The translations under genes and the position numbers were made by a program. Shown one piece after another: positions 1 through 64,000 of a stretch of 64,000 bases of DNA. Position 1 is the stretch's first letter; each line of letters begins with the position of its first letter. The stretch comes from Verrucomicrobiota bacterium (GTDB lineage: Bacteria; Verrucomicrobiota; Verrucomicrobiia; Opitutales; UBA953), in contig JAPLTV010000032.1 in NCBI GenBank assembly GCA_026397955.1, positions 1-64,000 of the forward strand, read 5' to 3'. A model generated the notes under the pieces. That model did no database searches. It was not told the DNA's origin and was given only the letters and a program-made list of their open reading frames with translations.

Positions 1-713
<713 letters not shown>

Positions 714-715
714 GG

Positions 716-1024
716 TCAGAGGGGTCCGTTTACCTGGCCGTTGAAACCGTAGACCATCCGACGGCCGGCGAAGGCCACCAACGAAACACGACGGGTGTCG
801 CCGGCTTCGAAGCGCACGGCCGTGCCGGCGGCGATATTAAGGCGGAAACCGCGGGCGGCGGCGCGGTCGAACTTCAGGAGCTCATTGGCTTCCGCGAAAT
901 GGAAATGAGAACCCACCTGCACCGGACGGTCGCCGGTGTTGGCGACCTCGAGCGTGATCTCCTTCAGGCCGACGTTTGCCTCCAGGTCGGGCGCCTTGGC
1001 GGGGATGATTTCTCCAGGCTTCAT
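716..1024 (-). CDS. ureB: Urease beta subunit
   Basis: Small non-catalytic subunit of urease, 102 residues, the normal length for a separate UreB. It begins MKPGEIIPA and has the family segments [17 protein letters not shown] and FGFNGxVNG-like [11 protein letters not shown] near the end. Its ATG overlaps the ureA stop codon (ATGA), and ureC starts two bases after its own stop, so the three subunits are translationally coupled. Three separate subunits is the arrangement usual in most bacteria, unlike the fused forms of Helicobacter or plants. Confidence 0.97.
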
Positions 1025-1326
1025 GGGCGGATGGGATTGTGGACCGTGACGAGTTTCGTGCCGTCGGGGAACGTGGCCTCCACCTGCACATCGTGGATCA
1101 TCGAGCCGACGCCTTCCATGACGTCGGACTCCTTGAGGATGGTGGTGCCGTAGGACATGAGTTCAGCGACCGTCCGCCCGTCGCGCGCGCCCTCCATGAT
1201 CTCGTAAGTGATGATGGCGATCGTCTCAGGGTAATTGAGTTTCAGGCCGCGTGCCTGTCGGCGGCGGGCGAGGTCGGCGGCGACGACGACCAGGAGTTTT
1301 TCGCGTTCGCGAGGGAGGAGATGCAT
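1021..1326 (-). CDS. ureA: Urease gamma subunit
   Basis: Smallest structural subunit of urease, 101 residues. The start at [11 protein letters not shown] is chosen because UreA proteins begin exactly so; the reading frame stays open further upstream, but that part lies inside urtE and does not resemble UreA. The family stretches [24 protein letters not shown] and [25 protein letters not shown] (in pieces) are all present. It starts four bases after the urtE stop, which ties urea hydrolysis to urea uptake in one mRNA. Confidence 0.97.
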
Positions 1327-1330
1327 GGAT

Positions 1331-2059
1331 TCAGACCTGGAGGTGGATGCGGACGACGTCGTCCGTGAGGTCGGCGATGGCGCCGGAAGAGACGACCGCG
1401 CCGCGGTCGAGGGCGTAGTAGCGGTCGGCGACCGCGCGGCAGAAATCCACGTACTGCTCCACGAGCAGAATCGCGAGGCCCGTGCCGTCGGCGCGCGGAA
1501 TCGTGCGAAGGCGGCGAAGGGTGTCGCCGATCTGCTCGATGATCGAGGGCTGGATGCCTTCGGTGGGTTCATCGAGGATCAGCAGCTTCGGGTCGCACAG
1601 GAGCGCGCGGCCGATGGCCAGCTGCTGCTGCTGCCCGCCGGAAAGCACACCGCCCTTGCGGCCGAGCATCTCCTTCAGGACCGGGAAGAGTTCGTAGACG
1701 CGCTCGAGGGCGTTCGCGGCATCGGCGCCTTTACGGCCATGGACCACGAGGCCGATGCGGAGGTTCTCCTCCACGGTCATGTGCGGGAAGATATCACGGC
1801 CCTGGGGGACGTAGCCGATGCCGAGGCGCGCCCGGACGTCGGTGGCGAGGCGATGGATCGGCTTCTCTTCAAACATAATCGCGCCTGCTCGAACGGGGAG
1901 AAGTCCGGTAATCGTCTTGAGCGTGGTCGTCTTGCCGACTCCGTTACGGCCCATCAGCGCCACGACCTCGCCTGGGCGGACCTCGAGCTCGACTCCACGG
2001 AGGATGCGCGAGCCCGAGATATCGGCCTCGACGGACTTAAGATGCAGGAGGGTGCTCAT
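1331..2059 (-). CDS. urtE: Urea ABC transporter ATP-binding protein UrtE
   Basis: One of the two cytoplasmic ATPases that drive high-affinity urea import. At 242 residues it has Walker [10 protein letters not shown] (about 37-45), signature [12 protein letters not shown] (about 138) and Walker [16 protein letters not shown], the TEGIQPS ending being typical of UrtE and LivF-type proteins. Its ATG overlaps the urtD stop (ATGA) and the urease genes follow immediately. Branched-chain amino acid transport ATPases are the nearest relatives, but the linkage to ureABC and to urtA settles the call. Confidence 0.93.
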
Positions 2060-2832
2060 CGGGTGCCGTGTTTGCCGCGACCCAGGTAGACCTCGCGGAC
2101 GCGAGGGTCGGCCTGGACGTCGTCGAATTTCCCTTCGCAGAGCAAGGCGCCCTGATGGAGGACGGTCACCCGTCCGTTGGCGGCGATCTGTTTCACGAAG
2201 GCCATGTCATGCTCGACCACCACCAGGCTGTGCTTGCCCGCGAGGGAAAGCAGCAGTTCGCCGGTGCGGTGCGTCTCTTCGTCCGTCATGCCGGCGGCGG
2301 GCTCGTCGACGAGCAACACGCGGGGTTCCTGGGCGAGGAGCATGCCGATCTCGAGCCACTGCTTCTCGCCGTGCGCGAGGAGTCCGGCCTTCCATTCGCC
2401 CTTGGCCTCGAGCCGGATGAGTTTCAGCAACTCGTCGATCCGGTCGTTGTCCGTCGAGTTCAGCCGATGGAAAAGCGAGGCGAACACCCCTCGGGTGCCG
2501 CGGAGCGACAAGATCAGGTTCTCGCGGACCGTATGCTCGGCGTAGACGCTGGGTGTCTGGAACTTCCGCCCGATGCCGAGGCGATTGATCGCCACCTCAT
2601 CGAGCTTCGTCAGGTCATGCGTGTCGGCCGGATCGGTGCCGAACTCGATCTTGCCCTTGTCGGGCTGCGTGCGCCCGGTGAGCAGGTCGAAGAACGTGGA
2701 TTTGCCGGCGCCGTTCGGTCCGATGACGGTGCGGAGTTCGCCTTCGAACAAGTAGAAGTTGAGGTTGGAGATGGCCTTGAAGCCATCGTAGGTCTTCGAG
2801 ACGTCTTCGACCGTGAGGAGAGGATGGGCCAT
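2056..2832 (-). CDS. urtD: Urea ABC transporter ATP-binding protein UrtD
   Basis: Second ATPase of the urea importer, 258 residues. Walker A GPNGAGKST (about 38-46), Walker B VLLVDEPAAGMTDEE and the unusual signature LAHGEKQWLEIGMLL, in which the LSGGQ serine-glycine pair is replaced by AHGEK, are characteristic of UrtD and LivG-type subunits. It starts three bases after urtC ends and overlaps urtE by four bases, so both ATPases should be made in similar amounts. It would pair with UrtE below the UrtB/UrtC membrane domain. Confidence 0.93.
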   Translation of the reverse strand: MAHPLLTVEDVSKTYDGFKAISNLNFYLFEGELRTVIGPNGAGKSTFFDLLTGRTQPDKGKIEFGTDPADTHDLTKLDEVAINRLGIGRKFQTPSVYAEHTVRENLILSLRGTRGVFASLFHRLNSTDNDRIDELLKLIRLEAKGEWKAGLLAHGEKQWLEIGMLLAQEPRVLLVDEPAAGMTDEETHRTGELLLSLAGKHSLVVVEHDMAFVKQIAANGRVTVLHQGALLCEGKFDDVQADPRVREVYLGRGKHGTR

Positions 2833-2835
2833 GGT

Positions 2836-3954
2836 TCAGGCGGCGGGAGCCGATGTGGGGGCGGGACGGAATCTCTGCCAGAGTCCGCGGAGTTTTTCGG
2901 GGAGGCTGACGAGTCCGCCCGGCAGGAAGAGCACCACCAGCAGGAAGAGACCGCCGAGCAGGATGAGCCAGAGGTCGGGGATCGCGCGGGTCGCGTAGCT
3001 CTTGAGCATATTCACGAAGACCGCGCCAAGGATTGGCCCGAGCAGCGTGCCGCGGCCACCGACGGCGACCCAGACAATCGCCTCGAGAGATTTCTCTGGG
3101 GTCATGTCGCTTGGATTGATGATGCCGACCTGCGGGACGTAGAGCGCACCGCCAATCGCGGCGATCAGGGCCGCGAGGACGAACAGGAAGAGCTTGAAGG
3201 CTGGCGTGGCGTAACCGCTGAAGAGCGTCCGGTTCTCGCCGTCGCGGATCGCGCGCTGGACTAGGCCGAATTTCGTGCCCTCGAGCCAGCGGAGCAAGAT
3301 GACCACGCCGATCAGCACCACCGCCGTCGCGATGAAGAGCCCGCGCTGCGTGGCCGGCTCGAGAAGGGAAAAGCCCAGCTCCGTCTTAAAGTCGGTGAAG
3401 CCGTTGTTGCCGCCCATCAGCGTGTTGTTGCGGAAGAAGATGAGCGCGCCGGCATAGGTGAGCGCCTGCGTGAGAATCGAGAAGTAGACACCCTTGATGC
3501 GCGAGCGGAAGGCCAGCCAGCCGAAGACGCCCGCGATGATTCCAGGAAGTAGGAAGACCATCAGCATCGCGAAAGAGAAATGCTCGAACGGCTTCCAGAA
3601 GCCTGGGAGCTCCGTCCAGCCCAAGAAGACCAAGAAGTCGGGGATCGGCTTATGGTACTGCCCCTGATCGCCGATCATGCGCATCAGGTACATCCCGTGC
3701 ATGTAACCGCCGAGGGCGAAGAAGAGCCCCTGCCCGAGCGACAGCAGCCCCGTGCCACCCCAGAGCAGGTTGACCGAGAGCGCGAGCAACGCGTAGCACA
3801 GGTACTTGCCCCAGAGGTTGAGCGTGAAGTGGTCGATCACGCCGAAGACGTCGAGCGTCGGCATGATCAGCACCGCGACGACCGTGAACGCGAGCAGCGC
3901 GGCGACGGTGTCGCTCGGCGGCGGCGGAGGGGCGTATTTTTCGGGAGAAGCCAT
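2836..3954 (-). CDS. urtC: Urea ABC transporter permease UrtC
   Basis: Inner-membrane permease, 372 residues with about nine to ten hydrophobic segments starting near residue 18. The stretches LLWGGTGLLSLGQGLFFALGG (in part), NNTLMGGNNGFTDF and AVGGRGTLLGPILGAVFVN are those of the LivM/UrtC permease family. The gene lies between urtB and urtD with gaps of three bases on each side. The C-terminal tail is short and proline/alanine rich, as often in this family. Confidence 0.93.
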   Translation of the reverse strand: MASPEKYAPPPPPSDTVAALLAFTVVAVLIMPTLDVFGVIDHFTLNLWGKYLCYALLALSVNLLWGGTGLLSLGQGLFFALGGYMHGMYLMRMIGDQGQYHKPIPDFLVFLGWTELPGFWKPFEHFSFAMLMVFLLPGIIAGVFGWLAFRSRIKGVYFSILTQALTYAGALIFFRNNTLMGGNNGFTDFKTELGFSLLEPATQRGLFIATAVVLIGVVILLRWLEGTKFGLVQRAIRDGENRTLFSGYATPAFKLFLFVLAALIAAIGGALYVPQVGIINPSDMTPEKSLEAIVWVAVGGRGTLLGPILGAVFVNMLKSYATRAIPDLWLILLGGLFLLVVLFLPGGLVSLPEKLRGLWQRFRPAPTSAPAA

Positions 3955-3957
3955 GGG

Positions 3958-5706
3958 TCAGTCGAGGCTGCGGGAGCGCGCGGCGAAGAGGCCGGAGGGA
4001 CGCCACTGCAGGAAGAGGATGATGACGCACAACACCAGGATCTTGCCGAAGACGGCGGAGTCCTGTGCGAGGTTCTGGAGGGCGCCGCCCACGAAGGGCA
4101 CGTTGGCGAGGGCGCCGGCGACCGTGGGGGAATACTGCTGCGTGAACTGATCGAACGAGCCGATGCCCAGTCCGCTGATGACCGTTCCCACGAGGTCACC
4201 CACGCCTCCCACGACGACCACCATGAAACTGTCGACCACGTAGGACTGGCCGAGCGACGGGCCGACGTTGCCGATCTGGCTGAGGAAGGCGCCGGCGAGG
4301 CCCGCCAGGCCGCTGCCCAAGGCGAAGGTCAGCATATTGACGCGCTCGGTGCGCACGCCCATACAGGCGGCCATCTGGCGGTTCTGGGTCACGCTGCGGA
4401 TGAGCAGGCCGACCGAGGTGCGCGTGAGCACAAGCCAGACGCCCACCACGATGAGGGTCGCGAAGCCGATGACGAAGACACGGTTCCAGCCGAGAAGGAT
4501 GTCGCCGACGATCCAATTGCCGCTGAGGTAGGCCGGGCTGCCAACCTGGACGTTGTTGGCGCCAAAGGTCAGGCGCAGCAGCTGCTGCAGCAGCAACGAG
4601 ACGCCCCAGGTGGCGAGCAGGCTCTCCAGCGGGCGACGGTAGAGGAAGCGGATGACGCCGCGTTCGAGCAGGATGCCGGCACCGGCGGCGACGAGGAAGC
4701 TGAGCGGCAACGCGAAGAGGAAGTAGGATTCGCGCCACCAGCCGGTCGCATGCAGGCCGGGGAGGCTGACCGAAAAGCCGAAGGGCGACAGCGCGAGCCC
4801 GTTGGCGAAGATATTCTGCACGACGTAGGTCGTATAGGCGCCGATCGCGATCATCTCGCCGTGCGCCATGTTGATGACGCCCATCAGGCCGAAGGTGATG
4901 GCTAGGCCCAGCGCGACGATGATAAGGATGCTGCCGAGGCTGAGGCTGCGGAACATCGTGCCCCCGAAGTCGACGACGGTGCGGTGGCGTTCGACCGCCT
5001 GCAGGGCCGAGCGGGCCGCCGCGAGGAGCGCTTCGTCTTTGACCGCCGTGGCGTCCTTGATGATCGCCTTCACGAAGTCGGTGCTCGCGAGAGACTGCAG
5101 CGACTCGAGCTCCTTTAGCGCGGCGAGCTTCACGGCGGGGTCCGGAGACTTCAGGCGGACCAGGGCGAGCGCCTCACGGAGGGCTTTGATCGCCTGCGGG
5201 TCGGTCTCGATTGCGAGACGCTTCTCGAGGGCCGGGAGTTTCTCGCTCTGCTGTCCCTGGCCGATGGCGGCGATCGCGCCGAGTTTCTTGGCCGGATTGG
5301 CCGAAGAAAGGTCTGTTAGGTCGAGGACGGCTTTCATGATTCGACGCAGGTTCGCCGAATGGGAGGCCGCGTTGAGGTCGTCGGCGGCCAAACGCACCCC
5401 GGCAGGCTTGCCTGAGATGATGTCGACGGCCGACTGCGTGCCCTGAGAGTCCTTCGTGCCCTCCAGGAGGACGACCATGGTGGGCTTGCCTGGAGCCTCG
5501 AAGAGGAAGAGCTTATCTTTGCGCCAAGCATCGAGCAACGGCAGGATGGATTCGTCCGCGTTCCCCATCAGCTCCGTCAGGATCTCACCCTGGGCTTTTT
5601 CGGACTTCGCGACCGCGGCACGGGCGATGATAGCCTGCGGCGCTTCGGCGTAAACCGCGACGAATCCCGCGAGAAGGGCCGCGATGATGATGAAAGTCTT
5701 CCGCAC
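3958..5706 (-). CDS. urtB: Urea ABC transporter permease UrtB with N-terminal extracytoplasmic domain
   Basis: 582 residues, begun with GTG. A signal-like hydrophobic start (FIIIAALLAGFVAVYA) is followed by about 220 helical, HEAT-like residues and then, from about residue 255, a LivH/UrtB permease with motifs GLMGVINMAHGEMIAIGAY and GDLVGTVISGLGIG. The long N-terminal domain is also known in other UrtB proteins; its job is unclear, contact with UrtA being a reasonable guess. A sigma-54-like motif (5721-5736) and a strong hairpin (5744-5771) lie just upstream, which separates its expression from that of urtA. If the motif is used, transcription would begin only about four bases before the GTG. 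Confidence 0.93.
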   Translation of the reverse strand: MRKTFIIIAALLAGFVAVYAEAPQAIIARAAVAKSEKAQGEILTELMGNADESILPLLDAWRKDKLFLFEAPGKPTMVVLLEGTKDSQGTQSAVDIISGKPAGVRLAADDLNAASHSANLRRIMKAVLDLTDLSSANPAKKLGAIAAIGQGQQSEKLPALEKRLAIETDPQAIKALREALALVRLKSPDPAVKLAALKELESLQSLASTDFVKAIIKDATAVKDEALLAAARSALQAVERHRTVVDFGGTMFRSLSLGSILIIVALGLAITFGLMGVINMAHGEMIAIGAYTTYVVQNIFANGLALSPFGFSVSLPGLHATGWWRESYFLFALPLSFLVAAGAGILLERGVIRFLYRRPLESLLATWGVSLLLQQLLRLTFGANNVQVGSPAYLSGNWIVGDILLGWNRVFVIGFATLIVVGVWLVLTRTSVGLLIRSVTQNRQMAACMGVRTERVNMLTFALGSGLAGLAGAFLSQIGNVGPSLGQSYVVDSFMVVVVGGVGDLVGTVISGLGIGSFDQFTQQYSPTVAGALANVPFVGGALQNLAQDSAVFGKILVLCVIILFLQWRPSGLFAARSRSLD

Positions 5707-5720
5707 GATGATTACTAGTG

Positions 5721-5736
5721 AGCAACTACCGTGCCA
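5721..5736 (-). promoter_or_regulatory. Sigma-54-type promoter motif before urtB
   Basis: Read on the minus strand the site is TGGCACGGTAGTTGCT, a full match to the sigma-54 consensus TGGCACG-N4-TTGC with GG and GC ten bases apart. Predicted transcription start is about 5710, only four bases before the urtB GTG, so the message would be nearly leaderless; this is the main reason for doubt. It lies immediately after the hairpin that ends urtA, which fits a second, nitrogen-controlled promoter for urtBCDE-ureABC. Confidence 0.5.
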
Positions 5737-5743
5737 AAAGGAA

Positions 5744-5771
5744 GAGGGCGGACCCCCTCAGGTCCGCCCTC
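5744..5771 (-). terminator. Hairpin between urtA and urtB (terminator or attenuator)
   Basis: Perfect 11-bp stem GAGGGCGGACC / GGTCCGCCCTC with a six-base loop, followed on the minus strand by a pyrimidine-rich TTCCTTTTGG. It can act as a partial terminator or as a 3' stabiliser of the urtA message, giving more binding protein than permease, as is common for binding-protein transporters. Confidence 0.65.
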
Positions 5772-5805
5772 GCTATGAAGCACCGACAACTGGCAAATGT
5801 GAGGC

Positions 5806-7068
5806 TTACTTCGTGAACTTACCCTTGAGCCAAGGCTCGCCGTAGACGTTGTCGAAGGACTTCAGGATCTTGAACTGGCCGTCCGCCTTGGTCTCGCCGA
5901 TGAACACGTTCTTGGTGAGGTGCATGTTGGGCTGGGTCGTGACCTTGCCGCCGGGGCCGTCGAAGGACACGCCGGACTTCCAGGCTTCACGGACCTTATC
6001 CACGTCGAAGGAACCAGCCTTCTCGACGCACGCCTTCCAGAGGTAGACGCCATCGTAGGAGAGAACCATCGGGGAGCAGGTCACGCGACCGTCCTTGACG
6101 ATACCGGGGACCGTGCTCTTGCCGAGCCAGGCCTGGAAATCAGTCACGAACTTCTTGTTGGCCGGAGACTTGATCGTCTGGAAGTAGGTCCAGCAACCGA
6201 GCTGGCCCACGAGCTTGTCGGCCGGGAGACCGCGGAACTCGTCTTCCGAGATCGAGAACGAGACGACCGGGCAGGATTCAGCCGTGAGGCCAGAGGCGGC
6301 GTACTCCTTGAAGAAGGGCACGTTGGTATCTCCGTTCAGGGTGCTGACCACCGCGGCACCACCGCCGGCGGAGAACTGCTTGATCTCGGCGACGATCTGC
6401 TGGTAGTCCGTGTGACCGAACGGCGTGTACTTGCCGGCCGAGATGATCTTGCCGGAAGCGTCCTTGCGGAAGCCGCCGCCGATATTCTCGATCGGAACGC
6501 CCTTGCTCAGGAGGTACTCGAGCAGGACCAGGTTGGTGGTCTGCGGGTAGACGTAGTCGGAGCCCAGGAGGTAGAACTTCTTTACGCCCTGCGCCAAGAG
6601 GTAGTCGACCGCAGGGGTGGCCTGCTGGTTGACGGCCTCGGCGGTGTAAGCGACGTTCTTGGACTCTTCTTCGCCTTCGTACTGGACGGGGTAGAAGAGG
6701 AGGCCGTTGTTCTTCTCATAGACTGGGAGGACGGACTTGCGGGACACCGAGGTCCAGCAGCCGAACGTCACAGCGACCTTGTCCTGTTCCAGCAGCTGCT
6801 TCGCCTTCTCGGCAAAGAGCGGCCAGTTCGAGGCGCCGTCGACGACGACCGGCTCAATCTTCTTGCCGAGGACGCCACCCTTGGCGTTGATCTCGTCGAA
6901 GGTGAAGAGCAGGACGTCGCGGAGGGAGGTCTCCGAGATCGCCATCGTGCCTGACAGCGAGTGGAGGACACCAACCTTGACGGTTTCTTCCGCCCGGGCG
7001 GGCGAAACGAGGGAGGCCAGGGCGAGAGCCCCGACAGAGAACAGGCTGGTGATGCGCGTGGGTGACAT
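5806..7068 (-). CDS. urtA: Urea ABC transporter substrate-binding protein UrtA
   Basis: Periplasmic urea-binding protein, 420 residues with a cleavable signal peptide ending near ASLVSPARA. The mature protein starts [20 protein letters not shown], the typical UrtA/FmdD opening, and continues with [19 protein letters not shown] and [13 protein letters not shown]-like [11 protein letters not shown]. It is of the type I periplasmic-binding fold (LivJ-like). It follows the porin gene by 31 bases and is followed by a strong hairpin and then urtB. Aliphatic amides are a possible alternative ligand, but the urease genes downstream favour urea. Confidence 0.94.
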
Positions 7069-7099
7069 GGTGGGAAGCTGGGTGGTTTAAGTCCTCCGA

Positions 7100-8038
7100 T
7101 TAGAACTTAAAGAGGCTCTGGATCGCGTAGAACGTCGAGCTCGAGGTCGAGGCGCCGGCACCGGAGTTGTCGACGTAGGAGACCTCGGCGCGCACGGTGA
7201 ACTTGTCGGTGAACGCGTAAGCAGGAGAGAACGTGTACTTTACAAACTTGGCGTTCTGGACGTCGCTGCTTTCACCGGAAAGACGGGCGGTGTAGGAGAG
7301 CTTGGAGTCGACACTCTTGGTGTAAGCCAGGAGCCAGTTGTAGCCGTCGCTTTCCTTGACGAGATATTCGGCGCCGAGGGACTCGGTCTTGCTCAGGGCA
7401 TAGGAGACCCAGAGGTCGTAGACCGCGCCGCCGTTGTCGTTATCCTGGAGACCGCCGAGCCAGATCTGCGTGTCCTTGATACCCTTGTAGGTATAGTAGG
7501 CTTCGAGACCCTTCTTGCTATAGTCGCCATCGCCATTGAAGAGCGTGGAGCCATAGATGGAGTCGACGACCGCGGCACCGATACCATGGTTACCGGTGGT
7601 GTAATCGAACTTCACGCCGGTGTGGTAGGCCGGGACGGGGCCGCCAAGGAGGCCGCCGTTGGCGTAGCTGATCTGCGCCATGTTGATGGTGTCGAAAGCT
7701 TCGTAGCCCATGTAGGACAGGAAGTTGCCGGCGGTGATGGTCAGGCCCGAACCCGCGTCGAAGGTGACGTAGGCGTCCAGGAGGTCGGCGTCGGTGCCGT
7801 TATAATAGAGGCTGGCGTAGGCCGTGACGTTGGTCGCGAGCTTGGCGGTGACGCCAAACTTGGCGGCGGTCAGGTCCAGGTCAGACACCGACTTGGCGCC
7901 AGAGTCCTTGGAGATGGAGCCAGTCACGGCGGCATAACCGCTGAACGTCACCGCGGGAGCGGGAGCGTCGGCGGCCTGGGCGGCGATCGAGGAAGCAGCG
8001 GCGAGGAAGGCTACTGCGAGTTTGGTGTGGGTCTTCAT
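7100..8038 (-). CDS. Outer-membrane porin-like beta-barrel, first gene of the urea operon
   Basis: 312 residues from the ATG at 8038: signal peptide KLAVAFLAAASSIAAQA then an alanine/proline linker and a series of alternating hydrophobic strands rich in Tyr, ending FKF, the terminal aromatic expected for insertion by the BAM complex. The pattern resembles TorF-type and FmdC-like putative porins. It is transcribed with urtA (31-base gap), so it probably lets urea or short amides cross the outer membrane; that substrate is inferred from context only. A sigma-54-like promoter lies 41-56 bases upstream. No Shine-Dalgarno sequence is visible. Confidence 0.85.
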   Translation of the reverse strand: MKTHTKLAVAFLAAASSIAAQAADAPAPAVTFSGYAAVTGSISKDSGAKSVSDLDLTAAKFGVTAKLATNVTAYASLYYNGTDADLLDAYVTFDAGSGLTITAGNFLSYMGYEAFDTINMAQISYANGGLLGGPVPAYHTGVKFDYTTGNHGIGAAVVDSIYGSTLFNGDGDYSKKGLEAYYTYKGIKDTQIWLGGLQDNDNGGAVYDLWVSYALSKTESLGAEYLVKESDGYNWLLAYTKSVDSKLSYTARLSGESSDVQNAKFVKYTFSPAYAFTDKFTVRAEVSYVDNSGAGASTSSSTFYAIQSLFKF

Positions 8039-8078
8039 GGTGGTGGTGTTGGTTGGTGCTTGGGTGCGACAGCGTTTG

Positions 8079-8094
8079 AGCATCGGCCGTGCCA
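8079..8094 (-). promoter_or_regulatory. Sigma-54-type promoter motif before the porin-urt-ure operon
   Basis: The minus strand reads TGGCACGGCCGATGCT, matching TGGCACG-N4-TTGC at all but one base and with correct GG-to-GC spacing. The predicted start near 8068 gives a 30-base leader before the porin ATG. Sigma-54 and NtrC commonly control urea use, and an NtrC-type activator is encoded at 36027, although nothing shows that this one is the regulator. Confidence 0.6.
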
Positions 8095-8270
8095 AAGTGT
8101 TTTTTCGCGTCGTCGCGGCGGAAAGCGTGTCACGATTTGGTCACGCGTGCCGAAAGTCGGCGTCACCGGTTTTCGATTGTGAGCAAGTTGCGAAAAATTG
8201 GTCAGCGCGGCGGGTCGTGCTCCGTTTTTTACCGCTGGCTAAAAAGACGCATGCCCGCTTGATTATATCC

Positions 8271-9263
8271 ATGCACCCAGCTGACCCCGCTCGCTACGCC
8301 CACCCGTCGTTCCAGGCGCGTTGCGGCAAGTCCGGCCTCCATCTTCCCAAGGTCTCGCTAGGACTCTGGCATAACTTCGGAAGCGTCGACGACTACGCCA
8401 ATGCCCGGTCGATCGCCCTCCGCGCCTTCGACCTCGGCGTGACGCACTTCGACTTGGCGAACAACTACGGTCCGGTCCCAGGCTCCGCGGAAGAAACCTT
8501 CGGTCGCATCCTCCGCGAAGACCTCGCCGCCTATCGCGACGAGCTGATTATCTCCACTAAGGCCGGCTACACCATGTGGCCGGGACCCCATGGCGACTTC
8601 GGGTCCCGCAAATACCTCCTGGCCTCCTTGGACCAGTCGCTGAGGCGGATGGGGCTACCCTACGTCGACATCTTCTATAGCCACCGTCGCGACCCGAACA
8701 CCCCAATGGAAGAAACCATGGGCGCACTCGCCCAGGCCGTCCGCTCGGGTAAGGCCCTCTACGCGGCCATCTCTAATTACAATCCCGCCGACACCGCCCG
8801 GGCCTGCGCGATCCTCCGCGACCTCGGCACGCCCTGCGTGGTCCACCAACCTAAATATAGCATGTTCGAGCGCACCCCGGAAGCCGGCCTGCTCGATACC
8901 GTGGAAAAGGAAGGCATCGGCTGCGCGGTCTTCTCCCCGCTCGCCCAAGGGATGCTGACGGACCGATACCTTAAAGGCATCCCGGCGGACGCTCGGGCCG
9001 GCAAGGTTCATGGCTTCCTGCGCCCCGAACAGGTCGATGCCGTCCGTATGGAAAAAGTCCGCGGTCTCGCCAAGGTCGCCGAAGAACGCGGTCAGCCCCT
9101 CGCCTCGATGGCCTTAGCCTGGGTGCTCCGCGACAAGCGCGTGACCACGGCGATCATCGGCGCCAGCAAGGTGGCCCAACTCGAGCAGTGCGTGGCCGCC
9201 GCCCATTCTGCGCCGTTCGCCTCCGAGGAACTGAAGCGAATCGACACCATCTTGGCGGGCTAA
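8271..9263 (+). CDS. Aldo/keto reductase, YghZ/GAP-reductase type
   Basis: 330 residues from the ATG at 8271; the frame is open upstream but lacks family sequence and would run into the porin promoter. NADPH-dependent TIM-barrel reductase. Catalytic residues are visible: D61 and Y66 in HFDLANNYGP, K97 in ISTKAGYTMWPGPHGD. The stretch GPHGDFGSRKYL and the YSHRRDPNTPMEETMGAL segment are typical of the L-glyceraldehyde-3-phosphate reductase (YghZ) and potassium-channel beta-subunit group. It stands alone, divergent from the urea operon with 232 bases between them; a TATAT-like element lies just before the start. Physiological substrate cannot be read from the sequence. Confidence 0.9.
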   Translation: MHPADPARYAHPSFQARCGKSGLHLPKVSLGLWHNFGSVDDYANARSIALRAFDLGVTHFDLANNYGPVPGSAEETFGRILREDLAAYRDELIISTKAGYTMWPGPHGDFGSRKYLLASLDQSLRRMGLPYVDIFYSHRRDPNTPMEETMGALAQAVRSGKALYAAISNYNPADTARACAILRDLGTPCVVHQPKYSMFERTPEAGLLDTVEKEGIGCAVFSPLAQGMLTDRYLKGIPADARAGKVHGFLRPEQVDAVRMEKVRGLAKVAEERGQPLASMALAWVLRDKRVTTAIIGASKVAQLEQCVAAAHSAPFASEELKRIDTILAG

Positions 9264-9312
9264 AGAGCACTCCGGGGTTGTGCCGTCGAAGCCCGCCCGC
9301 AAGGTGGAGTCC

Positions 9313-9834
9313 ATGTCCGCCGGTGCCCCCCTTCCCTTCAAGATTAGCGTCCTCGTCTTCATGCATGACGAGGCCGGACGGCTCCTGCTCATCCAGCGCA
9401 CCAAGGCCCCCAACATCGGCTGCTGGAGCCCCATCGGCGGCAAACTCGAGATGGCCACGGGCGAATCCCCTTTCGAATGCGCCGTCCGCGAAACCGAAGA
9501 AGAGACCGGCGCGAAGGTGACGACCACCGACCTCCATCTCTTCGGGATGATCTCCGAGAAAGGCTACGAAGGCCAGTCGCACTGGCTGATGTTCCTCTTC
9601 GACTGCCGCAAGCCGCTGAAGGGCCTCCCCCAGACGATCGACGAAGGAAAGTTCGGTTTCTTCGCCCGCGAAGAACTGAACCGCACCGCGATTCCGGAGA
9701 CCGACCGCACCCTGCTCTGGCCTGTCTACGACGAGCACCGCCGTGGGTTCATGGCCTATCGCGCCGAATGCCATCCGGGACAGCCGCTGCAGATGATCGT
9801 GGAAGAGACGCGCGACCGTCCTAACCTCGACTGA
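9313..9834 (+). CDS. Nudix hydrolase
   Basis: 173 residues from the ATG at 9313, which follows an AAGGTGGAG purine tract; a GTG at 9280 would add 11 residues. The Nudix box is complete: GGKLEMATGES followed by AVRETEEETGA (about residues 42-65), the REx2EE glutamates binding the metal. The end (IVEETRDRPNLD) is polar. Nudix enzymes split nucleoside diphosphate derivatives; the substrate is unknown. The kinase-like gene follows after two bases, so the two are probably co-transcribed. Confidence 0.9.
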   Translation: MSAGAPLPFKISVLVFMHDEAGRLLLIQRTKAPNIGCWSPIGGKLEMATGESPFECAVRETEEETGAKVTTTDLHLFGMISEKGYEGQSHWLMFLFDCRKPLKGLPQTIDEGKFGFFAREELNRTAIPETDRTLLWPVYDEHRRGFMAYRAECHPGQPLQMIVEETRDRPNLD

Positions 9835-9836
9835 CG

Positions 9837-10889
9837 ATGGACGCCGCCGGATCCGAAGCCGAATTCAAGCGGACCAACCGCAAGCCGGCCTATCCGATCG
9901 GCGCCGAGCTACGCGCCTACCTCTCGCGCGAAGGCCGCGAAGTCCCCTTGCCCGTCACGTACGCGGAGCTCCGCGACTTCACCGCCGCGATGCCTTTGCT
10001 TGAGCGCGGCAAGGACACGCTCTGGGAAACCGTCGCGTATCCACCCGAAGTCATGAGCCACCTATCCCAAGGCCTGCTCGAGACGTACGCCCTGCTCCGC
10101 GGTGAAGGCGGCATGAAGGTCTTCAGCCACGTCTACGTCGATCGCGTCGACTTCTGCTCCTTCGGCAATTCCCAGCCGTTCCGCGTGCGCATCGTCAACG
10201 CGTACAACGAGAACCACGACTACTTCTACGTGAAGGTCGGCGATGCTTCGCGCGTCTGCGGCCTTGAGCTGGAGCACCTGCTCTCGCCCAACCGCATGCT
10301 TTACCTCACCTGGGGCGAAACCTTGGTCGAAGAGCACGTCACGGGCATCCCCGGCGATATTTTCGCCGAGAAGTGGCTCGCCGCCGACGGACACCACCCC
10401 GTGCGACTGGCCAAGGAGCTCATCAAGTTCGAGGAACGCTGCCTGGTGCGCCTCCTGGGCGACATGCGTGCCTATAACTTCGTCATCGCGGTCACGCCGG
10501 ACTTCGACGCGACCGCCATTCGCGTGCGCGCGATGGACTTCGACCAGCAGAGCTATGATGGGCGCCTGCGGTTCTACCTCCCGGGCTCGTTTAAGGAAAA
10601 CCGCCCCTTCGCCCAGCTCTGCGCCAAGCATATCAACGCCGCCTCCTCCATCCAGTACCGCCGCGAGGAGCAATCGCTCATCCACCGCCGGCACCTCGCC
10701 GCACCTGACCGGGTCAAGGACCTCCTGGCCGCTATGCGGTCCAACCCCCTCACCAGTAACGAAAAGGCGAAGGAACTGGCCGACGGTCTGGCCGAATACC
10801 ACCGCGATCCGGCCTTCCGGCAACACACGGACATGGCCGGCCTGATCGGCGAAAGCCTCGCCCGGCTCGACCGAGTCCTCCGCTCTTAA
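9837..10889 (+). CDS. Conserved unknown protein with kinase-like motifs
   Basis: 350 residues, not confidently recognised. Near residues 210-240 there is GDMRAYNFVIAV followed after a loop by RAMDFDQQSYDG. This resembles the catalytic loop (D...N) and Mg-binding DFD motif of aminoglycoside-phosphotransferase or HipA-like kinases, and VEEHVTGIPGD upstream could be the hinge. A glycine-rich loop is not obvious, so kinase activity is an inference. It starts two bases after the Nudix gene and ends 52 bases before the long PurF, which suggests a shared role in nucleotide metabolism. Coding status is supported by codon pattern and by tight packing. Confidence 0.75.
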   Translation: MDAAGSEAEFKRTNRKPAYPIGAELRAYLSREGREVPLPVTYAELRDFTAAMPLLERGKDTLWETVAYPPEVMSHLSQGLLETYALLRGEGGMKVFSHVYVDRVDFCSFGNSQPFRVRIVNAYNENHDYFYVKVGDASRVCGLELEHLLSPNRMLYLTWGETLVEEHVTGIPGDIFAEKWLAADGHHPVRLAKELIKFEERCLVRLLGDMRAYNFVIAVTPDFDATAIRVRAMDFDQQSYDGRLRFYLPGSFKENRPFAQLCAKHINAASSIQYRREEQSLIHRRHLAAPDRVKDLLAAMRSNPLTSNEKAKELADGLAEYHRDPAFRQHTDMAGLIGESLARLDRVLRS

Positions 10890-10941
10890 TAGTAAGCGCT
10901 GGACAGGACGCGCGCCGAGTGGGCAAACTCCGAGGCCTGCG

Positions 10942-12855
<1,914 letters not shown>

Positions 12856-14169
12856 TCAGACGTAGAGCCTGAACGGAGCGGTGCGCGCGCGGAAGGCCGC
12901 GGCGTCACCGTCCCAGCGTGTCATCCAGCGGGCGAGGTCGATCCGCGCTCCCTGCGTACGCAACTCGTCGAAGAACGCTTCGCTTCCTAGGTGCTTGATG
13001 AAGAGCTCACGCTTGCCTGTGCTTAGGCCGACGAACGGGTTCGGGGCCCAGACGCACGCCTGGCGGAGCATATACAGCGAGATCGCGGTGGGGCGTAGCT
13101 TCGGCCAATCCCCGACAGAGAGATAGACGCCCTGCGTTCCGTCCGCCATCTGCTGCGGTTGCAAGACGAGGCCGGGCACGGCGTTGCCGAAGGCCGCGAC
13201 AAGGTCGGCCGCCTTGCGGCGAGGATAGGTGAGAAAGCGGAAGTTCTGCCCGGTACCGGTGCTATGGCTGAAGCCGGAATCCATGGCGCCTAGGCCGGTC
13301 ATCGCGTAACCGAAAGCGGCCTTGGCATTATCGATCCTCGGAGAAGTTGGCACCCAATTCAGACCGGTCAGATTCCAGGTCATCGAGCGACGCCAGCCGC
13401 GCATGGCGACGACTTCCAGCGTGCCGCGGCGGCGGGTCGCTTCATCCAGCTCGAGCACGCCCGGCGTGGCCACGGCCCAGCGCGCGATTTCACCGATGGT
13501 GAGGCCGTGGACATACGGCGTCTCGTAGGCGCCCACGTAGCTGCGCCACTTGCGGTCGAGGAACGGTCCGTCGACCTTCTCACCGCCGAGCGGATTCGGG
13601 CGGTCGAGGACCATCACCCGCACGGGGCGAGGCAGCGAGTAGCATGCCTCGATCACATACCGCATGCAGCTGATGTAGGTGTAAGAACGGGCGCCGATGT
13701 CCTGGAAGTCGATGACGATGACATCGAGGCCCGACAGCATCTCCGGCGTCGGACGACGCGTCGCGCCGTAAAGCGAATAGATCGGCAGGCCGGTGCGCGC
13801 ATCCTTCGCATGACCGACGGCGACATCGGCCGCGGCCACGCCGTCGATGCCGTGCTCCGGGCCGAAAAGCTTGACCAGCTTCACGCCGGGCGCGCGGGCG
13901 AGTACGTCGACGGTGCGCTGACCGAGACCGTTGACGCCGGCGCGGTGCGTCACGAGACCGCAACGCAGCCCCTTGAGCCGGGCAAACCCTTCGGCGGCGA
14001 GGACATCGATACCGAGCATGACCTTGCCCGCGATCGGCGCGCCCGATGTCGGCGAGACAGGCGCAGGGCCGACGGAACCTCCGCCACCACCGCCACCGGC
14101 GCAGCCGGAAAGAGCGACGGCGCCCAGCGAACCCAGGGCGGTGAGGTGAAGAAACTCGCGGCGGTCCAT
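12856..14169 (-). CDS. namZ: NamZ-like exo-beta-N-acetylmuramidase (DUF1343), lipoprotein
   Basis: 437 residues. The N-terminus combines a twin-arginine start (DRREFLHL) with a lipobox (ALSGCAGG), so it is probably a lipid-anchored export product. DUF1343 landmarks are CGLVTHRAGVNGLG, KLFGPEHGIDG, DFQDIGARSYTYI and VLDRPNPLGG. The Bacillus subtilis member YbbC/NamZ removes terminal MurNAc from peptidoglycan fragments, with the glutamate of the GPEHG motif catalytic; the same role in cell-wall recycling is inferred. Stop codon is immediately adjacent to that of purF, tail to tail, without a visible terminator. A glycine run follows the lipobox cysteine. Confidence 0.88.
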   Translation of the reverse strand: MDRREFLHLTALGSLGAVALSGCAGGGGGGGSVGPAPVSPTSGAPIAGKVMLGIDVLAAEGFARLKGLRCGLVTHRAGVNGLGQRTVDVLARAPGVKLVKLFGPEHGIDGVAAADVAVGHAKDARTGLPIYSLYGATRRPTPEMLSGLDVIVIDFQDIGARSYTYISCMRYVIEACYSLPRPVRVMVLDRPNPLGGEKVDGPFLDRKWRSYVGAYETPYVHGLTIGEIARWAVATPGVLELDEATRRRGTLEVVAMRGWRRSMTWNLTGLNWVPTSPRIDNAKAAFGYAMTGLGAMDSGFSHSTGTGQNFRFLTYPRRKAADLVAAFGNAVPGLVLQPQQMADGTQGVYLSVGDWPKLRPTAISLYMLRQACVWAPNPFVGLSTGKRELFIKHLGSEAFFDELRTQGARIDLARWMTRWDGDAAAFRARTAPFRLYV

Positions 14170-14270
14170 AGGGAGCAGTGGCGGCCATCATCGGCGGTTC
14201 GCCGAGGGGTTCAAAGTCCGAATTCGAAAATCCGTTTGCAGGCGAGGGCCACCGCCGACACCTTCCCTTC

Positions 14271-14849
14271 ATGCGCGTCGCCCTCCTTGGTTCCGGTCGC
14301 GGCTCCAACGCCGACGCGGTCCTCCGCGCCCAAGCCGAAGGCCGCCTCGGCAAAGCCAAGGTGGTCGGCCTCTGGTGCGACGTCCCGACCTGCACGATGC
14401 TTGAGCTGGGCCCTAAGTACGGCGTCCCAGCCCGCTTCCTCGACACGGGTCCCTTCAAGACGAAGTTCTCCCCCGAGCGTGAACAGGCCTGGGCGGACGA
14501 TCTCAAGGCCGCGAAAGTCGATCTCGTGGTCCTCGCCGGCTTCATGCGTGTGATCAAGGCTCCTCTCCTCGACGCCTTTGCTGGCCGCATCATCAATCTT
14601 CACCCCAGCCTCCTGCCGGCCTTCCCTGGCCTCGATGGCATCGGCCAAGCGTGGAACGCCGGCGTCCCAGAAGCCGGTTGCACCGTCCACTGGGTCAATG
14701 CCGAGATCGACGGCGGCGCCCACCTTGGCCAGACCCACGTGAGCCGCGAGCCGGCGGACACCTTGGAATCCTTCGCCCATAAGATCCACGCCGCCGAGCA
14801 TGCCCTGCTCCCCGCCGTGATCGCCCGCATGAGCGAGACCCTTTCCTGA
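14271..14849 (+). CDS. purN: Phosphoribosylglycinamide formyltransferase
   Basis: 192 residues from the ATG at 14271. Transfers a formyl group from 10-formyl-THF to GAR in purine synthesis. Motifs: GSGRGSNADAVL at the N-terminus, N109 and H111 in INLHPSLLPAFPG, and D147 in AEIDGGAHLGQ, the catalytic triad of the family. The usual GxxIxxT loop is modified (DGGAHLGQT). Its stop overlaps the start of prmA (TGATG), so both are translated from one message. Confidence 0.94.
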   Translation: MRVALLGSGRGSNADAVLRAQAEGRLGKAKVVGLWCDVPTCTMLELGPKYGVPARFLDTGPFKTKFSPEREQAWADDLKAAKVDLVVLAGFMRVIKAPLLDAFAGRIINLHPSLLPAFPGLDGIGQAWNAGVPEAGCTVHWVNAEIDGGAHLGQTHVSREPADTLESFAHKIHAAEHALLPAVIARMSETLS

Positions 14850-15736
14850 TGATCGAACTGAAGTGCCCCATCCACGAAGACATGGTCCAGCCGCTGGAAG
14901 ACCATTTCTGTGAACTGACCCGCTCTTCCTGGATGCTCTTCCATGAGGGCCCCGGGAAGCCCCACTTCGTGATGGGCTACTTCGACACCAAAGCTGAGTC
15001 GGACGAAGCGTGGGCCGGCCTGCGCAAGGCCTTCAAGAAACTCCCCGAGGCCTATGAAGAAACGGTCATGGCCGATAAGGACTGGAAGGAAGCCTATAAG
15101 GAGCACCTCAAGCCGTGGGACCATGGACGCCTCCACTGGGTCCCGGCCTGGATGCGAGGGAAGTACGCCGTGCCTGCCGACGCCGCGGTGATCTGGTTCG
15201 ACGCCGGCCTGGCATTTGGGACTGGCGACCATCCGACGACCCGTCTCTGCGCGATCCGCATGATGGACTTCCTGGAGACCCATCCCGCCGCAAAGGTTTC
15301 CGTCACCGACGCCGGTTGCGGCTCCGGCATCCTCGCCCTCTCCGCCGCCAAGCTCGGCTGCGGACGAATCGCTGGCTTCGACCGCGATCCAGAATCCGTG
15401 CGCGTCAGCATCGCCAATCGCGAAGATAACGGGATCGCCGTTGACGCCGTCGCCTTCCATCACGCCGGGCTCGAAGAAGGCTTCCGCCTCACCGGCCGAG
15501 CCGATGTCGTACTCGCGAATATCATCAGCGATGTCCTCTGCATCTACGCCGACAACCTGGTCGACTCCGTCAGCCCCGGTGGCGTGCTCGCGCTCAGCGG
15601 CATCCTCGCCAAGGAGCAGGACTCCGTCCGCGCCCATTTCGAAACCAAGTGCCGTGAAGCCTGGGGCGATGGCATGAAGTCCGACGGGCGCATCATGGGC
15701 GAATGGAGCGACGTCGCGCTCTTCCGTCCGCTCTGA
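14849..15736 (+). CDS. prmA: Ribosomal protein L11 methyltransferase
   Basis: 295 residues. SAM-dependent trimethylation of ribosomal protein L11 is the known role of PrmA. The SAM motif DAGCGSGILALSAAKLG starts at about residue 154, preceded by the typical AFGTGDHPTTRLC and followed by VVLANIISDVL in the position of the NPP-like motif. The N-terminal substrate-recognition domain differs in sequence from the E. coli protein, so substrate is less certain than the chemistry. Start overlaps the purN stop. Confidence 0.9.
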   Translation: MIELKCPIHEDMVQPLEDHFCELTRSSWMLFHEGPGKPHFVMGYFDTKAESDEAWAGLRKAFKKLPEAYEETVMADKDWKEAYKEHLKPWDHGRLHWVPAWMRGKYAVPADAAVIWFDAGLAFGTGDHPTTRLCAIRMMDFLETHPAAKVSVTDAGCGSGILALSAAKLGCGRIAGFDRDPESVRVSIANREDNGIAVDAVAFHHAGLEEGFRLTGRADVVLANIISDVLCIYADNLVDSVSPGGVLALSGILAKEQDSVRAHFETKCREAWGDGMKSDGRIMGEWSDVALFRPL

Positions 15737-15774
15737 ACAGTTGCTTCGCCCACCCTTCCCCCTTCCTTCAAACC

Positions 15775-16227
15775 ATGCCTGAAAACACCGCCCAACGCAT
15801 CCGCTATGGTCGCCTCATCTCGGTGGCGTTTGGCCTTCTGTGCATCGGCCTCGGCGTGAATGGCCTCATCGGTGGCGTCAGCCTCGGCTCACTCCATATC
15901 CCTCCGCGCTGGGATCCCTCAGTCGTCACCTTCCCCGTCGCCCTCCGCGTGGAGTGCTGGTTCTTCATCGCCTACGCCGTCCTGCTTTTTCTTCCTTGGC
16001 GCCGCATCGAGAACCGCAAGGTCTGGAGCTGGCTCTTCGCGCTCCTCTGCGTCGCCTCAGTGCTCTTCGCATTCACGATGATCTGCGAAGTGATGGCCAA
16101 GAACTACATCGCGCAGAACGCCCACCTGAAGGCGAAGATCCCGGTCTTCCAGGCCGTCCTCCTCTTCCTGAGCTTGGGTCAGATCCCGATCGAGCTCTTC
16201 AGCCGCAAGCCCGAGCTGCTCGACTAA
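15775..16227 (+). CDS. Small integral membrane protein of unknown function
   Basis: 150 residues from the ATG at 15775, with four hydrophobic segments (about 15-38, 64-81, 88-110 and 124-140). No family recognised. It follows prmA by 38 bases and its stop abuts the purK stop tail to tail. Coding status rests on membrane-protein pattern and absence of better alternatives. Confidence 0.65.
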   Translation: MPENTAQRIRYGRLISVAFGLLCIGLGVNGLIGGVSLGSLHIPPRWDPSVVTFPVALRVECWFFIAYAVLLFLPWRRIENRKVWSWLFALLCVASVLFAFTMICEVMAKNYIAQNAHLKAKIPVFQAVLLFLSLGQIPIELFSRKPELLD

Positions 16228-17361
16228 TCAAAGCGCGGCGTGGAGCACTTCGGCGCGACGAATGGCTTCTTCGATCGTCGGCGCGGTGACGGTGATGTGG
16301 CCCATCTTGCGGCCCGGGGCTGCCTTGCCCTTATCATAAAGGTGCAACTTGGCGGAAGGGTCCGTGAGGACCTTGGTCCAGTCGGGCTCCTGGCCGTTGC
16401 GCCAGACGTCGCCGAGCAGGTTGACCATCGCCGAAGGCGCGAGCGGCTTCGTGCCACCTAGCGGCAGGCCGCACACGGCACGGATATGCTGTTCGAACTG
16501 GCTGGTCTCGTTGGCGTCGAAAGTCTGGTGGCCGCTGTTATGCGGACGCGGGGCGAGCTCGTTGACGACGATGCGGCCGTCCTTCACGAACATCTCAACG
16601 GCGAGGAGACCGACGAGCTGGATCTTCTCGGCGATGCTGAGGGCCAAGGCGCGCGCTTCGGCGGCGGTCGCTTCGGAGATACGAGCCGGGGAGATGGAAA
16701 GATGTAGGATGTGGTTCCGGTGGATGTTTTCGGCCGGATCGTAGACCGCGGTACGGCCATCGACGGTGCGGGCGACGAGCACCGAGATTTCCATCTGGAA
16801 CGGTACCCAGGCCTCGAGGACGCCGACCGCGCCGCCGATCTTGCCCCACGCAGCAGCGAGATCCGCCTCGGCGGTCGGCAGCTTGACCTGACCTTTGCCA
16901 TCGTAACCGAAATCAGCGGTCTTCAACACGCAGGGGAAACCGACGGTCTTCACCGCGGCCTGCAGCTCGGCGAGCGAGGAAACGACGGCAAAGTTAGCAC
17001 AAGGGATGCCGGAGGCACGGAGAAACTCCTTCTCACGGCGACGATTCTGACAGGTCGCCAAGACATTGGCCGAAGGGTGGCACGGGACGGATCTCGCGAC
17101 GAACTCAACGGCCGCGGGCGGGATGTTCTCGAACTCCAGCGTGATGCGGCCGCATCCCTGGGCGAAACGCGTCAGCGCGGCGGTGTCGCTCCAGTCGGCG
17201 GTGATATGCTCGTCGGCGATGCCCGCGGCACAGGCGCCGGCAGACGGATCGAACGTGCGCACCTTGTAGCCGAGACGGCGCGCGGCGATGGCCGACATGC
17301 GGCCGAGCTGGCCTCCGCCAAGAATACCGATGGTGCCACCGGGCTGCAGGGGTCGCTCCAT
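16228..17361 (-). CDS. purK: N5-carboxyaminoimidazole ribonucleotide synthase
   Basis: 377 residues. ATP-grasp enzyme that turns AIR and bicarbonate into N5-CAIR. N-terminus GTIGILGGGQLGRM is the PurK signature; VLKTADFGYDGKGQ is the ATP-grasp lid, VEMFVKDGRIVVNELAPRPHNSGH the metal and substrate-binding region. Placed three bases after purE on the minus strand, so the two consecutive purine steps are co-expressed. Confidence 0.96.
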   Translation of the reverse strand: MERPLQPGGTIGILGGGQLGRMSAIAARRLGYKVRTFDPSAGACAAGIADEHITADWSDTAALTRFAQGCGRITLEFENIPPAAVEFVARSVPCHPSANVLATCQNRRREKEFLRASGIPCANFAVVSSLAELQAAVKTVGFPCVLKTADFGYDGKGQVKLPTAEADLAAAWGKIGGAVGVLEAWVPFQMEISVLVARTVDGRTAVYDPAENIHRNHILHLSISPARISEATAAEARALALSIAEKIQLVGLLAVEMFVKDGRIVVNELAPRPHNSGHQTFDANETSQFEQHIRAVCGLPLGGTKPLAPSAMVNLLGDVWRNGQEPDWTKVLTDPSAKLHLYDKGKAAPGRKMGHITVTAPTIEEAIRRAEVLHAAL

Positions 17362-17364
17362 GGC

Positions 17365-17886
17365 TTAGCGCTTCTTGCCCTTGCGGCCAGGAATCGGGTT
17401 ATCGAGTACGGCCTTCGTCTGTTCAGCGCGATACGCGTCGAGCTTCTTGGCCAACTTAGCGTCGGAAAGAGCGAGTACCGCGGCGGCGCCGAGGGCAGCG
17501 TTGATCGCGCCGGCCCGGCCGATGGCGAACGTGTGGACCGGGATACCGGCCGGCATCTGGACAATCGAAAGGAGCGAGTCGATGCCGTCGAGGGACTTGG
17601 ACTGGACGGGCACACCCATGACGGGCAACGAGGTCATCGCGGCGACCATCCCGGGGAGATGGGCGGCGCCACCGGCCCCGGCGATGATGACCTTAAGCCC
17701 GCGTCGACGGGCGGCCAAAGCGTAGTCCTTGAGCTTGAGCGGCGTACGATGGGCGCTGACGACCTCGGCCTCGAAGGCGACGCCGAGCTTCTTCAGTGTG
17801 TCGGCGGCGTTGACCATCGTCTCCCAGTCGGACTGGGAACCCATGATGATGCCGACCTGAGGAGCGGAGGAAAGCGCGCGAGCCAT
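17365..17886 (-). CDS. purE: N5-carboxyaminoimidazole ribonucleotide mutase
   Basis: 173 residues. Class I PurE, moving the carboxylate of N5-CAIR to the ring carbon. Motifs: [12 protein letters not shown] near the start, the AHRTP histidine loop, and [25 protein letters not shown] (in part). The presence of purK agrees with class I. The C-terminal tail GRKGKKR is basic and longer than needed. First gene of the purEK pair. Confidence 0.96.
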
Positions 17887-17937
17887 GCCCGAAGCGTGCC
17901 TCAGCCCTGCCCGCCTGTGAAGCCCGAAGCGTAAAAA

Positions 17938-19839
17938 CTACTCCGTGAAAGGCACGTATTCCGGGACGAGGTCGCGCATCCCCTGCTTGCAGGCCTGGCG
18001 TTCCAAGGGAAGCAGGGCGCGAACGCGGCTCACCAAGGACTCGGTCGTATCCTGCGGGACGAGGTCCGCCATGAAGCGGAAGACGCGCGGGTGTTCGGTC
18101 GGACGATACTGTTCCCCTTCGTACTGCAGTTCTTCGACCAGCTTTTCGCCCGGACGCAGCCCAACAATACGGATCTCGATGTCGATGTCGGGACGTAGGC
18201 CGCTCAGTTCGATCAGCTGGCGCGCCACGTCGATGATCTTCAGGGGCTGGCCCATCTCGAGGACGAGGATATCGCCGCCGCTACCGAGGGTGGCGCTCTG
18301 CAGCACGAGGCCGACCGCCTCGGGGATGGTCATGAAGTAACGTTTCACGTCGGGGTGCGTCACGGTGACGGGTCCGCCCGCGGAGATCTGGCGACGGAAG
18401 ATGGGAATCGCCGAGCCGGATGAGCCGAGGACGTTGCCGAAGCGGACCGCTAAGAAACTGGTCTTACCGCCGGCCTGAGCCTGCATGGTGCGGACGACGC
18501 GTTCGGCGAGCCGCTTGCTGGCGCCCATGACGTTGGTGGGATTGACGGCCTTGTCCGAGGAGATGAGGAGGAACTTCGCCGCGCCGTGTTCCGCGGCGAG
18601 TCGGGCGACGACCTCCGTGCCAAGGACGTTGTTCTTGAGCGCTTCGGAGGGCTGGGATTCCATCATCGGTACGTGCTTGTGCGCAGCGGCATGCAGGATG
18701 AGCTCCGGCTTGAAGCGGACGAACACGTCGCGCATGCGGTCGACATCGGTGACGTCGCCGACGATGGGCGTGATGAGCGCGCCGGCGCCGGCGGCGATGA
18801 GTTCCTGCTCAGCCTGATAGAGGAGCACCTCGCACTGATCGAGCATGATGAGGCGGGCCGGCGAGCGGGCGGCGACCTGTCGGCAGAGCTCGGAGCCGAT
18901 GCTGCCGCCGGCGCCCGTAATAAGCACCGTGCGGCCCTTCACCATCGCGTCGATGGCTTCGTCGTCGAGCTTGGCGGGCTCACGGCCGAGGATATCTTCG
19001 ACGGAGATCGGCCGGATGTCGCTCGCGCGCACGCGGCCACCGGCCAACTCGGACATGGACGGCACGACGAGCACGCGGAGGTTGCTGGCCGAAGCGAGGG
19101 TGCTCACCTCGCGGATGCGGCGCACGGCCGAAGCGGGTAAGGCGAGGATGATTTCGGTGACGCCGTATTTCTCCGCCAGCTCCGGCATGCGCTCCGGCGC
19201 ACCGATCACCGGCACGCCGTGGATATGCAGGTTGTGCTTGGCGACGTCGTCGTCCAGGAAGCACACCGGCTCGATGCCGTGGCCGCGGCGGCTCATCAGC
19301 TCGGAGGCGAGCTGCGCTCCGGCCTGGCCGGCGCCGACGATCGCGATGCGCTCGACGACGCCTTGGGTCGCCTGCTCCTTCGTCCAGAAACGTTCGCGCA
19401 AGGCCCGGATCGAGACGCGAAAGCCCATGAAGAGCACCAACGACAGATTGAAATCTACCAGCGTGACGCCGCGGGGCACGTTGAACGCCTGCGACGGGTT
19501 ACCGCTACCGAGGAGCGACGGAAGCACGAAAGCGATGGCGGTCGCGACGGCCAGCGCGAGCCCCATGCGAAGTGCATCCGGCAGGCGGAAGTAATAGAAG
19601 ACTCCCCGGAATTGGCCCCATGCTCCGAGCAGCAGGATTTTCAGCGGAATCAGCCAGAGGAGCACCAACGGGCGCTGCGCGTAGAGATAGGTCTCGGCCG
19701 CTTGCCGCTCGCCGCCGGACAGCACTTCAGGTCCAGCGAAGCGAAGCTCATAGGCGAACCAAAGGGACAAGGCGGCCAGCACGCCGTACGTCGCGAAGAA
19801 GAACGCGGCGCGTTGGAGGCGATGGACTGGGGCAGCCAT
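17938..19839 (-). CDS. Membrane-bound UDP-sugar 4,6-dehydratase/epimerase (CapD/WbpM/PglF type)
   Basis: 633 residues: four N-terminal membrane helices (to about 125), a first Rossmann region (IVGAGQAGAQL, about 165) and a second, catalytic SDR domain starting VLITGAGGSIGSELCR (about 300). The active site has LISSDKAVNPTNVMGASKR, with methionine in place of the usual SDR tyrosine, as in FlaA1, WbpM and PglF, which make 4-keto-6-deoxy-UDP-GlcNAc. The product would feed O-antigen, capsule or glycoprotein synthesis, but no glycosyltransferases are adjacent, so the pathway is open. Confidence 0.9.
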   Translation of the reverse strand: MAAPVHRLQRAAFFFATYGVLAALSLWFAYELRFAGPEVLSGGERQAAETYLYAQRPLVLLWLIPLKILLLGAWGQFRGVFYYFRLPDALRMGLALAVATAIAFVLPSLLGSGNPSQAFNVPRGVTLVDFNLSLVLFMGFRVSIRALRERFWTKEQATQGVVERIAIVGAGQAGAQLASELMSRRGHGIEPVCFLDDDVAKHNLHIHGVPVIGAPERMPELAEKYGVTEIILALPASAVRRIREVSTLASASNLRVLVVPSMSELAGGRVRASDIRPISVEDILGREPAKLDDEAIDAMVKGRTVLITGAGGSIGSELCRQVAARSPARLIMLDQCEVLLYQAEQELIAAGAGALITPIVGDVTDVDRMRDVFVRFKPELILHAAAHKHVPMMESQPSEALKNNVLGTEVVARLAAEHGAAKFLLISSDKAVNPTNVMGASKRLAERVVRTMQAQAGGKTSFLAVRFGNVLGSSGSAIPIFRRQISAGGPVTVTHPDVKRYFMTIPEAVGLVLQSATLGSGGDILVLEMGQPLKIIDVARQLIELSGLRPDIDIEIRIVGLRPGEKLVEELQYEGEQYRPTEHPRVFRFMADLVPQDTTESLVSRVRALLPLERQACKQGMRDLVPEYVPFTE

Positions 19840-19870
19840 GGGGTCGACTTATAATCAGGACCTCCGGCTT

Positions 19871-21628
19871 TTATTCAATGACGATACGAAAGCCCAACGT
19901 CCGGCTCTTCTCGCGCTTGAAGACCTCCCGGGCGGACATCGCCTTGGCCACAGGGGTCAGGATGCTACCCCCAAGCACCGGAGCGCGGGTCTCACCCGGC
20001 GCACCCATCAACCACTCTTCGACGTTGCCGATCAGGTCATGAATCCCCGCGGCATTGGCCTCGCTCGCACCGACCGGGCGCACGGCCGTGCCATCGGTGT
20101 TCTCAGCCGTCCAAGCCTGCGCCTGAACGGCGGGCTTGCTCAGATCTCCCACGGCCGCCGTGAATTCGGCAGGCGTCGGCAGGCGCACCTTCGCACCCAG
20201 AATCCAGCCGAACCGGGTAGCGAAAGCCTCGGCATCGGCATAGGTCACCGACTCGACCGGATTGGCCTCCCGGCGGGTCGAACTGGGATTAGATCCCATG
20301 ACCGAGGCATAAAGGCCTTGGGGGATTTCCGTACGATAGATTCGCACGTCCGAGGCCGGCACCGGCCGCAAGTTCTGGTCGATGATACCCAGGGCGCTTC
20401 GGATGACGGCACCATTCACCGCGAGATATTCGAGTTCCATGCGCTCCGGATCCTCGGGTCGGAAGGTCCCCGTATTGGCTGAACCGATGCGACGGGCTTC
20501 GGTGAGGAGTTCGTCGGTGAGCCGGAGCGCCTCGTCCGCGCGACGTCCGCGCAAGGCGGCGCGGAGCTGCGCGCAGCGGGAGCGCACCGCGCCAATCTCA
20601 TCATGGAAGCGGGAGAAGTTGAGGCGCGTGGTCATCGCGGCCTCCTGATTCCGGTCGGCGAAACTGCTCTTCGGATAATCGGTGAGCAGCTTGGCAAACG
20701 CATCCACGGCCGCCTGCCAGGCCTGGGTGGCGGCCGCCCACTCTCCCTTCTTCTCCAAAGCTTCGGCCTTGAGGCGTTGCGCGCGGATGCCGTTCCAAAC
20801 ATCGCCGGAAAAGGCGGTCTCCCGGCGTTCAGCGAGTTTGTCCGAGCGGCCGAACTCCGTGTTCCGGACGTCGCGATAGCGGGCGAGGAAATCCGTCTCG
20901 CTGTCGATGGCTTGGTTGAACTTGGCGGCCGCGTCGGCGAACTTGCCCGCGGCGAAGAGCTTCTCGGCTTCCGCTTCGAGAGCGCGGCCCTTCTGCCAAA
21001 GCGGGGCCGACTCCAGCCGGCGAAGACGGGTGTCGAGGCGGGCGAGTCGACCTGAGTCCGCCAGGCCTGAGAACTCCCACTTCTTCGTGATCTCTTGCTC
21101 CCAGGCGATAGCTTGGCGGAGCAGGGGGATGGCGGCGGCTTCATCCGTCTTGGCGAGGGCGAGCGCCTTCGCTTCGGCCGCGTCGGAGTCATGACGGAGC
21201 TGTTCGCCGCGGATCAAGTGTAAGCGACGGCGAAGGGACTGTTGCCTGACATTATCCGTGCCCACGGACTGGCGGGCGGTGATGTATTCCTCCTGCAGGC
21301 GCAGGGCCTCTTCCAGTAGGTCAATATCCGCTTCCTTTAATTCAAAGCGTTCCTGCCGGATCTTTTCAAAGTCGACCTCGAGCTGGAGCGAGCGGAGCCG
21401 GAGCGCCTCCGCTGCCTCTGGCGAGACGATGAGCTCCGCTTGGCGCGTGCTCCGACGGTCTGATGTGTAGAGCAAGAGACTCGCGACCCCGAGCGCCAGC
21501 AGGACGGCGATAAGAAAAGGCACCTGGATCTTAAGCCAGATCTGCCCCAGCGAAACCTTGCTCCGCCCGGCCCGCGGGTCGGGAGCGGCGACAAAGTCGT
21601 TCTTGGGGTTCAGGGGGCCTTGGGTCAT
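19871..21628 (-). CDS. Membrane-anchored protein with C-terminal formylglycine-generating-enzyme-like domain
   Basis: 585 residues. A cytoplasmic proline/lysine-rich start, one membrane helix (FLIAVLLALGVASLLLY, about 35-52), then some 330 residues of charged helical, coiled-coil and TPR-like sequence, and a C-terminal SUMF1/FGE-sulfatase domain with the typical NPVESVTYADAEAF, LPTPAEF, DLIGNVEEWL and final TLGFRIVIE. FGE-fold domains either activate sulfatases or act as binding modules; cysteines needed for sulfatase activation are not seen, so a structural or signalling role is more likely. Similar multi-domain proteins are common in Verrucomicrobiota. Confidence 0.8.
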   Translation of the reverse strand: MTQGPLNPKNDFVAAPDPRAGRSKVSLGQIWLKIQVPFLIAVLLALGVASLLLYTSDRRSTRQAELIVSPEAAEALRLRSLQLEVDFEKIRQERFELKEADIDLLEEALRLQEEYITARQSVGTDNVRQQSLRRRLHLIRGEQLRHDSDAAEAKALALAKTDEAAAIPLLRQAIAWEQEITKKWEFSGLADSGRLARLDTRLRRLESAPLWQKGRALEAEAEKLFAAGKFADAAAKFNQAIDSETDFLARYRDVRNTEFGRSDKLAERRETAFSGDVWNGIRAQRLKAEALEKKGEWAAATQAWQAAVDAFAKLLTDYPKSSFADRNQEAAMTTRLNFSRFHDEIGAVRSRCAQLRAALRGRRADEALRLTDELLTEARRIGSANTGTFRPEDPERMELEYLAVNGAVIRSALGIIDQNLRPVPASDVRIYRTEIPQGLYASVMGSNPSSTRREANPVESVTYADAEAFATRFGWILGAKVRLPTPAEFTAAVGDLSKPAVQAQAWTAENTDGTAVRPVGASEANAAGIHDLIGNVEEWLMGAPGETRAPVLGGSILTPVAKAMSAREVFKREKSRTLGFRIVIE

Positions 21629-21717
21629 GTCAGGGCCGCCAACTTCGTCGCCGGCGGTTTGTTTGCTTTAATAGTTCGTCACTCTGGTTCATCAAAGTCA
21701 TACCTTCAATATTGGAA

Positions 21718-22572
21718 ATGGCACAATTCAAGCGCATCGCCGTCGTCGGCGCCGGCCTCATCGGCGGCTCAATCCTCCTGGCGGCGGCGCGCCGCGGTCT
21801 GGCCGGTTCCCTTGCCTGCTGGTCGCGCTCGGAGAAATCCCGCGCTACGCTCCGCGGTTTCGGCGTCGCCGAAGTCTTCGATGACGCGGCCGCCTGCGTG
21901 AAAGGCGCCGACCTGGTGATCGTGACGACCCCGGTCGACACAGCCGAAGAAACCTTCCTCTCGATCGCCCCCGGGCTCAGCCCCGGAGCCGTCGTGACCG
22001 ATGCGGGCAGCGTCAAGGGCGCCATCCTGCTCGCCGCCCGTCGTCTACCGGCCGCGAATCCATTCGTCGGCGCCCATCCGATGGCCGGGGGCGAAAAAGC
22101 CGGTGCCGCCCACGCCGCCGCCAACCTTTTTGAGGGCCGCGTCTGCTTCCTCACCCCGACCGGAGCCGAGGACCCGAAGGCCCTGGCCGCCGTCCGCCTC
22201 TTCTGGCAGGAGCTGGGTTCGGTGCTGCACGAGACCGACGCCGCGAAGCACGACGAGATTGTCGCGGCCATCAGCCACGTCCCGCATGCGGCTGCTTCCG
22301 CCCTGATGCTCGCCGTGATGGACCAGCCGGGCTTCCGCCGCTTCGCCGTCGGTGCCGGCCTGCGTGACTCGACCCGCGTCGCCGCCGGCGAAGAAAACCT
22401 CTGGGTCGGTATCATGCTCGCCAACGCGCGCCATACGGCGGCCGGCCTGCGCGCCGTCGAACGTCGCGCCGCGGAACTTCGGACCGCCATCGAAGCCAAC
22501 GATATCCCCACCCTTTGCCGCCTGCTCGCCGAGGCCCGGATTGCCCGCCAGAACCTCGACCGGTCCGAATGA
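21718..22572 (+). CDS. tyrA: Prephenate dehydrogenase
   Basis: 284 residues from ATG 21718 (a TTG two codons earlier is less likely). NAD(P)-dependent oxidative decarboxylation of prephenate in tyrosine synthesis. Rossmann loop VVGAGLIGGSIL at the start; the family histidine in AHPMAGGEKAG and the HDEIVAAISHVPH helix are present. Its stop overlaps the aroA-cmk start (ATGA). No regulatory ACT domain is attached. Confidence 0.93.
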   Translation: MAQFKRIAVVGAGLIGGSILLAAARRGLAGSLACWSRSEKSRATLRGFGVAEVFDDAAACVKGADLVIVTTPVDTAEETFLSIAPGLSPGAVVTDAGSVKGAILLAARRLPAANPFVGAHPMAGGEKAGAAHAAANLFEGRVCFLTPTGAEDPKALAAVRLFWQELGSVLHETDAAKHDEIVAAISHVPHAAASALMLAVMDQPGFRRFAVGAGLRDSTRVAAGEENLWVGIMLANARHTAAGLRAVERRAAELRTAIEANDIPTLCRLLAEARIARQNLDRSE

Positions 22573-24602
22573 GCCCAACCCTCGTCATCCGGCCCTTCCA
22601 GACGCCCGCCCGAGGCGTCGCCCAAGTCCCTGGCTCGAAGAGCATCACCAACCGCGCCTTGATTCTAGCCGCGCTCGCCGACGGCGAGACGCTCTTCACC
22701 GGCGCGCTGTTCAGCCGAGACACCCGCATCCTCATCACCGCGCTGCAGTCCCTCGGCTTCGTGGTCTCGGCCGACGAAGCCGCCTGCACGATCCGCATCG
22801 CCGGCCTGGGCGGTCGTATCCCGAACGCCCGCGCCAAGATTCATGTCGGCAACGCCGGCACGGCCGCCCGCTTCCTCACCGCCTTCCTGGCGCTCGCCCC
22901 GGCTGGCTGCTATGAGCTCGATGGCGACGAAGCCATGCGCGCCCGCCCGATGCGCGGCCTGCTCGACGCGCTGACCGCCGGCGGCTGCCGCGCACTCCAG
23001 CCCGATGGTTCGCCCGCAAGCGGCTTCCCTTTCACCCTGCACACGACCGCTAAGCTGGGCCGCCTCGAAGTCGACGCCTCGGCGTCTTCTCAGCTCCTCT
23101 CCGCCCTGCTGATGGTACTGCCGCTCTCTGCCGGCGCTTCGGTCAGCATGAAAGGCTCCACGGTCTCCGAACCGTTCGTCGAGATGACCGCCCGCATGTG
23201 CGCCCAATTCGGACGTCCGCTCGAACGTCTCGCCGATGGCAGCTGGACGTGCCCGGCGCCCGGCGCCTATGTCGCGCAGCCGACGTATGCAATCGAACCC
23301 GATGCCACCGCCGCGAGCTACTTCATCGCCCTCCCCGCCGTGACGGGATATCGCGCCTCCGTGCGCATCGAGGGCTACGCCGACGGCGGACTCCAAGGCG
23401 ACACAGCCTTCGCGAAGGTCGCCGCGGCCTGTGGCGCCACGCTCAAACCGGCGAACGGTACGCTCGTCACTGAGTCCTGGTCGGGCATCCGCGGCGGTGA
23501 TTTCGATTTCAACGCCTTCTCCGATACGTTCCTCACCCTTGCGACTATCGCCACGCTGGCGGACAGCCCGGTCAAAATCCGCGGCATCGCCCATACCCGC
23601 AAGCAGGAGACAGATCGGGTGCTCGCGATGGCCACGGAACTCGAACGACTCGGCATCAAAGTCACTCCCACCGCCGCCGAACTGCGCGCGGACGACACGC
23701 TTTCCTCGCTGACTATCTTCCCGAGCAAGGCCGCCTTGCGGCGCGTCGCCGCCGACGGCCCGATCACCATCCACACCTATGAGGATCATCGCATGGCGAT
23801 GAGCTTCGGCGTGCTCGGCAGCTTCGACCTCTTCGGCGACGGTCGTCCGTGGATCGCCATCGAAGATCCGGCCTGTACCGCCAAGACCTTCCCTCATTTC
23901 TTCGAGGCCCTCGAAGGACTCCGCACCAACTTCGTCCGCGTCTCCGTCGACGGAGGCGCCGCCTCCGGCAAGTCGAGCACCAGCCGCCGGCTCGCACAGA
24001 AGCACGGCCTACTCCACGTCGACACCGGCGCGCACTATCGCAGCCTGACGCGCGCCTTGCTGCTGGCCGGCGCCTCCGCCGACGAGCCGGCCTCCGTGAA
24101 GTCCGCCCTCGGCAAGCTCCGCATCGGCTCGCGTATTATTGCCCGCCAGGGGGCCCGTAGCTCCGCACTGACCCTCGATGGTGTGCTGCCTGACGACGCC
24201 GACCTACGCACCCCGGAGGTCAACGCGTCCGTCTCAAAGATTGCCGCCCTGCCCACCGTCCGCACCTTCCTCCTCGAATACCAACGCTCGCAAGTGAAGC
24301 TGGCCAACGACCATGGGTTCGCCGGCGTGGTCATGGAAGGCCGTGATATCGGTTCCGTGGTGCTGCCTGATGCCGAAGTCCGCATCTTCCTGGAAGCCGA
24401 TGCTGATGCGCGCGCCCAGCGACGTGCCGCCGAAGGCCAGTCCGACCAGGTCACGCAACGCGACCATCTCGACGCCACGCGCAAGACTGCACCGATGATC
24501 TGCCCGACCGGCGCCCATCGCCTCGACAACACGCATAAGTCGCTCGAGGAAGTCGTGGCCGAGATCGGCGAATTCATCAAGATCGCCGCCCTGCCCCGAT
24601 GA
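22569..24602 (+). CDS. aroA-cmk: Fused EPSP synthase and cytidylate kinase
   Basis: 677 residues from the ATG overlapping tyrA. Residues 1 to about 455 are a full 3-phosphoshikimate 1-carboxyvinyltransferase (shikimate pathway): VPGSKSITNRAL, GNAGTAARFLTA and YEDHRMAMSFGVLG. From about 456 to the end is a full CMP kinase: P-loop VDGGAASGKSS, DTGAHYRSLT and GRDIGSVVLPDAEVRIFLEA. The frame is continuous through the junction NFVRVSVDGG, with no linker. aroA and cmk are neighbours in many bacteria, and fused forms are known in some lineages, so a natural fusion is more likely than an assembly error. plsC overlaps the end (ATGA). Confidence 0.92.
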   Translation: MSPTLVIRPFQTPARGVAQVPGSKSITNRALILAALADGETLFTGALFSRDTRILITALQSLGFVVSADEAACTIRIAGLGGRIPNARAKIHVGNAGTAARFLTAFLALAPAGCYELDGDEAMRARPMRGLLDALTAGGCRALQPDGSPASGFPFTLHTTAKLGRLEVDASASSQLLSALLMVLPLSAGASVSMKGSTVSEPFVEMTARMCAQFGRPLERLADGSWTCPAPGAYVAQPTYAIEPDATAASYFIALPAVTGYRASVRIEGYADGGLQGDTAFAKVAAACGATLKPANGTLVTESWSGIRGGDFDFNAFSDTFLTLATIATLADSPVKIRGIAHTRKQETDRVLAMATELERLGIKVTPTAAELRADDTLSSLTIFPSKAALRRVAADGPITIHTYEDHRMAMSFGVLGSFDLFGDGRPWIAIEDPACTAKTFPHFFEALEGLRTNFVRVSVDGGAASGKSSTSRRLAQKHGLLHVDTGAHYRSLTRALLLAGASADEPASVKSALGKLRIGSRIIARQGARSSALTLDGVLPDDADLRTPEVNASVSKIAALPTVRTFLLEYQRSQVKLANDHGFAGVVMEGRDIGSVVLPDAEVRIFLEADADARAQRRAAEGQSDQVTQRDHLDATRKTAPMICPTGAHRLDNTHKSLEEVVAEIGEFIKIAALPR

Positions 24603-25243
24603 TTCTCGATTCGAAGAACCTGATCTATAAAGCCGTCTACCACGGCGCGCGATCGTTCATCGAAGTCTTTTCCACCCTGGAAGTCGAAGGCTGGGAGAAC
24701 GTCCCGTCAGGCGCCTGTCTCTTCGCGTCCAACCACCAGAGCATGCTCGACCCGCCCTTGATCGGCTCGAGCCTACCCCGGGAAATCTCGTTCATCGCCC
24801 GCCGCTCGCTCTTCGATAATCCGGTCTTCGGCTTCGTCATCCAAGCCTGTCATTCCATCCCTGTCGACCGCGGGGAAGCTGATATCGGCGCTATCCGCTC
24901 AGCCTTGGCTGCCCTGAAGGCCGGTGAAGGCCTTCTGATCTTCCCGGAAGGCACCCGCAGCCAAGACGGCGTCATCACGGCGCCTAAGGCCGGTGCCGGC
25001 CTCCTGGCCTGTCGTTCCGGCGTACCGGTGGTGCCAATCCATATCCGCGGCGCTCGTGACATGCTGCCGCGCGGAGCCCACTTCCCGCTTGGGTCGGCGC
25101 GCATCCGCGTCCGGTTCGGGAAGGCGATGCAACCGTCGGAATATGATCCGGGCAGCGAACACGCCGACCGCTCGATCGAAGCGTCCCGCCGAATCCTGGA
25201 GCGAATCAAATCGCTCCCGGATTGCGACGACCTCGGACTCTGA
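24599..25243 (+). CDS. plsC: 1-acyl-sn-glycerol-3-phosphate acyltransferase
   Basis: 214 residues. Inner-membrane acyltransferase that makes phosphatidic acid. Catalytic H46 and D51 lie in SNHQSMLDPP (HX4D), followed by the FPEGTRSQDG phosphate-binding motif and VPVVPIHIRGA. It overlaps aroA-cmk by four bases; the tyrA-aroA-cmk-plsC order resembles the common aroA-cmk-plsC-rpsA cluster, but here rpsA is missing and dnaN converges 12 bases after the stop. Confidence 0.92.
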   Translation: MILDSKNLIYKAVYHGARSFIEVFSTLEVEGWENVPSGACLFASNHQSMLDPPLIGSSLPREISFIARRSLFDNPVFGFVIQACHSIPVDRGEADIGAIRSALAALKAGEGLLIFPEGTRSQDGVITAPKAGAGLLACRSGVPVVPIHIRGARDMLPRGAHFPLGSARIRVRFGKAMQPSEYDPGSEHADRSIEASRRILERIKSLPDCDDLGL

Positions 25244-25255
25244 TCAGCCGGCGGC

Positions 25256-26383
25256 TTACGAGATGCGCTGAGGCATCACGACGCAAAGGAAGTCGTCCTT
25301 CAATCCGCGGATGACGCCCGGGGACATCTCATCCTTGAATTCGAAATCGATCTCGTCCTCGGTCAGGGCCTTGAGCGGGTCGGTGATGTACTGAGGGTTG
25401 AACGCGATGTTCACGTCCGGGCCTTCGTATTTTACGGCGATGGGTTCGTGCGCGTCGCCGCTTTCGGACTTCGCGGAGATCTCAAGGTTCTGGGTCTTCT
25501 TCGAAACGGTCATGCGGATCGTGTTGTGGCGATCGTCCGTCATGAGCGCGGCGCGGTTGACGCTTTCGAGGAGCTTCTCGCGCTCGAGGCGCACCTTGGA
25601 GCCGGCATCCTTCGGGATGACCTGGCGGTAGTTCGGGTAGTTGCCTTCGACGACCTTGGAGACCAGCTGGATGCGGTCTACGAGGCCTTCTTCGTTCTTC
25701 GGGATGTCGATCGTGAAGCCGACCTGACGTTCGTTGTGCGAGACGTGCGCTTCGCCGCCGGACTTAAGCAGACGCATCAGTTCGATGATCGTGCGGGCCG
25801 GAAGGATGAGGGCGAGGGTCTTGTCGGAACCGGCGATCTTACGTTCGCATTTTGCGAGACGACGGCCATCGGTGGCGACGACGGTGAGCTTACCTTCGGC
25901 GAATTCGAAGAAGACACCGTTGAGGATGTAGCGATTCTCGTCGGACGACTGCGCGTAGCTGACCTTGCGGAGCATGTCACCCAGGTCGTCTTGGTTGATC
26001 GAGATCGTCGGCTGACCCGTGAAGTTCGAGATGGGCGGGAACTGGTCGGCAGGCAGGCCGGCGATCTGGAACACGGAACTGCCGGAGGTGATCTTCACGC
26101 GGTCCTTGCCGGTGAGTTCGACGATGGTGTCGCTGCTCGAAAGGGCGCGGATGATCGGGACGAGTTTCTTGACCGGCAGGGTGATGCGTCCGGGGGAGGA
26201 GACGGTGGCCTTGATGCGGCAGCAGATGCCGAGGTCGAGGTTAGTCGTGGTGAGCGTGATGGTGTCGCCTTCGGCTTCGATGAGCACGTTCTGCAGAATC
26301 GGCATCGTCGCGCGGTTGCCGACGACGTTGGTGACGCTGGAGAGACCGTTGAAAAAGTGATTCCGGTTAACCTTGAACTTCAT
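25256..26383 (-). CDS. dnaN: DNA polymerase III sliding clamp, beta subunit
   Basis: 375 residues from MKFKVNRNHFFNGL, start at 26383; an in-frame ATG 18 codons upstream is rejected because DnaN proteins begin as chosen. Three repeated clamp domains; recognisable parts are RATMPILQNVLIEAEGD (domain 1), TDGRRLAKCE (domain 2) and the C-terminal YITDPLKALTEDEIDFEFKD with the final MPQRIS corresponding to the usual MPMRL. DnaA-box-like sites lie upstream (26574-26637). dnaA and recF are not next to it. Confidence 0.96.
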   Translation of the reverse strand: MKFKVNRNHFFNGLSSVTNVVGNRATMPILQNVLIEAEGDTITLTTTNLDLGICCRIKATVSSPGRITLPVKKLVPIIRALSSSDTIVELTGKDRVKITSGSSVFQIAGLPADQFPPISNFTGQPTISINQDDLGDMLRKVSYAQSSDENRYILNGVFFEFAEGKLTVVATDGRRLAKCERKIAGSDKTLALILPARTIIELMRLLKSGGEAHVSHNERQVGFTIDIPKNEEGLVDRIQLVSKVVEGNYPNYRQVIPKDAGSKVRLEREKLLESVNRAALMTDDRHNTIRMTVSKKTQNLEISAKSESGDAHEPIAVKYEGPDVNIAFNPQYITDPLKALTEDEIDFEFKDEMSPGVIRGLKDDFLCVVMPQRIS

Positions 26384-26439
26384 GATGTCCGAAGAATTGA
26401 GGACAGGCAGGGGGTGAGGCAACCCCTCATTGCCCACAT

Positions 26440-26640
26440 ACCGGGACTCTCTGTATCTAGTTACTCTTCATTTATAAATACCAGTAGCATCAGTAGGTGT
26501 CGGAATCCCGTGTACAGTTCCGCAAGCCTCTGGTGAGCGGACTTATCCGCGGCTAGGTCGACTGTGTGTTTAGGGTGAATAAGTCCTCGGTTGTTCACAT
26601 GAGGTCAGACCCACCAATCCTTCACGGACTATTCACACCT
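26440..26640. other. Possible replication-origin region upstream of dnaN (DnaA-box-like cluster)
   Basis: Within 64 bases there are three sequences one base away from the DnaA box TTATNCACA: TTATTCACC (minus strand, 26574-26582), TTGTTCACA (26591-26599) and CTATTCACA (26629-26637, overlapping the pssA stop), and a weaker TTATCCGCG at 26543-26551. An AT-rich stretch around 26455-26490 with nearby CAGTAG repeats could be an unwinding element. oriC next to dnaN is common in bacteria. The boxes could instead regulate dnaN. No skew analysis was possible. Confidence 0.35.
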
Positions 26641-27517
26641 TGGACACCGGCTCATCATCGTCGTCCGGAGCAGGGTCCATTTCGCTCTTTTTGAGGAGGA
26701 AGATATGACGGAAGATACTGAAGCTGATATAACCGAGGAAGACGGCTGGGAACGAATATTGGGGATAACGGAACACCACCGCACCGCCGATGATGATCAG
26801 GATGAAGACCCTGGTACGCGCCCGGGCCGTCCAATCCAGCTTCTTGAAGCTCGGGAAGCGGACATTGCTGACCATCAGGAAGGAGATGATCAGCATCAAG
26901 GGTAGCAGGATCCAGGACCAATCTTTGACGGCCGCATCAAGGGGTCCCTCTCCTTCCATGATCTTGGATAAGACCAGGACCAGCGAAGCGATCATCCCCG
27001 CGGCGGCCGGTGACGGCAGGCCCACGAAATCGCCTCCGGCGGCGCGTTTCTCGTTACCTGGGACGAGCGGGTTGGTCAGGACGTTGAAACGCGCCAGGCG
27101 GACGCCAGCGCACAGCAGATAGATGAAGGCCAGCAGCCAGGTGATCAACTGGACGTTCTCCGTGACCTCAGGCTTGATGACCAGGAAGCACGCCATCAGG
27201 GCGGGCGCGACGCCGAAGGAGACGGTGTCGGCGATGGAGTCGAACTCGGCCCCGAACAGCGATTCTCGCTTGGTGGCGCGGGCGACGCGTCCGTCGAAGA
27301 GGTCACAGATACAGGCGAAAAGGATGAACCAGACCGCCATGATATAGTGATCGGCTCGGCCTTCGGCGGTAAGCGTCGTGAAGCGCGCCTCGATGCAGTT
27401 CTTGATGGCCAGGAAACCGCAGAGCATGTTGCCCGCCGTGAAGAGGTTGGGCAGCAAGTAGATACGTGCCGCCTCTTCCGGAGAGGAATACTGGGGTTTT
27501 ACGGGGGGAGTGGTCAC
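26633..27517 (-). CDS. pssA: CDP-diacylglycerol-serine O-phosphatidyltransferase
   Basis: 294 residues, integral membrane enzyme making phosphatidylserine, precursor of phosphatidylethanolamine. The CDP-alcohol phosphotransferase motif D-x2-D-G-x2-A-R-x8-G-x3-D-x3-D is intact at about residues 72-97 (DLFDGRVAR to FDSIAD). About eight hydrophobic segments. NLFTAGNMLCGFLAI near the start is typical of PssA. It begins two bases after the RelE-like gene, so the two are probably co-transcribed. Phosphatidylserine decarboxylase is not in the window. Confidence 0.93.
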   Translation of the reverse strand: MTTPPVKPQYSSPEEAARIYLLPNLFTAGNMLCGFLAIKNCIEARFTTLTAEGRADHYIMAVWFILFACICDLFDGRVARATKRESLFGAEFDSIADTVSFGVAPALMACFLVIKPEVTENVQLITWLLAFIYLLCAGVRLARFNVLTNPLVPGNEKRAAGGDFVGLPSPAAAGMIASLVLVLSKIMEGEGPLDAAVKDWSWILLPLMLIISFLMVSNVRFPSFKKLDWTARARTRVFILIIIGGAVVFRYPQYSFPAVFLGYISFSIFRHIFLLKKSEMDPAPDDDDEPVSKV

Positions 27518-27519
27518 GA

Positions 27520-27876
27520 TTAGGGCTTGGGGGTTTCGTCGAGGTATTTCCAGAAGCCGCCTTCTTGTTCGATGCGGGCTTCGTCCTCGGGGAAGGGTAG
27601 ATGGGAGCGGAAGGCGAAGTCGGCGTAGGTATGCTTATGCAGGACGTAGTTGGCCATCAGGGACCCTTCGGTCGCTTCGAAGTAGATTCTAAATTCGCCG
27701 ACGCGGAGCCGGTGATAGGTGTGTCCGCCGCGCCGCACGGTGCCGAGTTCGGAGCTTCCGCGCAGGAGGGCTTCCGGTGTGAGCGCAGTGAATGCTTCGA
27801 CGACATCCATCTGCTCCAAGGTGGGCAGCTTCGCGAGCTCACGCATCGCTTGGTCGCTGAAGTTCACTTGATACAT
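27520..27876 (-). CDS. RelE/ParE-superfamily-like protein, no antitoxin partner
   Basis: 118 residues from MYQVNFSDQAM (start 27876; 27888 also possible). The opening YxVxFSxxAxRELxKL followed by GTVRRGGHTYHRLRVGEFRIYFEA matches the RelE/ParE toxin fold, whose members cut mRNA or inhibit gyrase. A C-terminal tail of about 25 residues exceeds that of typical toxins. No short antitoxin gene precedes it; upstream is the interrupted phosphatase gene and downstream, two bases away, pssA. This may be a housekeeping RelE-like protein of unknown role rather than an active toxin. Confidence 0.7.
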   Translation of the reverse strand: MYQVNFSDQAMRELAKLPTLEQMDVVEAFTALTPEALLRGSSELGTVRRGGHTYHRLRVGEFRIYFEATEGSLMANYVLHKHTYADFAFRSHLPFPEDEARIEQEGGFWKYLDETPKP

Positions 27877-27919
27877 CGGTACCAGCATCCAACGCCGCAC
27901 GCACGTCCACGGCAATCAC

Positions 27920-28339
27920 TCAGTTCGGAAGCGACCATCTGGACAGTAGTAAAACCGCCTGTTTTTCGACCAAATCCAACACTTTTTCAAATCCGTCGCT
28001 TTCGCCGTAATAGGGATCCGGCAAGGCGATATCATCCAAGAAAAGGCGAAGGCGGGGTTGCAGCTCCTGCGGACAACGCCGACGGAGTTCGCGGAGATTG
28101 ATCTCATCCGCAGCGAGGATGAGGTCGAACTCGTGGAAATTCGAGGCGTGGACCTGGCGGGCGCGCACCGCCGAAAGATCATAGCCGCGCGTCTGCGCAT
28201 GCCGCACCGAGCGCGGATCGGGCGGGTCGCCGATGTGATAGCTTTCCGTGCCGGCGGAATCGAACTCGATGGCGAGGTCGGCCTGCTTGGCCTTGGTGCG
28301 AAGCACGACCTCCATCGTCGGAGACCGGCAGATGTTACC
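27920..28339 (-). pseudogene. Low-molecular-weight protein tyrosine phosphatase, 3' part (interrupted by the element)
   Basis: Codes for the last 138 or so residues of an LMW-PTP. From the 13-bp repeat it reads GNICRSPTMEVVLR, with the DLILAADEINLREL helix and LPDPYYGES, whose first Asp is the general acid. No start codon precedes the P-loop: the frame meets a stop in element DNA (about 28373). A free ATG at 28315 could yield 131 residues without the P-loop, hence inactive. The missing first 17 codons lie at 32995-33045. On precise recombination of the two repeats the 152-residue protein reappears with C12 and R18 in place. Confidence 0.9.
28327..28339. repeat. Left attachment site, 13-bp direct repeat
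   Basis: GGCAGATGTTACC, identical to 32994-33006; bases flanking it differ (C/T here, A/C at the right), so the identity is exactly 13 bp. On the minus strand it encodes the codons GGT AAC ATC TGC C of the phosphatase P-loop. This is the crossover core of the tyrosine recombinase, by inference. Confidence 0.85.
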
Positions 28340-28395
28340 TCTGTATGTCGAGATTTGTAAGTCGTTGCCAAATAGTTAGATGTAGATTTATTTCA

Positions 28396-28488
28396 AACAT
28401 CCCAAAAGGCCTAATTTGACCCTCTTTCACCCCGATTAGAGGCCTTTAAACCCCTGTTTTGAAGGGTTAACATCCCATAACATCCCAC
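28396..28488. repeat. Left arm-type repeats (AACATCCCA x3)
   Basis: AACATCCCA occurs at 28396-28404 and twice in tandem, ten bases apart, inside 28467-28488. The 22-bp block 28467-28488 recurs with a single base change at 32927-32948 near the right end, in the same orientation. Position 57-160 bases inside the core repeat fits arm-type integrase or excisionase binding sites. A hairpin with arms AAAGGCCT (28405 region and 28440 region) lies between them. Confidence 0.6.
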
Positions 28489-28829
28489 TCCCCGAGCGCG
28501 CGTAGATCGTAACGCCTGGCCTCGGGCAACTTCCCTAACCCCCCTATTATCAATAGGTTAAAAACGCGAAATGACCACGCGTAAAACCTTAGCGGTGACG
28601 GTCCACGAGGGAAAAGGGGGGTATTTGAAAAGAATACTCAAGGGGGGGGCTTCCCCTGCCCTGCCCTCCGACCCTGCCTATTGACACCCCTATTTCAGTC
28701 GCGGGAAGGGGTCGCCAAGGCGTTTTGATTGGTGGCACGACTCAACCCCACGCGACCAACTTCGGAGGGGGTTTGCTTTCCGCTTATCTCTTGGTGAGTC
28801 ACCCGGTGCGGATAATGTTTTCTACAATG

Positions 28830-28964
28830 AGAAACCCGCCCGTAACGATAGGATGCTTCATCCTTTTGCTCACTCCTTGCCTTTGGGGTTTAATAACCTA
28901 CCTGCCAGAACCTTGGGGCTTCATTGGCTCGCTCCTGATCGTGTTCGTTTTTGCGGTGGGTTGA
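28830..28964 (+). CDS. Possible small membrane protein (doubtful)
   Basis: Short reading frame; from the ATG at 28830 it gives about 44 residues with two hydrophobic segments (GCFILLLTPCLWGLI and FIGSLLIVFVFAVG). A longer start at 28728 adds residues without membrane character. It overlaps a minus-strand frame (28898-29128) by 67 bases; at most one of the two is likely to be real. No family match recognised. Confidence 0.3.
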   Translation, partial: RNPPVTIGCFILLLTPCLWGLITYLPEPWGFIGSLLIVFVFAVG

Positions 28965-29128
28965 TTTTCAGTTTTCGCTAACGCAAGAAACGACGCCAAG
29001 CGCACCGACGCGATCGGAGGAAGCGCACCGAGTCGGGGCAAGTCGTCAGGCGATACTATCACGCGACGGCCGGACACTAACTCGACGACGACCAAGCCGG
29101 AGAGAGATGCGCGCTTGCGGGGCTTCAT
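28898..29128 (-). CDS. Possible small basic protein (doubtful)
   Basis: 76 residues starting MKPRKRASLSGLVVVELVSG; the centre (VVVELVSGRRVIVSPDDLP) has the look of a small beta-rich domain, and codon use (TTG, GTC) resembles the other element genes. Overlaps the small membrane frame on the other strand. No family recognised. Confidence 0.3.
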   Translation of the reverse strand: MKPRKRASLSGLVVVELVSGRRVIVSPDDLPRLGALPPIASVRLASFLALAKTENQPTAKTNTIRSEPMKPQGSGR

Positions 29129-29315
29129 CTCGAAAGCGTCCGCGTAGGCCAGGCGTTGCGCAAGCCGTGGCCGATGGGGTGAACTACCCGAGGGGTTTAC
29201 TTGGTCTTTTTATTTAACACCGACCAAGTGAGGCCACCATTAATCGACCTAATATGCCCGGCCGACCGCGTGGCGCAACCCACTCCCTGTCCGTTTAGAT
29301 CGGTGCGTCGGTTGT

Positions 29316-29400
29316 CCTGTCTCTACCTCCCTGCCCTGTCTCTTGTATCGGGGTCGGTCTAACCTGTATCTCCCTCCCAAGACTGTCTCTTGTCTCGGGT
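29316..29400. repeat. Two imperfect 38-bp direct repeats
   Basis: Copies at 29316-29353 and 29363-29400, 47 bases apart, share CCTGT-x-TCT, CCTCCC, CTGTCTCTTGT and TCGGG in the same order (about 31 of 38 positions). Copy 2 contains CCAAGACTGTC (29377-29387), whose exact inverse GACAGTCTTGG stands at 29569-29579. Iteron-like or RNA structural; function unknown. Confidence 0.6.
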
Positions 29401-29419
29401 TGCTTGGTGTAGGGCGAGG

Positions 29420-29538
29420 CCGACCGAGCGTAAGCGGAGGGAGAGGCCGTAGCCCTTTTACTCTTACCCTATTACTAATCCCGTCCCCTCCCTCTCGCAT
29501 CCCTTACGGTCGCGCGGTCGGGGCGGTTATTAGTAAGT
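29420..29538. repeat. Overlapping inverted repeats in the element
   Basis: Arm 29420-29446 (CCGACCG, CGTAAG, GGAGGGAGAGG) is the imperfect inverse of 29486-29521 (CCTCCCTCTC, CTTACG, CGGTCGG). A second pair, TTACTAAT (29472-29479) and ATTAGTAA (29529-29536), interlocks with it, an arrangement that in RNA would form a pseudoknot. Lies between the 38-bp repeats and the excisionase-like gene. Confidence 0.5.
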
Positions 29539-29733
29539 TAAGATACTAGCACCGCGACAGTCATCCCCGACAGTCTTGGAGGGGTTGCTCGGGGCTTCCG
29601 CGATCGGTGCAAACGATTGCCGGCCGAGGGTTAGGCATAGGCGCGCGAGGAGGCCAGGCGTTACGCGGACAGGTTGCCAATGGTCGCAGTAGTAGCCCCC
29701 GAGTCTCTTGGGGTGCTTCCAATCCAAGCAACT

Positions 29734-29949
29734 ATGATGAACACAAGTATTCAACCCTCCCCCCTCCTCACCCGCGAACAGTTGGCGACCGCCCTCGGCA
29801 TTTGCCGGATGACTGTTAGCCGACTCACCAAGACCGGACGCATCCCCTTTGTGTCCGTCGGTCGTCGGGGCAAACGATACGACCGCGAGGCCGTCGTCGT
29901 CGCCCTGTCCGCTTACCTCAACGCTCCGGCCAAGCCGACCGCCCTATGA
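29734..29949 (+). CDS. Excisionase-like helix-turn-helix protein
   Basis: 71 residues from the ATG at 29734 (ATG at 29737 also possible; a start at 29674 adds no family sequence). Residues 12-50, LTREQLATALGICRMTVSRLTKTG then RIPFVSVGRRGKRYD, are the winged MerR-like HTH of the HTH_17/Xis family, which binds near attachment sites and favours excision. Its stop overlaps the start of the next gene (ATGA), so it is the first gene of a three-gene operon in the element. Confidence 0.8.
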   Translation: MMNTSIQPSPLLTREQLATALGICRMTVSRLTKTGRIPFVSVGRRGKRYDREAVVVALSAYLNAPAKPTAL

Positions 29950-30407
29950 AGTTGAGCGTCTTCAAAAACCTAACGCGAAGGGGGCATCTCGTCCGACAAA
30001 TCATAAAGGAGGAGTGGCCGACCCGCTTGGGAGATTGGCGCGCAGTCGAGGAGCGTTGCGATCTATTGGCCGACACCGCCCCGGAGGAAGCCGAGATAAG
30101 CGATTGGTTAGCGGACGCGGTTAAGGCGTTACTCTATCGCGAGGGGTTAATCGGTTACGACACCGACTCGGGCTTGTGGTATTGCTTGGTCGTCGCCCCG
30201 AAACAGGACTACCCGGAAGGTTGGGAGTCGGTCGCATTGATTGAGCGCAAGAAGCGACAGGCCGAGCGCGAGGCCTTGGGGCTGGACAACACTCCCCGCC
30301 CGAAGGCCAAGAGGAAGCCCAAGTCGGCCACGCCTCCGCAGTCTCCGGGCTATTGGATTAACCGACTCAACCCGCCCGGCTTCCCGCGTCGGCTTTCGTC
30401 AATTTAA
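29946..30407 (+). CDS. Element-encoded unknown protein (153 aa)
   Basis: Not recognised. The first 100 residues contain predicted helices with WADAVKALLYREGLIGYD-like WLADAVKALLYREG and then a Trp/Tyr pair (GLWYCLV); the last 50 are lysine- and proline-rich (PRPKAKRKPKSATPPQSPG) as in nucleic-acid-binding tails. It overlaps the excisionase-like gene by four bases, and its stop (TAA) overlaps the next start (TTTAATGA). The conserved overlaps support coding. Confidence 0.7.
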   Translation: MKLSVFKNLTRRGHLVRQIIKEEWPTRLGDWRAVEERCDLLADTAPEEAEISDWLADAVKALLYREGLIGYDTDSGLWYCLVVAPKQDYPEGWESVALIERKKRQAEREALGLDNTPRPKAKRKPKSATPPQSPGYWINRLNPPGFPRRLSSI

Positions 30408-31324
30408 TGAGCGACCCCAAGCCGACACCGCCTCCGCGCAACCGCAAGGCCAGGCGTAAGTCGTCGCCCGGACAAGTCGCCTTCCTTGAATACAAGGCCG
30501 TCCGCGATAAGGCCAAGGCCGAGCGCGAGGCAAAGCAACACCAAGACGCGTGGTATCTACACCACTTCCACCCGGAGAAGGCCAAGGCCAAGCGCGCGAA
30601 AGGGGTTAAGCATAACGCGGAGGCCTCGGCTTGGCGTAGGCAATCCTTCGTCGAGGCGTTTGCGGATTGGCCGTCGGTGCTTGCGGCCGAGGAGATGGGC
30701 TATCGGATACGCGAGTGGTTGCGCGATCGGTGCGTCCTTAATCCCAAGACCGGGCGCAGGAAGTGGAAGTGGTGCGGGTGCGAAAAGAACTTCGTTAAGA
30801 CAGAGGCCTCGGTGCGGAAGAAACTCACCGAGTTAAGAGTGTTCCGTTACAACTTCCGCGCGCGGTTGTGGTTCAAGTGCGGGTCGGTCGAGGAGGCCGA
30901 AGCAACGCAACGCCTGGCCGAGCAAGAGGCCGAGCGTCGTCGCCTTGCCCGAGAGGAGGCCGAGCGCGTCGAGCGAGAGAGGGTGAGCGCGCTTTGGGAA
31001 GCCGACCAAAAGAAGCGACAAGAGGCCGAGCGACTTAAAGCCGAGGCCGAGCAAGCCGAGCGTGATCGGTTGAGCCGTCCGGCCGTCGCGGGGTGGCACG
31101 ACTTCATCCCCGAGGAGTTAAAGGCGCAGGCCTTGGCTATGGTCAGAAGGACACCCTGCGCGCCCGGCATCGATTACAAAGCCCAATCACTCGACGATGC
31201 CAAGACAGGGCAGACAGAGCGTTGGGTGCGCGATAAGGACGGCTGGTTACGCCACCTACAATCCTTGCACGACCACGACAGAGAGATGCGTCGCGTAGCC
31301 GAGGCCGTCTTGGTCGCGGATTAG
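30407..31324 (+). CDS. Element-encoded unknown protein with charged coiled coil (305 aa)
   Basis: Not recognised. A proline- and arginine-rich N-terminus, a compact middle region with four cysteines (C109, C123, C125, C158) around WKWCGCEKNF that could bind a metal, then a Glu/Arg/Ala coiled coil (about 161-228) and a C-terminal part with WHDFIPEELKAQALAMV. Its size and basic, cysteine-bearing middle would suit a DNA-binding replication or packaging-interference protein, but nothing proves this. Converges with the integrase, 14 bases apart. Confidence 0.7.
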   Translation: MSDPKPTPPPRNRKARRKSSPGQVAFLEYKAVRDKAKAEREAKQHQDAWYLHHFHPEKAKAKRAKGVKHNAEASAWRRQSFVEAFADWPSVLAAEEMGYRIREWLRDRCVLNPKTGRRKWKWCGCEKNFVKTEASVRKKLTELRVFRYNFRARLWFKCGSVEEAEATQRLAEQEAERRRLAREEAERVERERVSALWEADQKKRQEAERLKAEAEQAERDRLSRPAVAGWHDFIPEELKAQALAMVRRTPCAPGIDYKAQSLDDAKTGQTERWVRDKDGWLRHLQSLHDHDREMRRVAEAVLVAD

Positions 31325-31338
31325 TCCGGCCTATGCGC

Positions 31339-32871
31339 TCACTTCTTCTTGGCCTTCTTTGGGTCAATCAGCCAATCGGGGAGAGTCTCTGCGGTCGTTA
31401 TCATCACCTCCGGCTCTTGGGCGATTGCCTCGCGCATCTCCTCCTCGGTCAAGGGTTCAGCGTCATAGGCCTCCTCATTCTCGACGGCCTCTTTCTTCGC
31501 CTTACGCGCTAACTTGGCCTCGGTCGCCTTGTGTCGGATGTATAATAGAATGTGGTCGGGCGACCAATTGGAGATGTAGTCGGGGTCGGTTGCGAACCAC
31601 TCCTTCGCCTCGGCCTCGGTCGTCAACTCTTGATAGGTGCGCTTCAAGATGGTTTTGCTGTTGCCCATCTCCTCGGCCGTCCGATCGGTGCTTCCTGTCA
31701 GTTGAACGCGATAGGACAGCGCGGAGGCGCGTAGGGCGTTGCTCGGCCAAGGGAAGTGCTTACGGACTGACTTCTTCAATCGGTTGAGCCGGACATTGAG
31801 ACGCGTCACGCGGTTAACATCACGCCTGGCCTCCTCCGCTTCCGACATATCCTTCACCGCGTCGTCGCGACAACCCTTGAAGATAAAGCCGTCGTCGCCT
31901 TCCTCCGGCCGATGCCTTTCGAGGTAACGCGCCACGGCCTTGGGGATCGGGGTCGAGCGTCCTTCGTCGGTCTTGGTGATGCCTCGATTGAGGAAAAGGG
32001 TCGTGCTGTCGTTTTTGAGATGCGTCCAGCGTAGGCGCGCCATCTCCGCGCAACGGACACCCGCGAAGGCGAGGAGGCATAGGGTCGGCCGGAACTCGTC
32101 GGGGCAGTCCGCGAGAATGACTTTGAGTTGGTCGGGCGTAAGGAGTCGGCCTTGGGAGGAGTCGTCGTCGGAGTGGCGTCGGAGTTTGAGATACTTAATC
32201 CGCGTGGCCGGGTGTTGAGCCGTCCGGCCTTCCTCGACGCACCAAGAGTAGAAGGCGACGACATAGGTTAGGAGGTTGTTCCGCGTCGTCGGGGCTAACC
32301 CCTTCCCTCCCTTGTATTGGTCGTCGAGCCACTTCTCTATCTCGTAGTCCTTCACCGAGCCGAGAGGCCTGTCCCCGAAACGCTTGGTGAACTTGCGGAG
32401 GTTAATCTCGAACTGTTGGAGGTAGCGAAGTCCTTTCCCTTCCTTACGCTTGGCCGATAGGCACTCGCGGACGGCCTGGCCTACCTTCTTGTCCGACTCG
32501 GCTAACCTCTCCTCTCGGATGTAAACGGCCACCGCGTCGGAGAGAGTCGGGGTCTTGCCGTCGCGTCCGACGAAGGCGCGCAACTTCTCCAAGCACTCCA
32601 AGGCCTCGCGCTTGATTGAGTCGGTCAAGATGAGCGCACCCGCCCCGAGCGTATCGGCCTCGGCTTGCTTCTCGGAGATGAAGCGTCGAGCCGTCGCCTC
32701 GTCGGGAAAGAAGGCGCGGTCGGTCTTGAACGCCCGGCACTCTCCCTCGGTCGGCTTCTTGGGATCGCGGGGACGCATCACGACCTTTCGATAATACACC
32801 GCCCACTTGCGCGTCGGCCTGTCCGGGTTGTCTTGGAGGAGGGGGGTGAGGAGTCGGGCTTGGCGTGCCAT
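31339..32871 (-). CDS. Tyrosine recombinase (integrase) of the element
   Basis: 510 residues, longer than most phage integrases (about 350-400). A SAM-like core-binding region (LSDAVAVYIREERLAES to about 215) precedes the catalytic domain. Catalytic residues: R273 in GVRCAEMARL, K300 in GITKTDEGR, R381 in SNALRASALS and Y413 in RTYQEL. The HxxR histidine is Asn378 (NALR) and the GHS histidine is Asn404 (GNS), a divergent but possibly active set. The C-terminal 95 residues are charged and extra. The gene starts 123 bases from the right core repeat, usual for such integrases. Confidence 0.92.
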   Translation of the reverse strand: MARQARLLTPLLQDNPDRPTRKWAVYYRKVVMRPRDPKKPTEGECRAFKTDRAFFPDEATARRFISEKQAEADTLGAGALILTDSIKREALECLEKLRAFVGRDGKTPTLSDAVAVYIREERLAESDKKVGQAVRECLSAKRKEGKGLRYLQQFEINLRKFTKRFGDRPLGSVKDYEIEKWLDDQYKGGKGLAPTTRNNLLTYVVAFYSWCVEEGRTAQHPATRIKYLKLRRHSDDDSSQGRLLTPDQLKVILADCPDEFRPTLCLLAFAGVRCAEMARLRWTHLKNDSTTLFLNRGITKTDEGRSTPIPKAVARYLERHRPEEGDDGFIFKGCRDDAVKDMSEAEEARRDVNRVTRLNVRLNRLKKSVRKHFPWPSNALRASALSYRVQLTGSTDRTAEEMGNSKTILKRTYQELTTEAEAKEWFATDPDYISNWSPDHILLYIRHKATEAKLARKAKKEAVENEEAYDAEPLTEEEMREAIAQEPEVMITTAETLPDWLIDPKKAKKK

Positions 32872-32926
32872 TGGTGGGAGGTTGCGGAAAGGGTCTTACC
32901 CTAACCCACCCCACCCGAGCGAGGTT

Positions 32927-32948
32927 TTAACATCCCATAAAATCCCAC
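32927..32948. repeat. Right arm-type repeat
   Basis: A 22-bp block matching 28467-28488 with one substitution, holding AACATCCCA and a variant AAATCCCA. It lies 46 bases inside the right core repeat, between the core and the integrase start, so it could bind the integrase N-terminal domain and also affect the integrase promoter. Confidence 0.6.
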
Positions 32949-32976
32949 CCTTTTTGAAACACCCTTATTCTATTGG

Positions 32977-33045
32977 TTAGAATTGGCGGGTAAGGCAGAT
33001 GTTACCCATGCAGACGAGGAGGATTCGTCTCGGTCGCTTGGGCAC
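32977..33045 (-). pseudogene. LMW-PTP, 5' part (first 17 codons plus element read-through)
   Basis: Starting with GTG directly after the thioredoxin-like gene's TAA, it reads RRILLVCMGNIC, the beta strand and P-loop start of LMW-PTPs, with nucleophile Cys12. After the core repeat it runs five codons into element DNA and stops (TAA at 32977-32979), so a 22-residue peptide would result. Together with 27920-28326 it rebuilds a normal 152-residue phosphatase. Such enzymes in bacteria often act on tyrosine kinases of exopolysaccharide export. Confidence 0.88.
32994..33006. repeat. Right attachment site, 13-bp direct repeat
   Basis: GGCAGATGTTACC, second copy of the core (see 28327-28339). To its right the sequence CATGCAGACGAGGAG continues the phosphatase gene on the minus strand (CTC CTC GTC TGC ATG); to its left is element DNA (GGCGGGTAA). 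Confidence 0.85.
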
Positions 33046-33516
33046 TTACTTGCCGAGCAGCTTCTTGAGGGCGTCTAAATCCCGGCCGTTCTTGGTGAGA
33101 AGCTCGCCATTTTTGCCGTACACGAGGAGCGTTGGGATGCCGGACACGTCCTGTTCCTTCTTAATCGCCCCGCCTCCGGCAGACCTAAACGGGACGGCGG
33201 GCCAGGGCATTTTGGTTTCCTTCATGTACGCGAACATCTCGTCCGCTCCCTTGTCGCTGCTGATAAAGACCACGGCGAGCTGGGTTTTGTTCGCGTTGGC
33301 GAACTTGACGAGTTGCGGCGTGAAGACGCGGCAGGGCGGGCACCAATGGGCGGAGCAGTATACCGCCACGGTTTTATTCTTCAGCGTAGCGAGGTCGACG
33401 GCCTGGCCGTTTGCATCGATGAGCCCTTCCGGGAAACGTGTCTTCCAATCAAAGTCGGCGGCGGAGGCGAGGGCGGCGCAGAGCATCAGGCTGAAGGAAG
33501 CGAGGAACGATTTCAT
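33046..33516 (-). CDS. Secreted thioredoxin-like (nucleoredoxin/tryparedoxin-type) protein
   Basis: 156 residues with signal peptide (FLASFSLMLCAALASA). Redox centre CSAHWCPPCRVFTPQL (WCPPC) and a cis-proline region SGIPTLLVYGKNGELL; VVFISSDKGADEM is typical of the tryparedoxin/nucleoredoxin group. Probably a periplasmic thiol oxidoreductase; partner unknown. Its TAA touches the GTG of the split phosphatase, so before insertion they formed one operon (thioredoxin-like, LMW-PTP, RelE-like, pssA). Confidence 0.9.
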   Translation of the reverse strand: MKSFLASFSLMLCAALASAADFDWKTRFPEGLIDANGQAVDLATLKNKTVAVYCSAHWCPPCRVFTPQLVKFANANKTQLAVVFISSDKGADEMFAYMKETKMPWPAVPFRSAGGGAIKKEQDVSGIPTLLVYGKNGELLTKNGRDLDALKKLLGK

Positions 33517-33601
33517 GGGGATAATTGTAGCAGGGTTCTTGGCTTACTGTGCATCGATAATCTAAATAATGCCTATTTATTTCACGGGTGGCGAAGCCGG
33601 C

Positions 33602-34057
33602 TCAGACCTTGCCGCCGAAGCTCTGGTGATCATCCAGGTCGAGCACGTCAAACCAGGTGGTGATGTCTTCACGTTTGGCTCCGGCCGGCGTCGAGGACTG
33701 GTAGTCGCTCATCTTAGCACGGCTACCGGGTGAGCTGGGGGCGCGTTGCTCATGGAAGGCGCTGAAAGCGGCGATTTCCTGACCAGTGCGCGGCTTCTTG
33801 GCGTTGGCCATCAGCCAAGCGAGGACTTCTCCGTCACCTAAACCATTGTCAATCTGAGCCTTAAGAGCATTTGCCTCGACGCCCAGGAAATCCAGGACGT
33901 TGGCGTCCAGCGGGCAACCGTAGTTATATTCGCCATTTTTACCGGCTTTGGTGGCGCGGGCTTTATCGATCATCCGGGGGAGGATGACGAAGCCGCCAAG
34001 GCGGACGCGGGGGCTGCGAGGGGGGTGCTGGGTAAGGTCGTAGAGGTCGTGGGCCAT
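33602..34057 (-). CDS. DUF5069-family protein
   Basis: 151 residues from MAHDLYDLTQHPPRSPR. Family stretches: LGGFVILPRMIDKARA and GEYNYGCPLDANVLDFLG. Seen widely in Verrucomicrobiota and Planctomycetota; function not known. Cytoplasmic, no signal or membrane segment. It is separated from the thioredoxin-like gene by 85 bases and reads away from the ccsA-like gene, so the 68 bases between hold both promoters. Confidence 0.85.
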   Translation of the reverse strand: MAHDLYDLTQHPPRSPRVRLGGFVILPRMIDKARATKAGKNGEYNYGCPLDANVLDFLGVEANALKAQIDNGLGDGEVLAWLMANAKKPRTGQEIAAFSAFHEQRAPSSPGSRAKMSDYQSSTPAGAKREDITTWFDVLDLDDHQSFGGKV

Positions 34058-34125
34058 AAGGACATGCAACCTAGCCCCCCTGCCCCTCACCGCAAGAAAA
34101 CAGGACGGCTTGAGGGTTTGCCAAA

Positions 34126-34986
34126 ATGTCCCACCCCCCCCAACCTGCCTCCATGTTCCCCATGGCCGCCGAACTCGCCGCCCATCCCCTCACTCGGGAC
34201 TGCCTGCTGGGATGTGCCGCGGTCTTTTTGGTAGCGGCCGTCCTGGATGGCTTGGCGTCCAAGGGTGCAGCCGGGAAATTCCAGTCTTCCGGGCTCTGGT
34301 TGCTCCGTGGCGGCTGGGTCATGCTGACCACGATGTTGGCTTATCTGGGGCTGAACGCGCACGCACACTTTACCCTTAATGGAGCTACAGTCCTTCTCTC
34401 GATTGCCTGGGGGCTGTCCGGCTTATCGCTCTTTCTCGATGTCACGTTCAACCATCGTCTGCCGACGTGGGCGATCGCGGGTACCACGGCGCTGTGTCTC
34501 GTGGCGGCTGGCCTCCTCGGCGTTGGCGAACATCCCTCGAATGGCCCCCTTAAGCAGACCATTGCGATGCAGATGCACATCGGTGCCGCGATTCTTGCCT
34601 ACTGTGCGCTCGGCGCCCAGGCGCTCAACTCCACGGCCTATCTCCTGCAGGATCGCGCCTTGGCGCGCCACCAGTTCGGCGGCATCTATGCACTACTGCC
34701 CGCGCTCGTCCCGCTGGATCGCATCGGCGCGCAGCTCATGGGCGCGGCCGTCTGGCTGCTTGGCCTTTCCTTGGTGATCGGCACGACCGACTGGGCGCAG
34801 AGCGAACGCGCGCTTGTCTCCGCTCCGAAGCTCATCGCGTCGCTCATTACCTGGCTCGCTTGTGGTTGGGTCGTCGTACAACGCCGTCGCCAGCGCCTTA
34901 GCGGCGCCGCCTTCGCACGGGCTTCCTTGCTGGCGGCGATTCCGGCGGTGGTCGCCCTCTATCTTTCGCTCCACGCATCCCGATGA
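34126..34986 (+). CDS. CcsA/HemX-like membrane protein upstream of hemA
   Basis: 286 residues, about eight membrane helices. MQMHIGAAILAYCALGAQAL carries the histidine and small-residue pattern of the CcsA/HemX (cytochrome c assembly, COG0755-like) family; the tryptophan-rich WWxxWD heme motif of true CcsA is not visible, favouring HemX. HemX-type genes often precede hemA and are thought to influence GluTR level. The start may be the ATG at 34153 (MFPMAAEL). Its stop overlaps hemA (ATGA). Confidence 0.82.
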   Translation: MSHPPQPASMFPMAAELAAHPLTRDCLLGCAAVFLVAAVLDGLASKGAAGKFQSSGLWLLRGGWVMLTTMLAYLGLNAHAHFTLNGATVLLSIAWGLSGLSLFLDVTFNHRLPTWAIAGTTALCLVAAGLLGVGEHPSNGPLKQTIAMQMHIGAAILAYCALGAQALNSTAYLLQDRALARHQFGGIYALLPALVPLDRIGAQLMGAAVWLLGLSLVIGTTDWAQSERALVSAPKLIASLITWLACGWVVVQRRRQRLSGAAFARASLLAAIPAVVALYLSLHASR

Positions 34987-36023
34987 GCGAACGCGCCCGC
35001 AATCTGGTGGCGCTGAGCGCCACGCATCGCACCGCCGGGCTCGACGAGCGCGCGGCGTTCACGGTCCCTGCTGGCGGCGCCGAAGTCTTCTATGCGGCCG
35101 CCCGCGAGGCCGGCCTCGCCGAAGCGGTGCTACTAGCGACTTGCAACCGCCTCGAAGCGTACGCCGTCGGCGACGAAGCCGCCGCGCTTCACCTGCGCAG
35201 CGCGCTGCTCAAGGCCACAGGCGCGCCTGCGGCCGCACTCGATCAGCATCTCCGGCCGGTGCCAGGCCTGGAGGCCGTCGAGCACCTCTTCTCCGTCGTC
35301 TCTGGTTTAGAGTCGCAGATGGTCGGCGAGGTCGAGATTGCCGGCCAGGTCAAGGATGCCTACGCCGATGCGCTCGCTCGCGGCATGACCGGCCCGGTAC
35401 TCAACCGCGTCTTCCAGCGCGCCTTCCAGGCTGGCGCCTGGGCGCGCACCAACACCGGCATCTCGCAAGGTCAGGTGAGCCTTGGCAATATCGCCGTCGA
35501 ACTGGCGATGCGCGCGTTCGGGTCGCTGGCTGAAGCTCGCGTGCTCGTGCTCGGCACGGGCGACGTCGGCCGTCAGGTCGTCCAGGCGCTCGTCTCTCGC
35601 GGCGCCTCCCAGGTTTCGGTCGCTTCGCGTACGTTCGAAAACGCCCGCACGTTGGCCGAGGAATTCTCCGGCGCTTCGCTTACGCTGGCCGATGCGTTGC
35701 GTCAGGCGCACGCGCACGACGTTATCGTGGGTTGCGCGACCGTGGAGCGCGCCTTGCTCGACGCCGTCTCGCTCCGTGAGATCGCCGGCCGCCGCTCCGG
35801 CCGGCCGCTGTTGCTCGTCGACCTCGGCGTCCCCCGCAATTTCGCCGCCGGCGTCCACGGTCTCGACGGCACCTACCTTTGCGACCTGGACGACCTTGCC
35901 CGCGTTTCGAACGCTAACCTCAAAGCCCGCCTCGCCGAAGTCGACCGCGCGCGGATTGCGTTGGCGGAGAAAGCTGCCCGCGCTTGGGGCGCGGCGAATC
36001 ACCAGACTTCTTCGGAAGCTTAA
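34983..36023 (+). CDS. hemA: Glutamyl-tRNA reductase, short form
   Basis: 346 residues. First committed step of tetrapyrrole synthesis by the C5 route: reduces Glu-tRNA(Glu) to glutamate semialdehyde. Catalytic C54 in LLATCNRLEAY; GLESQMVGEVEIAGQVKDAY and the NADPH loop VLGTGDVGRQVV are intact. The protein ends about where the spinal helix begins, so the C-terminal dimerisation domain of typical 410-430 residue enzymes is missing. I recall similarly short forms in chlamydiae. Coupled to the HemX-like gene by overlap. Confidence 0.92.
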   Translation: MSERARNLVALSATHRTAGLDERAAFTVPAGGAEVFYAAAREAGLAEAVLLATCNRLEAYAVGDEAAALHLRSALLKATGAPAAALDQHLRPVPGLEAVEHLFSVVSGLESQMVGEVEIAGQVKDAYADALARGMTGPVLNRVFQRAFQAGAWARTNTGISQGQVSLGNIAVELAMRAFGSLAEARVLVLGTGDVGRQVVQALVSRGASQVSVASRTFENARTLAEEFSGASLTLADALRQAHAHDVIVGCATVERALLDAVSLREIAGRRSGRPLLLVDLGVPRNFAAGVHGLDGTYLCDLDDLARVSNANLKARLAEVDRARIALAEKAARAWGAANHQTSSEA

Positions 36024-36026
36024 CCT

Positions 36027-37409
36027 ATGAAACCAACGGTCCTCATCGTCGACGACGAGAAGAACATCCGCGACGGCCTCCGCGCGGCGCTGGAGGATCG
36101 CTATGAGACCTTTGTGGCGAAGGACGCCGCGGAAGCGGCGCGCCTCATGCAGGACGTGCCCCCCGATGCGGTGCTGACGGATCTGCGCATGGCAGGAGAA
36201 GACGGCATGGCGGTCATCGACCGCGCGCTCAAGCTGCCCAACCAGCCGGTCTGCATCATGATGACGGCATATGGTGACGTGGACACCGCCGTGAAGGCGA
36301 TGAGCCTCGGCGCCTATTGGTTCTTCCAGAAGCCGGTGGACCTCCGCCAGGTGGAGCTCGTCCTCGAGCGCGGGCTGAAAGCCCGTACGACCGAGAAGGA
36401 AGTCGTGACCCTTAAGGCCCGCCTCGACCGCAAATTTTCGCTCGGTGAGATCGTCGGTTCCTCCGCCGCCCTCCAACGTTCAATCGAGCAGGTCCGCTCC
36501 GTCGCCTCTTCCAATGCCACCATCCTCTTGCTGGGCGAGACGGGTACGGGCAAAGAGCTCTTCGCCCAGATGATTCACCAGGCGAGCCAGCGCTCCAAAG
36601 GACCTTTCATGGCGGTGCATTGCGCTGCTATCCCGGCCAACCTGCTCGAGTCCGAATTATTCGGTCACGAGAAGGGCGCGTTCACCGGTGCCAATGAACG
36701 GCGCGTGGGCCGGTTCGAGTCGGCCGACGGGGGCACCCTGTTCCTCGACGAAATCGGGGAGATCGACGCCACTACCCAGGTGAAGCTTCTGCGCTTCCTC
36801 GAGACCCGCTCCGTCGAGCGCTTGGGGTCACATCGACCGATCGCCCTCGACCTTCGCCTCGTTTGCGCCACCAACCGCGACCTCCAGCAGATGGTCAAGG
36901 AGGGTAAGTTCCGCGAAGACCTATTCTACCGCCTCTCGGTGGTGCCTTTACGCCTGCCGCCATTGCGTGAACGTCAGGATGACGTCCCGCTCCTTCTCTC
37001 GCATTATCTCGAGCGCTTCGCGAAGGAGAACTCGGTCGCCACTGCGAAGCTTTCGCCGGAAGCGCTGGCCGTGCTCGTCCGCTATCCTTGGCCCGGCAAC
37101 ATCCGCGAGTTGCGCAACGCCTGTGAGAATCTCGCCGTGCTCCGTTCCGGCAAGACGGTCGCCGCCGGCGACCTGGATCCCCGGTTCGCCCAGCCTGCCG
37201 CTACCGTCGTCGCGGTTTCTGCCCTGCCCTCTTCTGGTGGCAATATCCTGGATCGCGAACAGAACGAAAAGCAGCTCCTGAAGCAGGCCTTGGCCGCGGC
37301 CGCGGGTAACCGCACGCGCGCCGCTGAGTTGATGGGCATCTCGCGTCGCACCCTCCACCGTAAACTTCTGCAATGGCCGGAACTGGATCCTGGTCCCGAG
37401 TCCGCGTGA
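36027..37409 (+). CDS. Sigma-54-dependent response regulator (NtrC family)
   Basis: 460 residues in three parts: receiver domain (VDDEKNIRDGL; phospho-acceptor Asp in VLTDLRM near 51; Lys in FFQKPVD), AAA+ domain with Walker A GETGTGKELF, the sigma-54 contact loop GAFTGANERRVG and Walker B TLFLDEIGEI, and a Fis-type HTH at the end (NRTRAAELMGISRRTLHRKL). It should activate promoters such as those at 8079 and 5721, but its own targets are not known. No cognate kinase is adjacent; the last bases overlap the PstS-like gene's GTG. Confidence 0.93.
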   Translation: MKPTVLIVDDEKNIRDGLRAALEDRYETFVAKDAAEAARLMQDVPPDAVLTDLRMAGEDGMAVIDRALKLPNQPVCIMMTAYGDVDTAVKAMSLGAYWFFQKPVDLRQVELVLERGLKARTTEKEVVTLKARLDRKFSLGEIVGSSAALQRSIEQVRSVASSNATILLLGETGTGKELFAQMIHQASQRSKGPFMAVHCAAIPANLLESELFGHEKGAFTGANERRVGRFESADGGTLFLDEIGEIDATTQVKLLRFLETRSVERLGSHRPIALDLRLVCATNRDLQQMVKEGKFREDLFYRLSVVPLRLPPLRERQDDVPLLLSHYLERFAKENSVATAKLSPEALAVLVRYPWPGNIRELRNACENLAVLRSGKTVAAGDLDPRFAQPAATVVAVSALPSSGGNILDREQNEKQLLKQALAAAAGNRTRAAELMGISRRTLHRKLLQWPELDPGPESA

Positions 37410-38254
37410 GGTTCCTAGCCCTCCTTCTTTTTTCCAGCGCGCTGAGCGCGGCTGATATCGTCGGCTCTGATCTGCTGGCTGGCGCCGTCGCCCGAGGTTT
37501 CAATCAAGCCGCAGGCAAGACATCCGCCGATTTCGGCGGCACACTTCCTGGTCGGCAGGCGTTCGTCGATGGCCGTGCCTCCGCGGCGGTGCTTATGGTG
37601 CGCGACCGTGAGGTCGCGCCGGTGCCGACCGGTAAGGTCGGCGTCGTCGAGTTTCGTCTCGCGAGCGCCGTGGTGGTGGTCGCGACGCACGTCAGCAATC
37701 GCGCTGAATCGATCACGCTGGAAAATCTCTCGAACATTTTCGCACGCGATCCGCGGGCGCCGGCGCGTAATTGGAACGACATCAACTCGGCGGCGCGCTC
37801 CGAGCTCATCACGCCCGCGGTCTCCTCCCCGCCTGGTTCGATGGTGCTGGAGATTTTTCAAGGCATTGCCCTGGAGGGCCAGCCGTTCCGCCTGGATGTC
37901 CGGCAGAGGATCGAATTGGACTTGGCGGCCGACTTGTTGGCCTCCCGCGCCGGCAGCGTCACCCTCCTCCCCCGCCCTCCTTCTGGTCGGGGTAAAGTTC
38001 TCCAAGTTGCGGATGGCCGCCCCGGGAAGTCCTCCACCGCCTACGGTCCTGATGAGAACAATATTTATAACGGAGATTACCCCCTCCAAGTTCCCCTCAT
38101 CCTTTATGTCCGGCAGGATCGGCTGACCCAGCTCGCCCCTGCCTTACGGTGGCTCTTTTCGGACGAAGCCGCCGCCCTGCTGGAAAAGCAGGGCCTTACC
38201 CCTGCTCCTAGGGCTGCCCGGACGAGGTTCGTCCAAAGGCTTGACACTCGGTAG
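37406..38254 (+). CDS. PstS-like periplasmic phosphate-binding protein, orphan
   Basis: 282 residues from a GTG overlapping the regulator's stop (GTGA); a signal peptide follows (FLALLLFSSALSA). The start AADIVGSDLLAGAV, SRAVVVVATHVSN-type strand and LENLSNIFARDPRAPARNWNDI are those of the PBP-like family of PstS. The ending, about residues 220-270 (VPLILYVRQDRL, LRWLFSDEAAALLEKQGL), is also typical. No pstCAB genes follow; the next genes are a tRNA and phoBR, so a sensing role together with PhoR, or work with a distant transporter, are both possible. Confidence 0.85.
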   Translation: MRFLALLLFSSALSAADIVGSDLLAGAVARGFNQAAGKTSADFGGTLPGRQAFVDGRASAAVLMVRDREVAPVPTGKVGVVEFRLASAVVVVATHVSNRAESITLENLSNIFARDPRAPARNWNDINSAARSELITPAVSSPPGSMVLEIFQGIALEGQPFRLDVRQRIELDLAADLLASRAGSVTLLPRPPSGRGKVLQVADGRPGKSSTAYGPDENNIYNGDYPLQVPLILYVRQDRLTQLAPALRWLFSDEAAALLEKQGLTPAPRAARTRFVQRLDTR

Positions 38255-38269
38255 GGCGTTTGGTCTGCT
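38241..38269 (+). promoter_or_regulatory. Possible sigma-70-type promoter for tRNA-Gly
   Basis: TTGACA at 38241-38246, then 17 bases and TCTGCT at 38264-38269, a weak -10. It lies inside the end of the PstS-like gene and gives a start a few bases before the tRNA. Confidence 0.35.
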
Positions 38270-38280
38270 TCCCATCCAAC

Positions 38281-38355
38281 GCGCGCGTAGCTCAATGGTA
38301 GAGTACCACCTTGCCAAGGTGGCTGTTGCTGGTTCAAGTCCAGTCGCGCGCTCCA
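38281..38355 (+). tRNA. tRNA-Gly (anticodon GCC), CCA encoded
   Basis: Full cloverleaf: 7-bp acceptor stem GCGCGCG / CGCGCGC, D arm with AGCTCAATGGTAGAGT, anticodon stem CCACC / GGTGG around TTGCCAA (GCC at 38313-38315), variable loop CTGTT, T arm with GGTTCAAGTCC. Discriminator T at 38352, then CCA at 38353-38355, so the 3' end is encoded. Reads glycine codons GGC and GGU. Confidence 0.97.
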
Positions 38356-38370
38356 CTTTAAAATGGAGCC

Positions 38371-38398
38371 AAAACCCGCCGAAACCCGGCGGGTTTTT
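38371..38398 (+). terminator. Rho-independent terminator after tRNA-Gly
   Basis: Stem AAAACCCGCCG / CGGCGGGTTTT with a five-base loop, followed by TTTTT. It lies between the tRNA and the phoR stop and, being A/T-flanked on both sides, should work in both directions. Confidence 0.85.
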
Positions 38399-38409
38399 CA
38401 TTTCAGGAC

Positions 38410-39651
38410 CTAGGCCGACGCCGGTAGGGTCACCGTGATCCGTAGGCCCTTCGGCTTGGCAGGTTCCGCCGAGGCGGACCCCCCATGGAGTTCGGCTACC
38501 TGCCGAACAATGCTCAGCCCCAGGCCGCTCCCCCCAGCTCGGCGGGATTTATCGGTCCGGTAAAAGCGATCGAAGAGCCTTGGGAGATCTGCCGGGGTAA
38601 CCCCTGCCCCGTCGTCTTCCACGGTTAACTCCACCCCGCTCAGGGTATCCTGGGTCGAAACAACCAAGCGGCTCATGCCGGCCGCATGGGCCAAGGCGTT
38701 ATCGATCAGGTTCTGGACCAGGCGTCGGGCTTGGACCGGATCAGCGGCGCCGCCATCGGCGGCTTCCAGCTTCAATTCCAGTTTCACCCCGGCCGCCTTG
38801 CAGCGGGCGGCGAATTCCTCCGCGACTTCTCGGGCCGCGACATGGAGCGCGCCGGGCTCGCGGCGGACATCCTGCGCCGATTCAAGACTCGCGAGGGCCA
38901 GTAGCCCTTCGACCAGGCCCTGCAGCCGACCGACCGAGCTCACGATCTTCTGCGTGAAGCGCGCGCGATCTTCCGTCGACATCGTCGCCTGGTCTTCTGC
39001 CAAGGTCTCGGCGTACCCGCGGAGGATTGTCACGGGTGTACGGAGGTCGTGCGAGACGTTCGTCACGAAGTCTCGTTCCATGGCCTGCAGGCGCTTCAGC
39101 GCCGTCACATCGGCTAGCACGAAGATCGCGGCGCCGTCGCCGAACGCTTCCGGATCCGTCCGCGCTCCGGCGGCTTGGATCCAGACGTCGGATAAAGGCG
39201 CGCGGTTCAGGAGGATCATGGAGCGGGCGCCGCCCTCGGTGCGGACGCGGCGGACGAGTTCGATGAAGTCGGCGCTGCGAACGAGTGGCACGATCGACCC
39301 GCCGGCATCATCTTCGGAAAGCCCGAACAGCGCCGCCGCGGCTGGGTTGGCGAGGCGGAGGCGATCCTGCGCGTCGACGACGAGCACGGCGTCGGTCAGC
39401 GGCGCTAGTAGCGCTTCGATACGCCTTGCCGCCGCGGCGCGGATTTCACCTTCGTTCGCCGCGCGCCGTTCAATGGCGACGAAGAGTTCTTCCAGGCGCA
39501 GCTTACGTACCAGCCAGCCTTGAGGACGGGGCGCACCGCCGTCGGCGAGCAGCGCACGGCGAGCCCAGCGTACATGGCTGGCGATCTCGGCGAAGTACCA
39601 GACGGCAGCGACGATGAGCGCGAGCAGGAGCAACCAGGGAAGCCAGGACAT
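38410..39651 (-). CDS. phoR: Phosphate-regulon-type sensor histidine kinase PhoR
   Basis: 413 residues: one N-terminal membrane helix (WLLLLALIVAAVWYF), PAS domain (about 80-190; LVVDAQDRLRLANPAAAALFG), HisKA with the phospho-His in FVTNVSHDLRTPVT (near 200) and HATPase with ETVEDDGAGV-like LTVEDDGAGVTP and GGSGLGLSIVRQVA. Single-helix PhoR with a cytoplasmic PAS is normal. It follows phoB by about 50 bases on the minus strand. The call PhoR rather than another OmpR-group kinase rests on domain order and the neighbour. Confidence 0.88.
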   Translation of the reverse strand: MSWLPWLLLLALIVAAVWYFAEIASHVRWARRALLADGGAPRPQGWLVRKLRLEELFVAIERRAANEGEIRAAAARRIEALLAPLTDAVLVVDAQDRLRLANPAAAALFGLSEDDAGGSIVPLVRSADFIELVRRVRTEGGARSMILLNRAPLSDVWIQAAGARTDPEAFGDGAAIFVLADVTALKRLQAMERDFVTNVSHDLRTPVTILRGYAETLAEDQATMSTEDRARFTQKIVSSVGRLQGLVEGLLALASLESAQDVRREPGALHVAAREVAEEFAARCKAAGVKLELKLEAADGGAADPVQARRLVQNLIDNALAHAAGMSRLVVSTQDTLSGVELTVEDDGAGVTPADLPRLFDRFYRTDKSRRAGGSGLGLSIVRQVAELHGGSASAEPAKPKGLRITVTLPASA

Positions 39652-39700
39652 CTGCGGAGGATCCTGTCCGGCGCCGCCGGACGCGCGAGCGCAAAGCGGT

Positions 39701-40396
39701 TTAGCCGTTCACGCGGTAACCGACGCCGCGCACCGTATCGATCACGTCACCCGCCGGGCCGAGTTTCTCGCGCAGGCGGCGGACGTGGGTGTCGACCGTA
39801 CGGGTCTCGAGATCAGGAGAATAGTTCCAGACGTCGGCGAGGAGTTCTTCGCGCGACTGCACCCTGCCCTTCCGCTCGAGGAGCATGCGGAGCAGCTTGA
39901 ATTCCGTGGCGGTCAGTTCGACGATTTTGCCGGCGGCGGTCACTTCGTGGCGCTCGATGTCGAGCATCAGTGCGCCGGCGGCGAGGCGCGTTGAAGGTTT
40001 GGCGGCGGCGGACTTCGCGCGGCGCAGCAGAGCCTGGGCGCGTAGCATCAGCTCGCGCGTATCAAAAGGCTTCGTCACATAGTCGTCGGCACCGGACTCG
40101 AGGCCCTTCACCTTGTCGACCGTCTCGCCCTTCGCTGTGAGGAAGATCACCGGCGTATCTTGGAGGAGCGCGTCGGCCCGGACCATGCGGAGCAACTGCA
40201 CGCCCGTGAGCTCGGGCATCATCACGTCGAGGATGATCAGGTCCGGGCGGAAGTCGCGGGCTAGGCCGATGGCGCGCAGTGGGTCGTTCAGCGTACGGAT
40301 CGCGTAGCCGGCCTGCTTGAACTTGTAGTCCAATAGTTCCGTCACGTCAGACTCGTCGTCGACGATCAGGATTCGCTTGAGATGTTCGGCGTCCAT
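39701..40396 (-). CDS. phoB: Phosphate-regulon-type response regulator PhoB
   Basis: 231 residues from MDAEHLKRIL at 40396; ten upstream codons lack family sequence. OmpR/PhoB family: receiver with ILIVDDESDV, acceptor Asp in LIILDVMMPELTG and Lys in YVTKPFDTREL, and a winged-helix domain (about 130-231) ending TVRGVGYRVNG. Pairs with PhoR. A 10-bp inverted repeat and direct repeats resembling Pho boxes lie upstream (40444-40533), consistent with self-control. Confidence 0.9.
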   Translation of the reverse strand: MDAEHLKRILIVDDESDVTELLDYKFKQAGYAIRTLNDPLRAIGLARDFRPDLIILDVMMPELTGVQLLRMVRADALLQDTPVIFLTAKGETVDKVKGLESGADDYVTKPFDTRELMLRAQALLRRAKSAAAKPSTRLAAGALMLDIERHEVTAAGKIVELTATEFKLLRMLLERKGRVQSREELLADVWNYSPDLETRTVDTHVRRLREKLGPAGDVIDTVRGVGYRVNG

Positions 40397-40443
40397 GGGT
40401 GCGTCATTACATAAAGGCCCCGCCAAAAGAAGCGCCAGAGTTA

Positions 40444-40475
40444 GGTGACAAACATGTCGGTCGTGTTACAGCCCT
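40444..40475 (-). promoter_or_regulatory. Possible Pho-box-like repeats before phoB
   Basis: On the minus strand CTGTAAC, CCGACAT and GTCACC follow each other at about 11-base intervals, resembling the CTGTCAT/CTGTCAC units bound by PhoB. Matches are imperfect, so this is a suggestion only. Confidence 0.3.
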
Positions 40476-40533
40476 TTTTAGAAACCATAAATCATTCACT
40501 ATAAAGAAGTTATGTAGTTAAGAAACACGACCG
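40458..40533. repeat. 10-bp inverted repeat around an AT-rich island
   Basis: CGGTCGTGTT at 40458-40467 and its exact inverse AACACGACCG at 40524-40533 enclose 56 bases that are mostly A and T (TTTTTAGAAACCATAAATC and so on), striking in this GC-rich sequence. No gene lies here. It sits next to a parS-like site (40569). Confidence 0.6.
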
Positions 40534-40568
40534 TCACACCGCGCTGCCATAATCTTTACATAGGCCGG

Positions 40569-40584
40569 TGTTCCCCGTGGAACA
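40569..40584. promoter_or_regulatory. parS-like site, one mismatch
   Basis: TGTTCCCCGTGGAACA differs at one base from the perfect site at 41742 and from consensus TGTTNCACGTGNAACA. Lies after the mnmG stop; flanked by GG/CC so the palindrome extends (GTG...CAC). Confidence 0.45.
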
Positions 40585-40612
40585 CCGCCCTGCTCTCCCC
40601 TTCCCTCTAGGA

Positions 40613-42493
40613 TTACTTGGCCCGGAAAAGAACCATCAGCAGCGAGATATCCGCTGGGTTCACCCCGCTGATCCGGCTAGCTTGGCCTAAGGTCTTGGGC
40701 TGGATGGCTTGGAGTTTCTGGCGGGCTTCGATGCGCAAGCCGTAGGCTTTCAAGAAATCAAACCCTTCAGGCACCTTAAAGGAGTCTAGGTCGTGGAGCT
40801 TACGGGCGTTACGCGTTTCCCGTTCTAAATAACCACGGTATTTGACCCGGTACATGACTTCCGCCTGAACTTCAGGGGCTTCGGCTAGGAATGTCGGCGG
40901 TAGATCCTTGGGGGTTGAATCCCAGTTGCGGCGGATGACGTCGCCGGCGATTCCGCCAGGGATGGCCAGTTTTTCCAGATATTCGATCCAATGGGTCACT
41001 TTTTCTGCCTTGGCTTGAATGCGGCCTAGACGATCTGCCGGGACCAGGCCGAATTCGGCGATTTTGTCCTTTAGGCGGAGTTCAGCGCTGCCGTGGTTGA
41101 ATAAGAGGCGGAATTCAGCCCGGCTGGTGAACATACGGTAAGGCTCCTGGGTGCCTTTGGTCACTAAATCATCGATCAGGACCCCGATGTAAGCTTCGTC
41201 GCGGCCAATGACCATGGGGGTCTGGCCCTTGACCTTACAGGCGGCATTAACTCCGGCAACCAGGCCTTGGGCGCCGGCTTCTTCATATCCGGAGGTCCCA
41301 TTGATCTGGCCGGCAAAGAACAGGCCATCGACCTTTTTGGACTCTAAGGTGGGGTAGAGCTGGGTAGGGGGCGCGAAATCGTATTCCACGGCATAGGCTG
41401 GGCGAAGCATGACGGCTTTCTCGAGTCCAGGCACCGAAGCCAGCATCTGCAACTGAACGGCAAAGGGCAGGGAGGTCGAAAGGCCGTTGATATACCATTC
41501 GTCGGTATTTCGACCTTCAGGCTCTAGGTAGAGCTTATGGGTATCCTTGTCCGAGAACTTCACGAACTTGTCTTCGATGGAGGGGCAGTAGCGCGGGCCG
41601 ACCCCGGTAATCTCGCCGCCATAGAGGGGGGAGAGGTGAAGGTTCTCTTGGACGATCTTGCCGGTGGCACAAGTCGCCTCGGTCATCCAACAGGAGACCT
41701 GATCGCTACCTGGAGTCCATCCCGGGAGGCGTTCGCCGGCTTGTTCCACGTGGAACAAATCGGTCTGCTGGCGGGTGTCATGGAAGGCAAACAGGGTGGG
41801 GGAGGCATCGCCGGGCTGCTCCTCGCATTTGCTGAAATCAATGGACCTTCCCAGGATCCGCGGAGGGGTGCCAGTCTTGAGTCTCTGGAGTTCGATTCCA
41901 GCCTCTAAGAAACTGCTAGACAACGACTTAGCACTAAAATCACCTAGGCGACCGCCCTCGGTTTTGTTCGCGCCGATATGCATCAGGCCGCGCAAGAAAG
42001 TTCCAGTGGTGACGACCACGGTTTTGGCGTGGAAGTCGAGATCGAGGTTGGTCTGCACCCCGACCACGGCGCCGTTCTTAAAGATGAGCCCGGTGACCTG
42101 AGACTGGAAGATGGTGAGGCCGTCCTGCAGCTCGCAGAGGTGCTTCATCCGGAACTGGTAAGCCTTCTTATCGCACTGGGCGCGGGGGGCCTGGACGGCG
42201 GGCCCCTTGGAGGAGTTCAGGAGGCGGAACTGGATCCCGGTGACGTCGGCGGTCAGGCCCATCTCGCCCCCGAGGGCGTCGATCTCCCGGACGATATGGC
42301 CCTTGGCCTGGCCCCCGATGGCGGGGTTGCAGCTCATCTGGGCGATGGTGTCCACGTTGCCCGTCAGGAGCAGGACATCGACCCCCATGCGGGCGGCAGC
42401 CAGGGCGGCTTCCACGCCGGCATGGCCGGCCCCGCAGACGATGACGTCATAGGGGCGGTCAGGCCCGAGGCGGATTTGTTTGTGAGGTCGCAT
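40613..42493 (-). CDS. mnmG: tRNA uridine 5-carboxymethylaminomethyl modification enzyme MnmG
   Basis: 626 residues from [10 protein letters not shown] (42493). FAD- and NAD-dependent enzyme that with MnmE modifies wobble U34 of several tRNAs. FAD loop [40 protein letters not shown] and the second motif [12 protein letters not shown]; the ending ([12 protein letters not shown]) is standard. A perfect parS palindrome (41742-41757) is embedded in the coding sequence. It follows mnmE by 23 bases in the same direction. Confidence 0.97.
41742..41757. promoter_or_regulatory. parS partition site inside mnmG
   Basis: TGTTCCACGTGGAACA is a perfect palindrome matching the ParB-binding consensus TGTTNCACGTGNAACA at every fixed position. 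parS sites usually cluster around the replication origin. In mnmG it encodes ordinary family residues (FHVEQ), so the host gene can carry it without loss. parA and parB are not in the window. Confidence 0.75.
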
Positions 42494-42516
42494 AGGCGCT
42501 CCCTCACCAGAGGGAA

Positions 42517-43875
42517 TCACTTACCTATGCAGAAGGAAGCGAAGAGCTTGTCCAGCATACGCTCATTATCGATGCGACCGACGATTTCCCCGAGGGCGTC
42601 CAGGGCGACCCGGCCTTGGGCGGCCGCGAGCTCGGTCTGGATGGGGGCCTTAAGATGGCCGGCGGCCTCGGAAAGGGCGGTCGCCGCCCGGGCCAGGGCC
42701 TCGGCATGGCGGACGCTGACCACGAGATCTTCGGCTCCGGGGGCGATCTCTTGGGCGATCAGGAAGTCGCCGAGCTTGGCTCGGAGCGCATCCGCGTCAC
42801 GCCCGTCCAGGAGGCAGGCGGAAAGTTTGGCGATCTGCGGCAGGAAATTCTTCTGCGCGGGATGTGCGGGCAAGTCCGACTTGTTGGCGACGATGAGCGT
42901 GCGCGCCGGGTCGAGCAGCGCGACAAGTTCCGCGGGCAGGGCAGGGGGCTCCGCTGAAGCGTCGACGACCAGCAGGAGGAGATGCGCGCCACGTGCCTGC
43001 TCGAGCGAGCGGGCCATGCCAAGGTTCTCGAGCGTCGAGCCACCGTCGCGAAGTCCGGCGGTGTCGATCGCGGTCACGGCGAGCGGCAGGCCGGCGACCG
43101 GCGCCTCGAGGTAGTCACGCGTCGTCCCGGCTTCGGGGCTCACGATCGCGCGGTCGGCACCGGCGAGCGCGTTAAGCAAGCTCGACTTGCCCGCGTTGGG
43201 CGCGCCGACGACGGCGACGCGCAAGCCCTCGCGCAGGGCACCGTCATGCTTCGCGGTGCGAGCGTATCCAGAAAGTTCTGACGCAATTTCAATCAAGCGG
43301 GCCGCTGGGCCGCGCGGGTCCTCGGGCGGCAGGTCTTCTTCAGGGAAATCGATGTGCGCCTCGAGCTCGGCGAGGATCTGCAGCGTACGGTCGGTCCAGC
43401 GGGCGACCTGCCGGCCAAGTTCGCCGGCGAGCATGCGGCGCGCGGAGGCGAGCGCGCGCGCGGAGCTGGCGTGGATCAGGTCGGCGACGGCTTCGGCCTG
43501 CGTGAGGTCGATGCGACCCGCGAGATAGGAGCGGCGCGTGAACTCGCCGGGTTCGGCGAGACGGCCGCCGCGCGCGAGGCAATCCTCGGTGATGCGGCGC
43601 ACGAGCAGCGGGTTGCCGTGGCAGGTAATCTCGAGCGAGTCGTTGCCGGTGAAGGAGCGCCCGGCATGCCAGAGCACCGCGACGACTTGGTCGATGGCCT
43701 CGCCTTCCTGGTTCCGCCAGATGCCGAGCGTCGAAGTCTTCTCGGTGAGCGGGGTCTTGCGAGCGAGGGCGGCCGTTGCGATGGCCGAGGCCAGCGGGCC
43801 GTCGACGCGCACGATGGCCAAGGCCGAGCGGCCGGCGGGTGTCGCGGCGGCGACGATGGTCTCGGTGGCGGGCAT
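42517..43875 (-). CDS. mnmE: tRNA modification GTPase MnmE
   Basis: 452 residues from [15 protein letters not shown] (43875). N-terminal formyl-THF-binding domain ([28 protein letters not shown]), central helices and an inserted G domain with [20 protein letters not shown] and DTAGLRDG; the C-terminus is the invariant CIGK. Works with MnmG. Switch and NKSD motifs are normal. First gene of the mnmEG pair. Confidence 0.97.
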
Positions 43876-43996
43876 AGGATGGCGTGAGCTGGGGTCATCC
43901 CAAGGGGCGAGGGGAGGGGAGGCAAGCGGTGTCATACGTCCGCAAAAAGGCTGGAAGGGAAGGGCGGGCCTGACACAGTCCGTCCGAGACACTCCC

Positions 43997-45253
43997 GTGG
44001 AAAATCACCGCTTCCTTCTTCCTGATTCGGCCCGCCAGATCGCCGCGGCCCATGGCACCCCCTGCTTTGTTTATGATCAGGCCACCCTCGAGGCCCAGGC
44101 CGACGCCATGCTGGCCTTCCCGAACGCCTTCGGTGTAACGGTCCGCTTTGCCATGAAGGCCTGCCCGAACGCCTCAGTCCTCAAGGTCTTCGCGAACAAG
44201 GGCCTCCATTTCGATGCTAGCTCGGGCTGGGAAGTCCGCCGCGCGATGCTCGCCGGCGTCCCAGCCGACCGCCTCTCCCTCTCCTCCCAGGAGCTCCCGG
44301 ACGATTTCCCCTCTCTTCTTAGTAAGGGCGTGCACGTGAATGCCTGCTCCCTCCTGCAGTTGGAGCGGATCGGCAAGGCACTCCCCGGCCATGAGGTCGG
44401 CCTGCGCTTCAATCCCGGCCGCGGTTCGGGCGGCACGGGCAAGACCAACGTCGGCGGCCCTGACTCCTCTTTCGGCATCTGGCATGAGTGGGCCGACCAA
44501 GCTCAGGCCATCGTGAAGCAGTACGGCCTGAAGGTCGTCCGCATCCATACGCACATCGGCTCCGGTAGCGATCCGGTCGTCTGGCAGGAAGTCTCCGCAG
44601 CCAGCCTCGCGCTCGTCAGCCGTTTCCCGACCGTGCACACTCTCAACCTCGGCGGTGGCTACAAGGTCGCGCGCGTCGCGGCGGAGAAGGGCACCGACCC
44701 GCAGGTCGTCGGCGCGCCGGTCAAGATCGCCTTCGAGAAGTTCGCCGTCGCCGACGGACGTAAGCTCCGCCTCGAGATCGAGCCAGGCACATTCCTCGTC
44801 GCCAATGCCGGTGCCGTCCTTTCCCGCGTCCAAGACATCGTCTCCACCGGTGCCCGCGAATTCCTCAAGCTCGACTCAGGCATGACCGAGATCCTGCGTC
44901 CTTCGCTCTACGGCGCGCAGCATCCGGTGCATCTCTACCCGGCGAAGGCTACCGGTGCCACGCGCGATTACGTCATCGTCGGCCACTGCTGCGAATCAGG
45001 CGACCTCATCAGCTGCGCTCCCGGCGAACCGGAGACGCTCGCCACCCGCACGCTACCCGAAGCGACCTCCGGCGATCTCTGCGTCATCGGCGGAGCCGGC
45101 GCGTATTGCGCCGGCATGAGCACGAAGAATTACAACTCCTTCCCCGAGGCGCCGGAAGTCCTCCTGCGTCGTGATGGGAAGTTCTCGCTGATTCGTCGCC
45201 GCCAGTCGCTCGAGCAGATTCTGCAGAACGAGCAGCCGGCCGAAGGTCTCTGA
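43997..45253 (+). CDS. lysA: Diaminopimelate decarboxylase
   Basis: 418 residues from a GTG at 43997; the reading frame is open for 153 codons upstream only because it opposes mnmE. PLP enzyme that makes lysine from meso-DAP. PLP lysine in [18 protein letters not shown]-type [10 protein letters not shown] and LNLGGGYKV for the phosphate, and CESGDLI plus [15 protein letters not shown] at the active site. Related carboxynorspermidine decarboxylases differ in the CESGD region. Next gene starts two bases after the stop. Confidence 0.9.
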
Positions 45254-45255
45254 TC

Positions 45256-46713
45256 GTGCCGATTCTTTCGCCAGCCTTGGGCGCCACGGTGCCCGACTCG
45301 CCGCATGCGACCGTCGTCTGCCTGCCGACGCTCGCGGACGTCGAGAGCTACGAGCGCAAGGAAGAGCGCGTCTGGAAACTCCTGCGTGCCGGTTATCCGC
45401 GCTTCGTCCGCAACGCGCTCGTCACCCGTGCCGCCGAGGAAGCCGCGCGTCGGCTCGGCCGCGCGGGCGAACTTTTCCCGCTGGTCTCCGAGGCGAGCGC
45501 TCGCCGGCTCGCCGAACATGTCGGCGCCACGCTCACCTCCGTTGACCGCGTCGGCGACTGGTGCCTGGTCACGACGTCGGCGGGCGATGCCGCGCTGCGG
45601 CTCGCGAAGATGGTGCAGCATACCGGTTCGCTGATTTCGTCGCGTCAGGCGGAAGCTTGGCTCGCCGGCTCGGCGATGAACGATGGCGCCGCGGCCCTTG
45701 CTTCGATCCGCGAGGCCTTGTCGCCGCTGCTTCCCGGGGTGGCCGCCGATGATATCCTTGTCGCCACGTCCGGCATGAACGCTGTCGATGCGGGCATCGC
45801 GGCCGTCGACGCCGTGCAGCGTCCGCGTGGTCGTTCCGCTTGGATTCAGCTCGGTTGGCTTTACGTCGACTCGACCCGCCTCTTCGGGAAGGCCCGCGAG
45901 GCCAAGCACCACTTCGTCTCCGATGTCCGCGATCTCGCCTCCGTCGAACGCCTCCTTGCGGCGGGAGATATCGCCGGCGTGTTCACCGAGGTGCCGAACA
46001 ACCCCCAGCTCGAGACCGCCGATATTCCGGCCTTGCGCGCGCTCTGCGATAAGCACGGGGCGAAACTTCTCCTCGACCCGAGCAGCGTCGGGCTCGCCAC
46101 CGTGGACGTGCTGCCGTTCGCGGACATCGTGGTTTCCAGTCTGACGAAATACGCCGGCTCCGAAGGGGATGTCATGGCCGGCGTGATCGCCGTGCATCCT
46201 TCTCGAGAAGACGCCACGGAACTACTCGCCGCCGTGCGCGACCGGATTGAGCCGCTGCACGCGCTCGACCTGGCCGCTCTCGCGACGCAGATCGGTCGCA
46301 TGGCCGAAGTCACCCATCGTCTTTCCGCGACTGCGGCGGAGATCGCCCGGCGTCTCGCCGCGCATCCTGCCGTTGCCCGCGTGCGTACGGCCGACCAAGG
46401 TCCGACGGCTGCCGCTTACCGCCGCTTGCTGCGTCCGGGCGCCGGCGCCGGCTCGCTCATCACCTTGGAGCTGCGCAGCGACATGCGCCGCGTCTACGAT
46501 CGCCTGGCTGTCGCCAAGGGTCCGAGCTTCGGACTGCGTTATACTCTGGCCGCCCCGTTTCTCTGGCTTGCGCATTTCGACGAGGTCACGAACGAGCAGG
46601 GCAGGGCGCATATCCGCGCGGCAGGACTCGACCCCGATCTCTTGCGCGTTTCCGTCGGGCTCGAGCCCGTCGAGGATATCTGGTCGGCGTTCGAAGCTGC
46701 CCTCGCTAAATAA
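45256..46713 (+). CDS. Cystathionine gamma-synthase-like PLP enzyme
   Basis: 485 residues, GTG start two bases after lysA. Fold-type I enzyme of the Cys/Met metabolism family: PLP lysine in SSLTKYAGSEGDVMAGV, tyrosine/arginine positions around GWLYVDSTRLF, and the NNPQLE motif after FTEVP, typical of MetB/MetC-like enzymes. About 100 residues longer than usual at the N-terminus (a domain of ASARRLAEHVGATLTSV type). Could act in methionine or cysteine synthesis; exact reaction unresolved. A terminator follows. Confidence 0.82.
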   Translation: MPILSPALGATVPDSPHATVVCLPTLADVESYERKEERVWKLLRAGYPRFVRNALVTRAAEEAARRLGRAGELFPLVSEASARRLAEHVGATLTSVDRVGDWCLVTTSAGDAALRLAKMVQHTGSLISSRQAEAWLAGSAMNDGAAALASIREALSPLLPGVAADDILVATSGMNAVDAGIAAVDAVQRPRGRSAWIQLGWLYVDSTRLFGKAREAKHHFVSDVRDLASVERLLAAGDIAGVFTEVPNNPQLETADIPALRALCDKHGAKLLLDPSSVGLATVDVLPFADIVVSSLTKYAGSEGDVMAGVIAVHPSREDATELLAAVRDRIEPLHALDLAALATQIGRMAEVTHRLSATAAEIARRLAAHPAVARVRTADQGPTAAAYRRLLRPGAGAGSLITLELRSDMRRVYDRLAVAKGPSFGLRYTLAAPFLWLAHFDEVTNEQGRAHIRAAGLDPDLLRVSVGLEPVEDIWSAFEAALAK

Positions 46714-46714
46714 A

Positions 46715-46736
46715 AGACCCGCCTTGCGGCGGGTCT
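46715..46736. terminator. Intrinsic terminator between convergent genes
   Basis: Stem AGACCCGCC / GGCGGGTCT with loop TTGC directly after the cystathionine-synthase-like stop (preceded by TAAAA), before the stop of the minus-strand gene at 46744. Likely serves both directions. Confidence 0.75.
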
Positions 46737-46743
46737 GCGATCC

Positions 46744-47211
46744 TCAGTTCGAGGACTTGGTCGGGCTCGACGGTTCGTCGTCCGCGTCGTCGTCATCGTC
46801 ATCCGACTTGGCGACGGTCTTCTTGGCGCCGCCTTTCTTGGACGTACGGGCCTTCAGCATCCGCTCGCGGAAAGCGGCCCGCTCTTTCTCCTGCAGGGCG
46901 GGAGCGCCTTCGTCGACCTTGGCGAGGGCCGCGTCGAAGGCCTTACGGTAGGTCGCTTCGGAGTCAGTCGAGCGCTTCCGTGCCGCCTTGTATTCGGCGT
47001 AGGCCTTGTTGGTCAGCGCTCGGTCGGCCTTGGCCTGCTGTTCGGCGGACATGACCTCCGGCAGGTCGTTCGCCGCCTTGCGGGCGGCGACAAGCCGGGT
47101 GTGATCCGGATCGGCAGGATGGCCTTCCTCCTTGGCGGGGGCGGCCGCGAGCTGGGCGTGGACGCCGGCGGCGAGAAGCACGGCGGCGAGGGTAGTTTTG
47201 ATGGTTATCAT
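46744..47211 (-). CDS. Secreted small protein with acidic tail, unknown
   Basis: 155 residues from the ATG at 47211. Signal peptide (TLAAVLLAAGVHAQLAAA), then a helical, lysine- and alanine-rich middle (repeats of AxxARKxxND type) and a C-terminal run of aspartates (KSDDDDDDADDEP). No family recognised; similar low-complexity periplasmic proteins are frequent in Verrucomicrobiota. Coding status is supported by the signal peptide and by strand-specific codon pattern. Confidence 0.7.
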   Translation of the reverse strand: MITIKTTLAAVLLAAGVHAQLAAAPAKEEGHPADPDHTRLVAARKAANDLPEVMSAEQQAKADRALTNKAYAEYKAARKRSTDSEATYRKAFDAALAKVDEGAPALQEKERAAFRERMLKARTSKKGGAKKTVAKSDDDDDDADDEPSSPTKSSN

Positions 47212-47288
47212 GGTGTTGGGTGGGAACGGGCTTGAAGGAAGGGTGTCGTAGAAGGACAATACAAGTCCCTCGCTCTGAGGTTCACCCC

Positions 47289-48443
47289 ATGAGTTCAACC
47301 CCTCGCCTCCTTCTGGGAGTTCTTCTGCTGTTCCCGCTCGCTCTGCTGGCCCAAGGCAAGAAGCGACCTGACCAGCCGCTAGAGATGACCCGGTTGCCCG
47401 CCGTGCTGACGATGCCCGACGCGTTCCCGCAGGTCGTGGGCACCCAAGCGTTTGGACCGGCTTATAAGTTCACCAAGGACGACGCTGTGCTCGAGGCCGC
47501 CAAAGGCATCAGCGCGATGGGCTCACGTATCCTCAAGATTAACGCGACCTCCGGCCAGCAGCTCACGCCGTACATCGCGATGCCCTTTACGCATTACGTC
47601 CTGTGGTTTCGTTCCTCGAACGAGTGGACGAAAGGCTTCACTCCCGAGCTGAAGCGCCGCGAATACAACGCCGTCTACCTTTTCACGAAGGACTTGCTCA
47701 CCCGCTACGATACGGCGGGCAAGACCTTCTTCCTTGGGCACTGGGAAGGCGACTGGTATCTCCTGCCCGACAAGGATGTGAAGAAGGACGCGTCGCCGGA
47801 GTTGGTTGCGGCGATGATCGAATGGCTCAATATCCGTCAGAAGGCCGTCGACGACGCCCGTGCCGAGGTGCCTTACGCGAAGTGCCGCATCTATACCTAC
47901 GCCGAGGTCAATCGCGTCCGTGACGCGATGAAGGACGGACGCAAGCGCCTCGTGAACGCGGTGCTGCCCAAGGTGAACGTCGATTTCGTCTCCTACTCCG
48001 CCTACGATTGTCAGCTCCTCCCCGCGGACCAGGTCCGGGCCACGCTGGATTACGTCAACGCGCAGATCCCCGCGAAGCCGGGCCTCCCGGCGAAGCGACT
48101 CTTCATCGGCGAGTGCGGCCTGTCCTGGAAGGCCTGCGGCGCCGACGGCGCGAAGCACGAGCAGCGCAACCGTGAGATCCTGGCGAAGTTCATGACTTGG
48201 AAGCCGGTGATGACTCTTTTCTGGCAGTATTATAATAACGAGGTCGTCGAAGGGGAGCAGGTCGGTTTCTGGCTCGTCGACAACAAGAACAACAAGACGC
48301 CGCTCCATGCGACGTTGACCGAACTTTTCGCCGCCCAGGAAGAAGCGGCCAAGGAAATGCGTGGTCGCACGCGCCGCCTGCCTGGCTACGAGGAGATTGC
48401 GACCTTCAGCGAGACCTGGTTGACCGCTCGCGCCCCGCGCTGA
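47289..48443 (+). CDS. Secreted TIM-barrel-like protein, possible glycoside hydrolase
   Basis: 384 residues from the ATG at 47289, with signal peptide (LLLGVLLLFPLALLAQG). Motifs LGHWEGDWYLLP (glutamate after HW), YTYAEVNRVRDAM and LFIGECGLSWKACG (second glutamate, IGECG as in GH5-like strand 7) suggest a glycosidase of the GH-A type with E in strands 4 and 7. I cannot assign a known GH family. WQYYNNEV near the end also fits. Upstream is the divergent acidic protein, with about 77 bases between. Confidence 0.65.
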   Translation: MSSTPRLLLGVLLLFPLALLAQGKKRPDQPLEMTRLPAVLTMPDAFPQVVGTQAFGPAYKFTKDDAVLEAAKGISAMGSRILKINATSGQQLTPYIAMPFTHYVLWFRSSNEWTKGFTPELKRREYNAVYLFTKDLLTRYDTAGKTFFLGHWEGDWYLLPDKDVKKDASPELVAAMIEWLNIRQKAVDDARAEVPYAKCRIYTYAEVNRVRDAMKDGRKRLVNAVLPKVNVDFVSYSAYDCQLLPADQVRATLDYVNAQIPAKPGLPAKRLFIGECGLSWKACGADGAKHEQRNREILAKFMTWKPVMTLFWQYYNNEVVEGEQVGFWLVDNKNNKTPLHATLTELFAAQEEAAKEMRGRTRRLPGYEEIATFSETWLTARAPR

Positions 48444-48489
48444 GCGACTCAGCGCTTGAGCCTACCCGCCGCCTGACGACATTTCACCC

Positions 48490-49188
48490 ATGCGCAACAA
48501 GCTGCTCATTGAGGCCGTCGGGACTTTCTTCCTCTGCCTGGCTGCGATGGTTGCGTCTAGTCCGCTTTCGGTCGCCGCCTTGCTCTGCGCGTTGATCTAC
48601 ATGGGCGCACCGGTCTCACTCGCGCACTATAATCCCGCCGTCTCGCTGGCGTTCCGTCTCCGCGGCCGCTCCGGCACCCGCGCCCTCTGGTCCTACATCG
48701 GCGTACAGCTGACGGCGGCCCTACTCGCTGTGATGGTGGCTGGCTTTCTCTTGGGCCATGATTCGGAACACGCTAAGGGAGCCATCGACGCCTTGAGCGA
48801 ATCGGCCTTCGCCGGTTTCGGCGCGACCGCCGTCGTCGAACTGCTCGCCACGTTCGCCTTGGCCTTCGTTATCCTGATGGTCGGGACCTCGCGCCTTACC
48901 GCGGGCAACAGCTACTTCGGCCTGGCCATCGCGGCGGTCGTGCTCGGTCTCTCCGGTACGTTCGGCGAATTCAACCCGACGATGAATCCGGCCGTCTCGC
49001 TGGCTTCCTCGCTGCTCGGGGTCTTTTCCGCCATCTGCGACGGCCTCATCGGAACCAAGGCCTTCGTCACGGAATCCCTTTTCCTGGCAAAGATCGCGCC
49101 GCGCGTATTGGCGGAAATCGCCGTCCAGTTCGCCGGCGCGGCCCTGGCGGCTTGGCTCTTCCGACTACTATTCCCGGAAGACCGGTAA
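48490..49188 (+). CDS. Aquaporin-family channel
   Basis: 232 residues, six predicted membrane helices and two half-helix motifs: NPAVSLAFRLRG (first NPA) and NPAVSLASSLL (second, preceded by FNPTM). MIP family transports water or small neutral solutes. The residues flanking the NPA boxes resemble AqpZ/N-type channels more than GlpF, but selectivity cannot be read with certainty. No partner genes. Confidence 0.88.
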   Translation: MRNKLLIEAVGTFFLCLAAMVASSPLSVAALLCALIYMGAPVSLAHYNPAVSLAFRLRGRSGTRALWSYIGVQLTAALLAVMVAGFLLGHDSEHAKGAIDALSESAFAGFGATAVVELLATFALAFVILMVGTSRLTAGNSYFGLAIAAVVLGLSGTFGEFNPTMNPAVSLASSLLGVFSAICDGLIGTKAFVTESLFLAKIAPRVLAEIAVQFAGAALAAWLFRLLFPEDR

Positions 49189-49238
49189 AATCCGTTAGGA
49201 TGGCTTGAATTGGGCGGGCTGCCGACCAAGGTGAGTGC

Positions 49239-49661
49239 ATGAACGCACTCTTCATCGCCCATAAGCATTACGGCTCCCTGCTGCTCGTCCTCGTCCTTGC
49301 CGTCATCATCGTCGCTCTCGTCAAGGGCCCGAAGCCCGTCTTCCAGCGCATCGTCGCCGTGCTCGTCGACATCAACCTCGTCGTCGGTCTCGTGGCCGTT
49401 CTTCAGGTCGGCTCCCGTAACGTCTCTTGGCTCCATCCTATCTTCGCCCTCGGAGCGGTCGGCCTCCTGCACGCTGGCGCCAAGAGCGAAGACAAAGCCA
49501 AGGTCGTTCGCTGCTTCTCGATCGCGCTCGTCCTTCTCGTCGCCGCTTGGTCTGTCAACGCCTCCTGGGGCCCTTCCTTCTTTAAGGACGAAAAGACCGG
49601 CCAGCCAATTCTTCCGATTAAGTCGATCCCTGCGGCCACTCAGCCTGCCACAGGCAAGTGA
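49239..49661 (+). CDS. Small membrane protein of unknown function
   Basis: 140 residues, four hydrophobic segments (about 12-30, 38-60, 65-83, 92-110) and a C-terminal tail (FFKDEKTGQPILPIKS). Not recognised. It follows the aquaporin by 50 bases in the same direction. Confidence 0.65.
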   Translation: MNALFIAHKHYGSLLLVLVLAVIIVALVKGPKPVFQRIVAVLVDINLVVGLVAVLQVGSRNVSWLHPIFALGAVGLLHAGAKSEDKAKVVRCFSIALVLLVAAWSVNASWGPSFFKDEKTGQPILPIKSIPAATQPATGK

Positions 49662-49765
49662 GCTTCTAAGTCACGTTTCGGTCACGACGGCCCGGACATT
49701 GTCCGGGCCGTTTGACTTCCCATTGACCCGAGGCTTGTTGGAGAGACACTCAAGGAACTCGTCCG

Positions 49766-50956
49766 ATGTATCGCCTCGCCCTTAACATGCTCTTCGGAGA
49801 CCGCGCCAAGCTCGCGATGCTCCTGTGCGGCCTGTCGTTCTCGGCGTTGCTGATGGCCCAGCAGAGTTCGGTCTTCTTCGGCATCATGAGCTGGACCTAC
49901 ACGCCGATGGTCAACATCCGCGCCCAAGTTTGGGTGAGCGACCCGATGGTCGAGCAGGTCAACGACGCCAAGCCACTCCGCGACACCGACCTGGGCCGCG
50001 TCCGCTCCGTCGACGGCGTCGCCTGGGCCGCGCCGCTGCACACCTCTTTCGTTCAGGCGCGCATGCAGGACGGCAACTTTAAGCTCATCACGCTCGTCGG
50101 GATCGACGCCGACACTTTTGCCGGCGCTCCGGCCATCCTCACACAGGGCCGCATCGAAGACCTGCGTCTGCCCGATACGGTCATCGTCGACGAATGGGGC
50201 GCCGCGCTGATGGGACGCATGGGCGTCGGGCCGGATGGCAAGCCGCGCTCCACGCCGCTCATGGTCGGCGACACCTTCGAGATCAACGACATCCAGGCCC
50301 GCATCGTCGGCATCTGTAAGGTGAAGCGCGCCTTCACTGGCGGACCGTTCGTCTATACTACCTATGACCGCGCCAAGGGCTATACCCTCGGCGCCCGCCG
50401 CACGCTGAGCTTCATGCTCGTCGAGCCGCAGAAGGGCGTGACGCCCGCCGAACTCTGCGGGCGCATCGAACGCGACACGGGGCTCAAGGCCTGGACCTCC
50501 GACACGGTGATCTGGAACTGGGGTGAGCGCAGCCTCGCCCGTAACACGTTCTGGTGGTTCTGGACCAATACGGGCATCCCGTTCTCCTTCGGCACGGCGG
50601 TCCTCCTCGGCCTGTTTGTCGGCATCGCGATCTCGGGCCAGACCTTCTATTCCTTCGTGCTCGAGAACCTGAAATATTTTGCGGCGATTAAGGCGATGGG
50701 CGCGGGCATGGGCGTCATCGCCCGCATGCTCTTCGTGCAGGCCTTCACGGCTGGCCTCATTGGCTTCGGCCTCGGGGCCGGCATGGCGCAGGCCATCGGC
50801 CGCGCGATGATCGAGAAGGGCATGCCGCCCTTCGTCATGTACCCGCAAATCCTCTGGGCCACCTTCGCCCTCGTGCTGGGTATCAGCTTCGTCTCCGCCA
50901 TCATCGGCATCATCAAGGTATCGCGAGTCGATGCCGCCTCCGTCTTCCGAGGATGA
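49766..50956 (+). CDS. ABC transporter permease, FtsX/MacB/DevC type
   Basis: 396 residues. One N-terminal membrane helix (LAMLLCGLSFSALLMAQ), a long periplasmic MacB-like domain (about 40-270) and three C-terminal helices (from about 275) with the FtsX signature ISGQTFYSFVLENLKYFAAIKAMGA (in part). Overlaps the ATPase start by four bases. With the next three genes it forms a DevBCA/TolC-like exporter. Confidence 0.9.
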   Translation: MYRLALNMLFGDRAKLAMLLCGLSFSALLMAQQSSVFFGIMSWTYTPMVNIRAQVWVSDPMVEQVNDAKPLRDTDLGRVRSVDGVAWAAPLHTSFVQARMQDGNFKLITLVGIDADTFAGAPAILTQGRIEDLRLPDTVIVDEWGAALMGRMGVGPDGKPRSTPLMVGDTFEINDIQARIVGICKVKRAFTGGPFVYTTYDRAKGYTLGARRTLSFMLVEPQKGVTPAELCGRIERDTGLKAWTSDTVIWNWGERSLARNTFWWFWTNTGIPFSFGTAVLLGLFVGIAISGQTFYSFVLENLKYFAAIKAMGAGMGVIARMLFVQAFTAGLIGFGLGAGMAQAIGRAMIEKGMPPFVMYPQILWATFALVLGISFVSAIIGIIKVSRVDAASVFRG

Positions 50957-51681
50957 GCCACGAAGCCCACACCGTCGCTGTCCGCGCCTCTGGCGTCGAT
51001 ATGTTCTTTGGCACGCCGGACAACCAAGTCGTCGCGCTCAAGCAGGCCTCCTTCGAAGCCCGTCGCGGCGAACTCATCATGCTCGTCGGCCCTTCAGGCT
51101 GCGGGAAGACGACCCTCCTCTCCGTCATCGCCGGGACGCTCACGCCGCAGGCCGGTACAGTCGAGGTCTTTGGGCAGCGACTCGACGACCTCGGCCAGGA
51201 GGAGCTCACGGCTTTCCGTCGCAAGAACCTCGGCTTCGTCTTCCAGTCGTTCAACCTCATCCCCACGCTTTCCGTCATCGAGAACGTGATGGTGCCGCTC
51301 CTGATCCAGGGTCGTCCGCACGACGAAGCCCATGCGCGTGCGCTCGCGATCATCGAGAAGGTCGGTCTTAAGGGCCGCGAAGAGGGCCGCCCCAACGCGC
51401 TCTCGGGCGGGCAGCAGCAACGCGTCGCGATCGCCCGCGCGCTCGTCCACGAGCCACCGCTCCTGATCTGCGACGAACCGACCTCGGCTCTCGATAAGGA
51501 TACCGGCGCCCATATCATGGAGCTGGTCCGGGATCTTTCCCGTTCGCCGGAGCGCTGCGTGGTCGTCGTCACGCATGACCATCGCATCTTCCGTTTCGCC
51601 GACCGCATCGCCGAGATGGAAGACGGCCGTATCAGCCGCGTGGTCGACGATCCCAAGCTCCTCGACACCACCCATCTCTGA
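50953..51681 (+). CDS. ABC transporter ATP-binding protein, LolD/MacB/DevA type
   Basis: 242 residues. Walker A GPSGCGKTT (about 44-52), Q-loop LGFVFQSFNLIP, signature LSGGQQQRVAIARAL and Walker B LLICDEPTSALD. FQxFNLxP with such LSGGQQQRVAIARAL is typical of the MacB/LolD/DevA group. Overlaps the permease stop by four bases; adaptor starts nine bases after. Confidence 0.93.
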   Translation: MSHEAHTVAVRASGVDMFFGTPDNQVVALKQASFEARRGELIMLVGPSGCGKTTLLSVIAGTLTPQAGTVEVFGQRLDDLGQEELTAFRRKNLGFVFQSFNLIPTLSVIENVMVPLLIQGRPHDEAHARALAIIEKVGLKGREEGRPNALSGGQQQRVAIARALVHEPPLLICDEPTSALDKDTGAHIMELVRDLSRSPERCVVVVTHDHRIFRFADRIAEMEDGRISRVVDDPKLLDTTHL

Positions 51682-51689
51682 TTCTCTTT

Positions 51690-52613
51690 ATGTTCAAGAA
51701 ACGCATCCTGCTCTTCGCCCTGGCCCTCGCCGGCGCCGTCGCTGCCTGGCAGCTCACCCGCGGTACCGCGACCGAGGCGCCCATCAAGCCGCCGCCTTAT
51801 GAGCCCGCCATCCGCGACAAGGACGGACTCATCGCCGCTGCCGGCCTGATCGAGGCCGCCGCCGAGAACACCCTTCTGGGTTCGCCCACGTCCGGCACGG
51901 TCGCCAAGGTCCACGTGAAGGTCTGGGACAAAGTGAAAGCTGGCGACCCAATCCTCACGCTCGACGAACGCGATCTCCGCGCCCAGCACGCCGTGCAGAA
52001 GGCCGCGGTCTCCGCCGCCGAGGCTGCTGCTGAGCGCGCCGAAGACGCCGCCCGTCGCTGGACCGGCATCAAGGATAGTGGAGCGGTTTCCGCTTCCGAA
52101 CTCCTTTCCTTCCAGATGGCTGCCAAGGAGGCGAAAGCGAAGCTCGCCCTCGCCAAGGCGCAGCTCGACCAGACCTCGGTACTCCTCGATCGTCTCGTGT
52201 TACGTTCGCCCATTGCCGCCACCGTGCTCCAGGTCGGCGTCCGGGCCGGCGAATTCGTGGTCGCCGGCGCCAAGGCCCCGGTCGTCCTCGGCGACATCTC
52301 CACCCTCCAGATCCGTTGCGACGTCGATGAGCAGCTGGCCACGCGTATGCGCGAAGGCCTCCCCGCCAAGGGCTACCTGAAGGGCGAGAGCTCCCTCGCC
52401 GGTGGCAAGGATCGCTCCATCGCCTTGAAGTTCGTCCGCATCGAGCCTTTCGTCATCCCGAAGACCTCGCTCACCGGCGCGAGCATCGAACGCGTCGACA
52501 CCCGCGTCCTGCAGGTAATTTACTCGTTCGACCGTCCGACGGGCCGCGCGCTCTTCGTCGGTCAGCAGATGGACGTCTATATCGACGCCTCCCAAAATGC
52601 TCCGGGCAAATAA
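51690..52613 (+). CDS. HlyD-family periplasmic adaptor
   Basis: 307 residues: one N-terminal anchor (ILLFALALAGAVAAW), lipoyl-like half (GTVAKVHVKVWDKVKAGDPILTLDERDL), an alpha-helical hairpin (about 95-165) and a beta-barrel (VLRSPIAATVLQVGVRAGEFV, then to 300). Would join the permease to the outer-membrane channel, as DevB or MacA does. Its end overlaps the OMP gene by 17 bases. Confidence 0.9.
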   Translation: MFKKRILLFALALAGAVAAWQLTRGTATEAPIKPPPYEPAIRDKDGLIAAAGLIEAAAENTLLGSPTSGTVAKVHVKVWDKVKAGDPILTLDERDLRAQHAVQKAAVSAAEAAAERAEDAARRWTGIKDSGAVSASELLSFQMAAKEAKAKLALAKAQLDQTSVLLDRLVLRSPIAATVLQVGVRAGEFVVAGAKAPVVLGDISTLQIRCDVDEQLATRMREGLPAKGYLKGESSLAGGKDRSIALKFVRIEPFVIPKTSLTGASIERVDTRVLQVIYSFDRPTGRALFVGQQMDVYIDASQNAPGK

Positions 52614-53979
52614 GACGTTCCTCCTCGCGGCGCTCGTCCTCGCGGGCTGTGCGCACGACCCGATGGCGAAGCCCAAGGGTCCGGCCACGCCTGCGGCGTT
52701 CTCGCAGTCCGGTGCCGTCACGGATGCGAAGTGGGCCGAAGCTTTCGGTGACACCGCGTTGCTGGAACTCATCGCCCTGGCGCGCAAGAACAGCCCCGAC
52801 CTCGCCATCGCTCGCGCGCGTCAGCGTGAAGCAGTCGCACTCCTCATCGCCGCCAACGCCGGCGACCAGCCCGCCATCTCTGCCGGTGCGGGTCTGGAGT
52901 CCTCCCGCATCTCGCTCGAGACGGGCCGCGTGCCGCTCGGCGTCGGCATCCCGCGACGTACCGACGTCGGTGCCGCCGGCGTGAAGGCTTCCTGGGAGCT
53001 CGACGTCTGGGGCCGCGAGGCCGCTAAGACCAAGGCCGCCGACGCAGATTCGCGAGCGGCCAAGTTCACTACGGAGCAGGCCGATCTCGCCCTGTCCGCT
53101 GAAGTCGCCCGAATGTGGTTCGCCGTCCGCGGAGCCCGCGAGCAGCTCGCTTACCTTGAGACCGAATTTGCCACCCGCTTGCGCGAGATGCAGATCATCG
53201 AGAAAACCGTCGGCGCTGGCTTGCTAGATTCCGACCCGCTTTCTTCCGCCAGTCTTGCCGCCGCGCAGGCCAAGGTCGACGAAGGCCTCGGCCGCCGCCG
53301 CCTCGCGTCCGCCGAGAACGCCTTGCGTGCGCTGATCGGTTCGGCTCCCGGCGACAAACTGCCCGATGCGAAGGGAGCCGTCGCGATGCCGACCTTCGGC
53401 GCGGGCGTACCCTCGGAGCTGCTGCTCCGTCGCCCGGATCTTGCCGCCGCCGCCGCGCGCCTGGATGCCGCCATCTCGCGCGAAGGCGCCGCCATCGCTG
53501 ACTTCTATCCCTCTGTGACGCTCAACGGTCAGGCCGGCTGGCAGGCCGATCCCGCTTCCCGCATCGGCCGTGGCTCGTCCAGCTTCTGGTCGCTGACTCC
53601 TTCAGTGGACTTGCCGCTCTTCGACGCCGGTCGTCGCGAGGCCGGCCTGGAGGTCGCCCGCGCGCGTATCGACGGCTCCGCCGGCGAGTGGACCAAGGCC
53701 GTGCTCGGTGCCTTCCGTGAAGTCGAGGACGCGCTCGCCGACCTCCGTGAGCTCGCCTTACAGGAAGAACTGACCGCCCGCGTTCTCGCCGCCGTGCGGG
53801 TCCGTCTCGCGAACGCCGAAGCTCGCCGCAAGGCCGGCATCGCGAACGAGAATGATAGCCTGAGTGCACGTCGCGATGAAGCGCTCGCCGCGCGGACGCT
53901 TTCGATGGTCGTCTGGGAACGCCGCCAGGTCTCGGTGCGACTCGCCGCGGCCACCGGCGGCGGTTGGTCGGCGAAGTAA
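52597..53979 (+). CDS. Outer-membrane efflux lipoprotein, NodT/TolC family
   Basis: 460 residues. Lipobox LVLAGCAHDP (Cys near 20) shows a lipoprotein of the NodT/OprM group. Two homologous repeats with WELDVWGREAAKTKAA and SVDLPLFDAGRREAGLEVARARIDG, typical of the family; RPDLAAAAARLDAA between. Completes the exporter (permease, ATPase, adaptor, channel). Substrate unknown; in cyanobacteria the similar DevBCA system exports glycolipids. Confidence 0.92.
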   Translation: MLRANKTFLLAALVLAGCAHDPMAKPKGPATPAAFSQSGAVTDAKWAEAFGDTALLELIALARKNSPDLAIARARQREAVALLIAANAGDQPAISAGAGLESSRISLETGRVPLGVGIPRRTDVGAAGVKASWELDVWGREAAKTKAADADSRAAKFTTEQADLALSAEVARMWFAVRGAREQLAYLETEFATRLREMQIIEKTVGAGLLDSDPLSSASLAAAQAKVDEGLGRRRLASAENALRALIGSAPGDKLPDAKGAVAMPTFGAGVPSELLLRRPDLAAAAARLDAAISREGAAIADFYPSVTLNGQAGWQADPASRIGRGSSSFWSLTPSVDLPLFDAGRREAGLEVARARIDGSAGEWTKAVLGAFREVEDALADLRELALQEELTARVLAAVRVRLANAEARRKAGIANENDSLSARRDEALAARTLSMVVWERRQVSVRLAAATGGGWSAK

Positions 53980-53991
53980 TCTTGCTAAAGA

Positions 53992-54019
53992 AGAAGGGCG
54001 TCCCTGGGGACGCCCTTCT
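53992..54019. terminator. Intrinsic terminator between the exporter operon and gnd
   Basis: 12-bp stem AGAAGGGCGTCC / GGACGCCCTTCT, loop CTGG, followed by GTTTCC on the plus strand and, on the other strand, TTCTTTAGC. Lies between converging genes and can serve both. Confidence 0.8.
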
Positions 54020-54035
54020 GTTTCCCTCCAGGCGC

Positions 54036-55532
54036 TTAGGCCTTGATCTGCGGGCGCTTAGGATCCGGCCAGTCGATGTGGAAGAACTCGCCGCGGGGCT
54101 TGTCCTTGCGCTCGTAGGTGTGGGCGCCAAAGTAGTCGCGCTGACCCTGGAGCAGGTTCTGCGGGAGATTTTCGGTGCGGTATGAGTCGAAGTACGAGAG
54201 CGCCGAACCGAGGGTCGGCACGGGGATGCCATGCTTCACCGCGAGGGCGATGACCTTGCGCCAGTTCTTCTGGGCCTTCTTGACGGTCTTCTTGAAGTAC
54301 GGGTCGAGGAGAAGGTTATCCAGCGAGCGCTTCTTGGCGAAGGCTTCGGTGATCTTCTGGAGGAAGCTGGCTCGGATGATGCAACCGCCGCGCCAGATCT
54401 GGGCGATCTCGCCGAAGTTGAGCTTCCACTTATACTCGTTCTGCGCCTCGCGCATGAGCTGGAAGCCCTGGGCGTAGGAGCAAATCTTGGAGCAGTAGAG
54501 GGCGTCGCGGATCTGCTCGATGATTTTAGCGCGGTCCGGATTGGTCATCGCGCGCTTCGGGCCACGGAGGACCTTGGCGGCCTTGACGCGCTCATCTTTC
54601 ACGGCGGAGAGGCAGCGGGCGAAGACGGCTTCGGCGATGGTCGGGGCGGCGACACCCATGTCGAGGGCGTTGGCGCTCGTCCACTTGCCCGTGCCCTTCT
54701 GGCCGGCGGTGTCGAGGATGACGTCGACCAGCGGCACGCCGGTCTCGGGGTCCTTCTGCTTGAGCACCTTGGCGGTGATCTCGATGAGGAAGGAGTTCAG
54801 GTCGCCCTTGTTCCATTCTTCGAAGGTGGTGCCGATCTCGTCAGGGGTCATGCCGAGCAGACCGCGCATCAGGTCGTAGGCTTCGCAGATCATCTGCATG
54901 TCGCCGTACTCGATGCCATTGTGGACCATCTTGACGTAGTGGCCGGCGCCGTCGGGGCCGATATGGGCCACGCAGGGGACGCCGCCCTTGATGGGCTTGC
55001 CGGGGGTCGCGCCGGTGAGCTCGACGCCGGTCACGGCATCGACCTTAGAGGCGACGGCTTCCCAGATGGGCTTCAGTTCGGCCCAGGCGGCGGCATCGCC
55101 ACCGGGCATGAGGGACGGGCCAAAGCGGGCGCCTTCTTCACCGCCGGAGACGCCGGAGCCAATGAAGCGGAGGCCCTTGGCCTTGAGCTCGCGTTCGCGG
55201 CGGATCGTATCCGTCCAGAGGGCGTTACCGCCGTCGATGATGATATCGCCCGGCTCGAAGGCCGCGGCGAGCTCGTTGATCACGGCGTCGGTCGGCGCGC
55301 CGGCCTTGACGAGGATGACGGCCTTGCGGGGCTTCTTGAGGGAGGCCGCGAAGTCCTTGATGGTCGGGCAGCCGGTCAGCTTGCCCGGGGTCTTCGGGTT
55401 TTCCTTCACGAACTCGTCGGTCTTGGCGGTCGTGCGGTTGTACACCGAGATCGCGAAGCCGTGGTCGGCGATGTTGAGGGCGAGGTTCTGACCCATGACG
55501 GCCAGACCGATGAGACCAATGTCGGATTGCAT
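54036..55532 (-). CDS. gnd: 6-phosphogluconate dehydrogenase (decarboxylating)
   Basis: 498 residues from MQSDIGLIG (55532). Oxidative pentose phosphate step from 6-phosphogluconate to ribulose 5-phosphate with NADP. N-terminal Rossmann loop [13 protein letters not shown], the substrate motif [22 protein letters not shown] (in part), [12 protein letters not shown] with catalytic Lys and Asn, and C-terminal [13 protein letters not shown]. Long dimeric form (about 470-500). Glucose-6-phosphate dehydrogenase is not adjacent. Confidence 0.97.
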
Positions 55533-55634
55533 AAGAGGAGCCAATGCGAACCCCGGGGGGCAGGCATGGCAAACAAGAAAAGCCGTGTTTTCTGCAAGCT
55601 AATGGCTAGTTTAGCCTACAGAACCCCCCGCTGC

Positions 55635-56246
55635 ATGCTCCTCCGCCTCGCCCTTTTGCTCCTCATGACGGCGCAGGCGTTCCCGGCCGGACCGTCCGAT
55701 GACCCGGCGAAATACGCCGCGGAAATCGTCCGACGACATGGCGGCGCCGATCGCCTCCTGAAGACGTTCAGCCTAGCGGAGACCTACAGCACCAATGGCG
55801 GGAAGAAGAATAGCGAGCGGGTTTCAAAGTTACAGCCGCCGGAATTATGGTACCTAGGCCAGACCGAACGGGTCTCCGAGTCTGGGAAGGGCTCCGTCTG
55901 CCAAGATGTCTGGATGTGGACGCTCGGGCCATTGGTCGACCCGAAGACGAAACTCGCCGCGGCACCGGATGCGGTGGTCGCCGGACGCAACGCCCACGCG
56001 CTGAAGGTGAGCGGCACCATCGAGCCTGCCATCGTCGCCTATTTTGATGCCGAGTCCTATGGTCTCGTGCGCATCGACTGGAAGGGCCAGCAGTTCCTCT
56101 TTTCCGAACCGAAGGACTTCGATGGGGCGACGGTGCCCACCCATTGCATCCTCTATGGTAAGGATGGCAAAGAGCGGATCCGCACTGATATCCGGGCCAT
56201 AACGCGCTTGGCGGCCTTACCCCCGTTGCCCCCGTCCGCAAAGTAG
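55635..56246 (+). CDS. Secreted protein of unknown function, LolA-like pattern
   Basis: 203 residues from MLLRLALLLLMTAQAFPA (ATG 55635; an upstream ATG at 55566 would add 23 residues). Signal peptide, then AAEIVRRHGGADRLLKTFSLAETY and VYxGxTxDx-like strands with VVAGRNAHALKVSGT and YFDAESYGLVRIDW, a beta-rich layout reminiscent of outer-membrane-lipoprotein sorting proteins. Family not certain. Tail is proline-rich. Confidence 0.7.
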   Translation: MLLRLALLLLMTAQAFPAGPSDDPAKYAAEIVRRHGGADRLLKTFSLAETYSTNGGKKNSERVSKLQPPELWYLGQTERVSESGKGSVCQDVWMWTLGPLVDPKTKLAAAPDAVVAGRNAHALKVSGTIEPAIVAYFDAESYGLVRIDWKGQQFLFSEPKDFDGATVPTHCILYGKDGKERIRTDIRAITRLAALPPLPPSAK

Positions 56247-56306
56247 AGGACACCACGGGGCTTTGCCCTCGCCAGACCGTCACCACCGCTTTTGCTCATC
56301 GTTGTC

Positions 56307-56855
56307 ATGTCCCAGCTCGTCGGCAAGCGCATCACCCTCGGTATCACCGGATCCATCGCCGCTTACAAAGCCGCGGACCTGACCTCCCAACTGGTCAAGT
56401 ATGGCGCCGAGGTCCAGGTGGTCATGACGAAGGGTGCAACCCAGTTCATCACCCCGATGACGCTACAGGTCCTCTCGCGCCGCCCAGTGGCTTTCGACCT
56501 TTGGGCCGAGGGCGCTAACTCCATCCCGGGTCACATCGAAATCGCCGATTCCTCTGACCTTCTCCTGGTCGCCCCGCTGACCGCCCATGTGATGGCCGAG
56601 TTCGCCCACGGCCTCGCCCCCGACCTACTGACGAGCGTATACCTCGCGACGCGTGGCCCAGTCCTCCTTTGCCCGGCGATGAACGGTAAGATGTACGAGC
56701 ACGCCGCGACTCAGGCCAACCTGAAGACCCTCCGCTCCCGCGGCCACGCAATCGTCGAGCCGGCCGAAGGTATGCTGGCCTGCGGTTACGAAGGTATCGG
56801 CAAGCTCGCGCCGGTCGACGAGATCGTCAGCCGCGTGCTTTCGATTCTGGGCTAA
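56307..56855 (+). CDS. coaC: Phosphopantothenoylcysteine decarboxylase
   Basis: 182 residues. FMN enzyme of coenzyme A synthesis, here without the fused CoaB ligase usually found in bacterial CoaBC/Dfp. Motifs GITGSIAAYKAADL, GHIEIADSSDLLLVAP with the active-site His and LLCPAMNGKMYEH (PxMNxxM). Start at ATG 56307. A separate coaB must exist elsewhere. queG begins five bases after the stop. Confidence 0.9.
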   Translation: MSQLVGKRITLGITGSIAAYKAADLTSQLVKYGAEVQVVMTKGATQFITPMTLQVLSRRPVAFDLWAEGANSIPGHIEIADSSDLLLVAPLTAHVMAEFAHGLAPDLLTSVYLATRGPVLLCPAMNGKMYEHAATQANLKTLRSRGHAIVEPAEGMLACGYEGIGKLAPVDEIVSRVLSILG

Positions 56856-56860
56856 GCCCA

Positions 56861-57868
56861 ATGGACCCGCGCGCCCTCCGCCAGCAACTCGAGGTTTCGG
56901 CGAAGGCGCTGGGCTTTGATGCGTTCGGCGTCGCACCCGTCGAGGTCGATGTCCGCGCCGACTATTTTAAGAAGTGGATCGCCGACGGCATGCACGGCGA
57001 CATGGCCTGGCTGGCCCGTAATCCCGATCGCCGGACCGACGCCCGTAAGGTCATGCCCGAGGCCCGCAGTCTCGTGGTGGTCGGCCTCAACTATTACCAG
57101 CCGCATCCACCGGCGGGCTACCGCATCGCGAAATACGCTCTCGGAGCCGACTACCACGAAGTGATCCTCGAGCGCCTGAAGCAGCTCTGCGAGGTGATGC
57201 GCGACCTTGGCGGTGAGCAGAAGCCGTACGTCGATACCGGTCCGGTGCTCGAAAAGCCCGTCGCGGCCGCCGCCGGTCTTGGCTGGCAGGGCAAGAGCAC
57301 GATTCTCATTCACCGCGGCGCCGGGACCTGGCTTTTCCTCGGCGTCATCCTGACCACCCTGGAGCTCGAGGTTTCCGCCGCCAAGGAGCCCGACCGCTGT
57401 GGCACGTGTACCCGCTGCATCGACGCCTGTCCGACGGCTGCGATCATCGCTCCCTATAAATTAGATGCCCGCAAGTGCCTGGCGTACCTCACCATCGAGC
57501 ACAAGGGCGCCATCCCCGTCGAATACCGCGAAGCCCTCGGCAATCGTGTGTTCGGCTGCGACGACTGCCTCGATGTCTGCCCGTGGAACAAGTGGGCCGT
57601 CGCCACCCGTGAAGCCCATTTCGCCCCGCGCCCACATCCGCCGCTCCGTGAGACGCTGGCCTGGACGGACGAACAGTTCCTCGCGCACTTTAAGGGAACG
57701 CCGGTCGAACGCCTCGGACTTGCCCGCTGGCGCCGCAACGCACTCACGGTCTTGGGTAACGTCGGGGAGCGTGCCGACCTTCCCGCCGCTGAGGCGCTCC
57801 TCGGGTCCGCCGATCCGATGGTCGCGGAACACGCTGCCTGGTCCGTCGCTCGTCTGCGCACCCGCTGA
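56861..57868 (+). CDS. queG: Epoxyqueuosine reductase
   Basis: 335 residues. Last step of queuosine synthesis in tRNA; cobalamin and two [4Fe-4S] clusters. Cysteine motifs CGTCTRCIDACPT (about 183) and GCDDCLDVCPWNKW (about 230) are complete; YVDTGPVLEKPVAAAAGLGWQGKST (in parts) is the cobalamin/active-site region. The final 60 residues are the HEAT-like tail seen in the family. It follows coaC in one operon. Confidence 0.95.
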   Translation: MDPRALRQQLEVSAKALGFDAFGVAPVEVDVRADYFKKWIADGMHGDMAWLARNPDRRTDARKVMPEARSLVVVGLNYYQPHPPAGYRIAKYALGADYHEVILERLKQLCEVMRDLGGEQKPYVDTGPVLEKPVAAAAGLGWQGKSTILIHRGAGTWLFLGVILTTLELEVSAAKEPDRCGTCTRCIDACPTAAIIAPYKLDARKCLAYLTIEHKGAIPVEYREALGNRVFGCDDCLDVCPWNKWAVATREAHFAPRPHPPLRETLAWTDEQFLAHFKGTPVERLGLARWRRNALTVLGNVGERADLPAAEALLGSADPMVAEHAAWSVARLRTR

Positions 57869-57903
57869 ACCTACGGGTTGCCTCGGCCGACTGGGTTGTC
57901 CTA

Positions 57904-58443
57904 ATGGATGGCGTGACCCTCGCCCAAGCCTACTACGCGCTCGCCGCCTTCCTCCTCCTGGCTGGCTGGCTCATCGTCACCGACGCGCCGGTCCTGCGTT
58001 CTTTCCGTCGCTCGAAGACCGCCACGTATTTTCTCGGCCTCGTCGCCATCGCCTGGTTTGGCTGGTGGCTGATGAACATTCCTGAAGCCGATCTCGCCGG
58101 CCTGCCGCGCATGCCAGTGGTCGCCGGCTTCATCGGCGCCAGCTTCCTGACGTTTATTTATATGCCGGACTTCCTGTCGGTCCGCGCACTGGGAGTCATT
58201 ATGCTCTTCCTCGCACGCCACGCCTTGGATGCCGGCTATCGCCAGCTTCCTTATAGCTTGCTCGATGCCTCGGTGAGCTACGGCGTGCTCATCCTCTTCG
58301 GCTTCTGGTGGGCCTGCTCGCCGCCGGTCTTCTGCCGCCAGTGTGACTGGGTCCTCGCCACAGAGGGTCGCCGCAAGGTTGTCGGCGGCCTGAGCCTCCT
58401 GCTGGCCGTCGCGTGCGTCGTCCAGTCCTTCCGCCTCGCGTGA
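57904..58443 (+). CDS. Membrane protein of unknown function
   Basis: 179 residues with five or six membrane helices (first LAAFLLLAGWLIV). CSPPVFCRQCDW near residue 140 has a cysteine cluster, possibly a metal site. No family recognised. Its stop overlaps the gmk GTG (GTGA), so the two are linked in translation. Confidence 0.7.
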   Translation: MDGVTLAQAYYALAAFLLLAGWLIVTDAPVLRSFRRSKTATYFLGLVAIAWFGWWLMNIPEADLAGLPRMPVVAGFIGASFLTFIYMPDFLSVRALGVIMLFLARHALDAGYRQLPYSLLDASVSYGVLILFGFWWACSPPVFCRQCDWVLATEGRRKVVGGLSLLLAVACVVQSFRLA

Positions 58444-59033
58444 GCCGCGCCCTGCTCATCGTCGTCTCGGGTCCTGCCGGCAGCGGCAAGACCACGCTCT
58501 GTTCCCGGCTGACGGAAGCCTATCCTCGAGCGATCCGTCGGGTGATCACTTGTACGACCCGCGCCCCGCGCGCCGGCGAGACCGACGGCGTGGACTACCA
58601 TTTCCTGACGCGCAGCAACTTCGAGGAGCAGGTCGCCTCCGGCGTCTTCCTCGAGCACGCTACCGTGCACGGCAATCTTTACGGCCCGCGGGCGGCCGAC
58701 GTGGCCACTCACCTGGGTGCCGGTTTCGATGCGCTGTTGAATGTCGACGTCCAAGGTGCCGCCACGATCCGCGCCAAGGGCGCCGCTGACCCTCGCCTCG
58801 CTGCCGCGCTCGTCACGGTCTTCATCCGCGTGAGTGATCACGCCGAACTGCTTCGGCGTCTCACTGGCCGCGGCACCGACCCGGCTGATGAGATCGCCCG
58901 TCGCGTCGCCGCCGCCGAAGAGGAGATCCGCCACGCGGGCTCCTACCAGCACGTGATTGAGAGCGGTAGCCGCGAAGCCGACTTCACCGCCCTGCAAAGC
59001 ATCTACCTTGCCGAGAAGGCCCGTCGCCCATGA
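58440..59033 (+). CDS. gmk: Guanylate kinase
   Basis: 197 residues from a GTG overlapping the previous stop. GMP to GDP. P-loop SGPAGSGKTTLCSRL, GMP-binding RRVITCTTRAPRAGETDGVDYHF (in part: CTTRAPR, DGVDYHF), and RLTGRGTDPADEIARR lid. Length is normal. Its stop overlaps the polX ATG. Confidence 0.96.
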   Translation: MSRALLIVVSGPAGSGKTTLCSRLTEAYPRAIRRVITCTTRAPRAGETDGVDYHFLTRSNFEEQVASGVFLEHATVHGNLYGPRAADVATHLGAGFDALLNVDVQGAATIRAKGAADPRLAAALVTVFIRVSDHAELLRRLTGRGTDPADEIARRVAAAEEEIRHAGSYQHVIESGSREADFTALQSIYLAEKARRP

Positions 59034-60754
59034 TGGAGAAGAATGACATCGCATCCGTCCTCGACGAGATCGCCACGTTCATGGAGCTGACCGGGGAGAA
59101 CCCGTTCAAGATCCGTGCGTACTCGGCCGGCGCTCGCATCCTCGAGAATATGACCGAGGACCTCGGCGAGCTCATCGATAGCGGCAAGCTCGCCGATATC
59201 CCGGGCCTGGGCGAAGCACTGGTCGACAAGATTACGACGCTCCGTCGCGACGGCGTCCTGCCTTTTCACCAGAAGCTCAAGGCTTCCATCCCCGCCGGAC
59301 TTCTCGAGGTGATGCAGATTCCTGGCCTCGGCCCGAAGAAGGTCCGCGCGCTCTGGACGCTGCTCGCGGTTGAAGACCTCGCGAAGCTCAAGGAGGTCTG
59401 CGAATCCGGCGCCGTCGCTGAGCTCAAGGGCTTCGGGGAGAAGACCCAGGAGAAAATTCTCGAAGGGATTAAGAACCGCATCGCCTACGGTAAGCGTCAC
59501 CGCTGGTACGAAGCCGCCGCCATCGCCGAGCCGATTCTCGCCGGCCTGCGCGCGCTGCCTCAGGTCTCGCTCGCTGAATCCGCCGGCTCCCTCCGTCGTG
59601 CCCGCGAAACGGTCGGCGACCTCGACTTCCTCGTGGCCTCGTCGGAGCCCAAGCCGATCATGGATTGGTTCGTCGCCTATCCGGGGGTCAAGGAGGTCAC
59701 CGCCCACGGCGAGACGAAGTCCAGCGTGCGGTTCGAGAATGGCCTGCAGGCCGATCTGCGCGTCGTGCCGGCCGAGCAGTTCTATTTCGCGCTCCATCAC
59801 TTCACCGGCTCCAAGGAGCATAACGTCGCCATGCGCCACCGTGCGCTCGGCCGCGGGCTCAGCATGAGCGAGTGGGGCTTTAAGTCTGTCGACGAGAAGT
59901 CCGTCGCCCCTGGTGCTACGAGCGAAGAAGAAGTCTTCCGCGCGCTTGGTTTACCATGGATCCCGCCCGAACTCCGCGAGGGCAACGGCGAGATCGATGC
60001 CGCCGAAGCCGGCAAACTGCCGAAGCTCGTCCAGTTCTCCGACTTGCGCGGCGTCTTTCATAATCATACGACGGAATCCGACGGCGACCATACGCTCGAC
60101 CAGATGGCGGCCGCCGCGGAAGCCCACGGTTGGGAATACCTCGGCATCTCCGATCACTCGAAGTCCAGTTTCCAGGCCGGCGGTCTCGACGAGGCTCGCC
60201 TGGAGAAGCAGCTCGAGGATATCGCCAAGCTCAATGCCTCGAAGAAGTATCGCGTGCGCGTACTCTCCGGCAGCGAAGTCGACATCCTCAAAGACGGCAC
60301 GCTCGACTTCACGGACGACGTACTCGCTCGCTTGGACTTCGTCGTGGCCTCGGTGCACAACCTCTTCACCTTGGATCGCGAGGCCCAGACGGCGCGCATC
60401 ATCAAGGCCGTCGAGAGCGAGCACGTCGACATGATCGGCCATCTCACCGGCCGCCTCCTCAACAAGCGTGAGCCTTACGACGTTGATATCGCCAAGGTCA
60501 TCGATGCCGCCGCGGCTAACGACACGATCATCGAGCTTAACGCCAACCCGTGGCGCCTCGACCTCGACTGGCGCTGGTGGCGCCGCGCGGCCGAGAAGGG
60601 CGTGCTGTGCTCCATCAATCCGGACGCGCATGACATCGACCAGCTGGCCTTCGCCGCCCATGGTGTGCGTATCGCTCGCAAGGGCTGGCTGACGCCGGAG
60701 CAGGTGCTCAATACGCGTTCGTTGCCGGAAGTGCTGTCCTGGCTCGGTCGGTGA
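59030..60754 (+). CDS. polX: DNA polymerase X family / PHP-domain protein
   Basis: 574 residues. N-terminal helix-hairpin-helix ([12 protein letters not shown]), a PolX palm with the catalytic pair in GDLDFLVAS and [14 protein letters not shown], then a C-terminal PHP domain with [27 protein letters not shown] and final NPDAHDIDQ. PolX enzymes are repair polymerases; the PHP part is a 3'-5' exonuclease or AP-endonuclease in Bacillus and Deinococcus. Start overlaps gmk (ATGA). Confidence 0.94.
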
Positions 60755-60803
60755 GCACTCCTTACGGCTCGCCCTGAGGGCGCGGCCCGTCCTATCCTGC
60801 CGC

Positions 60804-61598
60804 ATGCTGCACGATAAGCGCCGTCTGCTCCTCATCGCCGGACCTTGCTCCCTCGAATCGGAGTCCAATTGCCGGACCGTCGCCACGGAGCTCAAGGCCC
60901 TGGCCGCCCGCTATCCGGAGCTGAACATCATCTTCAAGGGATCTTACGATAAGGCTAACCGCACCTCGCTCGGCGGCGACCGCGGTCCCGGCCTGCAGGC
61001 CGGCCTCGATCTCCTCGCGATGGTGAAGAAGGATTACGGATTCAACGTGCTCACCGATATCCATGGCCCGGAGCAGTGCGAAGCAGTTGGTAAGGTCGTC
61101 GACGTGCTCCAGATCCCCGCGTTCATGTGCCGCCAGACCGACCTCCTCGTCGCGGCCGCCAAGACCAGCAAGGTCGTCAACGTGAAGAAGGGCCAGTTCC
61201 TTTCCCCGTTCGAGATGCGTTTCGTCGTCGATAAGCTCGAAGGCGCCAAGGCTGCTGAGATCTGGCAGACCGACCGCGGCACGACTTTCGGCTACCAGAA
61301 CCTCGTCGTCGACATGCGCTCCTTCCCGATTATGGCTGGCTTCGGACATCCGACGATCATGGACGCCACGCACGCGGTCCAGCTCCCAGGCGCCGCCGGC
61401 GGTTCTTCCGGTGGCCAGCGCGAATACGTCCCGGTCCTCGCCAAGGCGGCCCTCGCCGCAGGCGCCGATGGTCTCTTCATGGAGACGCATCCGGATCCGA
61501 AGAAGGCCATCTCCGACGGTCCTTCGCAGGTGCCCCTCTCGGAATTCCCGGCGCTCGTCGAAGCTTGCCTGCGCGTCTGGAAAGCCGTCCGCGCCTAA
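60804..61598 (+). CDS. kdsA: 3-deoxy-8-phosphooctulonate (KDO8P) synthase
   Basis: 264 residues. Condenses PEP with arabinose 5-phosphate to give KDO8P, for lipopolysaccharide core. Motifs: [38 protein letters not shown] and the metal-site [22 protein letters not shown]. The Asp/His/Cys metal ligands suggest the metal-independent or -dependent class cannot be decided here. Its end overlaps the menE end by four bases, tail to tail. Confidence 0.96.
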
Positions 61599-62800
61599 GC
61601 GGTCAGCTTCGCGATCGCTTCCCGGTCCGGCTTGCCGCTGGCATTCGTCGGCATGCTTGGAACGAAAACGTAGCGCCGCGGACGTGCCGCCGGCTCGAGC
61701 GCCTCGCAGGCCATGCGCAGCGCGCTTTCGGCGGACTCGGGACCGATGACGCAGGCGGTGACGACTTCGCCCCAGCGTGCGTCGACCATGCCGAGCACGA
61801 GTGCTTCCTTCACCAGGCCAGTAGACAATAGGGCCTGCTCGACGCGTGCGGGATCCACCTTCTCGCCGCCGGTGATGATCACGCGATCGGCGCGGCCGGA
61901 AATCTTGACGCTGCCATCGGCGGAGACGTCGCCGCGATCGCCGCTCACCCACGGGCTTTCGAGCGGCGCGTCTGGCCATAGCCCAATGCCGAGTGCCGAA
62001 GTGGCGATCGTGATGACGCCGTCGGCGTTCGTCGCGAAGATCACGCCAGGCAGGGGAGTGCCGCGCACGGATTCACCCGACCAGATTTTTTCCGGCGGAC
62101 AGAGCGCGCAGGCCGCTGCGGTCTCCGTCGATCCATAGGTGAGGAAGACGGGTAGCCGCCGAGAATGTATTTCGGCGAGTAATGGCGTCGGCACGGACGA
62201 GCCGCCGAGCAGGATCACATCGAAAGCGCGCAACCAGGCTTCGCCGTCGGCGCGCGCGAGCAGCCGCGATAGCTGTGCGGGGACCAGTGAGATGATTTTC
62301 GTGCCCGGAGTGGGAAGGTCGACGGATGGCAGGGCGGCGCGCTCTTCGAAGCGACCATCGATGACTTGGTGCTGTCCGCCGGTGACCCGCGCGCGGATCG
62401 CGGGCATGAAGCCGCTCACGTGCCAGGGCGGGGTGCAGGTCACGCCGTGGAGGATCGGTGAGAGGCCGCGGGCGACGAGCGCGTCACGCAGGCCGAGCGC
62501 CGCGGCGCGGAGGGTTTCTCCAGAATGGATGACGAACTTTATTTTACCGCCGGTGCCGCCAGTCGGAATCATCACGCGCCCGCGCCAGTTCTTCGGCCAA
62601 TCGCAGGTGCCGAGGCCGCGTGGCTCGGGGGCCTTTCCTTTGACAAGCGTGCCGCGTGGAATCTGGCGAGCGGCTTCGGCGAGATCATGTTCGGACCAGC
62701 GCGCGTTGCCCAGGAACACCGGTAAGCCGGCGTCATGCGCTTGCAGGGCTTCCTGTAGGTGCGCGGCATGATCCGCGTGGAAGACCGCGACGGCGCTCAT
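61595..62800 (-). CDS. menE: o-Succinylbenzoate-CoA ligase
   Basis: 401 residues from the ATG overlapping the menC stop. Adenylating enzyme of menaquinone synthesis. ANL motifs: [12 protein letters not shown] (A3-type phosphate loop), [10 protein letters not shown] and [31 protein letters not shown], end [11 protein letters not shown] with the C-terminal lysine. Short for the family (about 450-480), the N-terminus being trimmed. Paired with menC, as in many menaquinone clusters; menB, menD and menF are not in the window. Confidence 0.88.
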
Positions 62801-63738
62801 GTTAGGTCGTGCCAGAAGGTCGCCCAATCGTAGCCCGGCAGGCCGCTTGCGGCCGGACCGTGCGCATGTCGATCACGTCCGTCGCTTTCGAAACGCCCGA
62901 GCGTATCGAAGCCCACCGTCCCAGCGGACGCGTCTTGTGCGGCCAGCCAGAGCGCGCCTTGTCGGCCGATGGCGGTCTCGAAGCAGGAAGAATAGACGAC
63001 TTCGCCCGCATGCGTCGCTCGCCACGCCAGCAGGTCCTCCCAATCTCCGGCGAGCAAAGGCTTCACGACAATCGTTCCGCTCCAGTCGACTCCGCCCGGA
63101 GTGAGGAAGGATTCGTCGAGCGCGATCTTGTCGGGCCCGAGCGAAGCATAGCCCGGGTGCCCGACGGGCAGAGGTTGTTCGAGGAATTCGATCTGCGCCT
63201 GCATGCGCGCGAACTCGGTCCAGCGCCGCGCCGCTTGGAGATCCAGCGAGCCGTTGGCATCCAGACGAAGGCGACCTTGGAAGCGGCTCATGACTCCGTG
63301 GATGGATTCTTCGGAAGTCTCCGGCGAGATTTTGACCTTTAGCGTCTTGAAACCAGCGGCGACTTTTGCGTCGGTCTCCATCACCGAAAGCGTCATGAGT
63401 CCGGCACAGGGCAGGCTGCCGCCGAATCCGGCGATTTTATCCCAAAGGCGGCAGCTGGAGAGTGCTGAGGAGAGACAGGGTAGCGACGTGGGCGAGGCGT
63501 CGACGGCAGCGATCAGGTGGGGAAGGTTTCCTTGGGCTGAGCGGAGGAATTCCAGGGCCTGTTCCACGGACTCGGTTGGGAAGCCGGGCCACGGGGCGAT
63601 TTCGCCGTACCCGGTGCCCTGGTCCGATTGGGTCCGCAGGATGATGCGATCCACGCTGTCGACGGCACCAGCGCCGGTCGTCACCGGCGAGCGCAGTCGT
63701 CGGCGGACGCGTTTGAAGTCGAAATAACCGCTGGTCAT
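62797..63738 (-). CDS. menC: o-Succinylbenzoate synthase
   Basis: 313 residues from the ATG at 63738 ([15 protein letters not shown]); an ATG nine codons upstream is less likely. Enolase-superfamily dehydratase of menaquinone synthesis. KxK motif in FKTLKVKIS, metal ligands in [19 protein letters not shown] and ALDESFL, and the last lysine in [11 protein letters not shown]. The surrounding menE supports OSBS rather than another enolase relative. Operon order menC-menE. Confidence 0.9.
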
Positions 63739-63783
63739 GGGGCGAATAGACGGCAATCCGGACAAACTCGCAAAATCAATTTG

Positions 63784-63815
63784 CCACCCCTTGGGGGGGT
63801 GCCTAACACCCTTTT
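63784..63815 (+). promoter_or_regulatory. Possible attenuator-like double hairpin before guaB
   Basis: CACCCC (63785-63790) can pair with GGGGTG (63796-63801); the GGGTG part can instead pair with CACCC (63807-63811), followed by TTTT (63812-63815). The two stems exclude each other, as terminator and antiterminator do. Stems are short (5-6 bp), so this is tentative. Confidence 0.3.
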
Positions 63816-63831
63816 GGGAAACCGACCACTC

Positions 63832-64000
63832 ATGGCCTCCTCGAAATCCAAGGGCCGCGTTTCCCTAGACGAACGCTTTTACCTGTCCGCGGACGAATTC
63901 TTCCCCGCCAACGCCGGACTCGGTTTGACGTATGACGACGTCTCCCTGGCGACCCGCTATTCCGAGGTCCTCCCCCGGATGACCCGCCTCGATTCGTCCC
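63832..64000 (+). CDS. guaB: IMP dehydrogenase, N-terminal start (cut by window edge)
   Basis: First 56 residues only. After a basic start ([12 protein letters not shown]) it reads [19 protein letters not shown], the opening strand of IMPDH (LTFDDVLL...PxxSxVLP). The enzyme makes XMP, the first step from IMP to GMP, and would be the fifth purine gene in the window. GGGAA at 63816-63820 is a possible weak Shine-Dalgarno sequence, about ten bases before the ATG. Confidence 0.85.

Follow-up and report, generated by a model that had tools for sequence, protein, structure and literature searches.

What is the role of some 300 bp of repeats and dyads that lie, free of any recognised gene, just ahead of the HTH_17 operon of a small integrated element? 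The window analyzed here is the full 64 kb stretch of DNA (contig C116), and the block in question occupies approximately 29286-29584, possibly reaching to 29672. We propose that the block acts in cis as a DNA site and most likely serves as the origin from which the excised element replicates, a reading of its repeats and of related elements to which we give a probability of about 0.5. The initial annotation had suggested a "possible origin or structured RNA". Of these two suggestions, the origin is supported by comparison with sister elements, which share the gene order and have a counterpart of the block in a word scan, and the RNA is unsupported.

The block is located inside a 4.5-kb integrated element (28467-32948) that encodes an integrase, an excisionase-like HTH_17 protein and two orphan genes. 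Its features are as follows.

28467-28488, unstranded: left att repeat TTAACATCCCATAACATCCCAC, 21/22 identity to the right att repeat
28560-28660, unstranded: G-rich / GACCACG module near the att end, 30 nt at 83% to a module of the related element L118 (E ~0.01)
28898-29128, minus strand: small ORF encoding a VVVELxSGR protein, weak tblastn match to L118 11738-11878 (E 0.02)
29139-29333, minus strand: remnant of a small membrane-protein gene cassette that recurs across the genus, with matches in loci L050-L054 and L121
29734-29949, plus strand: HTH_17 / excisionase-like protein, with a longer ORF from TTG at 29674
29946-30407, plus strand: ORF153, an orphan without family in Pfam, PHROGs and NCBIfam
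30407-31324, plus strand: ORF305, an orphan with a homologue only in genome G003 (73%)
31339-32871, minus strand: tyrosine integrase (phrog_1, 1.2e-30)
32927-32948, unstranded: right att repeat, 22 bp, 21/22 identity to the left

The HTH_17 protein matches PF12728 (2.5e-8) and the excisionase family phrog_66 (6.8e-8), and it scores above the cut-off of TIGR01764. Neither ORF153 nor ORF305 had a family match at E 0.001 in the three databases, and a match to ORF305 is present in two of 141 relatives, namely this genome and G003. The AF2 model of ORF153 has a pLDDT of 50 and that of ORF305 a pLDDT of 69, the latter with a winged-helix-like order of elements at residues 91-157. Foldseek comparison of the ORF305 model with the PDB gave no significant match (best E 3.6), and many of the insignificant matches are winged-helix proteins. 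Both models are of low confidence; in our reading they have a winged-helix-like order of elements. Viral scans with the integrase, ORF305 and ORF153 returned no relatives, nor were relatives of ORF305 found in plasmids. The first 45 residues of the VVVELxSGR ORF are identical in L050. The adjoining cassette remnant has lost most of its ORF and retains the promoter and the 3' end. A second copy of the element occupies the same place in G003, with an integrase that is 93% identical. The contigs of this copy end at the equivalent of window position 29333 and resume at 30441, and only the first bases of the block (24 nt of the query) are present.

Several further observations concern the element and its surroundings. 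The word GGCCAGGCGT occurs six times in the element (28512, 29147, 29652, 30448, 30910, 31822) and nowhere else in the 64 kb; two of the copies flank the block, and GGCCAGGC is found at the corresponding places in the G003 copy. Repeated small membrane-protein cassettes are found around these elements throughout the genus; as judged by eye, they have a promoter-like stretch and a 3' hairpin, both conserved. At L053 (2554-3590), about 1 kb of such cassettes without an integrase gene sits at a tRNA-Gln gene and is flanked by a 32-bp duplication; this is an integrase-less mini-element. Far from the block, window positions 218-548 match the Rfam family 5_ureB_sRNA (89 bits, cut-off 40), a match that may reflect conserved urease coding sequence only.

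The block itself is composed of two opposed sets of short repeats around a middle part that contains AT-rich patches and dyads.

29286-29399, plus strand: left repeat set of CTGTC/CTGTA units, including a 37-bp direct repeat
29420-29446 with 29486-29521, unstranded: long imperfect dyad, from the single-strand DNA fold
29450-29484, unstranded: AT-rich patch 1, AT 0.67 over 30 nt from 29450
29472-29479 with 29529-29536, unstranded: dyad TTACTAAT / ATTAGTAA, from sequence and fold
29527-29551, unstranded: AT-rich patch 2, AT 0.76 over 25 nt, with 3 of 4458 windows of the element as high
29556-29584, minus strand: right repeat set, inverted, with GACAGTC at 29556 and 29569

The left units start at 29286, 29316, 29335, 29363 and 29382 (CTGTC or CTGTA, one base before), and a further GGACAG is found at 29667, to the right of the inverted set. 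Two pairs of these units make up the direct repeat (29316-29352 versus 29363-29399, 81% identity, 47 bp apart), which had been annotated as two repeats of 38 bp and is present, although with a length of 37 nt. CCAAGACTGTC at 29377-29387 pairs with GACAGTCTTGG at 29569-29579, and the pairing extends to 16 nt at 88% (29372-29387 with 29569-29584). The long dyad and the TTACTAAT/ATTAGTAA dyad interlock and are thus mutually exclusive. Both dyads and both AT-rich patches sit between the left and right repeat sets. The inverted pair, the interlocking pair and the long dyad of the initial annotation were all recovered to within 1-2 bases, and its remark that no gene explains the block agrees with our finding of no Pfam-recognised gene and of overlapping short ORFs that are unsupported.

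How far these structures exceed chance differs among them. The score of the direct repeat was matched by none of 1000 dinucleotide shuffles and by 10 of 1159 sliding windows of the 64 kb, four of which are the block itself and six of which fall in two other places; no other part clearly rises above chance when taken by itself. The best ungapped inverted repeat was equalled by 148 of 1000 shuffles and by 270 of the 1159 windows, and the inverted repeats taken alone are not unusual. CTGTC/GACAG occurs seven times in the 400 bp at 29281-29680 against 0.40 expected (uncorrected P 2.4e-7). When 636 windows of 400 bp across the 64 kb were ranked by the best 5-mer of each, the block windows took the 20th and 22nd places, mostly behind low-complexity words.

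Blastn of the element against plasmids and phages found no homologue, and among 55 genomes of the genus the block matched only itself at E 0.001. The search was run at E 10, and its remaining rows were short matches that, where inspected, lay mostly in unrelated sequence. Of 372 relatives, one, this genome, has the exact repeat motif. Two IMG/VR contigs with one motif copy each were attributed to chance, as about 20 exact matches are expected by a rough estimate and 17-19 nt align. An integron attC site, suspected by eye from GTCTAAC ... GTTAGGC, was dropped with its halves about 275 bp apart.

Related elements in the genus were reached via integrase searches and compared by organization as well as by sequence. 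Two of them, L118 and L121, have genes for an integrase, an HTH_17 protein and a primase-helicase; in each, a repeat-rich block lies immediately after the primase gene. L118 (5585-12366) is a second, apparently complete integrated element of this genome, with 57-bp att repeats at a tRNA-Asn gene. Its primase-helicase matches phrog_35358 (2.8e-45) and phrog_2597 (3e-42) as well as phage primases/helicases, and shares 39% identity with that of L121. Within about 300 bp after the primase stop, the L118 block has 11 copies of GGAACA/TGTTCC against 0.14 expected, on both sides of an AT-rich stretch. In L121 (genome G032), which likewise has 57-bp att repeats, the block right after the primase contains TTGTC in its left part and GACAA in its right part. 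An alignment of 246 columns gives 72% identity between this block and a stretch of G003 (L051) that adjoins the same kind of small-gene promoter as the window block; a profile search found no primase match in G003. L051 1641-3314 combines the L121-type block with small ORFs near a tRNA-Met gene. Near the att end of L118 (11938-12143), a module of 85 nt (GAAATGACCACG ... GGGGGGGCTTAAAAGATTCCTTTC) occurs twice at 89%, and is possibly a packaging or regulatory site.

A profile of both primases retrieved full-length relatives in two of 229 genomes (this one and G032), 12 more that are partial and distant, and four distant viral loci; in this genome it matches contig C74 only and not the window contig C116. 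Because the related integrase loci L119, L122 and L123 have no primase match and, in a k-mer scan, no comparable block, the pattern is based on the two sisters found in the genus that have a primase.

Read from the integrase end, the window element has the order integrase, operon, block, small-gene cassette, VVVELxSGR ORF, G-rich module and att. The order in L118 is integrase, HTH_17, ORF, primase, block, VVVELxSGR ORF, G-rich module twice and att, and that in L121 is integrase, HNH-type gene, HTH_17, ORF, primase, block, small-gene cassettes and att. L121 also carries the tail of the L118 ORF region (57 nt, 88%), and it shares a G-rich module with the copy of the window element in G003 (33 nt, 91%). 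The direct links between the window element and L118 are individually weak (ORF E 0.02, module E ~0.01). The operon of the window element is directed opposite to those of the sisters, and the block precedes the HTH_17 operon in the window and follows the primase in the sisters. Apart from the flanking promoter that they have in common, the window block shows no match in sequence to those of L121 and L051.

An unsupervised scan for over-represented words in the non-coding DNA of the three elements, from att to att and with low-complexity words excluded, placed the top 5-mer of every element inside its block. These were CTGTC in the window (6 copies, P 2.2e-5), GAACA (TGTTC) in L118 (11, P 1.2e-11) and GACAA (TTGTC) in L121 (6, P 2.2e-5), all uncorrected. 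In the window, CTGTC switches orientation once, with four copies on the plus strand to the left and two on the minus strand to the right; TTGTC/GACAA of L121 also switches once, three then three. The L118 copies are in mixed orientation with no clean switch. With 6-mers, the block came first only in L118 and second in the window, where the top word was AATAGG at 28543-28694; in L121 it was ATTGGG, upstream of the HTH_17 gene. We estimate that the P values of the window and L121 repeats become marginal, about 0.05, after correction for k-mers and windows. The AT content of the middle over 30 nt is moderate in the window (0.67, versus 0.70 in L118 and 0.77 in L121). Taken by themselves, the statistics of the window block are marginal; the case for an origin therefore rests on the agreement in place and layout.

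Replication from such an origin could proceed as follows. The integrase and the HTH_17 protein would excise the element as a circle. An initiator would bind the short repeats with the TGTC core, arranged as two opposed sets flanking the middle, where the AT-rich patches and interlocking dyads would melt; the replication machinery would then load. As the window element has no primase, one of the orphan proteins ORF153 and ORF305 would act as initiator, or else a factor supplied by the host or by another element. In a more specific and doubtful version, the origin layout of phage-inducible chromosomal islands (PICI) would be kept and the primase-helicase replaced by ORF153 and ORF305 with their winged-helix-like parts, one of them being a new kind of initiator.

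Several observations count against an origin. The window element has no primase or known Rep, and the block precedes an oppositely directed HTH_17 operon. Marginal corrected P values, 6-mer tops that lie elsewhere, the 20th and 22nd rank and the moderate AT content also count against it, as do the mixed orientation in L118 and the missing sequence match to the L121 and L051 blocks.

Next in order of likelihood, though unlikely, is that the block is an operator or enhancer region, in which the TGTC repeats are putative sites of the HTH_17 protein or ORF305 and control excision rather than replication. Its targets would be the operon from 29734 and a leftward promoter at about 29253-29310. The location of the block directly upstream of the HTH_17 gene fits such a role, and so does the motif copy at 29286, which falls within a promoter-upstream element common to the small-gene cassettes of the genus (matches in L051 and L050). 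In the sisters, however, the counterparts lie beyond the primase, at the far end, rather than ahead of the HTH_17 gene; a search of the block gave no sigma-70-like promoter, and the 300-bp spread of repeats with long dyads exceeds, in our judgement, a usual operator.

We consider it still less probable that the block is debris, i.e., a scrambled junction without function that remained after small gene cassettes had been inserted and lost, with repeats that arose by local duplication. The left flank is a decayed cassette, the direct copies of AGGCCAGGCGTTRCGC that bracket the block at 29146 and 29651 could recombine, and no second full copy was found in the 55 genus genomes or, for the motif, in the 372 relatives. 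Against this, two sisters carry a block of this kind in the same position, and one of these blocks is conserved between G032 and G003.

Least probable of these is a structured RNA, either a regulatory leader or a small RNA, transcribed from the block. The long dyads and the fold z-scores (-2.4 on the plus and -2.8 on the minus strand with 200 shuffles each, -2.31/-2.30 in runs of 20 shuffles) would point to it. Both strands fold equally well, however, as expected of dyads in DNA and not of an RNA, and a z <= -2.4 on a strand was also seen in 4 of 99 control windows from the 64 kb; the fold energy taken alone is within chance. The block has no match to a described RNA family in Rfam and no sigma-70-type promoter-like or terminator-like site.

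An origin thus remains the preferred reading, and it can be set beside three described systems. In the SCCmec cassettes, as presented in passages of PMC7581432, Cch2 binds a putative origin that adjoins a helicase gene and contains both inverted and direct repeats, and the binding is carried by the direct and not the inverted repeats. The window element resembles SCCmec as an integrated element with inverted and direct repeats, and differs in having no Cch-type helicase. In the PLE satellites of Vibrio cholerae, replication uses an initiator for which, according to the excerpt of PMC7145576, neither primase nor helicase activity is predicted, and an origin in the window element is therefore possible without a primase. 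The resemblance to PLE lies in the satellite type and in an initiator of this sort that is expected to bind non-coding repeats (same excerpt); no RepA_N protein was found in the window element, however, and the repeat sequence and gene content differ.

The third comparison is with PICI/SaPI. Two iteron sets flank an AT-rich region in PICI origins (excerpt of PMC6092414), and such iterons are bound by the Rep helicases of SaPI (passages of PMC7581432). The window element has the integrase, the excisionase and the direct att repeats of a PICI. Neither the profile search nor the family searches of ORF153 and ORF305 revealed a primase/rep replication module, and an origin immediately 3' of a rep gene, seen in L118 and L121, is absent from the window. 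We therefore do not file the window element as a PICI, from which it is set apart by the lack of primase or Rep and by a block that precedes the operon. It has, nevertheless, two opposed sets of short repeats, marginal in their statistics after correction, around a relatively AT-rich middle (AT peak 0.67-0.76) in a small integrase/excisionase element, and the sisters L118 and L121 have their block directly 3' of a primase-helicase. If the block is an origin, the PICI-like origin layout would extend to a Verrucomicrobia-type lineage, and the window element would point to a primase-less minimal replicon. Origins of uncharacterised integrated elements could then be sought by a rule, namely by scanning for opposed short repeats in the non-coding DNA from the operon to the integrase-distal end.
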